Shown in pieces: positions 1 to 64,000 of a stretch of 64,000 bases of DNA. The stretch is from Desulfomarina profundi. GTDB taxonomy: Bacteria > Desulfobacterota > Desulfobulbia > Desulfobulbales > Desulfocapsaceae. The stretch is from assembly GCF_019703855.1 (NCBI RefSeq), contig NZ_AP024086.1:2996501-3060500 (forward strand), read 5' to 3'. How positions within the stretch are numbered: the stretch's first letter is position 1; every line of letters starts with the position of its first letter. Both the position numbers and the translations under genes were made by a program. The notes beneath the pieces are model-generated. The model was not told where the DNA came from and ran no database searches. It was given only the letters and a program-made list of their open reading frames with translations.

Positions 1-1799
1 ACTGCCTTCTCTCCTGTTTCCGCCACAACCTCTTCAAGAGTTCTTTCACGATTATAATTGAGGTCAAGTACCACATGGCCGTAATGATCCCCGTCCAGCT
101 CAAGGAGCTGGCACATATCACTGTAGACGAGAACCGGCGAGTCAAACAACACCCGGTAGGCATGTCCCCTTGCCTCGTCAAAAACATTCTGCTCCCGACC
201 GACACAGGTAGCCAGGGACATGACATGTTTCTCACGCAGAGGGTCAATGGGCGGGTTGGTCACCTGGGCAAACATCTGTCGAAAATAATCATAAATAGAC
301 CGCTCTTTTTTCGACAGAACAGCCATGGGTACATCATCCCCCATGGAGGCAATGGGTTCCTGTGCCGTTTCCGCCAGGACCCGAACCACCTGCTCCAGCT
401 CTTCATTGGTCAGGCCGAATATCTTCTGGGAAAGCAGGAGCTGATCATTATCAAGAGTCCTCCTGCCACTGCCCACCCTGTCTGAATCAAATTTTCTGAG
501 ACGCAGACAGCATTTTTCCATCCACTCCCTGTAGGGCTGGCGGGATCGAAGCTCCCTGTCAATAGCCCAGGAACTCCAGCGCTTGCCGGTCAGGGTGTCC
601 ACCACCAGCAGTTCACCGGGGCCGACCCGCCCTTTTTCCACCAGCTCATCCGGCGCAAAATCAAGAATACCCACTTCGGAAGCCAGGACAATCAAACCGT
701 CCCTGGTCACCACGTAACGGGCCGGTCGCAGGCCATTACGATCAAGACCGCAGGCAGCAAAACGCCCGTCACTCATAACAATCCCGGCAGGCCCATCCCA
801 GGGTTCCATGTGCATGGAATTGAAATCATAAAAAGCGCGCAGATCGTCATCCATATCCGGATGATTCTGCCAGGCAGGAGGAATGAGCAGCCTGAAGGCA
901 CGGAAAAGATCCATCCCCCCGGCCAGGAACAGTTCCAGCATATTGTCGAGGGCCGAAGAATCAGAACCGCTCTCATTTACAAACGGAGCAGCTTCAGCCA
1001 TATCGGGAAGCAGGGGAGAGCGAAATTTATAGGACCTGGCCCGGACCCAGTGCCGGTTACCGCTGATGGTATTGATCTCGCCGTTATGGGCAAGGTAACG
1101 AAACGGCTGGGCCAGCGCCCAGCGGGGCAGGGTATTAGTGGAAAACCGCTGATGGAAAAGACAGATGGCCGACTCCATTCTCAGGTCGGCCAGATCGGGG
1201 TAAAAAAACGGCAGATCTTCTGGTCGACAGAGCCCTTTATAGACGATGACCAGATTTGACAGGCTGGCAATATAAAAGTCAGGATCATCCTTTATTCTCT
1301 TTTCTATCCGCCGCCGCACCATATAGAGACGCCGCTCAAAATCTTTTGATCCCCAGCCGAAAGGTGCATTAAAAACCACCTGGACAATGCGGGGCATATT
1401 GGCCGCCGCCACTGTTCCAAGCACTTCCGGATTGAGTGGAACCTCGCGCCAGCCGACAAGAGCCAGAGTCTCACGGCCCAGCTCTTCGTTGACCACGGTC
1501 TTTGCTCTTTCGGCCGCATCCACCTCGCGGCTGAGAAAAACCATACCGACACCGTAGCGCCCGCCAAGACTCCAGCCCTCTTCACCGGCAATGGCCTGGA
1601 AAAAACCATCCGGTTTCTGCAGCAGCAGACCGCAGCCGTCCCCGGTCCTTCCGTCAGCCGCGACTCCACCGCGATGGGTCATGCGGGCAAGGGCCGTGAT
1701 GGCTGTACGGACCAGCTTATGGCTCGGCCTGCCATCCATCTGGGCCATGAGACCGAAACCACAGTTATCCTTCACCAGATGCGGATCAAAAAGCGCCAT
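1..1799 (-). CDS. gltB: Glutamate synthase large subunit, N-terminal part (runs off the window)
   Basis: About 599 residues of the large (alpha) chain of glutamate synthase, which makes two glutamates from glutamine and 2-oxoglutarate. The start is ATG at 1799 with GGAGG 8 nt upstream. After a 12-residue propeptide comes Cys13 in the context DNCGFGLMA, the usual N-terminal nucleophile of class II glutaminase domains once the propeptide is removed. The glutaminase motifs HRGG (around residue 43), HQRFSTNT and HNGEINT are visible, followed by the start of the central domain. The frame is open to the window edge. Neither the C-terminal FMN/3Fe-4S part nor a small subunit can be seen here. Family assignment is firm; the electron donor (NADPH or ferredoxin) cannot be told from this part. 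Confidence 0.93.
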   Translation of the reverse strand, partial: MALFDPHLVKDNCGFGLMAQMDGRPSHKLVRTAITALARMTHRGGVAADGRTGDGCGLLLQKPDGFFQAIAGEEGWSLGGRYGVGMVFLSREVDAAERAKTVVNEELGRETLALVGWREVPLNPEVLGTVAAANMPRIVQVVFNAPFGWGSKDFERRLYMVRRRIEKRIKDDPDFYIASLSNLVIVYKGLCRPEDLPFFYPDLADLRMESAICLFHQRFSTNTLPRWALAQPFRYLAHNGEINTISGNRHWVRARSYKFRSPLLPDMAEAAPFVNESGSDSSALDNMLELFLAGGMDLFRAFRLLIPPAWQNHPDMDDDLRAFYDFNSMHMEPWDGPAGIVMSDGRFAACGLDRNGLRPARYVVTRDGLIVLASEVGILDFAPDELVEKGRVGPGELLVVDTLTGKRWSSWAIDRELRSRQPYREWMEKCCLRLRKFDSDRVGSGRRTLDNDQLLLSQKIFGLTNEELEQVVRVLAETAQEPIASMGDDVPMAVLSKKERSIYDYFRQMFAQVTNPPIDPLREKHVMSLATCVGREQNVFDEARGHAYRVLFDSPVLVYSDMCQLLELDGDHYGHVVLDLNYNRERTLEEVVAETGEKA

Positions 1800-1840
1800 T
1801 CATTTCCTCCAGAATTCGGTTTTTGTCTATGTATTATCTG

Positions 1841-1990
1841 GTGTCTGTCCAGAAATGAGATTTTTTGTTCGAGATCAAGGAGCATAGAACAATAAAATGC
1901 CCAGCATATTAAGCATATGTGAGTATTTTTATTTTTCGTAGCGACGCAGAAATCGGGTAAAAAGACCATTTATGAACAGGCACTATCTGA
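1841..1990. repeat. Dispersed repeat family C, fullest copy
   Basis: This intergenic stretch between gltB and the radical SAM gene has two blocks. The first (1841-1888) resembles 56863-56910, with shared words AGAAATGAG, TTTTTGTTCG and GGAGCAT. The second (about 1900-1990) resembles 54691-54775, with shared words AGCATATGTGAG, GACGCAG and ATCGG. Only this copy has both blocks joined, so the other two look like fragments. No reading frame spans it. It is probably a decayed small mobile element. Confidence 0.55.
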
Positions 1991-2047
1991 TTGCCCGGCA
2001 TGATTAGAGACATACCTGACTGATCAGAATGATTTGGGCGGAACCTG

Positions 2048-3214
2048 TCAGATAAAGCGCTGCATCAGTTCGTCAATTACCATATCAATATTCTCAGGAT
2101 TAACAGCATTGCGGGAACAGATGGCTGCCACCTGCCCCCGCAACTGACTGTCCACCATATCACTGACTCCCCTGAACATACCCATGCGACGGCCCACCTG
2201 GTAGATAATCTGATCTTCTTCGTCCATGGCCAGAAAATCCGCTACCATCCCCACCATTTTTTCCTTGTCCTCCGGGAACTGTCCTTCAAGATCTTCAAAG
2301 AGATTCAGGATGTGGTCGCTTTTTACTACAGAACTGATGCCATCAAGCTTTTTCAGGAAAAGATGCAGTTCTTTTGCAATCTCAAGGCCGTTTAATTTTT
2401 CAAACCTCCCCTCTCTGTACTCTTTGTACAGCTCAATATGTTCAGGCAGGGCAAGGGTACGCAGACGGATAAAGTCGGGGTTAATCCGGTTCAGGACATC
2501 CGCCGTCTCCGTGGCATGCTCTTTTGAAAGCTGCCGTCCGCCAAGTCCCGGCATGACATATTCTGAAAGTTCCATACCCGCCTTCTTCACTTTCAAACCC
2601 GCCTTAATATGGGTCTTTTTATCCACACCTTTTTTTACCAGGGCAAGTACCCGGTCACTGCCGGACTCCATGCCGATATGGATGCGGTCAAGGCCTGCTC
2701 TCCTGATACCGGCAAGATCTTCATCGCTGATCCTGGCAATGGTATGGGACCTGGCATAGGAAGTTATCCGTTCCACATGGGGGAAACAGTCTTTCAGCCG
2801 GTTGAGAATGGTAATGAGACGATGCGGTTTGATGATCAGGCTGTTTGCATCCTGGAGAAAAATGGAGCGCATGCCGTTCATGGCCCAGTGCAGGCCTGCG
2901 TTCAGCGCTGTCCGGTCAACCCCTTCCTCCCTTTCCATTACCTGTCGGATATCCGCGGGAAGTATTTTACCCGTCCTGGCGCTCCGCTCCCTGATAAACT
3001 GTACACACCGATATACTCTTTCAATATCCTCAAGGACATGTTTTACCGGCCGCAATGAAAATTCCGCCCCTTTGTACACAGGACAGAATGTGCATCGGTT
3101 CCAGGGGCAGTTCCGGGTGATGCGGATAAGGAGGCTGCCCGCTTCGCTGGGAGGCCTGATCGGGCCCTGCTCAAATCCCCTGTAATCTTCGTCTCTATTT
3201 TGCTTCACAGTCAT
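2048..3214 (-). CDS. Radical SAM protein of unknown substrate
   Basis: 388 residues. The 4Fe-4S/SAM motif near the N terminus is C36-PWNR-C41-TF-C44, a C-X4-C-X2-C spacing in place of the classical C-X3-C-X2-C. As I recall, this NCPWNRCTFC form occurs in COG1032-like radical SAM proteins. A TIM-barrel SAM domain follows (motifs GMESGSDRVL and MPGLGG). The C-terminal 90 residues are helical with no recognised domain. There is no B12-binding domain at the N terminus. It stands alone between gltB and tRNA-Pro, so context gives no function. The start has an AAAGGA sequence upstream. Confidence 0.8.
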   Translation of the reverse strand: MTVKQNRDEDYRGFEQGPIRPPSEAGSLLIRITRNCPWNRCTFCPVYKGAEFSLRPVKHVLEDIERVYRCVQFIRERSARTGKILPADIRQVMEREEGVDRTALNAGLHWAMNGMRSIFLQDANSLIIKPHRLITILNRLKDCFPHVERITSYARSHTIARISDEDLAGIRRAGLDRIHIGMESGSDRVLALVKKGVDKKTHIKAGLKVKKAGMELSEYVMPGLGGRQLSKEHATETADVLNRINPDFIRLRTLALPEHIELYKEYREGRFEKLNGLEIAKELHLFLKKLDGISSVVKSDHILNLFEDLEGQFPEDKEKMVGMVADFLAMDEEDQIIYQVGRRMGMFRGVSDMVDSQLRGQVAAICSRNAVNPENIDMVIDELMQRFI

Positions 3215-3353
3215 ACTGTTCCTTTACTGGAGAAATAAAAAAATATTTCATCATATCATTAATACTGGACTTGATTCTCACACTGTGATAAAGAATAACA
3301 ACGTTGCGCTCAGAGTGCAAAAATGCAGAGAAATCAGTCTTGAAATACAGCGT

Positions 3354-3430
3354 CGGGGAGTGGCTCAGTCTGGTAGAGCACATCGTTCGGGACGATGGGG
3401 TCGGAGGTTCAAATCCTCTCTTCCCGACCA
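3354..3430 (+). tRNA. tRNA-Pro (anticodon CGG)
   Basis: A 77-nt cloverleaf including an encoded CCA. The acceptor arm CGGGGAG pairs with CTTCCCG (one G-T pair), the D stem is GCTC/GAGC, the anticodon stem is CATCG/CGATG with loop TTCGGGA, and the T arm is GGAGG-TTCAAAT-CCTCT. Anticodon CGG reads CCG. A strong terminator follows directly. Confidence 0.96.
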
Positions 3431-3441
3431 TTTTCATACAG

Positions 3442-3477
3442 AGGGGATTGCGAAAAACTGTCGCAATCCCCTTTATT
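3442..3477 (+). terminator. Rho-independent terminator of tRNA-Pro
   Basis: An 11-bp stem, AGGGGATTGCG paired with CGCAATCCCCT, has an 8-9 nt loop and is followed by TTTATTATTT. It starts 11 bases after the tRNA. Confidence 0.85.
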
Positions 3478-3500
3478 ATTTCCAAATAGCTGGTAAAAAC

Positions 3501-3667
3501 GTAAGTGATCAGGGGCACAGCATATTCGCACGGTCGCGACTGGCCGCATAGAGGGGCTATAGCAACCAGTCACGCCTGCACGAATCTGCAGCACCCCAGA
3601 TCACTTACAGGTTTTTATTTTTGTGTGGATGAAAAAACACAGAGTTACAAATCCTGTGACCAGTTAC
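3501..3667. repeat. MITE-like repeat family A, copy 1
   Basis: A 167-bp element starting GTAAGTGATCAGGGG and ending CCTGTGACCAGTTAC. The two ends are imperfect inverted repeats of each other (GTAACTGGTCACAGG read from the right). The left half holds a hairpin-forming core (GGTCGCGACTGG against CCAGTCACGCC). The second near-full copy is 31623-31779. Shorter or variant copies are at 32591-32701, 54608-54671 and 62119-62160. No credible gene lies inside it. Confidence 0.8.
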
Positions 3668-3723
3668 TTAAAAACTGGTATTCTGTACTTTCCTTGTTCC
3701 CCAAAGCGGAACATTTTTACACT

Positions 3724-4430
3724 ATGCCCACTCTTATGAAAAATTCAACAGGTTCAAAAATATTTGCCATCGGCGATATTCACGGATGCAATGATAAACT
3801 CGTCACGCTCCTGAAACGACTTCCGTTCGACAAAACAAGAGATACCATTATCTTTCTCGGGACTACCTCAATCGTGGAAGAGAGAGCCGAAAGGTTATTG
3901 ACACCCTTCTCGAGCTTGAAAAAGAGTGCAGAAACATCATATTTCTGCGGGGAAACCATGAACAGGAACTGCTCAGCTACAGTGAAACCGGGGACGTGGA
4001 AACATTACGGCTACTGCGCAAAATAGGAGTTGATGCCACAACCGAAAGCTACAATGTATCCGCCCGCAGGTTGCAGGGGCTTGCCTGTTTTCCTCCGGAA
4101 CATCAGCAGTTTCTACTGAATCTGCAATTCTGCCATATTACCGACAACTATATTTTTACCCATGCGGATTTCCATGAGGAACTGCTTATTCCGCCTCAGA
4201 AAACCACTGACACAGCAGCCTACTGCTACAATATGGAGGCCCGGCTGCTCTCAAGCAGACGCCTGATAGAAAAACAACCAACCAACCTGGACAGGGTAAT
4301 TGTTTTCGGCCATATTCCTTTCGAACTTCCCCTGGTCACTCCCGACCGGATAGGAATAGATACGGGGGCTGTCTACGGAAACGTTCTGACCGCGCTGGAA
4401 CTGCCAACCATGTGTTTTCACCATGCCTGA
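3724..4430 (+). CDS. Calcineurin-like metallophosphatase (single frameshift)
   Basis: A PrpE/ApaH-type serine/threonine or dinucleotide phosphatase. Metal-binding motifs appear in order: GDIHGC, then in the next frame GDYLNRG, RGNHE, a central His (FTHADFH) and FGHIPF. The frame changes at the G run 3859-3861. Adding one G restores GDYLNRG and gives one continuous protein of 235 residues (708 nt including stop). The start is ATG 3724; ATG 3736 is also possible. With every catalytic motif kept, a sequencing error is more likely than decay. It lies between repeat A1 and the convergent regulator gene, with no operon partner. Confidence 0.8.
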
Positions 4431-4469
4431 CCTGGAGGCTTCCCAGGAGCTTGTCCGGGACTTCAGGGA

Positions 4470-5813
4470 TTACCCGAGTCCATACATCTTTATCTTTCTC
4501 CAGAGAGTTGTCCTTGGGATATCAAGTATTTCGGCTGCCCGACTCCTGTTGTAACCGGTACTTTCCAGCACTGTCTTGATATAACGCCGCTCCATTTCAG
4601 CAAGAGAGGTCAGGCCATCACCCTCCAGGGTATCAAAGTCAAACTTCTGCAGGTCCCGGGGAAGGTCGTTGATGGTAATCTCTTCACCTCCGGTTAAGGC
4701 CACGGCGCGCTCTATTATGTTTTCCAGCTCACGGACATTTCCGGGATAACTGTAGTGAGTCAGGATATGCAATGCCTCTTTTTCCACACTGGAAACCTGC
4801 TTGTGAAAGGCCAGACAGTATTTCTGAATAAAATGGTTTACCAGAAGAGGAATATCTTCCCGCCTTTCCGCCAGCTGCGGGACATTCAGGGAAACAACGT
4901 TGAGACGGAAAAAAAGATCTTCCCGGAAAAGCCCCTCTTCCACTTCTTTCTTCAGATCTTTATTGGTTGCGGCAATAATCCTGATATCCAGATCTATAAG
5001 ATCCGTTCCTCCCACCCTGAATATCTTTCTCTCCTGAATCACATGAAGCAATTTGACCTGCATGGACAGAGGCATTTCACCTATTTCATCCAGGAATACG
5101 GTACCGCCTGATGCCGATTCAAGCAGGCCGATCTTGACAGCGGTTGCCCCGGTAAATGCCCCCCGTTCATGACCAAACAGTTCACTGCTGATCAGTTCAT
5201 CTGTGAACCCGCCACAGTTAAAGGAAACAAAAGCCCTGTCTTTTCTTGAGCTTAACTGATGTATCGCCTTGGCCACCAGGGCTTTACCCGTACCACTGCC
5301 ACCCTGGACCAGGACATTACAGTCCACATTGGCGACCTTGTTAATCATCGAAAAGAGTTCCTGAATGGCCGGGCTGTTACCCACGATGGAAGTGAGCCCC
5401 GACCCGCTTTTGAGTGCCTCACGAAGCCTGCGATTTTCGGCACGCATACTGATCTTATCCCTGGCATTCTGTGCCCAGAGACGAATATCCGAAAGGTTGA
5501 CAGGTTTGGCGATATAGTGATACGCACCTTTCCTGATAGCCTCAACCGCTGTTTCCACACTCTTATATCCGGTGATGATAATGACTTCTGTTTCGCTGCA
5601 ATACTGTTTTATTCTTACAAGAATCTCCAGTCCGTCCTGGTCCGGCAGGTTCATATCAAGAAAGACGATATCAAACCGTTTCTGTTTCATTCGCTCAAGA
5701 AACGAACGACCGGTCACAAAAGCCTCCACCGAAAACTCGTCTTTTCCCAGGGCCTTGGCAAGACGCCTGCAGACAATTTCCTCATCATCAACAATGGCGA
5801 GTTTGTATTTCAC
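4470..5813 (-). CDS. Sigma-54-dependent response regulator (NtrC family)
   Basis: 447 residues from a GTG start at 5813; the GTG overlaps the TGA of the upstream kinase gene (GTGA), with GGAG upstream. The receiver domain (1-120) has acidic residues D9/D10, phospho-acceptor D53 and K103. The AAA+ domain (about 140-370) has Walker A GGSGTGKA, the sigma-54 contact loop GAFTGAT and Walker [11 protein letters not shown] Fis-type helix-turn-helix ends the protein ([18 protein letters not shown]). It is cotranscribed with the histidine kinase. The sigma-54 promoter at 7617-7632, in front of the divergent operon, is its most likely target (inference). Confidence 0.95.
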
Positions 5814-7288
5814 GCGGCACTCCAATTGACAAAATCTTTCGGAATGGTGGGAAGAAGCACCGTGAACCTTGCTCCCTGGCCCTGTTCACTCTCCACCTCA
5901 ACACGCCCCCGTGCTGTTTGACTATGGAGTAGCAGACGGCAAGACCGAGACCGGTTCCCTCCCCTGTCACCTTCGTTGTATAAAAAGGCTCAAACAGTTT
6001 GTGCTGCACCTCTTTTGCAATCCCTTCCCCATTATCTTCGACTACAAATGCCAGAAAACCTGACATTGTAGAAAAATTAACGGACAGCCGAACCTCTCCC
6101 CCTTGGAAGTTGCCTGGACAGCATTCATCAATAGATTAAAAAACACCTGCTGCAGCTTTCTTAAACTCCCCTTTACCATGGGAAGATTTGCCGGAACAGA
6201 AATCTTGAGATCAATACCGGATAACTTAACCTGGTTTTTTATAAGATTAACCGTACTGTGAATGATTTCCTCCGGGACAACTCCTTAAAAACAGATTTTC
6301 CTGCATGGGAAAAGTCAAGGAGATTTCTTACAATATCGGCCACCCGCTCCGTCTGCTCAATAATATCCTGCAGCAACTCCATACCATAATCATCAAGGGT
6401 TTCCGCAAACTCCTCATGAAAGCTTTCAGCAGTCAGGGCAATATTATTGATGGGATTATTTAATTCGTGCGCAATACCCGCAGTAAATGTTCCAATGGCC
6501 GCAAGTTTTCTTGCCTGCAGCAGATCTTCCTGATGCTCCTTCAGCTCGCGGGCCATACGGTTGAAGGCATCAATCAATCCCGATATTTCTTCCAGGCTTT
6601 CACCCTTGTAGCGAATCGGCGAAAAATCACCATGCCCGACAAGTTCAGTGGTTCGCCTGACAATATCAAGTGGTTTAAGCAGACCGTTGGAGACCATCCT
6701 GAACCCTAGAATCATCACCGAGAGGAGAATAACCATGAAAACAAAGGGAAGAACCAGAGTGCGGACAATGGCGACATGGATATGTTTCCGTTTCAGTTCC
6801 CTGAACCTGACCGCATCCTCCGTGAGAGCTTTTCCTTCATCCCGCAGCCTGTCCATCACATCCCGCCGCCCCTTTTCCAGCAACGAGACAAGTTTTTTAT
6901 AGTTCTGCAATGACTGCCGAAAAACGATTACCTGCTCCTCTCCCTCAAGAACACTGAGATCATCGGACAACAAGTGAAATACTTTATCGATACGTCCGAG
7001 ATAAACCCTGCTGATCACCAGGTTTTTTTCATCACCATCAATCTGAAAGTTTTTTTCAAACCGCCGCAATTCAAGAATATCATCCACCAGGTCATCATAT
7101 GATTCACCCAGGTAGAGACGGGCCTTTATCACAGAAAGATTGTAGAAATTCAAGACAGCCAGAACACCTATTGAAAGAAAAGTAAAAGCAAATCCCACAA
7201 AGATTTTTCCCTTGATGGAATTCCATCTCAGTTTTCCAGCTGCAGATTGCCCGAGAGTTGAAAAAAACGGTATAGGTCGACGGCCCAT
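5810..7288 (-). CDS. Membrane histidine kinase, partner of the sigma-54 regulator (three frameshifts)
   Basis: Read through three repaired indels this is a 493-residue sensor. It has a TM segment at about 28-50, a mainly helical extracytoplasmic region at 51-170, a second TM at about 172-198, and a HAMP linker. HisKA carries phospho-acceptor H274 (IAHELNNP). The HATPase domain has an N-box-like [16 protein letters not shown] and GTGLGLAV. The frame breaks at 6274-6276, 6098-6102 and 5906-5910. One added G/C at each restores motifs such as HGGRVEVES, and the total becomes 1482 nt. Its stop overlaps the regulator start, so the two are translationally coupled. The ligand is unknown. Confidence 0.88.
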
Positions 7289-7323
7289 CCAAGCCCCCTT
7301 TTTCGAATATACAGAATTTCATT

Positions 7324-7370
7324 TTGAAACAATTTCAACAGACTCTACCAGAATGCGTTTCAATTTGAAA
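7324..7370. promoter_or_regulatory. Paired TTGAAA/TTTCAA palindromes, candidate activator sites
   Basis: Two inverted repeats built from the same half-site: TTGAAA-CAA-TTTCAA (7324-7338) and TTTCAA-T-TTGAAA (7358-7370). They lie between the kinase start at 7288 and the sigma-54 promoter, about 250-290 bp upstream of it. That suits an enhancer for an NtrC-type regulator. The assignment is by position and symmetry only. Confidence 0.45.
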
Positions 7371-7616
7371 TAGTCAAATGAATGAGGCTTCATTTATTTA
7401 TTGCAACCGACAGGCATTTTTTCTACTTCTTTTTTGTCGCTGTTCAGTTATATTTCTTTTGCTTTACAATAAAATTTAATAGACTTCGAAACACTTCAGC
7501 AGACCATTTCCATACTGACAAAGAGACTGACAACCTGACAAGCCTCAACAGACAACAAAAATTAAATTGCTAACTTCTGGATTTCAGGTAATAAATAATT
7601 TCATTAAACACTTTCC

Positions 7617-7632
7617 TGGTACTGATTTTGCT
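7617..7632 (+). promoter_or_regulatory. Sigma-54 (-24/-12) promoter of the PEPS-like operon
   Basis: TGGTACTGATTTTGCT matches the consensus TGGCACG-N4-TTGCW with the invariant GG and GC at the right spacing; there are two mismatches in the -24 block. It is 24 nt upstream of the universal stress protein ATG. The next gene on the other strand is a sigma-54 activator. Confidence 0.7.
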
Positions 7633-7656
7633 ACAACTGCACCAGGGAGAAAATGT

Positions 7657-8070
7657 ATGGAAAAAATACTTGTGGCCATAGACAACAGACACAGGGCGTG
7701 GGAGGCACTTTCCCACGCCTGTTCACTGGTAAAACGTATCGATGCCGAACTCTATGTCCTGCTGGTGCTCTCCCCTGGACACAAAGATCGCGCACTTGCC
7801 GATATTGAGACTGAAATAAAAAAACGACTTGAACTGATTATAGAAAAAGCAAAAAGCGAAAATATTATAATTAATTTTTATCTGGTGGAGGGAAACTATG
7901 AACAGGAAATTATGACTTTTATTGAGCATAACAAAATCACCTTACTGACACACGAGGCAAACGAGAAAGACAAGGACGCGAGGATCCGGGACACCCGTTT
8001 TTTACGCTGTCTTCGATCTCAATTGTCCTGCGCAGTGGAAATTGTTGTTCCAAAAACAAAACCGATTTGA
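7657..8070 (+). CDS. Universal stress protein family protein
   Basis: 137 residues with an N-terminal UspA strand-helix start (KILVAIDN) and a C-terminal strand (AVEIVVPK). The typical ATP-binding G-X2-G-X9-G(S/T) loop is not clear, so it may be a non-ATP-binding type. The start ATG 7657 has GGGAG about 8 nt upstream and sits just behind the sigma-54 promoter, making this the first gene of the operon. A stem-loop (CGGCTG/CAGCCG, about 8167-8184) lies in the 160-nt gap before the next gene and could attenuate transcription. The role in the operon is unknown. Confidence 0.75.
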   Translation: MEKILVAIDNRHRAWEALSHACSLVKRIDAELYVLLVLSPGHKDRALADIETEIKKRLELIIEKAKSENIIINFYLVEGNYEQEIMTFIEHNKITLLTHEANEKDKDARIRDTRFLRCLRSQLSCAVEIVVPKTKPI

Positions 8071-8229
8071 CTGGACAAATAGAGGCTCCTGCCTTTATTC
8101 CCTCAGTCATTGCTGCACTTTTGCTACAGCGACAACACTGTTTTACTGTTATGAAAGTAACAGCGGCGGCTGAAAGACCAGCCGTTTCGATGGCTTTCAT
8201 AAGAAAATTAATTATTTTGAGAGGATTAT

Positions 8230-9177
8230 ATGGGCTTATCAATGCATCTTTATCTTCCTATCGCCGGAAATGCAGTGAACTTACTGGTCATTGTCGGTCT
8301 CGGGGGATTTGTCGGCCTGCTTTCAGGGATATTTGGAGTGGGTGGCGGTTTTCTCATGACCCCCCTGTTAATCATGATGGGGCTTCCCCCGACTGTTGCG
8401 GCTGCTTCTGATTCCAATCAGATTGTGGCTGCCTCCACATCAGGCACCCTCGCCCACTTTCGCCTGGGAAATGTGGATTTCAAGATGGGTTTTCTTCTGC
8501 TGATCGGAGGAATTGTCGGTGGCACCCTTGGAGTTCAGGTTATCAAGGTTTTGAGAGCCCTGGGAAATGCGGACTTTCTAATCAGTATCACCTACGTTCT
8601 GATGCTGGGTTTTGTCGGCGGATACATGTTTCTTGAGAGTCTCCAGGCCATGCGAAAAACCTCACAACCGGCTGCACAGACCACTCCAGATGCGTCACGG
8701 AAAAAAGAATCCACCTACGCGAGAATAGTCAACAGCCTGCCGTTCCAGATGGACTTTGTTCGCTCCGGTGTGCGAATTTCCGCAATTCTTCCCCTGGTTC
8801 TGGGCACATTCGTCGGAATCCTGGCTGCCATCATGGGTGTCGGGGGTGGATTTATCATGGTTCCCGTTATGGTTTACCTACTTCGCATGCCGATGCATGT
8901 CGTTGTAGGAACCAGTCTTTTCCAGATCCTGTTTACCTGTATTAATGTTACAATCATGCAGGCTTCGCAAAATCATACGGTTGATTTCATTCTTGCCCTC
9001 CTGCTGCTCATCGGATCATCGGTCGGCGCCCAGGTGGGTACAAAAATAGGGAAAAAACTGGACGGTGAGCAACTCAAAATCCTGCTGGCTTCACTGGTAC
9101 TCCTGGTGATGTTCAAAATGCTTTACCAGCTGCTGGTACAACCGGATATCCTTCTTGCCTACATGGGAGGACATTAA
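8230..9177 (+). CDS. TauE/SafE-family sulfite/anion exporter
   Basis: 315 residues, hydrophobic, with about eight membrane segments in two repeats. Each half starts with the family motif: GLLSGIFGVGGGFLMTPLL near residue 30 and GILAAIMGVGGGFIMVPVM near residue 200. A hydrophilic loop around residues 140-165 separates the halves. Family members export sulfite, sulfoacetate or other organosulfur anions, but the substrate here is not known. The start ATG 8230 has GAGAGGA upstream. The gene is followed by the TIGR02186-type gene with 1 nt between, so the two are surely coupled. Confidence 0.88.
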   Translation: MGLSMHLYLPIAGNAVNLLVIVGLGGFVGLLSGIFGVGGGFLMTPLLIMMGLPPTVAAASDSNQIVAASTSGTLAHFRLGNVDFKMGFLLLIGGIVGGTLGVQVIKVLRALGNADFLISITYVLMLGFVGGYMFLESLQAMRKTSQPAAQTTPDASRKKESTYARIVNSLPFQMDFVRSGVRISAILPLVLGTFVGILAAIMGVGGGFIMVPVMVYLLRMPMHVVVGTSLFQILFTCINVTIMQASQNHTVDFILALLLLIGSSVGAQVGTKIGKKLDGEQLKILLASLVLLVMFKMLYQLLVQPDILLAYMGGH

Positions 9178-9178
9178 A

Positions 9179-9949
9179 ATGCGGACCTACTCTTTCAAGC
9201 TTATACTTCTCTTAATACTTGCAGCACTCCCGTTGACACAACTTTCCGCCATGGCCGACGAGAATATCACCATCTCCGTCTCCCCCTCTCCTCTCCTGAT
9301 AGGGGCACAATACAACGGAGCTGACCTGACGGTAAAAGGCACCATCCCGGCCGGCAGTGATGTGGTTATCCGCTTTACGGGGGAACCCGAAGAATTACAC
9401 CTCAGGGAAAAGGGCAAGGCCTTTAACCTCCTCTGGATGAACGTGGGCACGGTTACATTTGACAATGTACCGAAAGTATTGCTCATTGAAACATCCCGCC
9501 CGTTTGAGGAACTTGGCCCGGAAGCAAAAACTCTCCAACTGGACTCTCTCCATAATACTGTGGAAGTTACAAAACCGGCGAGTTCTGAGGATATTGATCT
9601 TGTTCATGAACTTTTACTCTTAAAAAAGGAGGAATCCCTGTATAGTGAAAAGATCGGAGGAATCGTTCTGGGTCCTGATTCAGGACCAACACGAACATTC
9701 ACAGCCACACTGAAACTCCCTTCCGCACTGGCTCCCGGTGAGTACCAGGTGGAGGCTACTGCATTCCGGGATGGCAAACTCGTTGCAGACAGCAGGGTCG
9801 ACATGGAAGCCAGGCTGGACGGTTTTCCGCTCTGGCTCAGCAATATGGCATTTAACAACAGCCTCCTCTATGGAATCCTGGCGGTAGTAATCGCCATTTT
9901 CAGTGGCCTTGTTATCGGGCTTATCTTTCAGAGCAAGGGGGCACATTAA
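9179..9949 (+). CDS. TIGR02186-type (Alph_Pro_TM) membrane-anchored protein
   Basis: 256 residues. It has an N-terminal signal peptide (hydrophobic 7-25, then ALA-like processing near ADEN), an extracytoplasmic beta-rich domain and one C-terminal TM segment (about 230-252). The motif ISVSPSPLLIGAQYNGADL is typical of the family, which is usually found next to TauE/SafE transporters. That is the case here, one base after the transporter stop. It probably acts as a periplasmic partner of the exporter. ATG 9179 was chosen because an upstream in-frame ATG would overlap the transporter gene and precede the signal peptide. Confidence 0.8.
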   Translation: MRTYSFKLILLLILAALPLTQLSAMADENITISVSPSPLLIGAQYNGADLTVKGTIPAGSDVVIRFTGEPEELHLREKGKAFNLLWMNVGTVTFDNVPKVLLIETSRPFEELGPEAKTLQLDSLHNTVEVTKPASSEDIDLVHELLLLKKEESLYSEKIGGIVLGPDSGPTRTFTATLKLPSALAPGEYQVEATAFRDGKLVADSRVDMEARLDGFPLWLSNMAFNNSLLYGILAVVIAIFSGLVIGLIFQSKGAH

Positions 9950-9967
9950 CAACCACAGGGACTACAT

Positions 9968-12536
9968 ATGTACCGCAGCCTCAAAAACATACTCGTCGCC
10001 TGCCTGAAAAGAAACAGGGAGTTACCCGTCGCACGTTTCCTTGAGAAATTTCAGGTCATTCTGGAAAAAAGCAATGAAACGCTGCACCTGATGTCCGACA
10101 TGAATGACAAACTGGGGGGAGAGTATGTTTTTGATCTGCACTATATTGAAGAATCAGCTGAAAAGCTTGACGATCTACTGCTGAAAATCATCTCTGAAAT
10201 AAAAATTATCACACATCATCACACCCTTGATCTTTTCCCCGCATTTGAACGTATTCAACATACCATCCAGGAAGAACTTGCGGGAAAACACGTCCTGACC
10301 TCCGAGGCAATGGTTCTCCCTCTCCACGAGGTAACCGACTGGCAGAGGGACCTGGTCGGCGGCAAAATGGAAAGACTTGCCGGCCTTTCAAACCATCTCG
10401 GTCTGCGGATTCCTGACGGCTTTGTCATCACCACCCAGGCCTTTTTTCAACACCTGCAGCACAGCGATCTGGAGAATGTGATTGAGGAAGCAAAATATCG
10501 CCTGGATAAAAATGACGAAGACGGCTGGCGCAGGCTTGCCAGAACAATGAGAAAACAGATTACCGACACCCCTCTTCCCAGAAAACTCGTCACCAGGATC
10601 CACCAGGAATACGACGCTCTCATGGAACGAACAAACCGGAACAATCTGCGTGTCGCCATGAGAAGCAGTGCCTGGGGGAGGGTGGCAAGGCAAGTTTTGC
10701 GGGGCTCTACGACACACAACTGAACCTGACCCGGGATCAGCTCATCGACGGCTATCTGCAGATCATAGCCAGTGCCTATTCTTTCAAGGCACTGCAGTAC
10801 AGATTCAGCAAAGGATACGGAGAACAGGAGGTGGCCATGGCTGTCGCCTGCCAGGTCATGACCGACAGTACGGCAAGTGGCGTACTGCACACCTATATTT
10901 CTCACAAGTCAAGGGGAGCAATACATATCAACTCCATGTGGGGCTACTGCTCCGGTATCATGGAAGGCAGCCAGCCGGCGGACACCATTATTCTTGACCG
11001 GGAGCCACCCTACCCCGTTCTTTTCCAGAAAATTGCCGACAAGCAGCAGCAACTGAAACCCGATACAAAGGGAAAAATGGCCTGGCAACCCCTTTCCGGA
11101 AAACAACATAACATCCTCAGCCTGACGGAGGAACAGCAGACAACTCTCGCCCAGACCGCCAAAAGCATCGAGAGATACTACAAACGGCCCCAGGAAATCG
11201 AATGGACATTCGAGCATAACGGCCAACTGTCAATTCTCCAGACCCGTGATTCTCCTGTCGAGGAAACTCCGGCAGGGGAACAGCCTTTTCCTGTCAATAT
11301 AACGCGTGATGCGGAAATAATCTTCTCCGGCCAGGGGGTCACTGTCCAGCGTGGCATTGCCATTGGTAAAATTTTCGTCATCGACGAAAAAAATGACCTC
11401 AACGATTTCCCCCATGGAGCAATTCTGCTGACCCGGCATGCATCTCCGCGCTTTGCCGCCATTATGCATAAAACGAGAGGGATCATCACTGACATCGGCT
11501 CTGCTTCCGGACATATGTCCACCCTCGCCCATGAATTTCGCGTACCCACGGTTGTCGACACAAAAATAGCCACTCAACAGTTGAAACATGGGGATGAAAT
11601 CACCCTGGACGCCACCCAGAACATTGTCTACCGTGGAAAGATTACTGAGCTTGATCGATTTGAACTGACGGTTGAAGATGTATTTGAAGACTCATCGGAA
11701 TATCGTCTGCTGCGCCGTCTGCTCAATCACATTTATCCCATTACCATTCTTGAGCCACAGCTCGACAAAATAACATCAGCTTCATGTAAGACATACCACG
11801 ATATCATAACCGTAACGCATAAGCTGGCTATTGAAGAAATAGTCCACCTCAGTGAAAAACACGCTACCCAGAGCTTTCCGCCGCCAAAACAGATGAAAAC
11901 GACAATTCCCCTGGGTCTTATGATCATTGACGCCGGAAAAGGTACAACCTGCTCATTGACGGACAGGTATATCACGCTCGAACAGATCGTCTCACGACCT
12001 CTCCGGGATTTCTGGCAGGGTCTGGAAGAATCCGGAATGTGGAGGAATGATCCCGTTTCCGTTGACATGGGAAGCTTCATGTCCAGTATGACCAGAACCA
12101 CGTCTCTTTCGGCATCAGAAAAAGTAGGCAGAAATCTTGCCGTAATCCTGGACAACTACATGAACCTCAGTATTCAGCTCGGGTATCATTCAACATCCAT
12201 TGAAGCCTTTATGGCTGAGAACATAAATGACAATACCATCTATTTCAAATTCTTCGGTGGTGCCACGGAATTCATTCGCCGGGCAAGACGGACGCTTTTT
12301 ATCACCAATGTACTGAGACACTATGATTTTATGGTGGAAATCCAGGGGGATCTCGTGGCCGGGAGGGTCAAAAAACTGTCCATTGACCGCATGTCCCGCC
12401 GTATGATGATTCTTGGGGCCTTGTCGGCTATACTCGCCAACTGGACGCCCTTATGAATTCAGACGATGATGTGCTGCACCATACCCGATATTTTATTGAA
12501 ACCATAGAACGTATGGAATCTGGAGAGGGAAAATGA
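9968..12536 (+). CDS. PEP-synthase-like protein 1 of 3 (two frameshifts)
   Basis: With one G added at each of 10674-10678 and 12415-12418 the gene encodes 856 residues. An N-terminal helical region (1-110) is followed by a partial PPDK/PEP-synthase ATP-grasp domain (GLRIPDGFVITT, VAMRSS, ASFAGLYDT, LSILQTR). The swivel phosphohistidine domain follows (ASGHMSTLAHE, His about 516). There is no PEP-binding TIM barrel. In its place is a ~270-residue C-terminal domain shared with the next two paralogs (YMNLSIQLGYH). The repaired C-terminal stop TGA overlaps the ATG of the receiver gene (ATGA), which supports the repair. The reaction is unknown; a phosphotransfer role is inferred. Confidence 0.72.
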
Positions 12537-12940
12537 CCAACCGGCAAACAGGAGCGGGCACCAGCTTGAGCATTATTATCCTCGACGATGAACCCATTGT
12601 CTGCAAGAGACTGAAACCCACACTGCAACGCAAGGGATACGAAGTCGAAACATTTTCCGACGGTCCCGAGGCTCTTGCCCGACTGGAAGAACGGGTATTT
12701 GACATAGTCATTACAGACCTGAAAATGGGGACAATTGACGGTATGCATGTCCTTGAAAAGGTTAAGGCTGCTCATCCGGACACCCAGGTTATCATCATTT
12801 CCGGATTTGCCACCCTGGAGACCGCCAAAGAATCATTTAGAAAAGGGGCTTTTGATTTTGTCGCCAAACCGTTCAAGATCAATGAAATTCTGGAATGCGT
12901 GAAACGCATTGAAGACAACCGGAACAAAGGAAAAAACTAA
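12533..12940 (+). CDS. Receiver-only response regulator (CheY-like)
   Basis: 135 residues, a single receiver domain. It has the acidic pair in ILDDEP, phospho-acceptor Asp in VITDLKMG, Thr/Ser in IISGFAT and Lys in FVAKPF. There is no output domain. It is wedged between PEP-synthase-like genes 1 and 2 with ATGA and TAATG overlaps on either side, so its amount is tied to theirs. It may relay phosphate from a histidine kinase, possibly the one at 5810-7288, or from the phosphohistidine of the neighbours. Both ideas are inference. Confidence 0.9.
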   Translation: MTNRQTGAGTSLSIIILDDEPIVCKRLKPTLQRKGYEVETFSDGPEALARLEERVFDIVITDLKMGTIDGMHVLEKVKAAHPDTQVIIISGFATLETAKESFRKGAFDFVAKPFKINEILECVKRIEDNRNKGKN

Positions 12941-15564
12941 TGTGGCTGCAACACCTGTTTAAAAAACAACGTTCCACCGAAACAACACCGGCGGAAATAA
13001 ATATCTGGCACCTGAAATCGCTCTTTAATAATTTCAGGAAGATATTGCATCTGAACAACCGTATTCTCGAGAATATGGCACGGATGGAACAATCCCTCGG
13101 CGGTGAATATATCTTTGAAAAATCATTTCTGGAAAAAACGGTTCGGGTCATCGCCTCTGATGTGCATCACGTAACCTACAATCTCAATGCCCTGACCGAA
13201 AATGCCTATGTCCCCCTTTATGACAGGTACCAGGAGATCCGGATGATTCTGGATGACATCCTCTCCGGAAACACCAGGGCCCTGGCCTGCCCCCCCGTGC
13301 TTCAACTCCAGGAGATCGGCTGGGAAATGGAGCCGCTCGTGGGCATAGACCTGGTCTGCCTGGCTGAGCTGCGGCTTCACCCGGGTATTCAGGCGGGAAT
13401 CGGATTCATAATCACGGCAGAAGGCACCCAGGCACTTATTTCAGATGAAAAATCAGCAAATCATATTTCCAGATCAGACGTCAATTTCGGTATTGAAGAA
13501 CAGTTCGGCAGGCTTTTTCTGGAAGAAAGCAGCCGACGTATATCCGTCACCGCAACACAGATCAATGATGACATAGGTCTGACAAAAGACCTGGGCTCCT
13601 TTTTTATTGAACCGTCCCCGGACCACAGCCAACTGCTGGTACTTGACAACAGCTCCTCCTCCCTGGAAAAGAAAGAGCTCTTTGCCCAACCGGTGACCCA
13701 GGGAAAAATGGACAAAACAACAATTGCAGAATATGCCGAACCGATCCCAATTCAAAATTATATAGACTGTCTCCAATGGATCGTACAGACCGTCGACCCA
13801 GGACACTGTGATACGGATGAGGCACCTGTTCCCTTTGCAGTGTTTATCAGGCCTTCGCCGCCCTTTACCATGCATGGAACTCTGAAAACCAGAGCAAGCA
13901 GTTCAGAAACCACAATCCCTGCGCTTTCAATAACCTCGCATCTGAAAGGTCAACCGGAATCGGGGGATTCCTATCTTTTAAGCCGGACCTTTCCTTTTAA
14001 TCCCGTCCGCTCGGAAATAGTGACAAAATACCAGTCTTCCAGTTTTCCCGACGGAAATAGTGCTACCGATCATTCGGCCGACAACGGTAATTTTCGCCGG
14101 GGATCAGCCATAATCGGCAACAGCGATCTGAAGATGTTTGCCGAAACGGCCATGACCCTTGAGAGAATAATGGGTGTGCCCATTCGGCTCCACTGGGAAT
14201 GTCTTGCTGATGGCACATTTATCTTTACCCGCCTCTTTCCCTACCTGGAAACCTCGGAAGAACCGACAGCCCTGGAACTTCAGGAGGAACAGCAGAGTGC
14301 TGAACTTCTCTGCCTGGGAACACAGATTGTCCAGGAGGGTGTTGCTGCCGGTCATGTCTTCCATGTTACCAACGAGACCGCACTGGAAGATTTTCCACCA
14401 GGGGCCGTAGCTGTGGCCCGAACCGCAACGCCCGAACTGACCCCTATTCTCCAACGTGCATCAGCAATTTTAACTGAGTACGGTAATGTCACCGGGCATC
14501 TGGCCACCGTGGCGAGAGAAATCAGTCTCCCGGCGGTTTTCGGTATCCCCGATGTCCTTACCATGCTCCCGGAAGGTGAGGAAATCACGGTGGATGCGGG
14601 TCAGCTCAAAATCTATAAAGGAACCCTCAACACCCTTTTACGGGTCGGCAGCAGAAAGATGAACCTTTCCCCCGCAGATCCCGAATACAGGATCCTTCGC
14701 CGTCTTTTACGTTTTATAATGCCCCTGCACCTCACCAACCCGGAAACCCCGAACTTCTGTGTGGAAGGATGCAAGAGTTTCCATGATATCATCCACTTCT
14801 GCCATGAAAAATCAGTTGATGAACTGGCCCACTTCCAGGAGCGCCATCCCGGTCTCGGCTCTATCCGCACCAAGAGAATGCGTCTTGACATTCCCATGGA
14901 TATTCGTGTCCTGGATATCGGAGAGGGAGTGAATGAGCAGTTTGAAAAAGATCCTGTGGTTGAAAATATCAGGCAAGGACCATTTGCCGTATTTCTGGAA
15001 GGTCTCCTCAACCCGGATGCCTGGGAAAACGACCTCCCTTCCCTCGGCCTGCGCGATATCATCTCCAGCATGCCCCGTACAATGAATATCATGTCGCCCA
15101 CAGCCGCCGAAAATTTTGGTGAGAACCTGGCAATAGTAGACCACGATTATATGAACCTCAGCCTCCGTCTTGGTTATCATTTCAGTGTCATTGATGCTCA
15201 TATCGGCGATGACATGCATCGTAATTATGTCTATTTCCGTTTCTCGGGCGGACTGGCAAATCCGGACAGGCGCGCCCGCAGAGCACAGTTTATCTGCAAT
15301 GTGTTGCGTGACATGAACTTCAAGGTCTCCCTCAAGAGCGATCTTGTGGTGGGAAGACTGAAATTTGAGGAGACACTCCTGCTGAAGTCATCTCTTTACG
15401 TTCTGGGTGCACTTACAACCTTCTCCCGTCAGCGCGATACCAGTCTCTATTCCGACAATGAAACAAATATCCTCTATGAGTTTTTTGATAAAACCTTTTT
15501 AAGCCATTTTCATGAAACAGCGAAGGAAGGACGACGGGCAATCGCACCACCCAGAGAAGTTTAA
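12940..15564 (+). CDS. PEP-synthase-like protein 2 of 3, degenerate ATP-grasp
   Basis: 874 residues with no frameshift. The N-terminal helical region (1-115) resembles paralog 1 (both have GGEY(I/V)F). The ATP-grasp region is recognisable only by position: the VRSS and SFAG motifs are missing and the end motif QARP has become FTRLFP. The swivel domain is well kept (NVTGHLATVAREISLPAVFG, His 520). The C-terminal domain (about 590-860) carries KSFHDIIHFCHE, DYMNLSLRLGYHF and YVYFRFSGG, shared with the paralogs. It may be a phosphate acceptor rather than an ATP-using enzyme. ATG 12940 overlaps the receiver gene stop. Confidence 0.75.
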   Translation: MWLQHLFKKQRSTETTPAEINIWHLKSLFNNFRKILHLNNRILENMARMEQSLGGEYIFEKSFLEKTVRVIASDVHHVTYNLNALTENAYVPLYDRYQEIRMILDDILSGNTRALACPPVLQLQEIGWEMEPLVGIDLVCLAELRLHPGIQAGIGFIITAEGTQALISDEKSANHISRSDVNFGIEEQFGRLFLEESSRRISVTATQINDDIGLTKDLGSFFIEPSPDHSQLLVLDNSSSSLEKKELFAQPVTQGKMDKTTIAEYAEPIPIQNYIDCLQWIVQTVDPGHCDTDEAPVPFAVFIRPSPPFTMHGTLKTRASSSETTIPALSITSHLKGQPESGDSYLLSRTFPFNPVRSEIVTKYQSSSFPDGNSATDHSADNGNFRRGSAIIGNSDLKMFAETAMTLERIMGVPIRLHWECLADGTFIFTRLFPYLETSEEPTALELQEEQQSAELLCLGTQIVQEGVAAGHVFHVTNETALEDFPPGAVAVARTATPELTPILQRASAILTEYGNVTGHLATVAREISLPAVFGIPDVLTMLPEGEEITVDAGQLKIYKGTLNTLLRVGSRKMNLSPADPEYRILRRLLRFIMPLHLTNPETPNFCVEGCKSFHDIIHFCHEKSVDELAHFQERHPGLGSIRTKRMRLDIPMDIRVLDIGEGVNEQFEKDPVVENIRQGPFAVFLEGLLNPDAWENDLPSLGLRDIISSMPRTMNIMSPTAAENFGENLAIVDHDYMNLSLRLGYHFSVIDAHIGDDMHRNYVYFRFSGGLANPDRRARRAQFICNVLRDMNFKVSLKSDLVVGRLKFEETLLLKSSLYVLGALTTFSRQRDTSLYSDNETNILYEFFDKTFLSHFHETAKEGRRAIAPPREV

Positions 15565-15599
15565 TAACAGGAAACACCTTGCCCACAGCGGAGATCAAT

Positions 15600-18368
15600 A
15601 TGTTCAAACGACTTTTACAATACTATACAGACCGAAAACAGAACAGGGAGCGAATTGCCCTGGAAGAACTCAAGGCCCGTTATCACACCTTCCGGATTTT
15701 TCTTGAAAACAACGGCAGGGCCCTGGAACTGATTACCGGAATTGATGCCAACCTGATCCGTGGAGAAGAACGGGACATCCGCAAGGCCACCGATGAGCTC
15801 CTGGGGATTATTTCTGAACTGATAGACGGCTTAAACCTCCTTTCAGATTCATCGTACACATATCTCTATCCCATGCATGGACAGTTGAGTGAAAAACTGT
15901 TTGCTGCTCTTAAGGAACTCGCAGATCTTCCGGGTGATCGAAACTACTGTATCCCCCTGGACGAACTCGAAACGGAATCCTATCTCTATACTGGCAGAAA
16001 AGCGGCAAATCTGGCACAGTTACGAAAAATTGCCCTGCCGGTACCCAACGGTTATGTTTGCACAACCCATGCCTGCAAGGATTTTCTGGGTACTAATGAT
16101 CTCGCATCTGAAATCCGCCATCTTCTCAGGGGAGTCGAACAGGGACAAATGGATGTGGCCACGGCCTCAAACAAGATCAGGCAGCAGATCCGGCAAACCG
16201 CCCTACCCGAAGAAATCGCCTCAGCCCTGGCCGATTCCTATGATCTGCTGAAAGAAAGTGAACGTGAGACAAGTAACAGTGACAATACTTTCGCCATATC
16301 GGTCCGCTCCAGTGGTGTCAGTGAAGACAGTATTGAACACTCGTTTGCCGGACAGTTCGCTTCCATTCTCAACGTCATTGGGCACCAGTCTCTTTACGAT
16401 GCCTACAAACAGGTGATTGCCAGCGGCTTCAGTGAAAGAGCCATCTCCTACCGGATGAATGCAGGTCTTTCTCCAGTTGATTTCAACCTGGCGGTCCTCT
16501 GCCAGGTCATGGTTCCCGCCAAATGTGCGGGAGTCATGTTCACCGTAGACCCGTCGGACCCTTCCAGCAACAGAATGCTCATCAGCGCAGTCCCGGGACT
16601 GGGAACACTGGCCGTGGAAGGCTCTGCCCCCGCTGATCTGTACAGACCGCTACGTCCGGCTCAATTTCGATCTGATTTAGAAGAGGAGATCAAACCATTT
16701 CCTTCCGGAATTATCAGTGAAGACCGCGCCGCTCAACTGATGGATGGTGCACAGATAAACACTAAAACAATACGGGAAGTAGCAACGCCCTCGGGTGGGA
16801 TCCATCAGGAAACCCTGTCGGAAGAGGAAGCACAGGCATCCCTTCTGACTCTTCAGGAACTGGGAAAACTGGTTGACTACGGGGAGCTGATAGAAAGCCT
16901 CGAGGGAAGGGGGCAGGATATTGAATGGGCGTGCTCCGAAAAAACCGGGATTTCCATTCTCCAGGCGCGTCCTTTACGCCTGACTGCGAAAGGGAGCCGC
17001 AAACGCAGACAGCAGGACGAATCTGAACCTCTTTTGACAGGAATCTGTGCCTCTTCCGGGAAAACCACAGGCCAGGTCCAGTTGATCAATTCTTCCGTAG
17101 ACCTGGCCAAACTTACCTATGGCAGCAACAACGATCTGGATAAGGTTCCCTGCATTCTTGTCCTTTCCCAGTCCATTGTTGATGCGGCCAGCCTGATCCC
17201 GAAATGTGCCGGAACAATTGTCGACATAGGGAACCCCACAGACCATCTTTCCTGTATCGCCAGAGAACAGGGTGTTCCCATGATTACCGGAGCGGAAAAG
17301 GGCTCATCAACCCTGAAAAACGGCCAGTGGATAATTCTTGATGCCGATTCAGGTGTGGTAAGAGAAGCTGGTCCTTCTCTCCAGGATGCCGCAATCAAAG
17401 CCCACATCAAACGTCACGGGAAGCGACCGGGACGTCGCCCGGGAACTGGAGGACAAGCTGATGAAAACACGAAAAAAACCATATCTCCGGAACGGGAAAA
17501 ACTACGGAACATGATTGTACCCCTGAACCTGACGGATACATACGGCGCCACATTCTCCCATCTTGAGTGCCGCTCATTCCATGATATGATCAGGTTCACC
17601 CATGAAATGGCAGTTCTTTCCATGTTCAACACCGGGGACATGATTATGGACTATGCCGGCGGTATGCTGCACCCCCTTGAAATAGGGGTTCCCTTTTCGT
17701 TTCTGGTCATCGATGTGGGCGGCGGTATCAGAAGAGACAAGAAGAGTTCCCTCCTGAAGCAACTGGCTATTCATAAACCGCTGAGCACAGACGATGTCCT
17801 CTCCGTTCCCCTGCTCGCCCTCTGCGAAGGACTCACAACCCCAGGACTTTCCTGGCATACAGAACCGGATGCCGGAGCCATGGCTGATGTTTTTTCCCGT
17901 GGTATGTTTGATAAACGTGGGGCCCGTCCACTGGGGTCATTCAATTATGCTCTAGCCGCCCGTGACTACCTCAATCTTAACGCCAGGGTCGAATTTCACT
18001 TTGCAATGCTGGATGCCATCTGTGGCAGGGACACCCATGCAAATTACATCCGTTTCCGTTTCAAAGGAGGCGGTGCCGGCATGGAAAGAAGTCATCGGCG
18101 GGCCCTCTTTCTGCAGATTATCCTGGAGCATAATGGTTTTTATACCACGGTAGTGGGTGATCTCGTAACAGCCTCCCTGACCGGTGCCTCCAAACAGACT
18201 GTCTATGAGCAATTGATCATGCTGGGTCGGCTCTTCGGGTTCAGTCGTTTTCTCGATGGAATCATGACAGACGACAACAGTCCACACCTGCTGGCCAATG
18301 CCTTCCTGGAAGGGAAATACGATACAAGGGAAATAGCCGCTGCATCTCTGGAACAACTGAATTCATGA
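15600..18368 (+). CDS. PEP-synthase-like protein 3 of 3, complete ATP-grasp
   Basis: 922 residues; the most canonical of the three. It has an N-terminal helical region (1-115), then a full PPDK/PEPS nucleotide-binding domain: GRKAANLAQLRKI, VPNGYVCTT, VRSSGVSED, SFAGQFASILNV, CAGVMFTVDPSD and ILQARPLRL. The swivel domain has His 549 (NPTDHLSCIAREQGVP). The PEP-binding barrel is absent and the shared C-terminal domain follows (CRSFHDMIRFTHEMA, DYLNLNARVEFHF, NYIRFRFKGG). ATG 15600 was preferred over an upstream TTG because GGAG lies in front of it. It could be the ATP-dependent phosphorylating member of the set. Confidence 0.8.
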   Translation: MFKRLLQYYTDRKQNRERIALEELKARYHTFRIFLENNGRALELITGIDANLIRGEERDIRKATDELLGIISELIDGLNLLSDSSYTYLYPMHGQLSEKLFAALKELADLPGDRNYCIPLDELETESYLYTGRKAANLAQLRKIALPVPNGYVCTTHACKDFLGTNDLASEIRHLLRGVEQGQMDVATASNKIRQQIRQTALPEEIASALADSYDLLKESERETSNSDNTFAISVRSSGVSEDSIEHSFAGQFASILNVIGHQSLYDAYKQVIASGFSERAISYRMNAGLSPVDFNLAVLCQVMVPAKCAGVMFTVDPSDPSSNRMLISAVPGLGTLAVEGSAPADLYRPLRPAQFRSDLEEEIKPFPSGIISEDRAAQLMDGAQINTKTIREVATPSGGIHQETLSEEEAQASLLTLQELGKLVDYGELIESLEGRGQDIEWACSEKTGISILQARPLRLTAKGSRKRRQQDESEPLLTGICASSGKTTGQVQLINSSVDLAKLTYGSNNDLDKVPCILVLSQSIVDAASLIPKCAGTIVDIGNPTDHLSCIAREQGVPMITGAEKGSSTLKNGQWIILDADSGVVREAGPSLQDAAIKAHIKRHGKRPGRRPGTGGQADENTKKTISPEREKLRNMIVPLNLTDTYGATFSHLECRSFHDMIRFTHEMAVLSMFNTGDMIMDYAGGMLHPLEIGVPFSFLVIDVGGGIRRDKKSSLLKQLAIHKPLSTDDVLSVPLLALCEGLTTPGLSWHTEPDAGAMADVFSRGMFDKRGARPLGSFNYALAARDYLNLNARVEFHFAMLDAICGRDTHANYIRFRFKGGGAGMERSHRRALFLQIILEHNGFYTTVVGDLVTASLTGASKQTVYEQLIMLGRLFGFSRFLDGIMTDDNSPHLLANAFLEGKYDTREIAAASLEQLNS

Positions 18369-18378
18369 AAAATGCGGG

Positions 18379-20226
18379 TTAGAGCTCAAATAAAAACGGC
18401 AGACAAACCAATAAAACAACAGTAAACAGGACAGTGGCCCCGAAGCCCGCTCTGATATAGTCTTTTGTTCGATACCCTCCCGGGCGCATAATAAGAGCAT
18501 TGACCTGGTGCGTTGGCAGAATAAATGTGTTGGAAGCGGAGATAGCGACAACGACAGCTGCAGCAATCGGGTTCGTTCCGGCATCAGCAGCCAGGTTCAT
18601 GGCCAGTGGTATCATGAGGACTGTTCCCCCGACGTTTGAGGCTACAAGAGAAAAAAAGGAAGTGAGAATCGCCACAACCCCCATCACCACCATGGGAGAC
18701 GGCACTCCTGTAAAGGTAAGGACCTGATTGGCAATATAAGCTGCCGCTCCGGTTTTCTCAAAAGCGGTCCCGAGAGGGATAAGCCCGGCCAGCAAAAAAA
18801 CCGTTCGCCAGTCAACGGCCTCATAGGCTCGATCCGCCCTGATAATCCTGGTGATGATCACCCCGAGAGCTCCAGTCAGAAGAGCTATCGACAGTTTGAT
18901 CTCAAAACTCAATGCCAGGATCATGGACAGAAAGAGGAAAAAAACCGCACACCTTGAGCGCTCCGGCTTCAATCTTTCCCCGTAAATATCACCAATCAGG
19001 GCAATATCCATTTTCTGCCGCAGAAGCTCAAACTGCTGCCATGGACCCTGGAGGAGGATAGTATCCCCCTGCCTGAGCTTGGTGACATTGATGTCTTTAA
19101 GAATTATGTGCTCACCACGAACAATGGCAAGCGGGTTCACCCGGTAAAGAGCACGGAACCTGAGTTCTTCCATGGTATGCTGGCTCAAATTGGAATGGGG
19201 AATGACCACACCTTCCATAACCCCGGTTTCCTCAGGAGAGTTTTCCTTCTCAAAGACTTCAAACTCCGGCTTGATGCGCCAGCCATGGTCTTCGGCAACA
19301 CGCTTGATCCGCTCTTCCGAGCTGATAATCCAGAGTACATCTCCAGGCTCCACGAGGGAGTGCTTTTTCGGAGCAAGGTTTTTCACAAAACTTTCACTTT
19401 TTGCAATACCGACGACGGTGATTTCATATTTGGGTCTGAGCTCCAGCTCCCCAAGAGTCTGGGCCGGGAAATATACTGGCACCTCCAGTTCATAACCATG
19501 CCCCACCACATCGCCATAAATATCCTGAAGCCGTTTTTCAGGACCGATATCTTCATGAACACAGGTCTCCGAAGGCAGCAGTTTCACACCAAAAAAATAA
19601 AAATAGAGCAACATGGAGATAAGCAGTGCTATCCCGATTGGAGTAATGGCAAACAGTTTCAGCGGTACAAAAGGATCCTGGGTCAAGGGGGTGCCATTGG
19701 ACTCCCACCAACCTGCCATCAGGTCATTCAACATTATGAGCGGACTTGATCCAATCAGCGTCAGGCAGCCACCTGTAATGGCACAAAATCCCATGGGCAT
19801 CAGGATCCTTGCCGCAGAAATCTTGAGCTGCCTGCTGATACGCATGGTTGCCGGGAGAAAAACAGCGGCAGCACCGATATTCTGCATAAGGCTTGAAATA
19901 ACGGCAACAGTTGCTGAAACAATCAGCATTATACGTTTTTCTCCGGTTCCGGCAATTTTAATAATCTGCGTGGCAACCGTATTCATAACACCGGTTTTTT
20001 TCAATCCGGCTCCTATTATCATTATGGCAATGATGGAGACTACGGCATCGGAACTTAGTCCCGCCACAGCTTCTTCAGGAGTAACCACACCGGAAAGCGG
20101 CAGCAAAACCATCATGAGAAGCCCGACAAGATCAACCCGGAGCAGATCAAAAACAAAAAGGATCATGGCCAGGCCAAGAAGGACAAAGACTATAATCATT
20201 TCCGTAGTTAGAACAACTGGAACCAT
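18379..20226 (-). CDS. SLC13/DASS-family permease with central RCK_C domains
   Basis: 615 residues. N-terminal and C-terminal membrane halves (about 1-200 and 400-615) flank a soluble block (about 215-390) that looks like two TrkA-C (RCK_C) domains (GELELRPKYEITVVGI; MEELRFRALYRVNPLAIVR). The family motif SNTFILPTHQVN lies near the C terminus, with an SSPLIMLN motif in the first half. Members carry sulfate, dicarboxylates or other anions with sodium. It is convergent with PEPS-like gene 3 (10-bp gap), so it may be a neighbour rather than an operon member. The substrate is undetermined. Confidence 0.85.
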   Translation of the reverse strand: MVPVVLTTEMIIVFVLLGLAMILFVFDLLRVDLVGLLMMVLLPLSGVVTPEEAVAGLSSDAVVSIIAIMIIGAGLKKTGVMNTVATQIIKIAGTGEKRIMLIVSATVAVISSLMQNIGAAAVFLPATMRISRQLKISAARILMPMGFCAITGGCLTLIGSSPLIMLNDLMAGWWESNGTPLTQDPFVPLKLFAITPIGIALLISMLLYFYFFGVKLLPSETCVHEDIGPEKRLQDIYGDVVGHGYELEVPVYFPAQTLGELELRPKYEITVVGIAKSESFVKNLAPKKHSLVEPGDVLWIISSEERIKRVAEDHGWRIKPEFEVFEKENSPEETGVMEGVVIPHSNLSQHTMEELRFRALYRVNPLAIVRGEHIILKDINVTKLRQGDTILLQGPWQQFELLRQKMDIALIGDIYGERLKPERSRCAVFFLFLSMILALSFEIKLSIALLTGALGVIITRIIRADRAYEAVDWRTVFLLAGLIPLGTAFEKTGAAAYIANQVLTFTGVPSPMVVMGVVAILTSFFSLVASNVGGTVLMIPLAMNLAADAGTNPIAAAVVVAISASNTFILPTHQVNALIMRPGGYRTKDYIRAGFGATVLFTVVLLVCLPFLFEL

Positions 20227-20505
20227 ATAATTCCTGATAGGCAGCTATCCCGCATTGTTCATGCAGGGTATGAATTTAACGATGACATTAAATACCACTT
20301 TGTGCATGATACCACAATTCAGCACAGGGGTAAATATCTCTGTAACTTCTTACCCTGTCAACCAACACACTTTTTCTGCCGAAATCTTCAAATAAACAAT
20401 TATTAAAAAACCATAGACCCAGCAATAAATCTCTCCAACAAGCAAAGAAAATCTCCTGGATACCTTGGCAAACACGACTGGACAATGACTACCCCGCATT
20501 TCTCA

Positions 20506-20592
20506 TGAACATTGTGTCAATTTTGAGAATAACTGTAGATTACAAATAATTGGACAACTATCAGTAATAGACCAAAATTTACACAATGTTCA
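20506..20592. repeat. 87-bp element with 20-nt terminal inverted repeats
   Basis: TGAACATTGTGTCAATTTTG (20506-20525) is nearly the reverse complement of 20573-20592, with one mismatch. The 47-bp centre is AT-rich and noncoding. No second copy was seen. It could be a tiny MITE or a large hairpin. Confidence 0.5.
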
Positions 20593-20677
20593 CCCAAGGT
20601 CAGCCAAAGCGACGCCATCTTCTACAGTATTTCGGCAGTAAATATAGATCACTATAATTCACTGCCAGGTAAGCGAA

Positions 20678-20718
20678 GACTCCGAAACTTTGAACCTGAC
20701 GCCGCCTGAACTGATGAG
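20678..20718. repeat. Repeat D, single-arm copy
   Basis: Matches the reverse complement of 42791-42836, the palindrome at the left flank of the IS110 element. Shared words include ACTCCGAAA, TTTGAACCTG and CCTGAACTGATGAG. Only one arm of the palindrome is present. The rest of the 20227-20854 intergenic stretch holds this, the inverted-repeat element at 20506-20592 and no credible gene. Confidence 0.55.
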
Positions 20719-20854
20719 AAAAGCGGGCTACGGCTGATATCGAAGAACGCACGCCGCCTTTCCGAGAAAAAAAGTTTTCAACAGAGAATCGCTGTTGTGG
20801 AGGTCAGCTCAGTTCCTATACCATGCACCCTATTGGGGAATGAACAGAAAAGAA

Positions 20855-22243
20855 TTATGCCCTAACCGGTATTTTTTCAGCAAGATCCCAAAAAAGTCCG
20901 GTCATAAGCTGCAGACCCTCCCTGGTGACGCTCTCGAGGATATGCTCGTTTACCGCATGCTGATTGCACCCACTGTAGGAGTGGGGTACCCAGAGCGTTG
21001 GCATGCCCAGGATATTGGCAAAAACATCATTTGGCAAAGTTCCACCAAGGTTTGGCAGAAACACCACTTTTTCTCCAAGGGTTTCCTCAAAAGAAGTTGT
21101 GGCCAACCGTACAAAAGGATTGTCCGGTTCCATGCGGGTGGCAAGACCATAATTGTTGGGCACTTCAGTAATCTCCACCATGGAAAAACCATGGTGGTCG
21201 AGGTGAGCTCTGATTGCCGGTAGAAATTTTTTCGGATTTGAATCAGCAGTAAACCTGATATGGCACCTTGCCCATGCTTTTGGAGGAATGGCATTGACAG
21301 GTCTGTCGGGAGTGCCGCAGGTGAATGCCAGGACCTCCAAAGTATTCCAACCATAGACCTTCATAGCCGCACTCAAACCGGGCTCCCCCCACCAGGAATC
21401 GATTGCCGGACCTTTTTCTCCCCTGACCGTCAGTTTCTCAATTGCCTTTCTTATGGAAAAAGGAATGCTTTCAGGACGCAGCCCATCAATGAGTATTTTA
21501 CCGTTTTTATCCACCATGGAGGCAAGGGCATGGGAAAGAATAATTCCGGGGTTGGCGAGCAATCCTCCCCAATTACCGGAATGATGGCCCCCTTTCCTCA
21601 AAGTGATGGAACAGTCAAAATTAAAAACAGCTCTGCTGCCCCCGAAAATCGTTATCACATCAGGATCTATTCTTGGGCCGTCCGAAGCAATCAGTAAATC
21701 TGCTTCAAGATATTTTTTTTCCCGCTTGCACAACTCGTGCAAACCTGGTGACCCGCTTTCTTCTCCCATTTCAATGAGAATTATGACATTATAACCAAGT
21801 TTTTTCCGCTCACTGATCGCACAATTCAGTGCCACCAGGTTGATGGCATGCTGTCCCTTGTTGTCAGCACATCCCCGTCCATACCAGCGATTTCCTCTCC
21901 TTGTCAATACAAGAGGAACAAGGCCCTCCTGCCAACCGCCGTCCATGGGAGGAACGGTATCTCCGTGACCATATATCAGAATTGAGGGCAGGGATTCATC
22001 CTCAATCCTCCTGCCGATAAGAAAAGGGGCGAACGGTTCCAGCGGATTTTCCACCATGCGGCAGTCAAAATCCATATCTTCAAGAAATGGGGTTATTTTC
22101 TCCTTGAGATACTGGTGCATCTGCGTCGTTCCATTGTCTACAGGATTGCCGGTATCAAGGGCAACCCAGTCAGCAAGCAGCGCAAAAAAGGAACCGTCAT
22201 CAAAAAAGTTTAGTGCCCGTGCAATGGCGCTATTTTTTTCCAT
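20855..22243 (-). CDS. M20-family metallopeptidase (dipeptidase-like)
   Basis: 462 residues from ATG 22243, which has GGAG 9 nt upstream; ATG 22258 would add five residues. Metal and catalytic motifs of the M20 family are present: YGHGDTVPP, WYGRGCADNKGQ (metal Asp) and IEMGEESGSPG (catalytic and metal Glu). The central lid domain (HHSGNWGG) and a late His (GCNQHAVNEH) follow. It resembles the CNDP/PepV-like dipeptidases. It lies about 250 bp downstream of the peptide ABC transporter, separated by repeat B1, and fits intracellular hydrolysis of imported dipeptides. The exact substrate is inferred only. Confidence 0.87.
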   Translation of the reverse strand: MEKNSAIARALNFFDDGSFFALLADWVALDTGNPVDNGTTQMHQYLKEKITPFLEDMDFDCRMVENPLEPFAPFLIGRRIEDESLPSILIYGHGDTVPPMDGGWQEGLVPLVLTRRGNRWYGRGCADNKGQHAINLVALNCAISERKKLGYNVIILIEMGEESGSPGLHELCKREKKYLEADLLIASDGPRIDPDVITIFGGSRAVFNFDCSITLRKGGHHSGNWGGLLANPGIILSHALASMVDKNGKILIDGLRPESIPFSIRKAIEKLTVRGEKGPAIDSWWGEPGLSAAMKVYGWNTLEVLAFTCGTPDRPVNAIPPKAWARCHIRFTADSNPKKFLPAIRAHLDHHGFSMVEITEVPNNYGLATRMEPDNPFVRLATTSFEETLGEKVVFLPNLGGTLPNDVFANILGMPTLWVPHSYSGCNQHAVNEHILESVTREGLQLMTGLFWDLAEKIPVRA

Positions 22244-22306
22244 AACCGGCAACTCCATCTTTCGTTTTAAAATACAATTAATCCAAAAGAAAACCAGTAC
22301 TTATCG

Positions 22307-22471
22307 ATGATGATCTCGTAAAAAGTCGTTCAACGTTCCCAGATGGACTCTGGAAAAACTTCGATATACAAGGCGTGGCGGTGTCGTGTAAGCGCAGGCG
22401 TACATATGGTACGTCGAGCATTACACGATCACCCCACAACGCAGTAGATCGGAGTTTTTACGAGTCCATCA
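22307..22471. repeat. Repeat family B, copy 1 (165 bp)
   Basis: Reads as identical over all 165 positions to 49064-49228. The ends are imperfect inverted repeats: TGATGATCTCGTAAAAAGTC at the left and, read from the right, TGATGGACTCGTAAAAACTC. The inside is partly palindromic (GTGTAAGC...GCATTACAC). It has no transposase gene. Such identity between copies 27 kb apart suggests recent movement or gene conversion. Confidence 0.88.
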
Positions 22472-22507
22472 TCGATGATATACATGTTTCATTAAACCTG
22501 CCGACAC

Positions 22508-23468
22508 TCAACAATCACCTGGATAATGGCACTCCACAAGTTTACCTGCCCGGACTTTCGGCTGAGGAGCCTCTTTTCTGCATCGAGCCTGACATCTGGC
22601 ACACCTGGGGTGGAAAGCACAACCGCTCGGCGGATCAATGGGATTCGGATATTCGATACCCAACCGGACTTCAGGCAGTCCCAATTGAGGTTCAGGTGTC
22701 AGAACAGAATCCAGCAATGCCCTGGTGTAAGGATGACTCGGGTGTTCAAACAGATCCCGCGCCCGTCCCTCTTCAACAATCCTGCCGAGATACATTACAG
22801 CCACATGGGTGGCAATATGTTCAACCACCGCCAGATCATGACTGATAAACAGGTAGGTTAAATTGAATTCCGCACGCAGATCCAGTAACATATTAAGAAT
22901 TTGTGCCTGTACTGAGACATCAAGGGCAGATGTGGGCTCGTCACAGAGTACAACCTCGGGCCGCATAATCAAAGCCCTTGCCACGGCCACACGCTGACGC
23001 TGTCCCCCGGAAAGCTGATTGGGATAATTATGCTTTAACCGGGGCGGCAAACCGACTATCTCCATGATCTGATCCACCTTCTGTTCAAGTCTGCCATTTC
23101 CCCCGGCAAGTCCCTGAGCCCTGAGCGGCAGGGAAATTATTTTGAAAATTGATTTTCTTGGATTCAACGAAGAATAGGGATCCTGGAAAACGGGTTGGAT
23201 AACCCTGGCAATTTCCTTGTGGGCCATTACGGAAATTTCCCGCCCCCGATATGAATATTTCCTCCGGTTTTTTTCTCAAGCCCGAGAATCATCTTGGCAA
23301 TAGTCGTTTTACCACAGCCGGATTCCCCACAAGACCAAGAATTGAACCTTTGGGTATAGCCAGACTAACCCCGTTTACAGCCTTCAGGGTTTTTCTGGAG
23401 CGAAACATCCCTCCACTGACCTTATATTCTTTTGCAAGGTTTTCAATTTGTAATGCATATTCATCCAT
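22508..23468 (-). CDS. Peptide ABC transporter ATPase, DppF/OppF-like (two frameshifts)
   Basis: 320 residues after adding one G/C at 23325-23328 and one near 23239-23247. Repair restores Walker A (LVGESGCGKTT). The Q-loop (QDPYSSLNPR), signature LSGGQRQRVAVARAL, Walker B VVLCDEPTSALD and the H-loop ISHDLAVV are intact. The C-terminal oligopeptide-type extension with Cys residues (CAFHPRCARCQARC) is typical of Dpp/Opp ATPases and binds a cluster in some. ATG 23468 overlaps the TGA of the upstream ATPase gene (TGATG). It powers the importer together with the 23468-24484 ATPase. Confidence 0.9.
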
Positions 23469-24484
23469 CAGCCTGCCCCTGTGCCACCCGACGCTCCAAC
23501 CTTTATATCCCCTGAAAAACCGGGTCGTACGCACCTGAATGACCGCTTGTCTGATATTTGTGTCAATTTCAACCCTTTGTCAGCACATTCCGGTACGGCA
23601 GACCTGCACCGGTTCCGGAAAGAACATCCCCACAATTCACCGATGGGAGTGGGTACGATACCCGGAATTGATCCCAGTTTTTTACCCGGCTCTGTTTTGC
23701 CGGGCACCGGAATGCACTCCAGCAACCCTTTAGTGTAGGGATGAATAGGATTGGTGAAAATCTCATCGATATTACCTGTTTCAACCACTTCTCCACAATA
23801 CATGACTACCACATCATCGGCGACTCTGGCCACCACACCCAGATCGTGAGTAATGAGAATCATCCCCATGTTGAATTCCTTCTGGATGGAGGAAAGCAAC
23901 TTCAGGATCTGCGCCTGAATAGTCACGTCAAGGGCCGTTGTGGGCTCATCTGCAATGATTAGAGAAGGCCCGCACATCAGTCCCATTGCAATCATTATCC
24001 TCTGCCGCAATCCTCCTGAAAGCTGATGGGGATATTGCTTAAGTCTTGATCCTGCACCAGTTATTCCCACTTTTTCAAGCAGATAAACGGCTCTTTCCTC
24101 AGCCTCAGTAACTGATACATTCTGATGCTCAGTCAATGCTTCAACAAGCTGGTTGCCAATAGAATAACAGGGGTCAAGAGAAGTCATGGGTTCCTGAAAT
24201 ATCATAGCCATTCTGGCTCCCCGATAAGTCGCCATTCTGTTCTCACTGAGTCCCTGGAGATTTTCCCCTTCAAGCTCTATCTTTGCTGCACGACAACTGG
24301 CAGAAGGCGGAAGAAGTCCCATAACAGCCATAGCCGTCATGGATTTCCCGCAGCCCGACTCCCCCACGAGACTCAGGGTTTTACCCTTCTCCACCTTGAA
24401 ACTCACATCCCTTACAGCATGGAGTGTACCGGCAGGAAGGGCCAGATCCACAAACAGGTGTTCCACCTCAAGTAAAATTGTCAT
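23468..24484 (-). CDS. Peptide ABC transporter ATPase, DppD/OppD-like
   Basis: 338 residues. It has Walker A LVGESGCGKSMTA, Q-loop QEPMTSLDP, signature LSGGLRQRIMIAMGL, Walker B LIIADEPTTALD and H-loop ITHDLGVV. The C-terminal oligopeptide extension has a Cys motif (CSFRNRCRSAVPEC). Its start overlaps the end of the second permease gene by 4 bp and its stop overlaps the DppF-like start, the usual tight packing of the dpp operon. Confidence 0.93.
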   Translation of the reverse strand: MTILLEVEHLFVDLALPAGTLHAVRDVSFKVEKGKTLSLVGESGCGKSMTAMAVMGLLPPSASCRAAKIELEGENLQGLSENRMATYRGARMAMIFQEPMTSLDPCYSIGNQLVEALTEHQNVSVTEAEERAVYLLEKVGITGAGSRLKQYPHQLSGGLRQRIMIAMGLMCGPSLIIADEPTTALDVTIQAQILKLLSSIQKEFNMGMILITHDLGVVARVADDVVVMYCGEVVETGNIDEIFTNPIHPYTKGLLECIPVPGKTEPGKKLGSIPGIVPTPIGELWGCSFRNRCRSAVPECADKGLKLTQISDKRSFRCVRPGFSGDIKVGASGGTGAG

Positions 24485-25398
24485 GATCTTCCCTCAGGTG
24501 AAGTAACGTCCCTGAGACCATCGCCGAAAAGGTTCATCCCGAGAACGAGGAAAAAGAGAGCCACACCAGGAATAGTCACAAGATAAGGATCAAAAAGCAT
24601 CAGATCTTTTCCTTCCGAAATCATCAATCCCCATGACGGAGTAGGCGGCTGCACCCCCATCCCGAGAAACGAAAGTGCTGCTTCAAGGAGGATCGCTCTG
24701 CCTATCTCCAGAGTCGCAACAATCACAATGGAGTTAAACAGATTCGGCATAATCTCCCGTACCATCAGCCAGGGAACAGAGCAGCCCGCCGCCCGTGCTG
24801 CCTGCACGTAATCCATACTGCGTATCTGCTGGGTTGTCGCCCGCAGAATAACAGCAAACCTGTCCCAGATCAGACACCCGAGCACTATGATCACCACCTG
24901 CATGGAACCACCTATCAGTGCCACTACGGCAATAGCCACAAGGACCGCAGGCAGGGCCAGTCTCACGGTAATGATAAAACTGACCACCATATCAATAACT
25001 CCGCCGAAATATCCCGCTATAAGTCCAAGGGAAATACCGATAACCGCAGCAATCGACATGCATGAAAAGCCAATCAAAAGAGAAATACGGGCTCCGAAAA
25101 CCAGACGTGCCAGATAATCTCTTCCCATATTGTCAGTTCCCAGAGGATGAGTCCATGTGCCGTGGTCGCTCCAGACAGGAGCAATCATACGACTGCCCAG
25201 ATCCTGCTGATAAGGGTCGTAATTTGTCAGGTATGGTGCCAGCAGAGCCACCAGAAATACAATACAGATCATTATGCCACCGACAAGAAACCCTTTATGG
25301 GTTGCCATCCGTCTGCGCATAATCTGGCCGGGTGTTGGAAAAACTACATCCAGTCCCATTCCCGAATTAAATTCATTTTGCAGTTCCGTTGCCGCCAT
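24481..25398 (-). CDS. Peptide ABC transporter permease, DppC-like
   Basis: 305 residues. After a ~40-residue cytoplasmic start come six predicted TM segments. The BPD_transp_1 EAA loop is seen as RAAGCSVPWLMVREIMPN. The motifs HPLGTDNMGRDYLARLVFGAR and AALSFLGMGVQPPTPSWGLM are typical of DppC/OppC. It lies 3 bp after the DppB-like gene and forms the second half of the membrane channel. Confidence 0.93.
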   Translation of the reverse strand: MAATELQNEFNSGMGLDVVFPTPGQIMRRRMATHKGFLVGGIMICIVFLVALLAPYLTNYDPYQQDLGSRMIAPVWSDHGTWTHPLGTDNMGRDYLARLVFGARISLLIGFSCMSIAAVIGISLGLIAGYFGGVIDMVVSFIITVRLALPAVLVAIAVVALIGGSMQVVIIVLGCLIWDRFAVILRATTQQIRSMDYVQAARAAGCSVPWLMVREIMPNLFNSIVIVATLEIGRAILLEAALSFLGMGVQPPTPSWGLMISEGKDLMLFDPYLVTIPGVALFFLVLGMNLFGDGLRDVTSPEGRS

Positions 25399-25401
25399 AA
25401 C

Positions 25402-26319
25402 TCAAATGCTCCTGATTCTTGGATCCAGAAAGGCGTTGAGAAGATCCGCAAGAAAAGTAAGAATGATATAGGTTGTGGAAAGAAACAGCACAATTGCCTG
25501 CACAACGGGCAGGTCGGATCTGGAAATGGAAACCCAGGCCAGATTACCCAGGCCGTTCAATGCAAAAATGGATTCAATGACAATAGACCCTCCTAACATA
25601 AATCCCAGTTGAACAGCGGCAACAGCCACCACCGGGATTATGGCGTTTCTGAGGGTATGTTTGAAAAGAATCTTCGGCCACCTCAACCCCTTGGCCCGGG
25701 CAGTCCTGATATGGTCGGAAGCCAGTACCTCGATCATACCCGAACGCACCAGTCGCATGATTGCCGGAGTCGCATAATAACCGAGAGCAATGGTTGGCAT
25801 AACAAAGTGACGCCAGCTGTCACTGCCTGAAATAGGCAGCCACCGCAGATGAACGCCAAAGAATATTATCAGGATCAGGCCGAACCAGAATGACGGCATG
25901 GCCTGCCCCATAACAGAAATAGAGAGGGCTATTCTGTCTATCCAGGTGTTGGGACGAATGGCCGCCAGCATTCCCAGAGGGATGGAAAGAAGCATGGCAA
26001 AGGAAAGAGCGGAAATACCCAGGATGATAGTTACACCCATCCTCTCCTTCAACATCTGCGCCACCGGCTGATTCAAATAAGGTGAATTCCCGAGATCACC
26101 ATGAAGAGCCCTTTCGGCCCATTCGAAATACTGCACAAGCAGAGGTCGATCAAACCCGTACTGCACCCTGACAAATTCAATCTCCTCACTGCTCGCGCCT
26201 TCTCCTGCCAGGGAGATGGCAGGGTCTCCCGACACCCGCAACAACATAAAACTGATAAGGGAGACCGTCACCATCACAACCAGGGCAAGGCCCAGACGTT
26301 TTAGAGTATAAATCAGCAT
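25402..26319 (-). CDS. Peptide ABC transporter permease, DppB-like
   Basis: 305 residues. The first TM starts at residue 8 and is followed by the family feature FDRPLLVQYFEWAERALHGDLG. The EAA loop is RAKGLRWPKILFKHTLRN, and the C-terminal motif is GSIVIESIFALNGLGNL. It lies between the solute-binding protein gene (11-bp gap) and the DppC-like gene. Confidence 0.93.
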   Translation of the reverse strand: MLIYTLKRLGLALVVMVTVSLISFMLLRVSGDPAISLAGEGASSEEIEFVRVQYGFDRPLLVQYFEWAERALHGDLGNSPYLNQPVAQMLKERMGVTIILGISALSFAMLLSIPLGMLAAIRPNTWIDRIALSISVMGQAMPSFWFGLILIIFFGVHLRWLPISGSDSWRHFVMPTIALGYYATPAIMRLVRSGMIEVLASDHIRTARAKGLRWPKILFKHTLRNAIIPVVAVAAVQLGFMLGGSIVIESIFALNGLGNLAWVSISRSDLPVVQAIVLFLSTTYIILTFLADLLNAFLDPRIRSI

Positions 26320-26330
26320 GATATTACTCT

Positions 26331-27872
26331 TTATTTCCAGCGGGCCTGGAAGAACCTGGGGACAGCGTCAGGATAGGGAGTAAAATCCAGGCTGTCCGAA
26401 TAACAGTTATTGGAAACATAGGTAAACATCGGACACCAGTACGCCTGTTCGGCGATCCGCTTTAGCGCCTTGGAATACAGTTCTTTTCTTTTTGCCTGGT
26501 CAATTGACGTATCCGCCTCAATGAGCAGATCCCGGACAATTTCATCTCTTGCCAGATCATCCGCCTCAAATTCAAAAAAATGGCTGGTAATAGCTGAAAC
26601 GTCATTGATGGAATAAGAGCCCCAGGTGAGGAACTGCATCTGCGCCTTTCCGGCACGGGCTTTTTCCCTCAGTGCAGAGTATTTCATCATCATCAGTTTC
26701 GCTTTGATTCCGACGGCGGCCAGATCACCGATCATCGCTTCGGCAAAAGGTCTGTTTCTATAACCGTAGAGTGTTGTCTCAAATCCGTCAGGATAACCGG
26801 CCTCTGCCAGAAGCTGCTTGGCTTTCTGCGGATCATATTCATACTTCTTCACATCCTGTTCACATCCGAACTGTGATGGGAAACAGGCAGAGTAGACGGC
26901 ACGAGACTGGCCACCAATCAGGTTTCGAGCAATGGATGTTTTGTTTATTGCATGATTCACAGCCTGACGCACCTTCAATTTGACAAAAGGGTTCTCCATA
27001 CCATGTTCCTTGCCGGAACGATTTGCCGCATCAAAAGTGAGATAACCGATTCGCATGGTTTCCGCGGGAGTTACGGTAATTCCTGGAGTTTTAGCAAGCT
27101 TTGCTGCCTGATCGGGCGGGACAAGATAGATCCAGTCCAGACCACCCGTCATCAATTCCGCCATTTGGGTATTGATTTCCGGCAGGGTTCGCCAGACTAT
27201 CTTACCGATTGAAGGCTGTCCTTTTGGACTGTCTTTGAAATATTCCTTATTGATTTCCATGACTATTTTTTTGCCTGGAATCACGTCGGTAATTCTGTAA
27301 GGTCCTGTACCGATGGGTTTCATTCCAAATCCTTTGGTACCCACCTTTTTGTAATAATCTTTCGGATAGATTGGATTTGCACCTGACAGAAATTCAAAAG
27401 CAGCAGGAAAGGGTTTTTTCAGGATGATTTTCACTCCATACGGACCTGTTTTCTCCACATGATCAATCCAGCTTGAATACCGCTGGGTTTTGACCTTGTT
27501 ATCGGGATTGGCAGCAAAGTTCAGTGTGTACACAACATCATCAGCAGTCATTTCCTGACCGTTGTGAAACCTCACCCCCTCCCTGAGAATAATTTCCATT
27601 TCGGTGTTACTGTTCCACTTGAATGATTTTGCCAGAAGACCTTTATATTCATAGGTGACAGGGTCACGATAAAGAAGATTGTCAAAAACATGTCTGGCTA
27701 CAACAATCCCTTCCCTGGCGGTATTAAAATACCGGTCAAGGGTTTCAAGTTCTTTGCTAAAAGCGATGTTCAGGGTATCATTTTTCTTATCGGCAAAAGC
27801 CGGTTGAAAATAACAGAAACAACTGATGAACACCACCAGTAAGAGAGACAACAACTTGGTACTCTTTTTCAT
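26331..27872 (-). CDS. Peptide ABC transporter solute-binding protein (SBP_bac_5)
   Basis: 513 residues from ATG 27872, which has a strong GGAGGGG sequence upstream. The N-terminal signal peptide (MKKSTK, hydrophobic 7-24, AFA-DKK) has no lipobox, so this is a soluble periplasmic protein. Family features include LREGVRFHNGQEMTADDVVYTL, the GTGPYRI motif near the hinge and ARQAVNHAI-like KVRQAVNHAI. It is the third gene of the IclR-led operon and probably binds dipeptides, N-acylated amino acids or similar ligands. Confidence 0.93.
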   Translation of the reverse strand: MKKSTKLLSLLLVVFISCFCYFQPAFADKKNDTLNIAFSKELETLDRYFNTAREGIVVARHVFDNLLYRDPVTYEYKGLLAKSFKWNSNTEMEIILREGVRFHNGQEMTADDVVYTLNFAANPDNKVKTQRYSSWIDHVEKTGPYGVKIILKKPFPAAFEFLSGANPIYPKDYYKKVGTKGFGMKPIGTGPYRITDVIPGKKIVMEINKEYFKDSPKGQPSIGKIVWRTLPEINTQMAELMTGGLDWIYLVPPDQAAKLAKTPGITVTPAETMRIGYLTFDAANRSGKEHGMENPFVKLKVRQAVNHAINKTSIARNLIGGQSRAVYSACFPSQFGCEQDVKKYEYDPQKAKQLLAEAGYPDGFETTLYGYRNRPFAEAMIGDLAAVGIKAKLMMMKYSALREKARAGKAQMQFLTWGSYSINDVSAITSHFFEFEADDLARDEIVRDLLIEADTSIDQAKRKELYSKALKRIAEQAYWCPMFTYVSNNCYSDSLDFTPYPDAVPRFFQARWK

Positions 27873-27948
27873 TTCACATCCCCTCCAGATTGTAGTTGTT
27901 TTGCTGCTGTTTACCCTGACACCACACCCCCGGTTATCAGGATTGAAC

Positions 27949-29142
27949 TCAACGAACATCAAAGAAATTTTCCACGGCCTTAAAGAAAATATCCGTCCCG
28001 ATCTGTAAAACATCCCCATGAATATCAAAACGGGGGGAATGCAGTGGAGCGATAATTCCACTTTCCATGTCGGCACAGCCAAGGCGCATTATGGCGCCGG
28101 GAATAATTTCAGTAAAATAGTAAAAATCTTCACTTCCCATGTGAAAAGGCAGGGTTCTGACCTTCTCTTCCGATAAGACGGAAACTGAAGCATCATGGAG
28201 AAATTTACAGACACCCCTGTCATTCACTCCCAGGGGTGCACCAGGTTTGACCTCCAGCTTGCTGGTTGTGCCGAAGATTGTATCTACGCCCTTTACCAGG
28301 TCTTCGACTGCTGCAAGTAATTTTTTTCTTACGCTCTCGTCATGGGTTCGAATAGATCCTTTCAGAACAGCGTGATCAGGGATTACATTGCCGGCGTTAC
28401 CGGCATGAAAGGTCCCGATACTGATTACAGCAGAATCCGCAGGATTAATGCACCGCGACAGGATTGTCTCCAGTGCAGTGATAAAATACCCTCCGGCTGA
28501 AATCGGATTTATCCCCTTCTGGGGACTGGCACCATGAGTTCCTCTGCCGGTAATAACCAGCTCAAAGGGATCAGAGGAAGCATGACCGATATGGGAAAAA
28601 ACACCGACAGTACCCACTGGAAGATTCGGATCCATATGTCCGGCAACAATCCAGTCCACGTGAGGGTTTTCCAGAACTCCCTTTGCAATCATGGCCTTTG
28701 CCCCAGCCAGTTTTTCTTCCGCAGGCTGAAAAATAAATTTTACCGTACCATTAATTTTTTCTATCAATCCGGATTCATGGATCTTCCTGACAACACCCAG
28801 CATGATTACCGTATTTGCGTCATGACCGCAGGCGTGCATAACACCATCAACAACCGATCTGTACTTCCTGTCTCCATACTCCTGTACCGGGAGAGCATCA
28901 ATATCAGCACGTAAAGCAAGTGTCCTTCCCCTGCCTTCCGTCTTTTTACCGCAAACGATTCCAACAACACCGGTCATATCATCGAAAGTGCTTATTTCCA
29001 CATCATAATTTTTCAGTACTTCACAGATTCGCCCGGTAGTTCTCGTTTCCTCCATTGACAGTTCAGGATGACGGTGAAAATCATTCCTGAGCGAGACAAG
29101 CCATTTCTTCATTTCATTTTCCAAAATTACATGCTCCGTCAA
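27949..29142 (-). CDS. M20D amidohydrolase (hippurate / N-acyl-amino-acid hydrolase-like)
   Basis: 397 residues if started at the TTG that overlaps the IclR stop (TTGA). A start at ATG 29112, ten residues further on, is also possible; the ribosome site is ambiguous. Motifs of the M20D family are present: FHRHPELSMEE, LRADIDALP, VMHACGHDANT (metal ligands), FIFQPAEEKLAGAKAMI, and a C-terminal metal His in SPRFD-type context (PLHSPRFDIHG). Partners are the peptide importer downstream and the IclR regulator upstream. The likely role is to release amino acids from N-acylated or aromatic-acid conjugates brought in by the transporter. Confidence 0.9.
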   Translation of the reverse strand: MTEHVILENEMKKWLVSLRNDFHRHPELSMEETRTTGRICEVLKNYDVEISTFDDMTGVVGIVCGKKTEGRGRTLALRADIDALPVQEYGDRKYRSVVDGVMHACGHDANTVIMLGVVRKIHESGLIEKINGTVKFIFQPAEEKLAGAKAMIAKGVLENPHVDWIVAGHMDPNLPVGTVGVFSHIGHASSDPFELVITGRGTHGASPQKGINPISAGGYFITALETILSRCINPADSAVISIGTFHAGNAGNVIPDHAVLKGSIRTHDESVRKKLLAAVEDLVKGVDTIFGTTSKLEVKPGAPLGVNDRGVCKFLHDASVSVLSEEKVRTLPFHMGSEDFYYFTEIIPGAIMRLGCADMESGIIAPLHSPRFDIHGDVLQIGTDIFFKAVENFFDVR

Positions 29143-29945
29143 TCTGATGGCGGGTCAATTGCTGCAATCTCCGACAACATTATTTCGGCAATCATCTGAC
29201 ACCTTTCAGGTGTCATACGTCCACCAATATTGGCCATACTGATGGCTGCAATAACCTCATTTTTTTTATTAAAAACAGGTACACCCACACCTATGGATTC
29301 CGGAGAAACAATCTGGATACTGTTTGCGTACCTTTTTTCTCTTGTGTTTTTCAGCCATTTTCTGACTTCATCCGTTCCAATCCCGTAATATTTTAAATAC
29401 CGGGGACTGTTCGCCTTGAGAATATCTTCACGCTGTTTTTCAGGAAGAAAAGCAAGCAGAGCCTGACCAGCCGCACCAATTCCCAGAAGCCTGTGTTCAC
29501 CAATGTCAAACCCCAGGACCTGAACTCGCGCATTGCCCGTTACCCGGTCAATACACACTCCATCATAGCCTGAGCGGACAACCAGATGAATGACATCATT
29601 TGTCTGCTCACAGATCCGCTCCAGAGCAATACGGTAACGATTCCTTACTGATAACTGCTGAGTCGCCGCCCCAAGTGAATACAACTCCATCCCAAGATTG
29701 TACAGTTTTGTTGTCGGATCGAATGAGAGGAAATCTTCCTCCAGCAGAACCATAAGAATTCGATGAACAGTCGGGGGAGGCAGGTCGACATCCTTTGCAA
29801 TGCGAGAAAGCCTGGCACCATTTTGATTGAATCTGGAAACTGATCGAAGAATGGCAATCGTTCGACGGATGGATTGTGCTCCGCCCTGTCGCTTTTGAGA
29901 TTCCTTTGCTTTTTTTCCAAGCTCTTTTGAAGCCATTTTCTCCAC
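29139..29945 (-). CDS. IclR-family transcriptional regulator
   Basis: 268 residues. The N-terminal winged helix-turn-helix is at about 22-85 (RRTIAILRSVSRF; LSRIAKDVDLPPPTVHRIL). The C-terminal effector-binding domain has typical IclR features (GVCIDRVTGN, GAAGQALLAFLPEKQRE, GVGVPVFNKKNEVIAAISM). The final TGA overlaps the next gene, so it heads the importer/hydrolase operon. A palindromic site at 30131-30158 upstream is the probable operator for self and operon control. Confidence 0.93.
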   Translation of the reverse strand: MEKMASKELGKKAKESQKRQGGAQSIRRTIAILRSVSRFNQNGARLSRIAKDVDLPPPTVHRILMVLLEEDFLSFDPTTKLYNLGMELYSLGAATQQLSVRNRYRIALERICEQTNDVIHLVVRSGYDGVCIDRVTGNARVQVLGFDIGEHRLLGIGAAGQALLAFLPEKQREDILKANSPRYLKYYGIGTDEVRKWLKNTREKRYANSIQIVSPESIGVGVPVFNKKNEVIAAISMANIGGRMTPERCQMIAEIMLSEIAAIDPPSD

Positions 29946-30130
29946 TCGTCCAGAATTTCAACAGATAAATCGGCATGCCCAGTCTCAATTGCACCGCCAT
30001 TTTTACCTTTTGGGTGCAACAAGCAAATGAAAATCCGACTGCGGCGGTGAGTCCTCCGGAAGCAGGATTTTCATATGAACCAACAGACTGAACCTTATTC
30101 AAATTCAGAGCAGGAATACAAAGTGACAAT

Positions 30131-30158
30131 ATTCCACATTATGGAATAGATTATTCCA
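30131..30158. promoter_or_regulatory. Candidate IclR operator, overlapping palindromes
   Basis: ATTCCA-CATTA-TGGAAT-AGATT-ATTCCA forms two overlapping inverted repeats with 5-nt spacers. The right one (TGGAAT-N5-ATTCCA) is close to the TGGAAAT-N-ATTTCCA pattern described for IclR-type sites. It lies 185 bp upstream of the IclR start and before the MFS gene end. Confidence 0.55.
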
Positions 30159-30232
30159 TAACTCAGAACAACCGTATCGAGTTTCTATTTATCTGTCAAT
30201 AATTTCTTTTTTCAGATTTTGAAAAACAGAAT

Positions 30233-31609
30233 TTACCTGTGAATTTCGCCCCGGGACAGTGACGCAAAAAGCCCAAAGATACACAGCACGCTGAAGAGAA
30301 GAAATGTTCTGCTGATACTGAGTTGCAGCAGAGGATAAAGATCAGGAGTGATTGTATGACTGCCCACATGGAGCGAAAAGAAAAGTGTGGCAATTCCCAT
30401 AGATACAACCTGGCCCAGAACTCGCATGGTCCCTGAAGATCCCGCAGCAATACCTAGATGACGTGGTTCCACCGAACCCATGATGGCGTTCATATTAGGA
30501 GAGGAGAATAAAGCAAACCCTGATCCAAGAACTGCAAGACCGGTCACTATGAGAAAAACGGGGGTTTCGCCATCCAGAAAGCTGAAAAAAAACAGCATAA
30601 GAATAGTTATTCCCATGCCAATGGAAGCTGGAATCCGCGGTTCGACACGATCGGAAAGACGTCCCGCCCAGGCTGAGAAAAGGGCCATCACCAGGGGTTG
30701 GGCAATAAGAATCATACCGGTGGTTTTAGCATCCATCCCCTTGATATATTGGAGATAAAAACTGAAAAGAAAAACAAGGCCGAAGGTCGCGCTGTAATGA
30801 ATCAAAGCGGCGACATTGGAAAGTGCAAATGGTCTGTTTTTCAGGAACAGATCGACCTGAAAAAGAGGATCCGTAACCCTCCCCTGCCACCAGACAAAGG
30901 CCGACAGGCCACAGCAACCACCTGCAAACAACAACAGCCCGGAGACCTGTTGCAAGGTGGAGATGCCATAAATAATTGCAATCAGAGAGGGGATATAGAG
31001 AAAAAGGCCGACAAAATCATAGCCTTCTCCCGCGGCATCGGCCCATTCGCCATCCAGGAAGAAAAGCAGGAAAAAAAGAGGCACCGCCCCCATGCAGAAA
31101 ATGGCAATAAAAAGAGAACGCCAGCCAAGATAATCGGTAAGGAGTCCTCCGAGAAATGGACCGCTCATTAGGCCTATATAGACTGCTGTAACGGCTATTC
31201 CTATAACTTTGCCACGTTGTTGAGGTGGAAAAACCGAGGTAAGAATCGCCATGGATGTCCCGAAGATCATTCCACCTCCGAGTCCCTGCAGCGTTCTGAA
31301 AACGAGCAGAAAAACAATATTTGGAGAAACAGCGCAGGCAAGGGAGCTGAGTGAAGAAAGCGCAAGACCGAAACCCATGATTCTTTTCCGGCCGACAATA
31401 TCGGCAAGTCTTCCCATGGGTACCAGGGATACCCCGGCGGCCAGCAGGTAAGCAGTCGCCACCCAGCTGAGAAGTACTGCACTGATTCCCTGTCCGCGAA
31501 AGCCCGCCTCAATGGCCGGCAGGGCCACATTGACGGACGAGATCATAAAAGGTGTAATAAAAGAACTGATGGTGGAGACGGTCAGAGTTGAGCGCTGGGT
31601 CCTGTTCAT
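30233..31609 (-). CDS. MFS drug-efflux-type transporter (DHA2/EmrB-like)
   Basis: 458 residues with about 14 TM segments. MFS motif A appears as GRLADIVGRKRIMG near residue 68, and motif C-like GPFLGGLLTDYLGWR near residue 150, the mark of drug/H+ antiporters. It is transcribed towards the IclR gene. The 287-bp gap holds the IclR palindromes, so it is probably a separate unit. The substrate is unknown. Confidence 0.88.
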   Translation of the reverse strand: MNRTQRSTLTVSTISSFITPFMISSVNVALPAIEAGFRGQGISAVLLSWVATAYLLAAGVSLVPMGRLADIVGRKRIMGFGLALSSLSSLACAVSPNIVFLLVFRTLQGLGGGMIFGTSMAILTSVFPPQQRGKVIGIAVTAVYIGLMSGPFLGGLLTDYLGWRSLFIAIFCMGAVPLFFLLFFLDGEWADAAGEGYDFVGLFLYIPSLIAIIYGISTLQQVSGLLLFAGGCCGLSAFVWWQGRVTDPLFQVDLFLKNRPFALSNVAALIHYSATFGLVFLFSFYLQYIKGMDAKTTGMILIAQPLVMALFSAWAGRLSDRVEPRIPASIGMGITILMLFFFSFLDGETPVFLIVTGLAVLGSGFALFSSPNMNAIMGSVEPRHLGIAAGSSGTMRVLGQVVSMGIATLFFSLHVGSHTITPDLYPLLQLSISRTFLLFSVLCIFGLFASLSRGEIHR

Positions 31610-31622
31610 GCCTATTTCATTT

Positions 31623-31779
31623 GTAAGTAATCAGGGGCACTGCATATTCGCACGGTCGCGACTGCCCCATAGAGGGGCTATAGCGGCCAGTCACGCCTGC
31701 ACGAATCTGCTGCACCCCAGATCACTTGCAGGTTTAATGTGGATGAAAACACAGAGTTACAAATCCTGTGACCAGTTAC
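31623..31779. repeat. MITE-like repeat family A, copy 2
   Basis: 157 bp, the closest match to 3501-3667 in the same orientation. Only scattered substitutions and a shorter spacer before GTGGATGAAAAC differ. It starts GTAAGTAATCAGGGG and ends CCTGTGACCAGTTAC, and has the same central hairpin. Confidence 0.82.
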
Positions 31780-31907
31780 GTTTCATTTTCCTGTATCCGT
31801 GACGAGTGAGATATGATTGAGTTTCATGGGTAATCAAAATTCAATTTGATCATTGCCTCACAAAACTGCTAAAATAAAGTGAGGAAATAAACCGGACAAG
31901 AATAAAC

Positions 31908-32249
31908 ATGACACGAACCACACAATCGCGCCAGGTACAACCCCTTCTCGTTGCGGCTTCCGTGGCATTTACCATGGGAACAGCATTATCCATTTTTGTG
32001 CTGAACCTCAGGTTGCCCGGCCATATCTGCAAGGCACTGCTCCTGCTGGCGCTGGCCCTGGCATTTTTCGGCCTTGGTGAATTCCTGAATCATCCAAGGA
32101 GAAGGCTGATTACACCTGAAACAGTAAAAGGAACGCAGAAACCACAGTTCTACAGGAAACGCAAGACATGCGGTCTCGGCAATCTCCTGGATATCTGTGC
32201 AGTAATCACCCTGTTTCTCGCCCTCTCAGCTTTTCTTTATCCCCGCTGA
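31908..32249 (+). CDS. Small membrane protein, unknown
   Basis: 113 residues with three hydrophobic stretches (about 12-32, 38-57 and 93-110) separated by a basic loop (HPRRRL; YRKRKT). I do not recognise a family. It is the only plus-strand frame between two minus-strand units, and the ribosome site is weak, so it may not be translated. Confidence 0.45.
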   Translation: MTRTTQSRQVQPLLVAASVAFTMGTALSIFVLNLRLPGHICKALLLLALALAFFGLGEFLNHPRRRLITPETVKGTQKPQFYRKRKTCGLGNLLDICAVITLFLALSAFLYPR

Positions 32250-32279
32250 TATAAGTAATCACAACAACTCTGACCCAAC

Positions 32280-32525
32280 CTACTCCAGCTCCACCCGCAG
32301 CAGCATCAGATCGGATCCGGCCTCTTCCACAACAGCAAGTTTCATATCCCGACTCTTTTCACTGCCACGTGCAAGCACATCAAAACCAAAAGTGAAGGAA
32401 TCCACTACAATACCGGCATCTCTGCCGACACCGACTTCGGCCATGATTATTTTGTCGGCCCCATGCTCATCAAGAAGATCAAGTAACTGATCATACAACC
32501 CCTGGGCTAGAGAAAACTCATGCAT
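32280..32525 (-). CDS. HypA-like protein lacking the zinc domain
   Basis: 81 residues from ATG 32525. It has the invariant HypA N terminus MHEFSLAQGL, in which His2 is the nickel ligand, and the strand FTFGFDVLARGSE. HypA normally has about 110-115 residues with two CXXC motifs in a zinc loop before the last strand. Here the chain passes straight from LAVVEEAG to DLMLLRVELE and contains no cysteine. It keeps the nickel site but not the zinc structure. It lies about 180 bp beyond hypD with repeat A5 between, and presumably serves nickel delivery to the [NiFeSe] hydrogenase upstream. Confidence 0.75.
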   Translation of the reverse strand: MHEFSLAQGLYDQLLDLLDEHGADKIIMAEVGVGRDAGIVVDSFTFGFDVLARGSEKSRDMKLAVVEEAGSDLMLLRVELE

Positions 32526-32590
32526 AAATAAACCGTTCAGCCGTAACTGATCACAAGGCAGACAACCTCGTTGTATCAATCATTGTATTT

Positions 32591-32701
32591 GTAACAGATT
32601 ACAGGGTGCCGGAGATTTTCGCAAGCAGCCCGGCGCAGCGTATTGGTCATACGTAAGCCGGGCTGATCGCGGAAAGATTCGGTACCCCTGTGACCTGTTA
32701 C
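32591..32701. repeat. Repeat family A, variant copy 5
   Basis: 111 bp with family-A-like ends (GTAACAGATTACAGGG; from the right GTAACAGGTCACAGGGG) but a different core, AGCCCGGC...GCCGGGCT, forming a stem. It ends 2 bp from the hypD stop and could also act as a transcript 3' end for it. Confidence 0.55.
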
Positions 32702-32703
32702 GT

Positions 32704-33804
32704 TCAGCCATTTGGCCGGGAATCTACATTATATTTAAAATAGGATGAACAGATACCCTCGTCGGAAATCATACAGGGACCGATGGGATTATGGGGAGTA
32801 CAGGCCATTCCGAAAGCCGGACAGTCCGGCGGAAGACCACGGCCGGAAATAATGGCATTACATTGGCAGAGACACTGTTCATGTCCCTGGGAAAACCTGA
32901 TATTAAACCGCTTGACCGCATCGTAAAGAGAAAGCTCATCACGGATAACAAATCCGCTCTGCTCTATCGACCCCAGTCCCCGCCAATGGGTATCCACGGC
33001 AAAAAAGACCTCTGCAACCATTTTTCGAGCGTTCTTTTTTTCCTCCGATGAATAGATAAAGGCGGAGGTGTCATCGAAAACAGACTCTCCGTTTCTTATC
33101 TGTTTCACCAGGCTGACAAGACCTTCAAGAATATCAACCGCTTCAAAACCGGCAATAAAACAGGAAAGGTTATGTTTTTTGGCCAGGACCGTATAGGCTT
33201 CCGTATCGGAAATGGTATTGATATGATCGGAACAGAGCAACCCCTGGATGTTGAGTTCCGGATCATGCATTAACAGATCAATCGTTGGCGGCAGCAGTCT
33301 GATGGAAGGTATAACACAAAAATTATCAAGGCCGATTCGGGCTGCTTCAAGAATCGTCTCAGCAACGGAAGGGGCAGTAGCCTCAAACCCCACCGCAGGA
33401 TAAACAACAATTTTATCCGGTTCGTTAACCGCAATTTCCAGGGCATCCATGGGAGCGGAAATAATCTCAACATGGGCTCCCTTCTCCATTATGGATTCAA
33501 GAGATTCGGTACTGCCCGGAACCCTGATGAGATCATCGCAGGCAGCGGTAATGACATCGGGCTGCAAAGCCACTTTGATAAAGGCATCGATATGACCGGC
33601 CGGCATAACACAGACACTGCAGCCGGGACCGGCCACAAGGTCCAGATAGCGGGGAAGTTTTTCCCGAATCCCATAACGTAGAATAGCCCGGTTCTGTGTA
33701 CCGCAGGCTACCATCAGCCGTATGGGCCGATCCACAATTTCATGGAGCTCATCAAACAGTTCCCGTTGACGCTCCTCGTCCGTTGTCACTTTCCCGCTAT
33801 TCAT
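32704..33804 (-). CDS. hypD: Hydrogenase maturation factor HypD
   Basis: 366 residues, the usual HypD length. HypD is the iron-sulfur scaffold on which the Fe(CN)2CO unit of [NiFe] hydrogenases is built with HypC. Seen here are the active-site thiol region GPGCSVCVMPAGHIDAF, the N-terminal MVACGTQNR (family MEVCGTHT; Cys kept), and the C-terminal 4Fe-4S cysteines (CLCQCNAIISG; CPAFGMACTPHNPIGPCMISDEG). No HypC, HypE or HypF is in the window, so these must be elsewhere. Confidence 0.95.
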   Translation of the reverse strand: MNSGKVTTDEERQRELFDELHEIVDRPIRLMVACGTQNRAILRYGIREKLPRYLDLVAGPGCSVCVMPAGHIDAFIKVALQPDVITAACDDLIRVPGSTESLESIMEKGAHVEIISAPMDALEIAVNEPDKIVVYPAVGFEATAPSVAETILEAARIGLDNFCVIPSIRLLPPTIDLLMHDPELNIQGLLCSDHINTISDTEAYTVLAKKHNLSCFIAGFEAVDILEGLVSLVKQIRNGESVFDDTSAFIYSSEEKKNARKMVAEVFFAVDTHWRGLGSIEQSGFVIRDELSLYDAVKRFNIRFSQGHEQCLCQCNAIISGRGLPPDCPAFGMACTPHNPIGPCMISDEGICSSYFKYNVDSRPNG

Positions 33805-33942
33805 TCGACCTATCCTTACACCCGGGTGTATATACGGTATTCACCCGGCTATTTTGCGTATTCCGGGAGAAAAACAAGTTCTCTGACACTCAGAAAAAGA
33901 TCAGACTACCCATTCCCGGATTTTAAAAGCCGAAAGCAGGGA

Positions 33943-34185
33943 CTATTTCTCTGCTTCGGCCTCACTTTTCATGGTCTTGTAGCTCTCAGATTCAACTACT
34001 TTTTCCTGTTCTATCTTCTCGATTTCCTCACGGGTCAGATGAAACTGCCCGCAGGCGGGACATGTCCCGTCAAATTCATCTCCCACGGCCCGGGCCTTGA
34101 GTTCATCAACTGTCATATGTTCAAGCTTACCACAGGCACCACTGGGATTTTCCGCACGCACGACTGCTCGTTTTCTTCCAGCCAT
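33943..34185 (-). CDS. Small CPACG protein at the hydrogenase locus, unknown
   Basis: 80 residues, charged, with Cys18 and a CPACG pair (GTCPACGQFHLT) that could bind zinc, then a Glu/Lys-rich helical tail. I do not recognise the family. GGAGTTATG with AAGGAG lies at the start. It sits between the mvhA terminator and hypD on the same strand, so a role with the hydrogenase is possible but only by position. Confidence 0.6.
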   Translation of the reverse strand: MAGRKRAVVRAENPSGACGKLEHMTVDELKARAVGDEFDGTCPACGQFHLTREEIEKIEQEKVVESESYKTMKSEAEAEK

Positions 34186-34270
34186 AACTCCTTCCTCACA
34201 TCATGCGGTTTTTCCATAAATTTGAAAAACCGCTTTACAATATACACTATTTGCTCATTGAATGAAATCA

Positions 34271-34308
34271 ATAATGGCGGGAAGAACACCATCTCTTCCC
34301 GCCATTAT
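34271..34308 (-). terminator. Terminator after the Mvh large subunit gene
   Basis: A 15-bp perfect stem, ATAATGGCGGGAAGA with TCTTCCCGCCATTAT, has an 8-nt loop and starts 11 nt after the mvhA stop. The T-tract on the minus strand is weak (TTGATTT), so read-through to hypD is possible. Confidence 0.7.
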
Positions 34309-34318
34309 CCCTTTGCAA

Positions 34319-35765
34319 TCAGCTGACTATTCGGTCAATTTCCTTTCCCTTTTTGTCAACGATGGAAACGGAAACAGGAATACCGCCATCCAGGCGATGA
34401 GTTGCGCAGGACATTCAGGGGTCATAGGCCCTGACGGCCATTTCAACCTGATTCAACAATCCCTCGTTATAGACACCATCCACGATAAGGGAAGTCGCTG
34501 CCTGCTTGACGCTCATGTTCATCGGCGCAATATTGTGGGTTGTACCGACAATGAGATTGGCCTTGACGATACACCCGTTTTCATCGGTAGTATAATCATG
34601 GATAAGGGTACCCCTCGGGGCTTCGACAATACCGACCCCCCGTCCTGCCCCGGGCTTGACTCTGGCCCGAACCCGGGGATCGGTAATACCCTCCCATTCA
34701 AGCAGTTCGATGGTCCGCTCACAGGCGTAAACCAACTCAATCAGTCTTGCATAATGGTACAGCAGGGTCTGCTGGGCCGGACGACCGAATGATTCTCTGA
34801 ACCGCTCCAGAGCGGCCTGGGCTTTTGGCGTGGAGATCCTGTCGCAGACATTAATTCTCGCCAGGGTATTGGCCCGGTAAATGCCTTTGGGAGAAGCAAG
34901 GCTCATATCAAATCCTTCATCCCATGATTTGGCATAGGGCATCTTTGAGTACCCCAGGGTTCCACATGTTCACCGAGATAATCAAGATAATTTTCACCTT
35001 CAAAATCGGTACAGGTACCATCATTTTTCATCAGCCGCAGTTTCCCGTCATACAGTCTAAGTGAACCATCTTCCCGATCCACCGTGCCCAGGAATCCGGT
35101 GTTGATAACCCCCAGATCACTGATGACGTCCATATATCTGGCAAACACATTCTCAATGGCATAATCAAGGGCAAAGGTTGCAAAATCAAGCAGCACTCTG
35201 GTGCCTTCCAGTAATTCCAGCCGCTCCTCCTCCACCATGGGCTTGGCAAACCCGCCCACGACACCGGCTATGGGATGAATGGCCTTCCCGGCAAATTTAT
35301 CGAGCATCATCTGCCCGAGTTGCCGCATTTTCACTACCTGGGTTGCCAGCTCAGGAGCAGCCTTGACAACTCCGATGACATTGCGCACCGAATAATCAGC
35401 ATCAGGCCCCAGGACAAAATCGGGTGCAGCCAGAAAGAAAAAATGAAGAATTTTATCATTTATATGAGCCATTACCTGGCACATTTCCCGCAACTTGTAG
35501 CCGGTCTCCGTCGGGGTCACACCGAAGGCACCATCCACCGCCTTATTGGAGGCAAGATGGTGCATCCACGGGCAAATGCCGCAGATACGGTTAACAATTC
35601 GCGGGACCTCTTCCGCAGGCCTGCCTTCAATAAATTTCTCAAAACCGCGCAGCGACTGAATATGGAGAAACGCATCCTCCACATTACCGTCGTCCCGAGA
35701 TGAATGGCAATTTTCGCGTGCCCTTCAATGCGGGAAACCGGGGCTATATTCAAAACTTTTCCCAT
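34319..35765 (-). CDS. mvhA: [NiFeSe] hydrogenase large subunit MvhA/VhuA-type, selenoprotein (two frameshifts)
   Basis: 482 residues once two G/C runs (35694-35696 and 34952-34955) are lengthened by one base. The N terminus has SRIEGHAKI and the nickel ligand motif RICGICPWMHH. The C-terminal nickel motif is DP-U-MSCATH, where U is an in-frame TGA at 34415-34417 replacing the usual Cys. After the His comes a 25-residue extension ending at TGA 34319-34321, to be clipped by the protease encoded at 42035-42532. A hairpin 16 nt after the TGA is a likely SECIS. Together with MvhG and MvhD it oxidises H2 and feeds HdrA. Confidence 0.92.
34382..34398 (-). promoter_or_regulatory. Candidate SECIS hairpin of mvhA
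   Basis: The coding strand reads ATCGCC-TGGAT-GGCGGT: a 6-bp stem with a 5-nt loop, starting 16 nt after the Sec TGA. Position and loop are the same as in mvhD. Confidence 0.65.
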
Positions 35766-35766
35766 T

Positions 35767-36711
35767 TTATTTTTCCTCCCTTTCAACACGCTTTTTCACG
35801 GGGCGCAGTCTTCCATGGGCTCCAGAAAATCGTAAAATCGAACGGCGATCGACAACAGATTTATAGTCAATACCATTGCTGGCCAAGGCATTCATCATGT
35901 CCAACAGTTGATTGCCTCCCTTACGCACAGGACCGAAACAACCGCGACAAGGTACCCTTGCACTGATACAACTTGGTGCTCCCCGTTTGGCGCACCCGGC
36001 GGCCGTCACAGGCCCCATGCACATATATCCCTGCTCCAGCAGACAGCGCATTTCGTCAATAGGTCCACCCGGTTTGAAATCTGCATTGGCTATAAACCGT
36101 TTCACCTTGTTGACCGCGCCTTTGCCTTCCCGCTTGGTGGGACAGGTATCACAGACACTTTTACCAGGCAATACGGGATCCCGTCCTTCCACCAGGGATA
36201 TAATAACCTCTGCGATCAGTTCCGGATTGGGCGGACAGCCGGGCAGCTGCATATCAATTTTAACTTTCTCGTCACAGGCATATACCCGATCAAGTGGTGC
36301 CGGAACCTCAACGTCAGGTATCTCAGCGCCAGGGTCCGTCGATGCTGTCCTGAAAATATCCTGCCACCCTTCCTGCTGATTCCAGCCATTCATCAGGGCA
36401 GGAATACCTCCATGAGTAGCACAGGTACCTAGAGCAATAAGTACCTTGCATTTTTCCCGCATCTCCTCAAGTACCTCCACATGCTCATGGTTACTCACAC
36501 CACCTGTGACAATTCCCACCACTGCATCGGGAATGGTCAACGTCACACCTTCCCCGCACTGGCCGAAATATTTATGGTCCATCAGGACTGGCGCATGGAC
36601 GATATCCAGGGTTTCAGTTATAAGCGGAACAAGATCTTCTCCGATATTCAGGATGGCAATCTCACACCCCGAACAGGACCCCAACCACTCCAAAGCGGTA
36701 GTTACTCCCAT
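35767..36711 (-). CDS. mvhG: F420-non-reducing-type hydrogenase small subunit MvhG
   Basis: 314 residues. This subunit carries the 4Fe-4S clusters that link the Ni site to MvhD. The proximal cluster motif is EWLGSCSGCEI at residues 8-18, followed by ALGTCATHGG and MQLPGCPPNPE. Further cluster cysteines are in CDTCPTKREGK, EQGYMCMGP, AAGCAKRGAPSC and RVPCRGCFGP. There is no twin-arginine signal, so the enzyme is cytoplasmic. Its stop is 1 nt before the mvhA start, and the mvhA ribosome site is within its last codons. Confidence 0.94.
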   Translation of the reverse strand: MGVTTALEWLGSCSGCEIAILNIGEDLVPLITETLDIVHAPVLMDHKYFGQCGEGVTLTIPDAVVGIVTGGVSNHEHVEVLEEMREKCKVLIALGTCATHGGIPALMNGWNQQEGWQDIFRTASTDPGAEIPDVEVPAPLDRVYACDEKVKIDMQLPGCPPNPELIAEVIISLVEGRDPVLPGKSVCDTCPTKREGKGAVNKVKRFIANADFKPGGPIDEMRCLLEQGYMCMGPVTAAGCAKRGAPSCISARVPCRGCFGPVRKGGNQLLDMMNALASNGIDYKSVVDRRSILRFSGAHGRLRPVKKRVEREEK

Positions 36712-36723
36712 ATCTCCCTCCCC

Positions 36724-37143
36724 TTACACAACCGGGGTCTGCTCACCATTCACAGGACCCAGTTTTTTTATGCGAGTGGTCATCTCCGTTACCGCTTCAA
36801 CGAACTTGTCCGGTTCGGCAGATGATACCCATGTTAAATTAAAACGCTCTGACTCATAACCGAAATCCTCCATCAGTTCGGCTACCATATCTGAACGATC
36901 CATTGCCTTATAATTACCATCCAGGTAATGACATTCACCGAGGTGTCAGCCAAGGACCATCACCCCGTCCGCACCCTGGGCAAGCGCATCCATGACAAAC
37001 TCCGGATGAACCATACCCGAGCACATCACCCGTATAATCCGCACATTATGCGGATACTGCATTCTGGCAGTCCCTGCGAGATCAGCTGCGGCGTAGGAGC
37101 ACCAGTTGCAACAGAATGCAACAATTTTTGGCTCAAAACTCAT
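36724..37143 (-). CDS. mvhD: MvhD/VhuD-type 2Fe-2S subunit, selenoprotein
   Basis: 139 residues. MvhD bridges the hydrogenase to HdrA. The N-terminal motif is [15 protein letters not shown], with a middle Cys in RVMCSGM. An in-frame TGA at 36946-36948 gives [18 protein letters not shown] where the family has GCHPGDCHY; selenocysteine there would replace a cluster cysteine. Translation continues in frame with family-like sequence to TAA 36724. ATG 37143 has AAGGAG 8 nt upstream. A hairpin 16 nt after the TGA is a likely SECIS. As I recall, VhuD of some methanogens also has Sec here. Confidence 0.93.
36913..36929 (-). promoter_or_regulatory. Candidate SECIS hairpin of mvhD
   Basis: The coding strand reads ATTACC-TGGAT-GGTAAT: a 6-bp perfect stem with loop TGGAT, 16 nt after the Sec TGA. 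The loop and distance are identical to the mvhA hairpin although the stem bases differ. Confidence 0.7.
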
Positions 37144-37335
37144 TTGATCTACTCCTTTATCTATTTCACCTAAATCCTGCACTTCGGCGCCCTTGATGCC
37201 TCGCATCTCCGACAGGTAGCGAATACTCCGAACTTGCCAATTGCAGGATTTAGATTTTAATTTATCTCCAACAAATCCTTCTTCCCGGATGGCAGAAGAA
37301 CTCCGAAAAGAAGGATTTGCGGATTTTCATGCAAT

Positions 37336-40300
37336 TCACGTGGCCAGTGCCGCCCTTATCTGCGCACTGACCTGCTCCATGGTAAAACCGGCAACGGAAA
37401 CACCCCGCTTCGGACAGGTGCCCTGGCAGAGTCCACACCCTTTGCACTGGGCCTTATTGATCCTGATAATCTTGCTCTCCCCGCTGCCACCTTCCACCTT
37501 TCTATCAACAAGGGTAATAGCATTATAGGGGCAGACATCAACGCAGAGTGCGCATCCGTCACAATAATCCTCATCCACAGTCGCCTTGACGGCATCAAGA
37601 GAAACTTCCATTTTCGAGAGCAGGGTCACAGCCCGGGCTGACGCAGCCAGAGCCTGGGCAACTGACTCGTCAACGGGCTTGGGGTAATGGGCCAGACCGG
37701 CAACAAACATTCCATCCGTGGAAAAATCCACAGGCCGCAGTTTGGCATGGGCCTCCTGGAAGAACCCGTCACCGTCCACGGGAACCTTATAGAGCTGACC
37801 AAGTTTTGCAGCATCCGGCTTTGGTCGAATTGCGGTTGCAAGGATAACCATATCAGCCTTAATTTTCATTGGCCGATGGAGAACATGGTCCCAGACCTCC
37901 ACATCAATCACCTGACCGTTTTCGGTGACATTGGGCTTTCCATGAAGCTCATAATTTATAAAGATAATGCCAAGTTTTCTCGCCTCTTTGTAGAGGGCCT
38001 CCCGCTGGCCATAGGTGCGCATATCACGATAGAGAATATAGACATTCCGCTCCGCATTCTCCTTTTTCAGGGCAATGGCCGACTGCACGGAATGGGTGCA
38101 GCACACCTTTGAGCAATACATATGCCCTTCCTCACGGGAACCGACGCACTGGATAAAGACAAAATTACGGGCCTTTTTCACATGAATTTCCTTCAGCTCA
38201 TACAGCTTGTCAAACTGAACCGAAGTAACAACCCGGGTAATGGAATTGTAGTTATATTCTGTCGGGATATAGAGTTCCGCACCGGTGGCAACAATTCCCG
38301 CCCCATGTTCAATAACTGTCTTTGCCCCGTTTTTGGCCTTTAATGTGGTTTTAAAGTTTCCGACAAAACCCTCAGCGTCTATCACCTCCGACCTGCGGTG
38401 AATAACTATATTTTTGCTGGCAGTTACACGATCAATGAGTTTGGAGACTTCCGTCGGTACATGTTCTCCCGACCAGGTATGTTTCAGGTTCAGGGCATTG
38501 CCACCCAGGGTATCAGTACGTTCAACCAGATGGACTTCAAATCCCTGCTCGGCCATGTTGAGGGCTGCGGTCATTCCGGCAACTCCACCTCCTATCACCA
38601 GCCCTTTCTGTGTAATGGGAACGGAGATCGGTTTGAGAGAAGAGGAGTAGACCACCTTGGCAACCGCCATCCGCACAAGATCCTTGGCCTTTGATGTTGC
38701 CGCCTTGGGATCTCCGCTGTGCACCCATGAATCATGGTTTCTGATATTGGCCATCTCTACCAGGTATTCATTCAGTCCTGCCGCCTTGAGTGTTTCCCGG
38801 AACAGGGGCTCATGGGTTCTCGGCGTACATGCTGCAATAACGATCCGATTCAGATTCTGCTCTCGGATCCTTTTGGCTATCATATCCTGGGTATCCTGGG
38901 AGCATGAAAAAAGGTTGCGTTCCACGTATACCACATCGGGAAGAGTCTCGGCATACTGCTCAACCGCCTCCACGTCAACAATGCCCGCAATATTGGAACC
39001 ACAATGGCAGACAAAGACACCGATCCTCGGCGTTTCCAGGGAGATATCCTTTTCCTCGGGGAAACTGGCTTCGGTTGACAACTCGAAACGGGCCGGCGCC
39101 AGCAGATCAGAAACAGCTGCTGCTGCAGCGGATCCTTCTACCACTGACTGGGGAATATCCTTAGGCCCCGCAAAGGCACCGCAGGTGAAAATCCCTTCTC
39201 TTGATGTCTGTACGGGGGCAAAGTCAGAAGTTGCCGCAAAGTTATCGGCCGTCAGTTTAATATCGGAACTGCGAGCCAGCTCAAGGACATGTCTCGGTGT
39301 CTGCAGACCGACGGAGAGAACAACCATATCGTAAAATTCTTCAATCTGTCGTCCTTCCTCGTTGACATAACTGAGCCTCAGGTCCCCGCTTACGCCATCC
39401 GTTTCCACGCCGTTGACCCGGCAACGGACAAACCGTACGCCGGAATCATTTTTTGCCCGTTCCAGGTACTGGTCAAATTCCTTACCATGGGTTCGCATAT
39501 CCATATAAAAAATGGATGTCTGCAGTCCCGGTGCGTGATCTTTGGCGATAACCGCTTCCTTGATGGCATACATGCAACAGACCGAAGAACAGTATCCATT
39601 GCCGCAGAGATTTTCATCCCGGGAACCGATGCACTGGAGAAAAGCCACCTTGTTTACAGGTTTTCCGTCAGATGGCCTGACAAGATGTCCCTCGGTGGGA
39701 CCGGAAGCGGAAAGATACCGCTCCAGCTGGAGAGAGGTTATGACATTGGGATATACCCCGTATCCCCATACCTCTGAATCAGTCGGGTCAAAGGCCTCAA
39801 AACCAGGAGCAAGAACCACTGCTCCGACTTCTATTTCATGAATTTTTTCCGTATCATCAAAAGTAATGGCCCCGGCATCACAGACCTTTTCACAGAATCC
39901 GCAGGCACCAGGCTTTTTCAAACGAATACAACTGTCCGGATCAATCTGGTATTTCAGGGGGACAGCCTGGGCGTATTTGACGTAAATTGCCTTACGTTTA
40001 CCCGTTTCTGCGTCATACTCACTGTCCACTTTCTTGGGACATTTTTCAGTACAGGCCCCGCAGGCAATACATTTATCCATATCCACGTAACGTGGGGATT
40101 CCTTGACAGTGACAGTAAAATCTCCGGCACTGCCTGCAATACCGGTCACTTCACTGAGCGTCATCAACTTTATATTCAAGTGCCGACCGCACTCAACCAA
40201 TTTTGGCGCGATAATTCACATCGAGCAATCATTGGTGGGAAAGGTCTTGTCCAGCTGGGCCATGGCACCGCCTATGGCTCCGGACCTTTCGACCAGGTAT

Positions 40301-40398
40301 ACATAATAGCCTGAATCGGCGAGATCCAGAGCGGCCTGCATTCCTGTAACACCGCCTCCTACGATCATTACCGAACCAACTTTTTTTGTCTCCAGCAT
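37336..40398 (-). CDS. hdrA: Heterodisulfide reductase subunit HdrA, long form, selenoprotein
   Basis: 1020 residues. HdrA is the flavin subunit where bifurcation takes place. The first FAD domain starts at residue 10 (VMIVGGGVTGMQAAL). The in-frame TGA at 40216-40218 gives NDCSM-U-IIAPKLVECG, where many HdrA have Cys. Ferredoxin-type clusters follow (CIACGACTEKCP; CGFCEKVC). Then come FVCHCGSN and a second FAD unit (GLVIGGGVAGMTAAL, around residue 590), and two C-terminal clusters (CDGCALCVDVCP; CKGCGLCQGTCP). The doubled layout explains the length compared with about 650 residues for a simple HdrA. It is flanked by MvhD and the HdrCB fusion. Confidence 0.93.
40176..40196 (-). promoter_or_regulatory. 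Candidate SECIS hairpin of hdrA
   Basis: The coding strand reads TTGAGTGC-GGTCG-GCACTTGA: an 8-bp stem with two wobble pairs and a 5-nt loop containing GTC. It starts 19 nt after the Sec TGA. Confidence 0.6.
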
Positions 40399-40514
40399 CT
40401 GTTTCCTCTCAATTTTATGTGCCCTGAACCCTGCACTTCCATTAGGTTTTTGTTTGACTTTTATTACCCACGCCCATAGAAACGGACCTGCCGGGATCCA
40501 GTTGTGAGTTCTTT

Positions 40515-41969
40515 TTATTTATTCCGCTCAGGCATAACCAGGGAATCGGCCACAAGCTCCCACAGGTATTTCACCTCAATACCGAGGTCATATTCCTTAT
40601 TGAGAGACTTCATGATTTGATCACGGCAGTTATGACAGGGAGCCACAACCAGCTTTGCCCCGGACTCACTGATTTGACGGGCCTTTATTCTTCCGTAAAA
40701 CACCCGCTCTTCGGCATAGGGCATGGCCCATGCGCCACCCCCCGCACCACAGCAGTAGGCACCGTTTCTGTTCGGATTCAACTCCCGCACATCTTCGCAA
40801 CATGCCTTTGTCACCGCCCGTCCTTCTTCAAAATAGGTCTTACCGAATGTTTTCAGTGACTTTCTCCCGTAATTGCAGGGATCATGATACGCCGTGGCCA
40901 TATCATGTACTGATTTATCAAGCTGAATCCTTCCCTCGTTAACATATTCCAGCAAAAGGTCAAAAACGGTGACGATTCTGAATTCCTTGAGTGCTTCCGG
41001 ATACCATTTGTTCAACCCGGACCGGGTTGCAAAATAAGCATGGCCTCACTCGGGCAGGAGGAGAACTTCACAGCTTAACCTCCGCATATTATCGACAATC
41101 CTGCCGACAACCGTCTTCATTGCTTCATCATCGCCTGAAAACAACCCCCAGTTGACCCCTTCCCAATACTCGGAAGAAATCGTCCAGGACTCCCCGGCAG
41201 CATAGAATATTTTCCACCACCACTTCATATCGTCCGGTTCCCCGAACGGCTCTTTTGAGTTAACGGTGACAAGCACCCGCGCTCCATGGACATCAACAGG
41301 TGTCTTGAAGCCGGGACATTCATCAGCCGCCAGCTCTTCCCCCAGGTCCTCACAGAGAAAAACAAAATCATCCTTGGGAATGCCCAGATTATTACCGCGC
41401 TCCAGACACATGGTGACTCCCTTGTGAATCGGACCGGGTACCAGTTCACGCTCCCGTGCACCTCTGATTTTTCTGATAAGCGCGATGATCTGAATGTTGG
41501 AGGGGCACGCCTCTTCACATTTTGCACACATTGTGCATTTCCATGGCCAACTTGATTCGATCAGATCTTCGTCCATACCAAGCACAGCCATACGAACTAT
41601 TTTTCTTGGATCAAGCCCATCAACACCAGCAATGGGACAGGCACTGGCGCAGGTTCCACAGGTCAGACAGGCATCAGCTAATGAGGGATCCGTAATAAAA
41701 CGACTCTTCTCTCCGCTGAGCTCGAGGGGTTTCACATCTGTTTTTTCCAGCTCTCCCAGAGCTTTAGGGCTGACATGATTCCCCGGGTGGACATGGGGTT
41801 CACGTCCGAACTTTTCACAGAGGAGCTGGTAGTCATGAAATTCCATAAGATACTTACGCCCGGGACCTTCCTTGGCGGGAAGGGTACCGGCGTTGATCCA
41901 GTTCCTTATGGTATTTCGATGCACCCCGAACTCTTCCGCCATCTCGCTGACTTTAAATTCGTACATCAT
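40515..41969 (-). CDS. HTH-HdrC-HdrB fusion, selenoprotein Fe-S oxidoreductase
   Basis: 484 residues including Sec. Residues 1-60 are an excisionase/MerR-like helix-turn-helix (FKVSEMAEEFGVHRNTIRNWI). Next is an HdrC-like part with two 4Fe-4S motifs (CLTCGTCASACP; CTMCAKCEEACP). Last is an HdrB-like CCG region. The in-frame TGA at 41046-41048 gives LLPE-U-GHAYFATR, where the family has Cys. The first CCG motif is degenerate (VNWGLFSGD); the second is complete (HDPCNYGRK, YCCGAGGG, CHNC). Frame, family similarity and a perfect hairpin after the TGA support read-through. Fusion to a DNA-binding domain is unusual for an Hdr catalytic subunit. Confidence 0.88.
41014..41030 (-). promoter_or_regulatory. 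Candidate SECIS hairpin of the HTH-HdrCB gene
   Basis: The coding strand reads CAACCCG-GTC-CGGGTTG: a 7-bp perfect stem with loop GTC, 15 nt after the Sec TGA. GU in the loop fits bacterial SelB binding. Confidence 0.72.
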
Positions 41970-42034
41970 AAAAAGGTCACCTCAATTTACTTTTTCGTTT
42001 GGCACCCTCGAAAAGGGATAGTGAAAAGCCCCGG

Positions 42035-42532
42035 TTATTTCTCCTCCACCGGGACTGTTACCTGTACTATTTTCTCACATGCTTTTTTCACGGCGGTAGA
42101 CATGGCGGGGGAAAGTCCAGGCTGAATTTCCTTTGGAATAAAATCAACCTGGGCCGCAAGGATCAGGATTTTGATCCCTGTGTTTTCCTCAAGCTCCTGC
42201 AATAAATTAACCGTGGGAAACTGGTGAAGAGAGAAGTCGTGTATTTTTTTGGCAGGAATGGAATCGGGCCGAATCTGAAACACCTCTCCCGGGTGCCGGT
42301 CGGGAAAATCGACCGCATCCAGAATGATAATCCTGTCGGGCCGGCCCTCTTCAGTGAGGAGATAGTCAAACAGATATTCCCGAACACAGGTGCCCACATC
42401 AACAGCCTCTGTATTCTCCGGAAGATCGTAGTGAGCATGCAGCTCATCCACAACAGCGGGTCCATAGCCATCATCCCCCATGATGACATTGCCGCATCCA
42501 AAAATCATGGTTTTTTTATCATTTGGTCGCAT
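42035..42532 (-). CDS. Hydrogenase maturation protease (HycI/FrcD-type)
   Basis: 165 residues from ATG 42532. These endopeptidases clip the C-terminal tail of the large subunit after nickel insertion. Motifs: IFGCGNVIMGDDGYGP near the N terminus (first nickel-sensing Asp), VDVGTCVREYLF, IILDAVDFPDRHPGE (second Asp) and HDFSLHQFP (His). It is the first gene of the unit that ends with the selenocysteine large subunit, whose 25-residue tail after CATH is the expected substrate. Confidence 0.92.
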   Translation of the reverse strand: MRPNDKKTMIFGCGNVIMGDDGYGPAVVDELHAHYDLPENTEAVDVGTCVREYLFDYLLTEEGRPDRIIILDAVDFPDRHPGEVFQIRPDSIPAKKIHDFSLHQFPTVNLLQELEENTGIKILILAAQVDFIPKEIQPGLSPAMSTAVKKACEKIVQVTVPVEEK

Positions 42533-42790
42533 TGTGCAAACAGTGCCTTTTGTTTGAGTTTTAATGAAAATACCATCAGATAGATGGAATATCAACTCAA
42601 ATTTCAACACAAACGACACAAAACCGACAGTCCACTGAAAATATTAGCAATATATGCACAATATTTTTTCAACTCGGTGTGAATATTGAAGAAAAACGCC
42701 ACAATGTCGCACAACACAAACTCAACAATAACCCAAAAAGAGAAAAAGATGCACAAGCAATATGCACATACAGCCACCCAACTCACATTT

Positions 42791-42844
42791 CTCATCAGTT
42801 CAGGTAGCGCCAGGTTCAAAGTTTTCGGAGTCTGAACTGATGAG
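42791..42844. repeat. Repeat D, full palindrome beside the IS110 element
   Basis: CTCATCAGTTCAG (42791-42803) and CTGAACTGATGAG (42832-42844) are a perfect 13-bp inverted repeat around a 28-nt centre. A single-arm copy is at 20678-20718. It is either the palindromic target of the IS110 element or its left end. Confidence 0.65.
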
Positions 42845-42856
42845 GTAAAATGAGAA

Positions 42857-42938
42857 GGCTGGTTCTCCCGAGCTATGTTATAGAACATGCTCAACTATAA
42901 AACGCAGTCATGATGCTGCAAAAAAAGGAGAACCAGCC
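42857..42938 (+). promoter_or_regulatory. Hairpin that would hide the transposase ribosome site
   Basis: GGCTGGTTCTCC (42857-42868) pairs perfectly with GGAGAACCAGCC (42927-42938), which contains the AAGGAG ribosome site and ends next to the ATG at 42939. Transcripts entering from outside would fold and block translation; a transcript starting inside the loop would not. Confidence 0.65.
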
Positions 42939-43994
42939 ATGAACAGTATAACAATTGGAATGGATTTAGGCGATAAAACAAATTTTGTTTGTATTGTGGG
43001 TGACAGAGGTACCATCCTGCTGAGTAAATCTATAGACAACAATGTAGAATCCATAAGAAAATTTTTTAGGAAATATAAAAGAACTACGGTCGCTATTGAA
43101 GCGGGAACTCATTCCCCATGGATGAGTAGACTCCTGAGCTCCATGGGCTGTAATGTTTTAGTGGGGAACCCAAGAAAACTACGTGCAATATGGGAGAGTG
43201 ATTGTAAGACAGATCAGCGAGATGCTGAAATGCTTGCAAGGATAGCACGATTCGATCCCAATTTGCTTTATCCGATACAACATAAAGGTGAACAGGTACA
43301 AGCGGATCTTGCACTATTGCACTCAAGAGATTTATTGGTGAGAACCCGCTCTAGTCAGATTAATCATGTTCGTGGCATTGTAAAATCCTTTGGTGAGCGG
43401 TTACCAAGTTGTAGCACAGAATGTTTTCATAAAAAGGCTATATCCCATATTCCTCAACAGTTGCAGCTTGGCCTTGGACCTGTACTGATACTCATTGCAC
43501 AGCTTAACGAACAAATTAAAGCTTTGGATAAAGAAATCGAGAGTATCAGCAGCGAGCGGTATCCTGAGACAGAGTTGCTCAGGCGAGTGAAAGGAGTCGG
43601 TCCATTAACAGCTCTGGCATTTGTATTGACGGTTGAAGATCCTGGTAGATTTGGAAAAAGCAGACAGATTGGCCCATATCTCGGGCTGACACCTCGTCGC
43701 GATCAATCTGGAGAGACAGATAAACAGCTTCGAATAACCAAAGCTGGCAGTCCGTTTTTACGAAAGCTATTGATAAATTCGGCGCAATATATTCTTGGCC
43801 CATTTGGAGAGGACTGTAACCTGCAACGTTTTGGTTTACGTCTGGCATCTAGAGGCGGGAAAAATGCAAGACGTAAAGCTGTAGTGGCAGTGGGAAGGAA
43901 ATTAGCAATACTCCTACATCGTCTGTGGAAATATGGAGAAATATATGACCCGGTTTACAAACGTAACGTTTTATCAAGAAGAAAGGCAGCATGA
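42939..43994 (+). CDS. IS110-family transposase
   Basis: 351 residues. The N-terminal DEDD RuvC-like domain has Asp in GMDLGDKTNF, Glu in VAIEAGTHS and two Asp in KTDQRDAEMLA. The C-terminal Tnp_20 domain has GVGPLTALAFV, GPYLGLTPRRDQSG and the serine motif ITKAGSPFLRKLL. All four acidic residues and the serine are present, so it may be active. The last residues are basic (RRKAA). Codon use seems more AT-rich than the neighbours, in keeping with transfer. Confidence 0.94.
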   Translation: MNSITIGMDLGDKTNFVCIVGDRGTILLSKSIDNNVESIRKFFRKYKRTTVAIEAGTHSPWMSRLLSSMGCNVLVGNPRKLRAIWESDCKTDQRDAEMLARIARFDPNLLYPIQHKGEQVQADLALLHSRDLLVRTRSSQINHVRGIVKSFGERLPSCSTECFHKKAISHIPQQLQLGLGPVLILIAQLNEQIKALDKEIESISSERYPETELLRRVKGVGPLTALAFVLTVEDPGRFGKSRQIGPYLGLTPRRDQSGETDKQLRITKAGSPFLRKLLINSAQYILGPFGEDCNLQRFGLRLASRGGKNARRKAVVAVGRKLAILLHRLWKYGEIYDPVYKRNVLSRRKAA

Positions 43995-44014
43995 GTTACA
44001 TAGTCTCACTGCAC

Positions 44015-44122
44015 CTGTCAAGGACAATGTTCCCCAGGAACCGTAAGTACCCGGTAATACATACTGTGACACTTAAAATGAACTTGGTGAGTATATTTAT
44101 AGAGGAACATTCTCCTTGACAG
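44015..44122 (+). ncRNA. Possible IS110 right-end structured RNA
   Basis: CTGTCAAGGACAATGTTCC (44015-44033) is nearly complementary to GGAACATTCTCCTTGACAG (44104-44122), with one mismatch; 70 nt lies between. It begins 21 bp after the transposase stop and is followed by a terminator. Some IS110 relatives (IS1111 group) encode the bridge RNA downstream of the gene. That this is one is a guess from position and fold. Confidence 0.3.
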
Positions 44123-44153
44123 TTTTGTTCGTTATGTACAACCGGTAACTGTG

Positions 44154-44180
44154 AAAAGGGAAAAATGATTTTCCCTTTTT
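44154..44180 (+). terminator. Rho-independent terminator after the IS110 right end
   Basis: AAAAGGGAAAA and TTTTCCCTTTT form an 11-bp stem with a 4-nt loop (ATGA) and an extra T. It is about 160 bp downstream of the transposase. Confidence 0.75.
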
Positions 44181-44598
44181 ATCAGCAACGTAAAATGAGT
44201 GGAGACTTTCAAGTCATTTTGAAAATAAAGCCCTGAATAAAGAACGTCCCGTCCGGAAGACTGCGTGAATTTCTCTGGTCTGTCATATGCCAATGACAAT
44301 TTTTAAGACCGATGATGAGGTGGCAGCTCCAGGACGGACCCTACAATGCACCGAACTTTTTGGCAGAGGTTCATAAATGAGTGCGAATGGAAGCATGACG
44401 TTTCAGGGATTATTTAAAAAATGGTTCGCCACGTCGAACTTATATCTTGACAAGCCTTCTCATGGAAGAAATGCGGGTTAACTGGTGTCAGTCCAGAGGG
44501 AACATTATGTTAAAATGACAACGGTGCATACCTGGCTGATTTTTGAATTTTAAAACACCATATCAAAAACAACATAATGTTCTTGAGAAGTGCAGAAT
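44181..44598. other. Intergenic region with no recognised gene
   Basis: 418 bases between the IS110 terminator and the galE stop. It contains a short palindrome TGTCAT-ATGCCA-ATGACA near 44281-44298. No frame here looks like a real protein on either strand. Confidence 0.5.
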
Positions 44599-45612
44599 TC
44601 AGTATCCCCGGGGATTATTCTTCTGCCAGCGCCAGGTGTCCTCACACATTTCCACCAGATTGAAACGGGCCTCCCACCCCAGCTCTTCAGCAGCCTTTGC
44701 CGGATTCGCATAGCAGGAAGCAATATCACCCGCTCTTCTACCAACCACTTTGTAAGGGACCTCCCGTCCACTGACTTCGGCAAAGGCGGAAACCATCTCC
44801 AGCACACTGTATCCCTTTCCTGTCCCGAGGTTGTACACGTGAACCCCTGGAGATTCAAGGAGCTTCTTTAATGCTGCAACATGGCCGCAGGCAAGATCAA
44901 CAACATGGATATAATCCCTGACACCTGTGCCATCCGGAGTAGGGTAGTCATTGCCGAAGACCTGGAGCTGCGACAGCTTACCCACGGCCACCTGGGAGAT
45001 ATAAGGCATCAAATTATTGGGTATTCCTTCCGGGTCTTCTCCGATCCGCCCCGACTTATGAGCACCAACCGGATTAAAATAGCGCAGCAGGCAGACACTC
45101 CACTCACCATCCGCAGTGTAAATATCTCGCAGAATTTCTTCCACCATGAGCTTGGTCCGCCCGTATGGATTGGCACAGGACAGAGGGAAATCCTCGGTAA
45201 TGGGAACAGTTGCAGGGTCACCATAAACGGTGGCTGAAGAACTGAAAATAATTTTTTTTATACCATGATCAGCCATCACCTCACACAGTATCAGGGTACC
45301 GGAAATATTATTATGGTAATAAAGCAACGGTTTTTCCACTGACTCCCCAACTGCTTTTTTTCCAGCAAAATGAATAACACCATCAACTTTCGGCACCAGA
45401 CGGGAAAAGACATCATCAAGCGCGTCCCTGTCCAGAATATCTACCTCAAAAAAATCAATTTTTCTCCCTGTCAACGCCTCCACTCGACGCAACGACTCCC
45501 GACTGGAATTGGAGAGATTGTCGACAACACTGACCTTGTTTCCTTTTTCCAACAACTCAAGACAGGTGTGGCTGCCTATATAACCGGCTCCACCTGTTAT
45601 CAAAATATGCAT
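44599..45612 (-). CDS. galE: UDP-glucose 4-epimerase
   Basis: 337 residues, the usual GalE length. GalE interconverts UDP-glucose and UDP-galactose through a bound NAD. The N-terminal Rossmann motif is GGAGYIGSH. The catalytic triad is SSSATVYG (Ser), then NPYGRTK (Tyr and Lys, YXXXK). The C-terminal region has [11 protein letters not shown] and [12 protein letters not shown], as in known GalE. It stands alone on the minus strand. Confidence 0.95.
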
Positions 45613-45768
45613 GCTTTGTATTTTCCGTATTTATTTGTTTATCAGAATAATCCCCTGAAACCGTGGCAATTCCTGGTGTTTTATTAAAATAGACTTTATG
45701 TGTTTCTGAAAACAGGTTATCCTGTTTTATTCACATCAGAACCTGTATTCTAACAAAAAGGAGCAAAT

Positions 45769-45957
45769 ATGCCATATGTAAATATCAGGGTCGCCGGCAC
45801 ACTCGACAAAGTCCAGAAAGCCAAAATCAGCAGGGGAGTTACCGACGTCATTGCCAGAGAGGCGAACAAACCACCCGAATCAATCATAATTTTTATTGAC
45901 GAAGTGCCCCATGAAAATATTGCTAAAAACGGCGAGTTGCTCACACCTCCCAAGTAG
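45769..45957 (+). CDS. 4-oxalocrotonate tautomerase family protein
   Basis: 62 residues, exactly the usual length. After Met removal the N-terminal catalytic base Pro1 is exposed (MPYVNIRVAG). The middle has the family pattern KISRGVTDVIAREANKPPESIIIFIDEVP. Arg11 of the canonical enzyme is not clearly present, so the activity may be a different keto-enol tautomerisation. A strong AAAAAGGAG lies 7 nt before the ATG. It is monocistronic. Confidence 0.9.
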   Translation: MPYVNIRVAGTLDKVQKAKISRGVTDVIAREANKPPESIIIFIDEVPHENIAKNGELLTPPK

Positions 45958-45997
45958 TGTCTTCACCCCATAGGGCAGAACCTGAACATGTTCCGCC

Positions 45998-47962
45998 CTA
46001 TTCCATATTCCTTATCATTTCCAGATACTCCTGCTCATTCATTATCTTAATTCCGGCATCTTTCGCCTTATTGAGTTTTGCCGGACCCACCCGTTGCCCA
46101 GTCACAAGAATATCGGTCTTTCCTGTGACGCTTTTACCCGGTTTTGCCCCGAGCAGTTTTGCCTGTTTTTCCATTTCCTGCCGACTACCTTGCTGCATCG
46201 CTCCCGTGAAAACAATGATCTTCCCCTGGAGCGGTAGAAATTTGTTTTCTTCATAACCTGCAACAGGGGTTTTTGCCAGGTTGAAACCAAGCTCGTAAAG
46301 CTGGGTAAAGAGAGGGAAAATTGCCTGCATACCTTCCACCACTGCATCTGCAGTTTTTTCCTTAAAGCCTTTGATCGATGCCACATCTTCCCTGGTAAGA
46401 CTGAAGATTTTCTCCAATGGAAACATGGAAAGGAGTTTTTCACAGTTCCCCGGTCCCATCCTGTATACACCGAATGCGGCCAAAAAGCGCCAGTCCTCAA
46501 TTTTTTCAGTTCTGCTTCTCTGCAGCTGGGCAACCATATTTTCCGACTGCCTGGGGCCAAATCCCATCTTCTCATATTCACCCGCGGAGAGGGTGTAGAT
46601 CGAATACACGGAACGAACTCCATGCTGATAGAGCCTGTTTATGGAAGCGGGACCAAAGCCGTCAATATTCCCCAAGGTCTTAAAAAAATGACCGATGGAA
46701 TGGGTTATCTGGGCCGGACAGTTCATATTATCAATACAGCGCAGATAATCGCTATCCCAGATCAGGTTGGAATTGCAGCTGGGACAGCTTTCAGGAAGCT
46801 GCGGCTCTGCCGTCACCAGCACTTTTTCAATTTTCGGAATAACCTCACCGCTCCTGGACAGCTCGATCACACTCCCCGGCCCTACTCCTTTTTCCCGAAC
46901 CATGCCATAATGATGGACAGTGACACGCCTGATAAGAGCTCCACTCAACCTTGTGGGCTCCACCTCCGCCACCGGATTCACACGGCCTGAGCGGGAAGTC
47001 TGGGGTGTAACCGCAATGACTTTGACTCTGGCGGTCTCTGTATTTTTTTTATAGGCAATCTGCCAGCGATGATGATGCCGGGTCGCCCCCATGGATTCCT
47101 TCAACCGTTCATCAAGAATTTCCAAAACAATTCCGTCAATATCAAAATCGAGTCGATTCCACAGATCACCAATAACAGTTTCAAAGTTTTCGGACAATTC
47201 CCGCCAGACACCGCGCCAGTCCGGCAACAGGACAAACGGAAAAAAAACGGCGCCTTTTTGCCTGATCGCCTCGGCTGCCAGTGGATCCAGATCCTTTTCC
47301 CGTATCAGGCTTGCCTGAAAATTACGGGAATTATCGTAAACCCGGGCCAGGTGTTTTTGAAAATAGCTGCGCCGCACAACAATCTCTCCAGGTCCCAGCC
47401 CCCGTTTCCCACCTTCCGCCACCTGAAGCCCCCTGGCAAAGACCCGGCTGATATCGGTACCGCGCCGTCCATCCCCTCTGGTATACAGCCTTTCGCCGTC
47501 ATCATAGGCTGCAAAACCGTCGAGTTTCGGGGTTGCCCTGAACAACAGGCTGGGAAAATCAACACCGATACCATCCGCCGCCTTGCGTATTCTCTCTGCC
47601 CATCGTTGCACACTTTTAAATTCATAGGCCTTTTCAGTGGACAGCATCCGTACCGGCAGGGGGACTGTTTTGGCAAGTGCGACGGGCTCCGGTTCAACCT
47701 TCTGTAGAAAAGGGTGGTCGGGCCGACGTTTTTTCAGTTCAGCCAGAAAGATAAAATCGTAAACATAATCACTGACCAGAGGAAAGCCGCCCCTGTACAG
47801 CAGGTTAGCGACGGTAAGGCATTCGACAAGGCTCGTATCATCCAGATCCTCCACCGGGACTTCTCCCCGGACAATTGCCAGGACCTGCTCTTGAGTTATT
47901 TTTTGAAACGCAAAACCTGCCTTTTCAAGCAATTGCAGCTGTTCCCTGTTTAATTGGTTCAT
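45998..47962 (-). CDS. ligA: NAD-dependent DNA ligase, divergent
   Basis: 654 residues. The adenylation domain has Lys146 in TPKLDGFAAYDDG and RGDGRRGTD. The family's EPKIDG Glu is replaced by Thr144. An OB fold (GRVNPVAEVEP), a four-Cys zinc finger (CPSC...CIDNMNCP), a helix-hairpin-helix domain and a C-terminal BRCT domain (about 577-652) follow. The N-terminal Ia domain, with the NMN-binding residues, is present but diverged (SDYVYDF in place of SDAEYD). With the substituted motif it may be a second, specialised ligase rather than the housekeeping LigA. No partner genes are visible. Confidence 0.88.
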   Translation of the reverse strand: MNQLNREQLQLLEKAGFAFQKITQEQVLAIVRGEVPVEDLDDTSLVECLTVANLLYRGGFPLVSDYVYDFIFLAELKKRRPDHPFLQKVEPEPVALAKTVPLPVRMLSTEKAYEFKSVQRWAERIRKAADGIGVDFPSLLFRATPKLDGFAAYDDGERLYTRGDGRRGTDISRVFARGLQVAEGGKRGLGPGEIVVRRSYFQKHLARVYDNSRNFQASLIREKDLDPLAAEAIRQKGAVFFPFVLLPDWRGVWRELSENFETVIGDLWNRLDFDIDGIVLEILDERLKESMGATRHHHRWQIAYKKNTETARVKVIAVTPQTSRSGRVNPVAEVEPTRLSGALIRRVTVHHYGMVREKGVGPGSVIELSRSGEVIPKIEKVLVTAEPQLPESCPSCNSNLIWDSDYLRCIDNMNCPAQITHSIGHFFKTLGNIDGFGPASINRLYQHGVRSVYSIYTLSAGEYEKMGFGPRQSENMVAQLQRSRTEKIEDWRFLAAFGVYRMGPGNCEKLLSMFPLEKIFSLTREDVASIKGFKEKTADAVVEGMQAIFPLFTQLYELGFNLAKTPVAGYEENKFLPLQGKIIVFTGAMQQGSRQEMEKQAKLLGAKPGKSVTGKTDILVTGQRVGPAKLNKAKDAGIKIMNEQEYLEMIRNME

Positions 47963-48043
47963 TTTGACGTTTTCAGATGAATTTATTGTGCTGTCCGGTG
48001 TAAACTGAGTGCTTCAACAAAACGCAAAAAAAGGAACAATTCA

Positions 48044-49060
48044 ATGAAAATTATTGATCTCAGAAGCGACACTGTTACCCGGCCCAGCCCCGAAATGCGG
48101 GAAGTAATGGCAAACGCCGAAGTGGGGGACGATGTTTACGGCGACGACCCCACGGTAAACAGGCTCGAAGAGATGGCCGCAGATCTTCTCGGTTTTGAAG
48201 AGGCCCTCTTCACCACCTCCGGCACTCAAGCCAACCTTGTCGGCATCATGGCCCACTGCAATCGCGGCGATGAATATATAGTCGGCCAGCAGGCCCATAC
48301 TTATCGGTACGAAGCTGGAGGTGCCGCTGTTCTCGGTTCCATCCAGCCTCAACCCATCGAATTCGAGGAAGACTCTACCCTGGATCTTGAAAAGGTGGCA
48401 AAAAAGATCAAACCCGATGATTTTCATTTTGCCAAAAGCCGCCTGCTCTGTCTGGAAAACACCCAGAATGGTAAAGTCCTGCCTCCGGATTATCTGAAAA
48501 AGGCCGCCGATTTTACCCGCAGGAACAATCTCAAACTCCACCTGGACGGCGCTAGGCTGTTTAACGCAGCAGTGGCCATGGAAGTGGAAGCACAATCAAT
48601 CTGCGCCCATTTTGACTCCGTCTCCGTCTGTCTCTCCAAAGGGTTGGGCACCCCCGTCGGCTCCCTGCTGTGCGGGGAAAAACATCATATTTCCAAGGCC
48701 AGAAGATGGAGAAAAATGGTAGGTGGCGGTATGCGCCAGGCGGGAATCCTGGCTGCTGCAGGTATTTATGCCCTCAAAAACAATATTGACCGCCTCCGCG
48801 ATGACCATGAAAACGCCAGGAAACTGGCAGACAGCCTGGACAAACTGGCCGAACCTGAGGTCTACCGCCACACGGCCCAGACCAACATGGTCTTTTTTTC
48901 TCTTTCAGAATCACGGGCAAGAGAGCTGGCACGGTTTCTGAAAAAATACAATATTCTCATCACTCCGGGTGACACCACAAGGCTGGTCACTCACCTGGAT
49001 ATCACAAGAGAAGATATCAGTTTTGTACTGGAGAAGATGGTTGAGTTTTTCAGGCTGTAA
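48044..49060 (+). CDS. ltaE: Low-specificity L-threonine aldolase
   Basis: 338 residues. It is a PLP enzyme of fold type I that cleaves threonine to glycine and acetaldehyde. Motifs: DLRSDTVTRP at the start, FTTSGTQANL, the stacking His in QQAHTYRYE (H85), LHLDGARLFNAAVA (PLP Asp), and the PLP lysine in CLSKGLGTPVGS (K199). ATG 48044 has AAAAGGAAC upstream. It is monocistronic, followed by repeat B2. Confidence 0.93.
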   Translation: MKIIDLRSDTVTRPSPEMREVMANAEVGDDVYGDDPTVNRLEEMAADLLGFEEALFTTSGTQANLVGIMAHCNRGDEYIVGQQAHTYRYEAGGAAVLGSIQPQPIEFEEDSTLDLEKVAKKIKPDDFHFAKSRLLCLENTQNGKVLPPDYLKKAADFTRRNNLKLHLDGARLFNAAVAMEVEAQSICAHFDSVSVCLSKGLGTPVGSLLCGEKHHISKARRWRKMVGGGMRQAGILAAAGIYALKNNIDRLRDDHENARKLADSLDKLAEPEVYRHTAQTNMVFFSLSESRARELARFLKKYNILITPGDTTRLVTHLDITREDISFVLEKMVEFFRL

Positions 49061-49063
49061 AGA

Positions 49064-49228
49064 ATGATGATCTCGTAAAAAGTCGTTCAACGTTCCCAGA
49101 TGGACTCTGGAAAAACTTCGATATACAAGGCGTGGCGGTGTCGTGTAAGCGCAGGCGTACATATGGTACGTCGAGCATTACACGATCACCCCACAACGCA
49201 GTAGATCGGAGTTTTTACGAGTCCATCA
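49064..49228. repeat. Repeat family B, copy 2 (165 bp)
   Basis: Reads as identical to 22307-22471 in the same orientation. It begins 4 bp after the threonine aldolase stop and ends 9 bp before the ABC-F stop, filling the convergent gap. Its hairpin-like ends could serve as a shared transcript end. Confidence 0.88.
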
Positions 49229-49236
49229 AAAATAAT

Positions 49237-51072
49237 TTATCCCGAATTCTTCAACGCCTCCAACTCGTCCCAGCGATTATACAGTTTTTCCACCTCATCC
49301 CTGGTCGTCTCCAGTTCCTGCCAGCACTCTGCAAGCTGCACGGCATCGGAAACGATGTCGGGCAGGGTCATTTTCTGCTCCAGCACCTCCACCCGTTCTT
49401 CAAGTTTTGTTATTCTGTCCTCCATCTGGTCATATTCTCTTTCATGGAGATACGAAAGACGTCCCTTTTTTCGACCAGTACTCTGCCCTCTACCTGTTCC
49501 GCTCCCCTGTTTCTTTTCAGGTGTTTTTTTACAGGACGACATCTCCGCCAGCCACTGACTGTAATCCGCGTACCAGGCCACCCTGCCGTTCCCGGTAAAC
49601 CCGAGAATGCTGTCACAGACCCTGTCCAGCAGAAAACGGTCATGGGTTACCAGGACCAGGGCACCTGGGAAATCAAGCAGACTGCTTTCCAGTACGTCCA
49701 GGGAGGCTATATCCAGATCATTGGTCGGCTCATCCAGCAGCAGAATATCCGCAGGCCGCCTCATGATATCGGCAATGAGGATACGCGCCTGTTCGCCGCC
49801 CGAGAGCTGACCGACCGGAGTTTCAAGCTGATCCGTACGAAAGAGGAATTTGCCGGCCCATGACACCACATGCAGCGACCTGCCACGATAGACAATGGAA
49901 TCTCCGTCCGGTGCAAGGGCACGACGCAGACTGATTCCCGGATCTATTCCCCTCCTGTCCTGTTCAAAACTGACAAGCTGAACATTATCAGCAACCTTTA
50001 TCTCACCCGAGTCGACAGCTGCTTGTCCCCGTCCTGCCGCCCCGGCAAGAATCTGCATCAGAGTCGATTTGCCGCACCCGTTCCTGCCCAGCAGACCGAT
50101 CCGTGTTCCGGGAGAGAGGGTAATATCGACACCCGAGAATAATTTTTTTTCAGGAAAACTTTTGCAAATAGCGGTGGCAACCAGCAGTTTTCTGGTTTTT
50201 CGTCCAGTAGTTTCAAACTGTATCTGAACCTGCGATGACGCTCGGTTACGGGAACGAACATCTGCCAGCTTCTCCTGCAATCTGCCGGCTTCATCAATAC
50301 GGTATCTTGCCTTTGTTGCTCTGGCCTTGGGGCCGCGGCGGAGCCATTCCGTCTCGCGTCGCATCCGGTTCGACAGGCGCTCCTCCTCCCTGAGTTGTCC
50401 CGCAAGAAAATGATCTCTTTCCTGAAGGAAACGGGAGTAATTGCCTTTTACCTGAAACAATCCTTCCGGGTAAACACTCGACAGCTCCACCACCCTGTTC
50501 GTGCAGTTTTCCAGAAAATGCCGGTCGTGACTGACAAGCAGAAACGTTTCCAGTCCACCACTTCTCCCCGACAGCATTTTTTCAAGCCAGAGAATACCTT
50601 CAATATCAAGATGGTTGGTCGGCTCATCCATGACAAGAACATCAGGGGCAACAAGAAGAGCCCGACAGATGGCAAGTCGCTTTCGCCAGCCTCCGGAAAG
50701 ACGTCCAACCGGAGTTTCAGGATCTTCAAACTCCGCCCGTGAAAGTATCGTAAGAACCAGGTTGAATTTCTCACTCTCTTCCAGTTCTTCAGCATGTAGA
50801 GATGCAAGCAGATTTTCACTGATACTCCTGCTGTCATCAAACAGATCCGCCTGGGCAAGGTAACTCAAACGTGCGTGTTTTTTCAGCAGCACTTCCCCGC
50901 TGTCCTGCTCTTCAAGTCCGCAGATAATTTTCAGAAGGGTCGACTTACCGGACCCGTTTGGTCCGACAATACCTATTCTATCCCCCTCTGAAACAACCAG
51001 ATTGATATCATTGAAAAGAACCTGAGCCCCGAAGGATTTGGAAAGGGATTGGCAATTTACTAGATTTGACAT
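49237..51072 (-). CDS. ABC-F family ATPase (Uup-like)
   Basis: 611 residues with two ABC domains and no membrane segment. Domain 1: GPNGSGKSTLLKI, LSGGWRKRLAICRAL, LVMDEPTNHLDI. Domain 2: GRNGCGKSTLMQI, LSGGEQARILIADIM, LLLDEPTNDLDI. The linker between them has the charged GPKARATKARYRI stretch. A C-terminal coiled coil (about 540-608) is like that of Uup. ABC-F proteins act on ribosomes or, for Uup, on branched DNA. It is monocistronic. Confidence 0.92.
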   Translation of the reverse strand: MSNLVNCQSLSKSFGAQVLFNDINLVVSEGDRIGIVGPNGSGKSTLLKIICGLEEQDSGEVLLKKHARLSYLAQADLFDDSRSISENLLASLHAEELEESEKFNLVLTILSRAEFEDPETPVGRLSGGWRKRLAICRALLVAPDVLVMDEPTNHLDIEGILWLEKMLSGRSGGLETFLLVSHDRHFLENCTNRVVELSSVYPEGLFQVKGNYSRFLQERDHFLAGQLREEERLSNRMRRETEWLRRGPKARATKARYRIDEAGRLQEKLADVRSRNRASSQVQIQFETTGRKTRKLLVATAICKSFPEKKLFSGVDITLSPGTRIGLLGRNGCGKSTLMQILAGAAGRGQAAVDSGEIKVADNVQLVSFEQDRRGIDPGISLRRALAPDGDSIVYRGRSLHVVSWAGKFLFRTDQLETPVGQLSGGEQARILIADIMRRPADILLLDEPTNDLDIASLDVLESSLLDFPGALVLVTHDRFLLDRVCDSILGFTGNGRVAWYADYSQWLAEMSSCKKTPEKKQGSGTGRGQSTGRKKGRLSYLHEREYDQMEDRITKLEERVEVLEQKMTLPDIVSDAVQLAECWQELETTRDEVEKLYNRWDELEALKNSG

Positions 51073-51297
51073 GGTTTAGTGCCTTACTCCTGAGTTTCTG
51101 TCATAAAAAACACAACAGATACAAGTCGTTCAGCAAAAAAAGAGCAACAAATCGGACGACTTTTATTGTTGATTATTTTCCCCTGCAATAGTATAAGCTA
51201 TATAAATTTTGCTCCAGCTCTTCGTGTTTTTCAGCCGCCCTGCCATTCTGCGGGCATAATACTTTCTGTTTATGGTATTCACAACTATTTTGAACCA

Positions 51298-52269
51298 ATG
51301 ATGAATGAGCAGCTGCATATTATCATCACCGGAGACAGGGGAAAAATCTTTCGCATTCCCTGTTCCCGAAAGAAGCTCCGACTGCTTCTTTCCGCTTCAA
51401 TTCTTTTCTTACTTTTTCTCATTATTACCAGCATTTTTTCAATTTCACTTTTTACAAAAAACAGGGACTACAGTTCCCGGATTTCCGAATTGAAACACCA
51501 GCTCAAACTCAGTGAAGAAACCATAGCGAAGCATGAGAAAATAAATGAAACACAACGGTTAAAGCTCAATCTTCAAGTTGCCAACCTGGAGCTGAACAAT
51601 GTAAAACAGGCAATGGCATTCAAGGAAGAGAAGGAAATGCTGATGTCCACCGCGGTCAGTGAACTCAATGAGCGCAGTGAACTGATCGAAAAAATCATGG
51701 GCACAATTGGAATCCACCTTGAGAAAAAAAAGGATTCTGAAACGGGAAACAGTGGTGGTCCGTTCATAGCCAGTCAGGATGAAGCCAGAGACGACCTCCT
51801 TTTCAGGGCTGACAAATATCTGAAAACAATTCGCGCCATCCCTTTGGGTAAACCGATACAGGGAACTATTACCTCACTTTTCGGAAAACGAAAAGACCCG
51901 GTTAATCATAAAAAAGCCTTTCATACCGGGATCGACTTTCGGGGGCGACGGGGAGACAAGGTATATGCGACGGCAGACGGTATTGTCAAAAAAGCTTTTA
52001 AAAATGGAGGGTATGGCAGATATATCCTCATTGACCATGGTAATGGATACACAACCGCCTTTGCCCACCTCCAGACGATACTGGTAAAAAGAGGCGAACG
52101 GGTGACGAGAGGACAGCTCATCGGTCTTGTCGGCAATACAGGAAGGTCAACCGGACCTCACCTTCACTATGAAGTCTGCCTTAACAAAAAGCCGATCAAT
52201 CCTTATAAGTTTATGAAAATTGCCAGTCTATTAAAAAAATCCAGTTCTGCACCATCGGAGAAAAAATAA
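51298..52269 (+). CDS. Membrane-anchored M23 peptidase (LytM-type)
   Basis: 323 residues. ATG 51298 (or 51301) was chosen over upstream starts because it gives a short cytoplasmic tail, one TM segment (about 27-52) and then a coiled coil (about 60-130). The C-terminal M23 domain has zinc ligands in HTGIDFRG and HLHYE, the Gly-rich NGGYGRYILIDHGNGY, and a further His in AFAHLQ. It probably cuts peptidoglycan cross-links in the periplasm. It is followed after 1 nt by a bactofilin gene. Confidence 0.92.
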   Translation: MMNEQLHIIITGDRGKIFRIPCSRKKLRLLLSASILFLLFLIITSIFSISLFTKNRDYSSRISELKHQLKLSEETIAKHEKINETQRLKLNLQVANLELNNVKQAMAFKEEKEMLMSTAVSELNERSELIEKIMGTIGIHLEKKKDSETGNSGGPFIASQDEARDDLLFRADKYLKTIRAIPLGKPIQGTITSLFGKRKDPVNHKKAFHTGIDFRGRRGDKVYATADGIVKKAFKNGGYGRYILIDHGNGYTTAFAHLQTILVKRGERVTRGQLIGLVGNTGRSTGPHLHYEVCLNKKPINPYKFMKIASLLKKSSSAPSEKK

Positions 52270-52270
52270 C

Positions 52271-52705
52271 ATGGGTATGTTTGGAAAATCGGACAACGTT
52301 GAGCAGGAGATGCAAAAGGTGGAAAATGAAGCTATTTCGTCAATTATCGACAAAAGCATGAGCGTCACCGGAGAGATTTCATTCAAAGGCAAGGCCAGAA
52401 TCGACGGCGAAATCAATGGCAATATTGAAGGTGAGCATCTCGTTCTCAGTGAAACAGGCAAGGTCAATGGTGACATCACTGTTTCCTCATTCAACTGCTA
52501 CGGAAAACTGGAGGGCAACGTTACGGCGAAGATCCTCACTGCCAGGAAGAACTGTTCGATCATAGGCAAGTTGACGGCGGGAAGCCTGACAGTTGAACCT
52601 GGGGCGACAATTGATGGAGAAATAAAAGCCGCAACTGCTGACGCAAAAGGTTCACCGGTGCAAAATACCAAACCGGCCCCGTCAACACCTGACAAAAAAA
52701 CCTGA
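52271..52705 (+). CDS. Bactofilin
   Basis: 144 residues. The central beta-helix domain (about 28-125) has repeated hydrophobic-Gly strands (GEISFKGKARIDGEINGNIEG; KLEGNVTAKIL). Flexible N- and C-terminal tails flank it; the C-terminal tail is Pro/Lys-rich. Bactofilins polymerise without nucleotide and act as scaffolds that position cell-wall enzymes. The M23 gene directly upstream is a usual partner, suggesting local control of cell shape. Confidence 0.93.
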   Translation: MGMFGKSDNVEQEMQKVENEAISSIIDKSMSVTGEISFKGKARIDGEINGNIEGEHLVLSETGKVNGDITVSSFNCYGKLEGNVTAKILTARKNCSIIGKLTAGSLTVEPGATIDGEIKAATADAKGSPVQNTKPAPSTPDKKT

Positions 52706-52882
52706 TTGTCGACATACCGGGCATGGCTGGATCAAACGGCTTGTCCCTCTAAAAACTGATGATAATCCAACAGCGGCACAACCATCCGTGGTGATATTTC
52801 AAACAAAACAGCCCAGTTTCAATCAGTTTGGGCGAAAGACCATTCCCGGACAGTCTCCTGGATGGATGGTGGGGAGAAAACC

Positions 52883-53125
52883 ATGTCATACCCAGAACCC
52901 AACGTAGCCAATCTGCTCAAATGCCCATACTGTGGAAATGACAGTGAATTCTTTGAAATCACAGATGATGTCATCACCACCACCCACTATATTCAGAATC
53001 GGGACGGAAGTTTTACCATCTCGGAAAAGAGTTCCCAGGCCCTGGGCGATGTCAAACTGTTCTGCGCCAGCTGCGAAGAAGACCTGTCAACGCTGCATCA
53101 ACGTTTTTCGGAGATGATTTTTTGA
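52883..53125 (+). CDS. Zinc-ribbon small protein next to an ATP-grasp gene
   Basis: 80 residues from ATG 52883 with GGGGAG upstream. Two Cys pairs (LKCPYCGN and FCASCEED), about 50 residues apart, could bind one zinc. I do not recognise a function. The TGA stop overlaps the TTG start of the following gene (TTGA), so the pair is translationally coupled. Confidence 0.72.
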   Translation: MSYPEPNVANLLKCPYCGNDSEFFEITDDVITTTHYIQNRDGSFTISEKSSQALGDVKLFCASCEEDLSTLHQRFSEMIF

Positions 53126-53895
53126 AGGAGTCCCCACATATCATACGGGACAGTGACACTTTTTACCATCAATATCAAAACCTTACGAGCCGCAGCATTG
53201 TCTGCACCCGCATCCGGATGAAGCCGGGAGAAGAACAGCTGCTGACTGATCTGGCGGAACGAAGAATTACACTCATCCCTTCGGCCACTTCCCAGCTGGC
53301 AAGCCGGTCCAAAGTGTTTCAGACAAGGATTTTCAAAGAGTATCTCCTCCCTTTCACCAGGGCCATATACGACAACCACTCACTCCTGCACTGCATTTCC
53401 TTATACCGGAAACAGAACATCAGCAAGGTCGTTCTCAAACGCGAACGAAAGAATGGCGGTCTGGGAATCCACCTCTTTTCAAATGTTGAAGACATCTTCA
53501 ACATGACGGCGGGTGGAGGATTTCACTATCCTTTTGTCATTCAGCCATTCCAACCCAACAGCAGAGACGTGCGGGTCATTATGCTTGACGATTATCACGA
53601 GGCTTATGAACGAAAAAACAGCTATAATTTTCGTAATAATCTTCACTGCGGTGGGAAATCCACACCATTCCCCCTCAGTAACAGACAGCTTTCTTTCTGC
53701 AAACGTGTAATGAAAAGAGGGAAGTTTCCCTATGGCCATATAGACCTTCTCCTTTCGGAAAACAATACCTGTCGGCTCAGCGAAATAAACCTTCGTGGAG
53801 GATTAAGAGGGGCAGAAATAACACTGGAAGACTACAGAGAAAAAATCCAGGAAATCCATGAGAGACTGCTCAGGGAAGCAGTCGAAAAAATATAA
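53122..53895 (+). CDS. ATP-grasp domain protein, RimK-like
   Basis: 257 residues from a TTG at 53122 that overlaps the previous stop. ATP-grasp features: KVVLKRERKNGGLGIHL (phosphate loop and Lys), PFVIQPFQPNSRDVRVIML, and the metal-binding Glu/Asn end CRLSEINLRGGLRGAE. The N-terminal preATP-grasp domain seems short. Such enzymes join amino acids to carboxylates, for example on glutathione-like or protein substrates. Coupled with a zinc-ribbon protein it could modify a peptide or protein, but no substrate gene is seen. Confidence 0.72.
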   Translation: MKESPHIIRDSDTFYHQYQNLTSRSIVCTRIRMKPGEEQLLTDLAERRITLIPSATSQLASRSKVFQTRIFKEYLLPFTRAIYDNHSLLHCISLYRKQNISKVVLKRERKNGGLGIHLFSNVEDIFNMTAGGGFHYPFVIQPFQPNSRDVRVIMLDDYHEAYERKNSYNFRNNLHCGGKSTPFPLSNRQLSFCKRVMKRGKFPYGHIDLLLSENNTCRLSEINLRGGLRGAEITLEDYREKIQEIHERLLREAVEKI

Positions 53896-53941
53896 CCAGG
53901 ATTTACGACGACTCAGCAAATAAAATTCGACTCAAAATAAA

Positions 53942-53981
53942 AAAAGGGAAGAGATGCCGTCGCAGGCATCTCTTCCCTTTT
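53942..53981. terminator. Bidirectional terminator between the ATP-grasp gene and dsrC
   Basis: A 17-bp perfect stem, AAAAGGGAAGAGATGCC with its complement 53965-53981, has a 6-nt loop. T-runs lie on both strands, and convergent genes are on either side. Confidence 0.88.
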
Positions 53982-54003
53982 GCGCTTCTAATCAGATTGT
54001 ACG

Positions 54004-54321
54004 TTATACACAACCTGTGGGCTTGGGAAGACCAGCCATTTTACAGGCTCCCTTGCCAGGTCCTGAAGGGAAGAGCTCATAGATTCTCTTCAGTGGAAAA
54101 CCGGTAGTTTTAGAAAGAATACGTACCATGGGAGCAATACCGTTCTTCTTGTAGTATTCCTGCAGAGCGTCGATAACTTTCTGATGCTCATCGGTCATTT
54201 CACTGATTCCTTCAACACCTTTTACATAATCTACCCAATCCGCGTTAAAGTCATCACCATTGAGCAGAAAACCGTCCTCATCAACCTCAAAACTTGATCC
54301 GTTGTGTTCGATTGTTGGCAT
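54004..54321 (-). CDS. dsrC: DsrC, dissimilatory sulfite reductase trisulfide carrier
   Basis: 105 residues from ATG 54321 with GGAGG upstream. DsrC takes sulfur from DsrAB as a trisulfide and delivers it to the membrane DsrMKJOP complex. Both C-terminal cysteines are present: CysB in GKGACKMAG and CysA as the next-to-last residue in PTGCV, so it is a true DsrC and not just TusE. The body has the family core (DADWV-like NADWVDYV, FPLKRIYELFP). It is not next to dsrAB. It has its own consensus promoter and terminator. Confidence 0.96.
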   Translation of the reverse strand: MPTIEHNGSSFEVDEDGFLLNGDDFNADWVDYVKGVEGISEMTDEHQKVIDALQEYYKKNGIAPMVRILSKTTGFPLKRIYELFPSGPGKGACKMAGLPKPTGCV

Positions 54322-54391
54322 TGCAACCTCCTCCGAAATTTTATTTGATAGCTTGCGCCGTTTTATGATCACACTAAAAACTAACTAGAGC

Positions 54392-54420
54392 TTATTACTA
54401 TAGGCAAATCATTTTGTCAA
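54392..54420 (-). promoter_or_regulatory. Sigma-70 promoter of dsrC
   Basis: The minus strand reads TTGACA, 17 nt, TAATAA, about 70 nt upstream of the dsrC ATG. The -35 is perfect and the spacing ideal, in keeping with strong expression. Confidence 0.7.
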
Positions 54421-54607
54421 GTGAATGACTAATCATTTTTTCCCATGAAACAAAACAGCCACGAAACACTTTTAATCATTCATTTCAAGAAGATAAAAGA
54501 CAATTGAAAAAGAATTGAATGGATGAAAATGAATAGAAAGACAGACAAAATTCATTTCCTGCTCTCTCTTTTTCAAGGTAAAAATAATTCCGCATACCTG
54601 AATGTAT

Positions 54608-54671
54608 GTAACTGGTCACAGAATTTGTAACTCTCTGTTTTCATCCACATTAAACCTGTAAGTGATCAGGG
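54608..54671. repeat. Repeat family A, truncated copy 3
   Basis: Begins GTAACTGGTCACAGAATTTG and ends GTAAGTGATCAGGG: both ends of family A but without the hairpin core, in reverse orientation to copy 1. Confidence 0.65.
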
Positions 54672-54690
54672 AAAAGGAAAATTTAAAAAC

Positions 54691-54775
54691 GCAACATATT
54701 AATCATATGTGAGCATTTTTGATTTTCCTGTGACGCAGAGATCGGACGAAAAGGCAAATTTTCAAGATAGCCTGA
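54691..54775. repeat. Repeat family C, 3' fragment
   Basis: Resembles 1905-1990, with shared words CATATGTGAGCA/TATTTTT, GACGCAGA and GATCGG. The rest of the 54422-54910 stretch holds this and repeat A3, and no credible gene. Confidence 0.5.
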
Positions 54776-54910
54776 AACCGGTATTACAGGAAATTACTTG
54801 CACAGGATACCAAGAAAGAGTAAATCGAACAAGTATTGATCACCGTAAAGGAAGATTCCATCTGTCAACAGAAACACCATACTAATATTATAAATTAACA
54901 GAGTCTATTT

Positions 54911-56806
54911 ATGCTGCAATTACTTCGAGATAAAGCACAATCCACATTTATTCAGATTATCGTTGTCATTATTGCTTTGGTTTTTATCTTCTGGGGAGTG
55001 GGAACGAATATGATGGGAAGCCGGCAGGCCGCCCTTGTAGTTAATGGAGAGGAAATTTCCTTCGAACAGTTTCAACAGACCTACGACCGTGTCTACCAGA
55101 GATTAAGCGACCAGTTTGGAGGCAATGTTCCAAAAGGACTGGTGGAAACCCTTGGCATAAAACAACAGGCGATAAATCAACTGGTTCAGGCTACTCTCCT
55201 CAGGCAGGGCGCAGAGAAAATGGGAATAGTTGTCAGCAGAGAGGAGATCCGGAAAGTAATCCAGAACATGGTTCAGTTTCAGGAAAATGGAGTTTTCAGC
55301 CTTGAACGCTATAAGGCAATCCTGGCGCAGAATAGACTGAATCCCACCAAATTTGAAGCTTCCATGCAGCATGACCGGCTGGCGGAGACTGCCAGCCGAA
55401 AAATCAGCAATTTTGCAACTGTGGCTACAGATTACGAAATCAGAGACCTTTTCAACCAGATCAATGAAAAAATCGCCCTTGATTACGTAAAAATTTCACC
55501 GTCACGGTTTTCAGATAAGGTCGAAATCAATGATTCAATTCTGGCCGACTGGTTTCAGAAGGTAAAGGATAATTATAAGACAGAACCACAACTCAAACTC
55601 AAATACCTTGCATTTACTTATGATGCTGTCGGGAAAAAGATTGAAATTGATCCCGCGGAAATTGAATCATACTATAACAGCAACAAAAAACTGTTTACTG
55701 TAAAAGAGCAACGCCACGCCAGACATATTCTTTTCAAAGCCGAAAAAGATGCTCCGGAAGCGATCCGGAAAGAAAAGGAAACAACGGCCGCCGAGGTTCT
55801 GAAACTGGCCAGGGGCGGTAGAGATTTTGTCGAGCTGGCAAAGGAGTATTCCGAAGGACCGAGCAGAGAAAGTGGCGGAGACCTCGGATTCTTTGAAAAG
55901 GGCAGCATGGTTATTCCTTTTGATACTGCGGTATTTGCCATGCAGCCCGGAGACATCAGTGATGTTATAAAAACCCGATACGGGTATCATATTATCAAGC
56001 TTGAAGAAGTCAAACCGGCAAGTGTCAAACCGCTTACAGAGGTAAAAGAAAAAATAGTTCAAATCCTGCAGCGGAAAAAAGCGGAAGAAATCGCGTTTCA
56101 GGTTGCCAACACCGCCTATGAAGGAATAATCAGTGCCGGCAGTCTGAAGAAATACACAGAAAAATATCCCGACACGAAAGTCATTGAAACGGATTTTTTC
56201 ACCCGGTCAGATCCGCCTCAGATTCTTGCCGATGACCCTCAATTCCTCTCCAAGTGCTTTGAATTGAACAGGGGGGAACTGAGTTCTCTCATCAAGGGAC
56301 AGTCCGGTTATGGAATCTTTTTCGCGGAAGATTTGAAAAATCCGGAAATTCCATCTCTTGAGAAAGTCAGGGAACGCGTGCTTGCGGACTATAAAAAGGA
56401 AAAAAGCATGGAACTGGCCGAAAAAAGCGCCGCAGAAATCCTGGCTCAGCTCCGTGCAGGAAAAGATTTCGCAGTTGTTGCCCCAGAACACGGGTTTGAA
56501 CTTCTACAAACAGGATTTCTCAGCAAAAGGGAAAAAAATGGAAAAAGTGATTTTCCCGGAGAGCTTCTTGCCAAGGTATTTCTGCTGTCCCCGTCTTCAC
56601 CACTGCCTGAAAAACCGGAAAAGGTGAACAATGAGTTGTACGTCTTCCGCTATCTTGACAGCAAAGTCCCGGAAATGACGGAAGCATCAGAGGAAGTAGC
56701 GAAACTGAAAAATGATCTTCTTCGTTTCAAGCAGCAACAACTCCTGTCTGCCTGGCTCATGCATCAGGAGAAAACAGCCAAAATCACCAAACATAAAAGT
56801 TTGTAA
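54911..56806 (+). CDS. ppiD: Peptidyl-prolyl isomerase PpiD (SurA_N/parvulin type)
   Basis: 631 residues. The N-terminal TM anchor is at about 12-34 (FIQIIVVIIALVFIFWGVG). A SurA_N-like chaperone region is at about 40-190, and the parvulin domain is at about 260-375 (RHARHILFKAEKDAPE; GGDLGFFEKGSMVIPFD; YGYHIIKLEE). A second diverged parvulin-like region lies at about 380-600. It folds outer-membrane and periplasmic proteins at the inner membrane. It is monocistronic, with a strong terminator about 105 bp downstream. Confidence 0.92.
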   Translation: MLQLLRDKAQSTFIQIIVVIIALVFIFWGVGTNMMGSRQAALVVNGEEISFEQFQQTYDRVYQRLSDQFGGNVPKGLVETLGIKQQAINQLVQATLLRQGAEKMGIVVSREEIRKVIQNMVQFQENGVFSLERYKAILAQNRLNPTKFEASMQHDRLAETASRKISNFATVATDYEIRDLFNQINEKIALDYVKISPSRFSDKVEINDSILADWFQKVKDNYKTEPQLKLKYLAFTYDAVGKKIEIDPAEIESYYNSNKKLFTVKEQRHARHILFKAEKDAPEAIRKEKETTAAEVLKLARGGRDFVELAKEYSEGPSRESGGDLGFFEKGSMVIPFDTAVFAMQPGDISDVIKTRYGYHIIKLEEVKPASVKPLTEVKEKIVQILQRKKAEEIAFQVANTAYEGIISAGSLKKYTEKYPDTKVIETDFFTRSDPPQILADDPQFLSKCFELNRGELSSLIKGQSGYGIFFAEDLKNPEIPSLEKVRERVLADYKKEKSMELAEKSAAEILAQLRAGKDFAVVAPEHGFELLQTGFLSKREKNGKSDFPGELLAKVFLLSPSSPLPEKPEKVNNELYVFRYLDSKVPEMTEASEEVAKLKNDLLRFKQQQLLSAWLMHQEKTAKITKHKSL

Positions 56807-56862
56807 CCAACAAAACTGCGGCGCAGGATTCAGGAGGCATCAAAGGCCCCTATGATCAGTTG

Positions 56863-56910
56863 GTGTCCTTGGAGAAATGAGTATTTTTGTTCGGGCCAGG
56901 GAGCATGAAA
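56863..56910. repeat. Repeat family C, 5' fragment
   Basis: Resembles 1841-1888: GTGTCC then GAGAAATGAG, TTTTTGTTCGGG and AGGGAGCATG. It lies between the ppiD stop and its terminator. Confidence 0.45.
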
Positions 56911-56912
56911 AG

Positions 56913-56955
56913 CTCAACGACCACCCATTTCAAGTGGGTGGTCGTTGAGTTTTTT
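56913..56955 (+). terminator. Strong rho-independent terminator of ppiD
   Basis: A perfect 15-bp stem, CTCAACGACCACCCA with 56935-56949, has a 7-nt loop and six T. The stop codon of the opposing recombinase-like gene lies in the loop. Confidence 0.9.
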
Positions 56956-57636
56956 CACTTGACTTCAGCACCCTGCGAACGCCCTCATGTGAAAGTTTGA
57001 CATCAAACTTTATTTTAAGTTCTTTTGAAATCTCCCTGTAGGACCACCGGTTTTTTCGCATGGTCTGAATAACTCGAATAATTTTCTGCTGTTCCGGGTT
57101 CTTGACCAAAAATCCCCTGCTGCTCACCTTCCAACCGAAGGGTACCGGCCCCCGAGATATTTCCCCTGCTCTTTTCTGAGTTGTTTCGTTGCCCGAATCG
57201 CTTTTCCATGCTCACTGGCCTCACAAGAAGCCATGGCCTGAATGATCTTCCCCAGCAATGCAGCCCCACCCTGGTAAACAGCCAGTCTGCGTTTTTCATC
57301 AAGGGTAATACTTGTTTCAAGATCGGCACAGTAAAGAGAGACACCTGCTTTTTTCAACATACGGACGAGTTTTGCCGCCTCTTTCGCACCTCCCCCAAGC
57401 ACCCATTGGCATTGCAGGACCAGAATAGTATCACCGGCCTGGACATGCTGAAAAAGCGCTTTACCCGCAACTCTTCCCTTGAACGGGGACTTTAAAGATG
57501 CACCTTCCTCAACATACAGGTCATCAAGTTCCACCCCCAGCCTTTCTCCGCACTTTTTCAGCTGCTTCCGCTGTTGCTCCAAAGACACCAGCTCCTGTCT
57601 GTCAGCAGCAAGGAACACATATCCGAAAACAGTCAT
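56930..57636 (-). CDS. Serine-recombinase-like protein without the catalytic residues (one frameshift)
   Basis: 235 residues when one G/C is added at 57149-57153, giving YLGGPVPFGWKV across the join. The N-terminal resolvase fold is clear (VFGYVFLAADRQELVSLEQQ; VEEGASLKS; AGDTILVLQCQWV), but the catalytic Ser of the VRVST motif is Ala (VFLAADRQ) and the RLDR arginines are absent. The recombinase C-terminal part follows (KNPEQQKIIRVIQTMRKNRWSYREISKEL), an HTH-like end. It may bind DNA without cutting it. It has no attachment sites or other phage genes nearby. Confidence 0.7.
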
Positions 57637-57951
57637 TATCCTCCTCCATGGAATTACCTGACGACTGATATCCAAAAACCTCAATAATGCCAGCAAAACT
57701 CTTTTTTGTTCAGGCTACCACGTTCAATTCAATTGTCAATTTTCCGAATCAACATTGATGTCGGTTTTTCCCAGTTTTTAGTTCTCTTACAGGCCGGAGA
57801 ATGATATAATGGCAGGTCGATATTTCGCCCTGCCAATTGTTCGGAATCCACTATGGATTCCGAACACCATGAAAGGCTGTCTTTCGTGGGTGGTCTGAAA
57901 CCCCAGGGATACGCACCATAGAATTTTTCTTCTGCAACTATTACAGCAACC
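57637..57951. promoter_or_regulatory. Helicase upstream region with a perfect palindrome
   Basis: GTTCGGAATCCA-CTA-TGGATTCCGAAC (57839-57865) is a perfect 12-bp inverted repeat, 86 bp upstream of the helicase start. It has no T-run, so an operator is more likely than a terminator. A TATAAT-like sequence lies near 57814. Nothing else is seen in these 315 bases. Confidence 0.4.
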
Positions 57952-60900
57952 ATGCAAATCACAGGCTCTCTGGAGCAATATAAAAAACTTTCTCCATTCG
58001 AACAGGCCCTGATGCAGTTTCTCTCCATTGTCTATGAACCTGCACATTCAACACTTATTGTCAACTGCCTGCGAAAGCTCGAATTGAAAAATCCCAGGGG
58101 GAACAGACCGACAGTTGCCAATCTCAACCACTATCTGACAAAATTTGAACAGCTGGGCCTCCTCACCCCAAAACGCCAGTGTTCTCCCGAAATTGTTGAA
58201 ATCCTGAGTAAACTTGCAGTAAAAGAAGGTACATTTCCTCTCTACGCGAAAGCAATTCAAGATGAAGCACCTGTTTCCTATTATTACGGCAAATGGACAA
58301 CCCGATGCTGGCGGGCCATGCGTGAAATGCGTATTGGCATCTATACTCAACAGTTCAACCTGATAGATGATGCCCAGGAATTTCTGGAAAACCAGTGTCG
58401 AGAGCTGGTTGATACTCCCCCACCAACTGTCCAGGTTATGACAGATCCCTTCGATGCTGACTGGTTCCGCGGGCTCCCCACCTCCTTTCAATTCTACCTG
58501 CTCAGCAATGTCCTGCAATACGGCCAGGAAACACTCTCCGACTATCCGGAGATACTCGCATTTCTGTCGGATGAAACAGAATTTTCATCACTGGGTGTTG
58601 ATGAATTCCTTCCGTTTAAAAGATTACTTTTTATCGAACTTCTTTTCAGAGGGTGTTTTTCCGAGGCAAAAGAACTCGTACTCTCCAACAGAAATTCATT
58701 CCAGGGAACCGGCGCCCTTGGCTCCCTCCATTTCCTCACAGGCAGTAACACAGAGGCCATCGCAGCTTATCAGGAAGATTTACGCTTCCTGGGAAAATAC
58801 AGTAATGACGAAAACGTGGCATTTTTCGGCCCCACCGGCCTCTTTTATATCCTGGCACTGCTTTCTGAACAGGAAAAGGATTTTCCGGCCATCGCCAATC
58901 AGATAGGTATTGCCCTCTCTCTGTTTCGAACGGCAAAGGAAAACGATGCCTACAATTACCTGGCAACCGTTGTCAATTCCCAAATCTCGAAAGGTATGCA
59001 GGGCACCGAAATAATACTGCCTGAAGAGAAAGACAGAAACGCACTGACTGTCGTTTTTGCCGGTCTCTGCCAATACTGGCTGAACAGCTCCCTCTCTCCG
59101 GAACTGGAAAGAGAAATTCTCACTTTCTTCAACCGTGCCAGAACGGGGAACTATGATTTCTTCACCATCATCCTGGGTGACATTCTGGCCACCGTCAGCC
59201 ATGACAACAGTGAATATATTGCCATAACGTCCTCCCTGCGCGAAAAATCAGGCATCCTTTCGCTCCTGTCCATTTTGGAGCCGGAAGAACCGTGGAAACG
59301 CAGCCTTCAGGCTCTCATTTACGCGACATCACAGGAGAAAGACAGCCCACAACAATCCATACGCCTGGTCTGGACCATCACCTTCAAAGGGACACGGATC
59401 ACCATTGGCCCGCGGGAACAGAAACTGGCACCAGACGGAGAATGGACCAAGGGAAGACCCATTTCCCTCTCCAGACTCTACCAGACCAGCAAGCTGACTT
59501 ATCTCTCTACCCAGGACAGAAAAATATGTGCTGCAATCAAAAAGGTTCATAATAATGAAACCCACAGCACCAGTTATTATTTTGATATGGACAGAGCCCT
59601 GGTTGCCATGATCGGTCATCCCTTGCTTTTTCTGGCTGAATCCCCGTCAACACCCGTGGAATTCGTTGCAGGAGAACCGGAACTGCTCGTGGAAGAACGG
59701 GGAGAATTTCTCCATATCCGTTTTTCCCAACCCATCTCCACCGACAATATCAGCTATTTCCGTGAGACACCCACACGGGTAAAAATCATCACTATCAACG
59801 AGAACCATCGCCGAATCGCTCAGATAACGGGAAAAGACGGCATGACCGTTCCCCTGTCGGCCAGTGAGCAGGTACTTACCGCCATCGGCAATATTTCTTC
59901 CTTCATGACCGTTCATTCAGCCATCGCCGCCGACAAGGCAAGCAACCGTGCTTCCAACATCACCTATGTGGAGGCCGATTCTACTATCTATATGCATCTC
60001 ATTCCATATGGCACCGGATTTCGCCTGGAAATGTTCGTCAAACCGTTTGCCGAAGGAGGCCACTACCTCAAACCGGGACAGGGTGTGGAAAATATCATGG
60101 CCGAGGTCAAGGGAAAACGGCTGCAGACCAAAAGAAACCTGGCCCAGGAAGAGGAAAGAGCCAGAGATGTTGAAGAACTTTGTCCCATTCTTGATCTGGC
60201 CATTGACATGGAGCAGGAAAATGACCGGGAATGGCACCTCCAGGATCCGGATGACTGTCTCCAGGCCCTGACTGAGCTGCAGGCCATCCGGGACAAGGTT
60301 GTTATCGAGTGGCCCGAGGGAGAAAAACTCACAATCACCCATAAGGCATCCCTGGAGAATCTCAATCTGAAAATCCGCACAAACCGACAAAACTGGTTTG
60401 CCATGAGCGGGAACCTGACTCTTGACCAAGGCCAGGTCATCGAACTCAAAGAGCTGCTGGCAAAGGTAAAGAATGCCTCAGGAAGATTTGTGGAAATAGC
60501 ACCGGGACAGTTCATCGCCCTGACCCAGGAATTCAAGAAACGTCTGGAAGATATGAATATCTTTGCAGACAGTATGGATGATGATTCCAATGAAATTCTC
60601 ATCCACCCTCTGGCGGCCATGCCCCTGGAGAAACTTGCAGCACAGGCAGTAACCGATGCGGATGATGGCTGGAAAAAACAGATTGAAAGAATACAGGCTG
60701 CACAAAATTTCACTCCGGAACTGCCTTCAACCCTCCAGGCGGAACTGCGAGATTACCAGCGCGAAGGCTATAACTGGCTGGCCCGATTGGCCCACTGGGG
60801 AGTCGGCGGCTGTCTTGCAGACGATATGGGCTTGGGAAAGACTCTGCAGTCGCTGGCAATTATTCTGAAACTTGCCGCGAACGGGCCGTCACTGGTTGTT

Positions 60901-62112
60901 GCCCCCACATCTGTTTCCACCAATTGGCAGTCGGAGGTCACCCGGTTCACCCCTACCATCAATATAAAACTGTTTACCGGAAAAGATCGTGAGAAGACGG
61001 TCAAAAATCTCGGTAAATTTGATATGCTGATCACCACATACACTTTGCTGCAGCAGGAGAGTGAACTGCTCTCTTCGGTTAAATGGCAGACTGTCATCCT
61101 GGATGAAGCCCAGGCCATAAAAAATGCTGCAACAAAACGGTCCAAAGCTGCCATGTCCCTGCAGGCAGAATTCAAAATTATTACAACAGGAACCCCCATC
61201 GAAAACCATCTCGGGGAACTTTGGAACCTCTTTCATTTTATCAATCCCGGCCTCCTGGGAAGTCTGAACAGTTTCAACGAACGTTTTGCAATTCCCATAG
61301 AACGCTATCAGGACAGGGATGCCAAACTGAAACTGAAAAAACTGATCCGCCCCTTTATCCTTCGCCGGATAAAATCTCAGGTACTGGAGGAACTGCCATC
61401 GAGAACAGAAATCACCCTTGATGTGAAAATGACTCCCGAAGAAGCTCATTTTTACGAGGCACTGCGACAGAATGCCATTGACCTGCTGGAAAACAGCAAG
61501 AACAGAAAAGGACGCCATATCCAGATTCTCACCGAAATCATGAAACTGAGGCAGGCATGCTGCAATCCCCGTCTTCTGGACAATGACACCAGCATAGAAA
61601 GTTCAAAACTGAAAGTTTTCGCTTCGCTGGTGGAGGAGCTTATCGGCGGAAACCACAAGGCCCTGGTTTTCAGCCAGTTTATTGGCCATCTCCGGATCAT
61701 CAGGGAATATCTAGATGAACAAGGAATCTATTACCAGTATCTCGACGGCAGTACCAGCTCAAAAAAACGTAAAGAACGGGTGGAAGCCTTTCAGTCCGGC
61801 CAGGGTGATCTTTTTCTCATCAGCCTGAAAGCTGGAGGCCTCGGGCTCAATCTCACCGCCGCCGACTATGTCATCCATATGGATCCGTGGTGGAATCCCG
61901 CGGTCGAAGACCAGGCTTCTGACCGGGCCCACAGAATAGGACAGACCCGTCCCGTCACTATTTACAGACTGGTCTGTAAAGATTCCATTGAAGAAAAAAT
62001 CGTCAAACTTCACCAGGAAAAACGGGATCTGGCCGGAAGCCTCCTTGAAGGCAGTGATATCAGTGCCAAAATGAAATCGGATGATCTCCTCGACCTGATC
62101 AAGGCAAGCTGA
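57952..62112 (+). CDS. Large SNF2/RapA-type helicase with a ~900-residue N-terminal region
   Basis: 1386 residues. The C-terminal 480 are a SNF2 ATPase: the Q-like start ELRDYQREGYNWL, Walker A DDMGLGKT (residue 957), Walker B LDEAQAIKN (1051), a TGTPIENHLGELW motif, then helicase C with VFSQFIGHLR and the arginine finger region DRAHRIGQ (about 1322). The first 900 residues are mostly helical and not recognised; similar extensions with SWIM or HEAT-like parts occur in bacterial SNF2 proteins, but no CXC zinc motif is seen here. It may move along dsDNA or strip proteins. It is monocistronic. Confidence 0.88.
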   Translation: MQITGSLEQYKKLSPFEQALMQFLSIVYEPAHSTLIVNCLRKLELKNPRGNRPTVANLNHYLTKFEQLGLLTPKRQCSPEIVEILSKLAVKEGTFPLYAKAIQDEAPVSYYYGKWTTRCWRAMREMRIGIYTQQFNLIDDAQEFLENQCRELVDTPPPTVQVMTDPFDADWFRGLPTSFQFYLLSNVLQYGQETLSDYPEILAFLSDETEFSSLGVDEFLPFKRLLFIELLFRGCFSEAKELVLSNRNSFQGTGALGSLHFLTGSNTEAIAAYQEDLRFLGKYSNDENVAFFGPTGLFYILALLSEQEKDFPAIANQIGIALSLFRTAKENDAYNYLATVVNSQISKGMQGTEIILPEEKDRNALTVVFAGLCQYWLNSSLSPELEREILTFFNRARTGNYDFFTIILGDILATVSHDNSEYIAITSSLREKSGILSLLSILEPEEPWKRSLQALIYATSQEKDSPQQSIRLVWTITFKGTRITIGPREQKLAPDGEWTKGRPISLSRLYQTSKLTYLSTQDRKICAAIKKVHNNETHSTSYYFDMDRALVAMIGHPLLFLAESPSTPVEFVAGEPELLVEERGEFLHIRFSQPISTDNISYFRETPTRVKIITINENHRRIAQITGKDGMTVPLSASEQVLTAIGNISSFMTVHSAIAADKASNRASNITYVEADSTIYMHLIPYGTGFRLEMFVKPFAEGGHYLKPGQGVENIMAEVKGKRLQTKRNLAQEEERARDVEELCPILDLAIDMEQENDREWHLQDPDDCLQALTELQAIRDKVVIEWPEGEKLTITHKASLENLNLKIRTNRQNWFAMSGNLTLDQGQVIELKELLAKVKNASGRFVEIAPGQFIALTQEFKKRLEDMNIFADSMDDDSNEILIHPLAAMPLEKLAAQAVTDADDGWKKQIERIQAAQNFTPELPSTLQAELRDYQREGYNWLARLAHWGVGGCLADDMGLGKTLQSLAIILKLAANGPSLVVAPTSVSTNWQSEVTRFTPTINIKLFTGKDREKTVKNLGKFDMLITTYTLLQQESELLSSVKWQTVILDEAQAIKNAATKRSKAAMSLQAEFKIITTGTPIENHLGELWNLFHFINPGLLGSLNSFNERFAIPIERYQDRDAKLKLKKLIRPFILRRIKSQVLEELPSRTEITLDVKMTPEEAHFYEALRQNAIDLLENSKNRKGRHIQILTEIMKLRQACCNPRLLDNDTSIESSKLKVFASLVEELIGGNHKALVFSQFIGHLRIIREYLDEQGIYYQYLDGSTSSKKRKERVEAFQSGQGDLFLISLKAGGLGLNLTAADYVIHMDPWWNPAVEDQASDRAHRIGQTRPVTIYRLVCKDSIEEKIVKLHQEKRDLAGSLLEGSDISAKMKSDDLLDLIKAS

Positions 62113-62118
62113 TTTTTT

Positions 62119-62160
62119 GTAACTGGTCACAGGATTTGTAACTCTGTGTTTTTATCTACT
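62119..62160. repeat. Repeat family A, end fragment copy 4
   Basis: GTAACTGGTCACAGGATTTG followed by TAACTCTGTGTTTTTATC, one end of family A only, 7 bp after the helicase stop. Confidence 0.6.
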
Positions 62161-62384
62161 TGCCTCTGGATCCCCCACCCTGCGGGTTTTTCGCTCACAG
62201 ATTCAGGTTTCCCTCATTTTTCTGTAAACTCTTTGCTGAAAAACAAATGGAAGTTGGTCATTTTTTTTTTGTTACGTATAATAGTAACAGGAAATGGATT
62301 TCCAACTGATGATTACACAGAATACCTCTCGAATGAGGTATCTGTTTTATTTCCCCTGATCCAGCAAACCCGGATACTATTGCA

Positions 62385-63218
62385 GTGAGAAACAACAACC
62401 ACAGGGAATTTTTCTTTATCCTCCTCTGCACCAGTGCGGTCCTCATGACACTGTTCTTTCGCTCTGCTGTTCATGAAGTTACCGCACCTTTCGTGGAAGA
62501 ACAGGAAAACAGTGATTCCAATCCACAGGCAGCAGGAAAAATGGTCGTTTTTTTTCAGGAAAAACGACCATACACCATTACCTCCAAGGATGGTATGCGT
62601 GGACTGATAGCTACTCCTGTGACCATGTTGTTTGAAAAAATCGGTATGAACTTCATCTGGGAAAGAATGCCCCTCAAACAACAGATGATTCTCATCAAAA
62701 AAAACACGATCCGCGCATGCGGGGCGGGCTGGATCAAAACTGCCGAGGGTGAGATATTCGGCAAATACACACTGCCCATATACAAGAACAAACCGTTTGT
62801 AGCCATAGCACGGGCCGACATTCCGTATCTTAAAGATGTGGAAACGGTTGACAGTCTTCTCTCCGAGTCAAAACTCCGCCTGCTCATCAAGGTCGGACAT
62901 CCTTACGGGCGAAAGATAACAAGGCTCATGGAAGATCTCACTCCCTGGACGGTTTATACGACTGCAGATAACCGCAGTATGCTGAAAATGATCGAGACAC
63001 ACCGGGCAGACTATTGTTTTATGTCCCAGGAAGAGGCCCAGGATCTCCTCCTGTTCTCCGGGCTGAACAGTGAAAAATTCAGATTGATCAGCCTCAGTGA
63101 CAATCCGCCGGGAAATTCTTTTTATCTCCTGTGCTCAAAACAGGTCAAGGACGACACCATCAGACAATTGAACAACGCGATTCGGCATTTTGTCAACATC
63201 CAGGGCAATTCGCCATGA
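62385..63218 (+). CDS. Family 3 solute-binding protein (sensor-linked)
   Basis: 277 residues from GTG 62385. An N-terminal signal or anchor segment is at about 10-27. The PBPb fold is recognised by KMVVFFQEKRPYTI, GLIATPVTMLFEKIG, the positive-residue track and RADYCFMSQEEAQDLL. No Lipobox Cys is seen. The gene overlaps the next sensor gene by 4 bp (ATGA) and there are no ABC permease or ATPase genes, so it probably acts as a ligand-sensing partner rather than an uptake protein. Confidence 0.75.
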   Translation: MRNNNHREFFFILLCTSAVLMTLFFRSAVHEVTAPFVEEQENSDSNPQAAGKMVVFFQEKRPYTITSKDGMRGLIATPVTMLFEKIGMNFIWERMPLKQQMILIKKNTIRACGAGWIKTAEGEIFGKYTLPIYKNKPFVAIARADIPYLKDVETVDSLLSESKLRLLIKVGHPYGRKITRLMEDLTPWTVYTTADNRSMLKMIETHRADYCFMSQEEAQDLLLFSGLNSEKFRLISLSDNPPGNSFYLLCSKQVKDDTIRQLNNAIRHFVNIQGNSP

Positions 63219-64000
63219 ATATTGCCGAACACCACACAAAACTTCCAATATGGGCCATGGGACTGCTGACAATACTGTTCTGCGTCTTTACCCTGTCATA
63301 TGAAAAATACGTGTCAGAACAGGCCCAGGAAAAACTTGACCAGCACGCCCGCATAATTGCCGATGACCTATGGAATTTCAATTTTAATGGGGCTATTGAA
63401 TATCTAAAACTTGCCGCTGACTCCAATCACTATGAAAAACTCGCAGTAATCAGCCATAACGGTGAACTTTTTCAAGAAATTTCTACCTCTTTTCCAACTC
63501 CGCTTGAGTCGATTCTCATCAGAATCCATCTCACATCCAGGGTTATCCTGGTTTCGCAGATAGTATATAACAACAATATTATCGGCTGGATAGAAGCCGT
63601 CTGGATCCCTGAAACATTATATACCCACCTGTTTGTATTCATCTTTTTCCAGATGATTCTTCTGGCGGTTCTGTTATACAGCAGAATAGTCGGAGAAAAG
63701 GTCAAACTTGAACATATGGTCAATGAACGGACCAATGAACTGACCCGTTCCAACTCAATCCTGAAAAAGCAGATTGAAGAGCGCATCCACGCCGAGGAGG
63801 CCTTGAGAAAAAGTGAGGAAAAATATCGATTTCTAGCTGAAAATATTGAGGATGTAATCTGGACCTTGAACACGGATTTCCAATATTCATATGTCAGTCC
63901 GGTGGCCGAAAAAATGTACGGTTGGAAGCCGAAAGAACTGGTAGGATCGGAAATGGACAAGATTCTTGTACCGACATCCTGCACTGTCTTCAGGCAGTTT
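63215..64000 (+). CDS. PAS-domain membrane sensor, N-terminal part (runs off the window)
   Basis: 262 residues are visible. TM1 is at about 11-27, an extracytoplasmic domain is at about 30-125, and TM2 is at about 128-150. A coiled coil (VNERTNELTRSNSILKKQIEER) leads into a PAS domain (KYRFLAENIEDVIWTLN; YVSPVAEKMYGW). A histidine kinase or diguanylate cyclase domain would be expected next but is beyond the edge. It is translationally coupled to the solute-binding protein gene. Confidence 0.85.
   Translation, partial: MNIAEHHTKLPIWAMGLLTILFCVFTLSYEKYVSEQAQEKLDQHARIIADDLWNFNFNGAIEYLKLAADSNHYEKLAVISHNGELFQEISTSFPTPLESILIRIHLTSRVILVSQIVYNNNIIGWIEAVWIPETLYTHLFVFIFFQMILLAVLLYSRIVGEKVKLEHMVNERTNELTRSNSILKKQIEERIHAEEALRKSEEKYRFLAENIEDVIWTLNTDFQYSYVSPVAEKMYGWKPKELVGSEMDKILVPTSCTVFRQF

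Follow-up and report, generated by a model that had tools for sequence, protein, structure and literature searches.

Swivel dikinases with a receiver partner in DsrA-bearing bacteria: candidate output arm of a two-component system

What might a bacterium do with three tandem relatives of phosphoenolpyruvate (PEP) synthase whose genes flank that of a lone receiver domain and follow those of an anion exporter? The operon that raises this question lies in a 64-kb window (the whole stretch of DNA analysed here) of Desulfomarina profundi, a member of the phylum Desulfobacterota whose genome is a single contig of 4.3 Mb. On the forward strand, the operon encodes a universal stress protein (Usp; 7657-8070, PF00582, E 1e-8), a protein of the TauE/SafE (TSUP) anion exporter family (8230-9177, PF01925, E 1e-49), a TIGR02186/PF09608 membrane protein (9155-9949, E 1e-44), the PEP synthase-like (PEPS-like) protein P1 (9968-12536), a single-domain receiver with D18, D19, D62, S90 and K112 intact (12533-12940, PF00072, E 9e-30), and two further PEPS-like proteins, P2 (12940-15564) and P3 (15579-18368, PF01326, E 3e-69). 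The open frame continuing P1 ends with a stop codon at 12534-12536 that overlaps the receiver start codon (ATGA, 12533-12536), and the receiver stop and the P2 start overlap at 12940. On the reverse strand are encoded a sigma-54-dependent response regulator with matches to receiver, AAA+ and HTH_8 domains (4470-5825) and a membrane histidine kinase with HAMP, HisKA and ATPase domains, whose gene is frameshifted (5788-7288). A first-pass annotation made from the letters of the sequence had already described the Usp, the TauE/TIGR02186 pair, the divergent kinase and regulator, and the receiver overlapping its neighbours after the first paralogue, all of which the domain matches and coordinates bear out. 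A candidate sigma-54 promoter, TGGTACTGATTTTGCT (7617-7632, forward strand), is proposed from its consensus match alone (9 of 11 bases) and lies 25 bp upstream of the Usp ATG; a site of this -24/-12 type precedes the operon at 28 of the 61 homologous loci compared, versus 1.4 expected from mononucleotide shuffles. The convergent neighbour of the operon encodes a CitMHS/DASS-type anion transporter with a TrkA_C domain (18379-20226, reverse strand); DASS genes are also close to the module at L038, L043 and L053, and possibly provide sulfate uptake opposite anion export. A PPP-type metallophosphatase gene (GDIHG...GNHE) is frameshift-split in the window (3736-4430, forward strand; PF00149, E 2e-17 for its orthologue at L077). 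It stands at the other flank of the operon, unlike its orthologues at loci with all three PEPS-like genes, which directly follow P3; such a gene was found near P3, after it and on the opposite strand, at ten loci, mostly these trio loci.

All three PEPS-like proteins contain a PF00391 swivel domain with its phosphohistidine: His516 in P1, His520 in P2 and, in P3, His556 counted from the TTG at 15579, which is the His549 of the first-pass annotation counted from the ATG at 15600. P3 has an intact ATP-grasp. That of P1 (PPDK_N) is complete as well, although spread over two frames by a break at a G5 run near 10675, and P1 orthologues are intact frames; P2 is the sole one of the three with no recognisable ATP-grasp. 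The earlier statements that only the third protein has a full ATP-grasp, and that it alone uses ATP, therefore have to be given up, since the residues of the ATP site are retained both in P1 and in its orthologues. P1 and P3 combine both domains of the swivel-dikinase superfamily with their catalytic residues (P1 being placed by residues, P3 by residues and fold), and P2 is a carrier alone. An alignment of 62 sequences, compiled without P2-type members of the derived clade, shows no variation in the ATP-grasp residues, in swivel His556 or in a set of C-terminal residues; among all members examined, the swivel histidine is retained throughout, and the ATP-grasp residues in nearly all that fall outside the derived P2 clade. 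The AlphaFold2 model of full-length P3 (pLDDT 85) aligns over residues ~121-598 with PEP synthase 2ols (E 1e-20, Z 38) and, at Z 37, with rifampin phosphotransferase (RPH), and past residue ~634 no match came from either family.

In PEP synthase and pyruvate phosphate dikinase (2ols, 1dik), ATP-grasp and phosphohistidine swivel occur in the same order as here. Unlike those enzymes, the proteins of this operon have an added N-terminal helical domain, a dead ATP-grasp in P2 and no PEP/pyruvate barrel: Pfam gave no PF02896 match in P1, P2 or P3, and none of the homologues scanned carries a barrel, as the first-pass annotation had supposed. In place of the barrel stands a domain of ~280 aa shared by all three (14710-15561 in P2 and 17475-18365 in P3, both on the forward strand), which follows the swivel at about residues 484-600 of P3. 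Across 112 sequences of this C-terminal domain, H668, H675, H807, R841 and D861 (P3 numbering) are fixed and C664 and D669 nearly so. The isolated domain is modelled with a pLDDT of 86 and a pTM of 0.81 as alpha and mixed beta, with no TIM barrel. Comparison of 78 members with Pfam gave nothing convincing, sequence and profile searches of the PDB gave no match, and fold searches gave no confident PDB match (the lowest E from Foldseek was 0.07; the highest Z from VIA was 5.9, to coproporphyrinogen oxidase, in the Z range usual for unrelated folds). No convincing stand-alone copy was seen; among the matches listed, almost all are frames of ~750-1500 aa. Some paralogues with the domain are located outside the TauE module, and PEPS-like proteins of 1083-1144 aa at L024 and L026 have ~200 additional C-terminal residues.

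The trio is kept together in related genomes, as had been anticipated; in the neighbourhood search and the tree, P1, P2 and P3 recur as ancient paralogues. The P3 proteins are united in a single branch with support 100, and the P2 proteins make up another if L118_8312, to which an automatic rule gave the label P1, is counted as P2 by its gene position. Basal P2 proteins retain the ATP site. On the branch that includes P2 of the window, 9 to 14 of 14 ATP-grasp residues are lost in all 12 proteins, each of which has kept the swivel histidine and, bar one Asp-to-Glu change, the C-terminal residues checked. Identity among derived P2 proteins is 35% in the ATP-grasp versus 58-62% in the swivel and C-terminal domain, and P1 and P3 show 52% in the ATP-grasp. 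The ATP-grasp of P2 has thus diverged while swivel and C-terminal domain were kept, and carrier and C-terminal domain have therefore been under selection without a kinase site. HpeH may serve as a precedent by analogy: according to PMC12167813, this protein, which has a swivel and a substrate domain and no ATP-grasp, transfers phosphoryl groups on its own.

A scan of named genomes yielded about 80 homologous loci, nearly all of which show, whole or in large part, one module: histidine kinase/sigma-54 regulator, Usp, TauE, TIGR02186, PEPS-like protein and single-domain receiver. The module spans families and phyla, and its cultured carriers include Desulfatibacillum alkenivorans (L106) and Desulfacinum hydrothermale (L097); loci seemingly devoid of TIGR02186 or receiver possibly reflect the gene-calling limits of a simple open reading frame script. 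Where the gene downstream of a first-position PEPS gene was readable, it was directly a single-domain receiver in 62 of 68 cases, mostly overlapping or within 25 bp. In 67 receivers the Asp pair, phospho-Asp, Thr/Ser and Lys do not vary, and these proteins thus have the residues of two-component receivers. Further 3' follow more Usp genes, a histidine kinase or P2 and P3; the kinase gene is often found there (it stands beside the receiver at L021, L116, L125 and L126). No fusion of receiver and dikinase occurs in the loci scanned, and loci with large frames contained no receiver inside the frame when re-examined. At L025, L030, L032 and L035 a second module type was seen, in the order histidine kinase, receiver, TauE (~430 aa), a ~230-aa protein that has no Pfam match, PEPS-like protein and receiver. 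A cytidylate-kinase-like protein (PF13189) is encoded near the module at L053:1823-2671 and at six other loci. A literature search returned no paper on TIGR02186/PF09608 or on this gene cluster; Desulfovibrio vulgaris DVU2956-2967, where a sigma-54 regulator is paired with a TSUP gene, was considered and set aside, homology not being established.

The distribution of the C-terminal domain points to sulfur metabolism. Among 297 Desulfobacterota genomes, taken as raw counts that ignore relatedness, the domain was found in 107, dsrA above the cut-off in 143, and both in 102; dsrA is present in 102 of the 107 genomes with the domain versus 41 of the 190 without it. The five remaining carriers are genomes of 62-80% completeness, and all carriers in this sample that are at least 90% complete have DsrA. 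TIGR02186 occurs in 51 genomes, 50 of them with the C-terminal domain, and 44 of its 59 copies are no further than 4.5 kb from a listed match to that domain. Most carriers outside Desulfobacterota have dsrA too, including those in Latescibacterota, Zixibacteria, Myxococcota and unnamed lineages. A metagenome-assembled genome of Abyssobacteria seems to lack dsrA because the gene is truncated at two contig ends (starts at G331:C87 and G331:C125, no full copy). In the phylum of L107, 4 of 80 genomes are carriers: two have a full dsrA, one a fragment beside a dsrB-like match, and in one small genome (G417) no dsrA was seen. This suggests that the operon, common to DsrA-bearing bacteria, is a control circuit for sulfur respiration.

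The observations above concern domain architecture, the conservation of residues and of the operon, the history of the paralogues and the co-occurrence with DsrA. From them we infer chemical steps, gating by the receiver and a link to sulfite or another sulfur oxyanion as follows. The Dsr-linked swivel dikinase would be the output arm of a two-component system for sulfur-oxyanion control. The membrane histidine kinase and the sigma-54 regulator would turn on an operon that supplies an anion exporter (TauE and TIGR02186), Usp, one to three swivel dikinases and a dedicated receiver. P1 and P3 would phosphorylate their own swivel histidines from ATP, yielding AMP and Pi as homology predicts, and the swivel would deliver the phosphoryl group to a putative acceptor held by the C-terminal domain, the replacement of the pyruvate/PEP barrel. 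The receiver, phosphorylated by a histidine kinase, would dock on the dikinase and gate it, so that the two together would amount to a response regulator in two pieces whose output is enzymatic. P2 would either receive its phosphoryl group in trans, from P1 or P3, or act on the phosphorylated product. We give all these steps jointly a probability of roughly 0.5. An earlier scheme in which the histidine of P3 passes its phosphoryl group to P1 and P2 survives in part: flow to P1 is unlikely, because P1 and its orthologues keep their own ATP-site residues, and P2, having no ATP site of its own, is a plausible recipient of a phosphoryl group in trans. Judging from the link with DsrA and from the family name TauE, the exported anion may be sulfite; TSUP function is unpredictable from sequence (PMC5840216), and membership of the TauE family leaves the anion unspecified.

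The histidine kinase, sigma-54 regulator and CheY-like receiver are familiar from two-component systems in which the receiver stands as a single domain. What differs here is that the receiver has a swivel dikinase as its partner, a pairing for which the literature search gave no example. Gene adjacency fits a receiver that regulates the dikinase and one that accepts its phosphoryl group alike. In the latter case, the phosphoryl group would go straight from the swivel phosphohistidine to the aspartate of the receiver, and these proteins would be a new, ATP-grasp-based type of histidine kinase. The overlap of receiver and dikinase genes in many lineages, the invariant phosphorylation site of the receiver, the histidine retained by P2 in the absence of an ATP site, and the ability of Enzyme I to pass phosphoryl groups to proteins with the same swivel fold all agree with such a phosphorelay, but a conventional donor is at hand in the kinase encoded beside the receiver at the loci named above, and the C-terminal domain has invariant polar residues of its own, as expected of an acceptor-binding site. 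Gating is favoured over His-to-Asp transfer because the receiver so often adjoins a histidine kinase; to judge by the gene arrangement, the receiver more probably feeds a signal into the dikinase than takes a phosphoryl group from it, and we regard direct transfer as unlikely. Slightly more doubtful still is the extended form in which the dikinases would be histidine phosphodonors unrelated to HisKA/HATPase kinases, feeding a relay from P1 or P3 over P2 to the receiver and coupling sulfur respiration with DsrAB to anion export and stress response.

Another reading, which we consider improbable to the same degree as direct transfer, makes the proteins small-molecule kinases of metabolism or detoxification, in the manner of RPH, HpeHI and phenylphosphate synthase, with little or no role for the receiver. 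Indeed, the dikinase core is the same and its acceptor domain has been exchanged, as in RPH and HpeH. RPH (5hv1, 5hv3; PMC4844700) is likewise a swivel dikinase with an acceptor domain other than the PEP barrel; that domain lies between ATP-grasp and swivel, whereas here a different one follows the swivel, and the RPH model of NCBIfam (RIF_Ptrans_rph) scores 173 bits against a cut-off of 999. In HpeHI, phenylphosphate synthase and CreHI, the ATP site and the swivel/acceptor part are on separate proteins, and HpeH resembles P2; the available text of PMC12167813 places these enzymes in aromatic catabolism, mentions no receiver or exporter partner, and describes the HpeHI acceptor domain as homologous to that of RPH, which the C-terminal domain here did not match in the searches above. 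The core is of the known swivel-dikinase type represented by PEP synthase, RPH and HpeHI, and what is new is a C-terminal domain with a putative acceptor or regulatory role. With regulators, stress proteins and an exporter as its conserved neighbours, the dikinase is more likely to have a regulatory output than a catabolic one; pathway enzymes are absent from this neighbourhood, and nearly every first-position gene has a receiver next to it.

The state of P1 raises the question whether the operon is decaying in this genome, with P1 a pseudogene. P1 has a second frame break near 12414, close to the gene end, and departs from otherwise fixed positions by the substitutions D250G, Q259L and E676K (P3 numbering). 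However, P2, P3 and the orthologues are intact, and within the 64-kb window frameshifts also split the histidine kinase, the phosphatase and an unrelated ABC ATPase of the dipeptide type (22511-23470). Because unrelated genes are affected, the breaks in P1 are likely homopolymer errors of the assembly and not decay, which we hold to be rather improbable. That these are diverged PEP synthases still interconverting pyruvate and PEP is hardly credible, since the PEP synthase models, although the top NCBIfam matches, score well under their cut-offs (PRK06464, 242 versus 598 bits; TIGR01418, 234 versus 740 bits), and a domain modelled as alpha and mixed beta takes the place of PF02896.

The locus is thus, as first proposed, a candidate for an undescribed phosphotransfer-type system, which is kept in relatives, does without the PEP barrel and has its carrier histidine intact. 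A large family among the PEP-synthase-like enzymes has an acceptor domain of another kind, and this C-terminal domain is offered for study as one for which no known fold could be assigned with confidence. P2 represents a natural carrier enzyme in which the phosphohistidine was kept after loss of the ATP site. Together with its regulators, receiver and exporter, the swivel dikinase as putative output arm of a two-component system provides a model, open to experiment, of how dissimilatory sulfur metabolism might be controlled.
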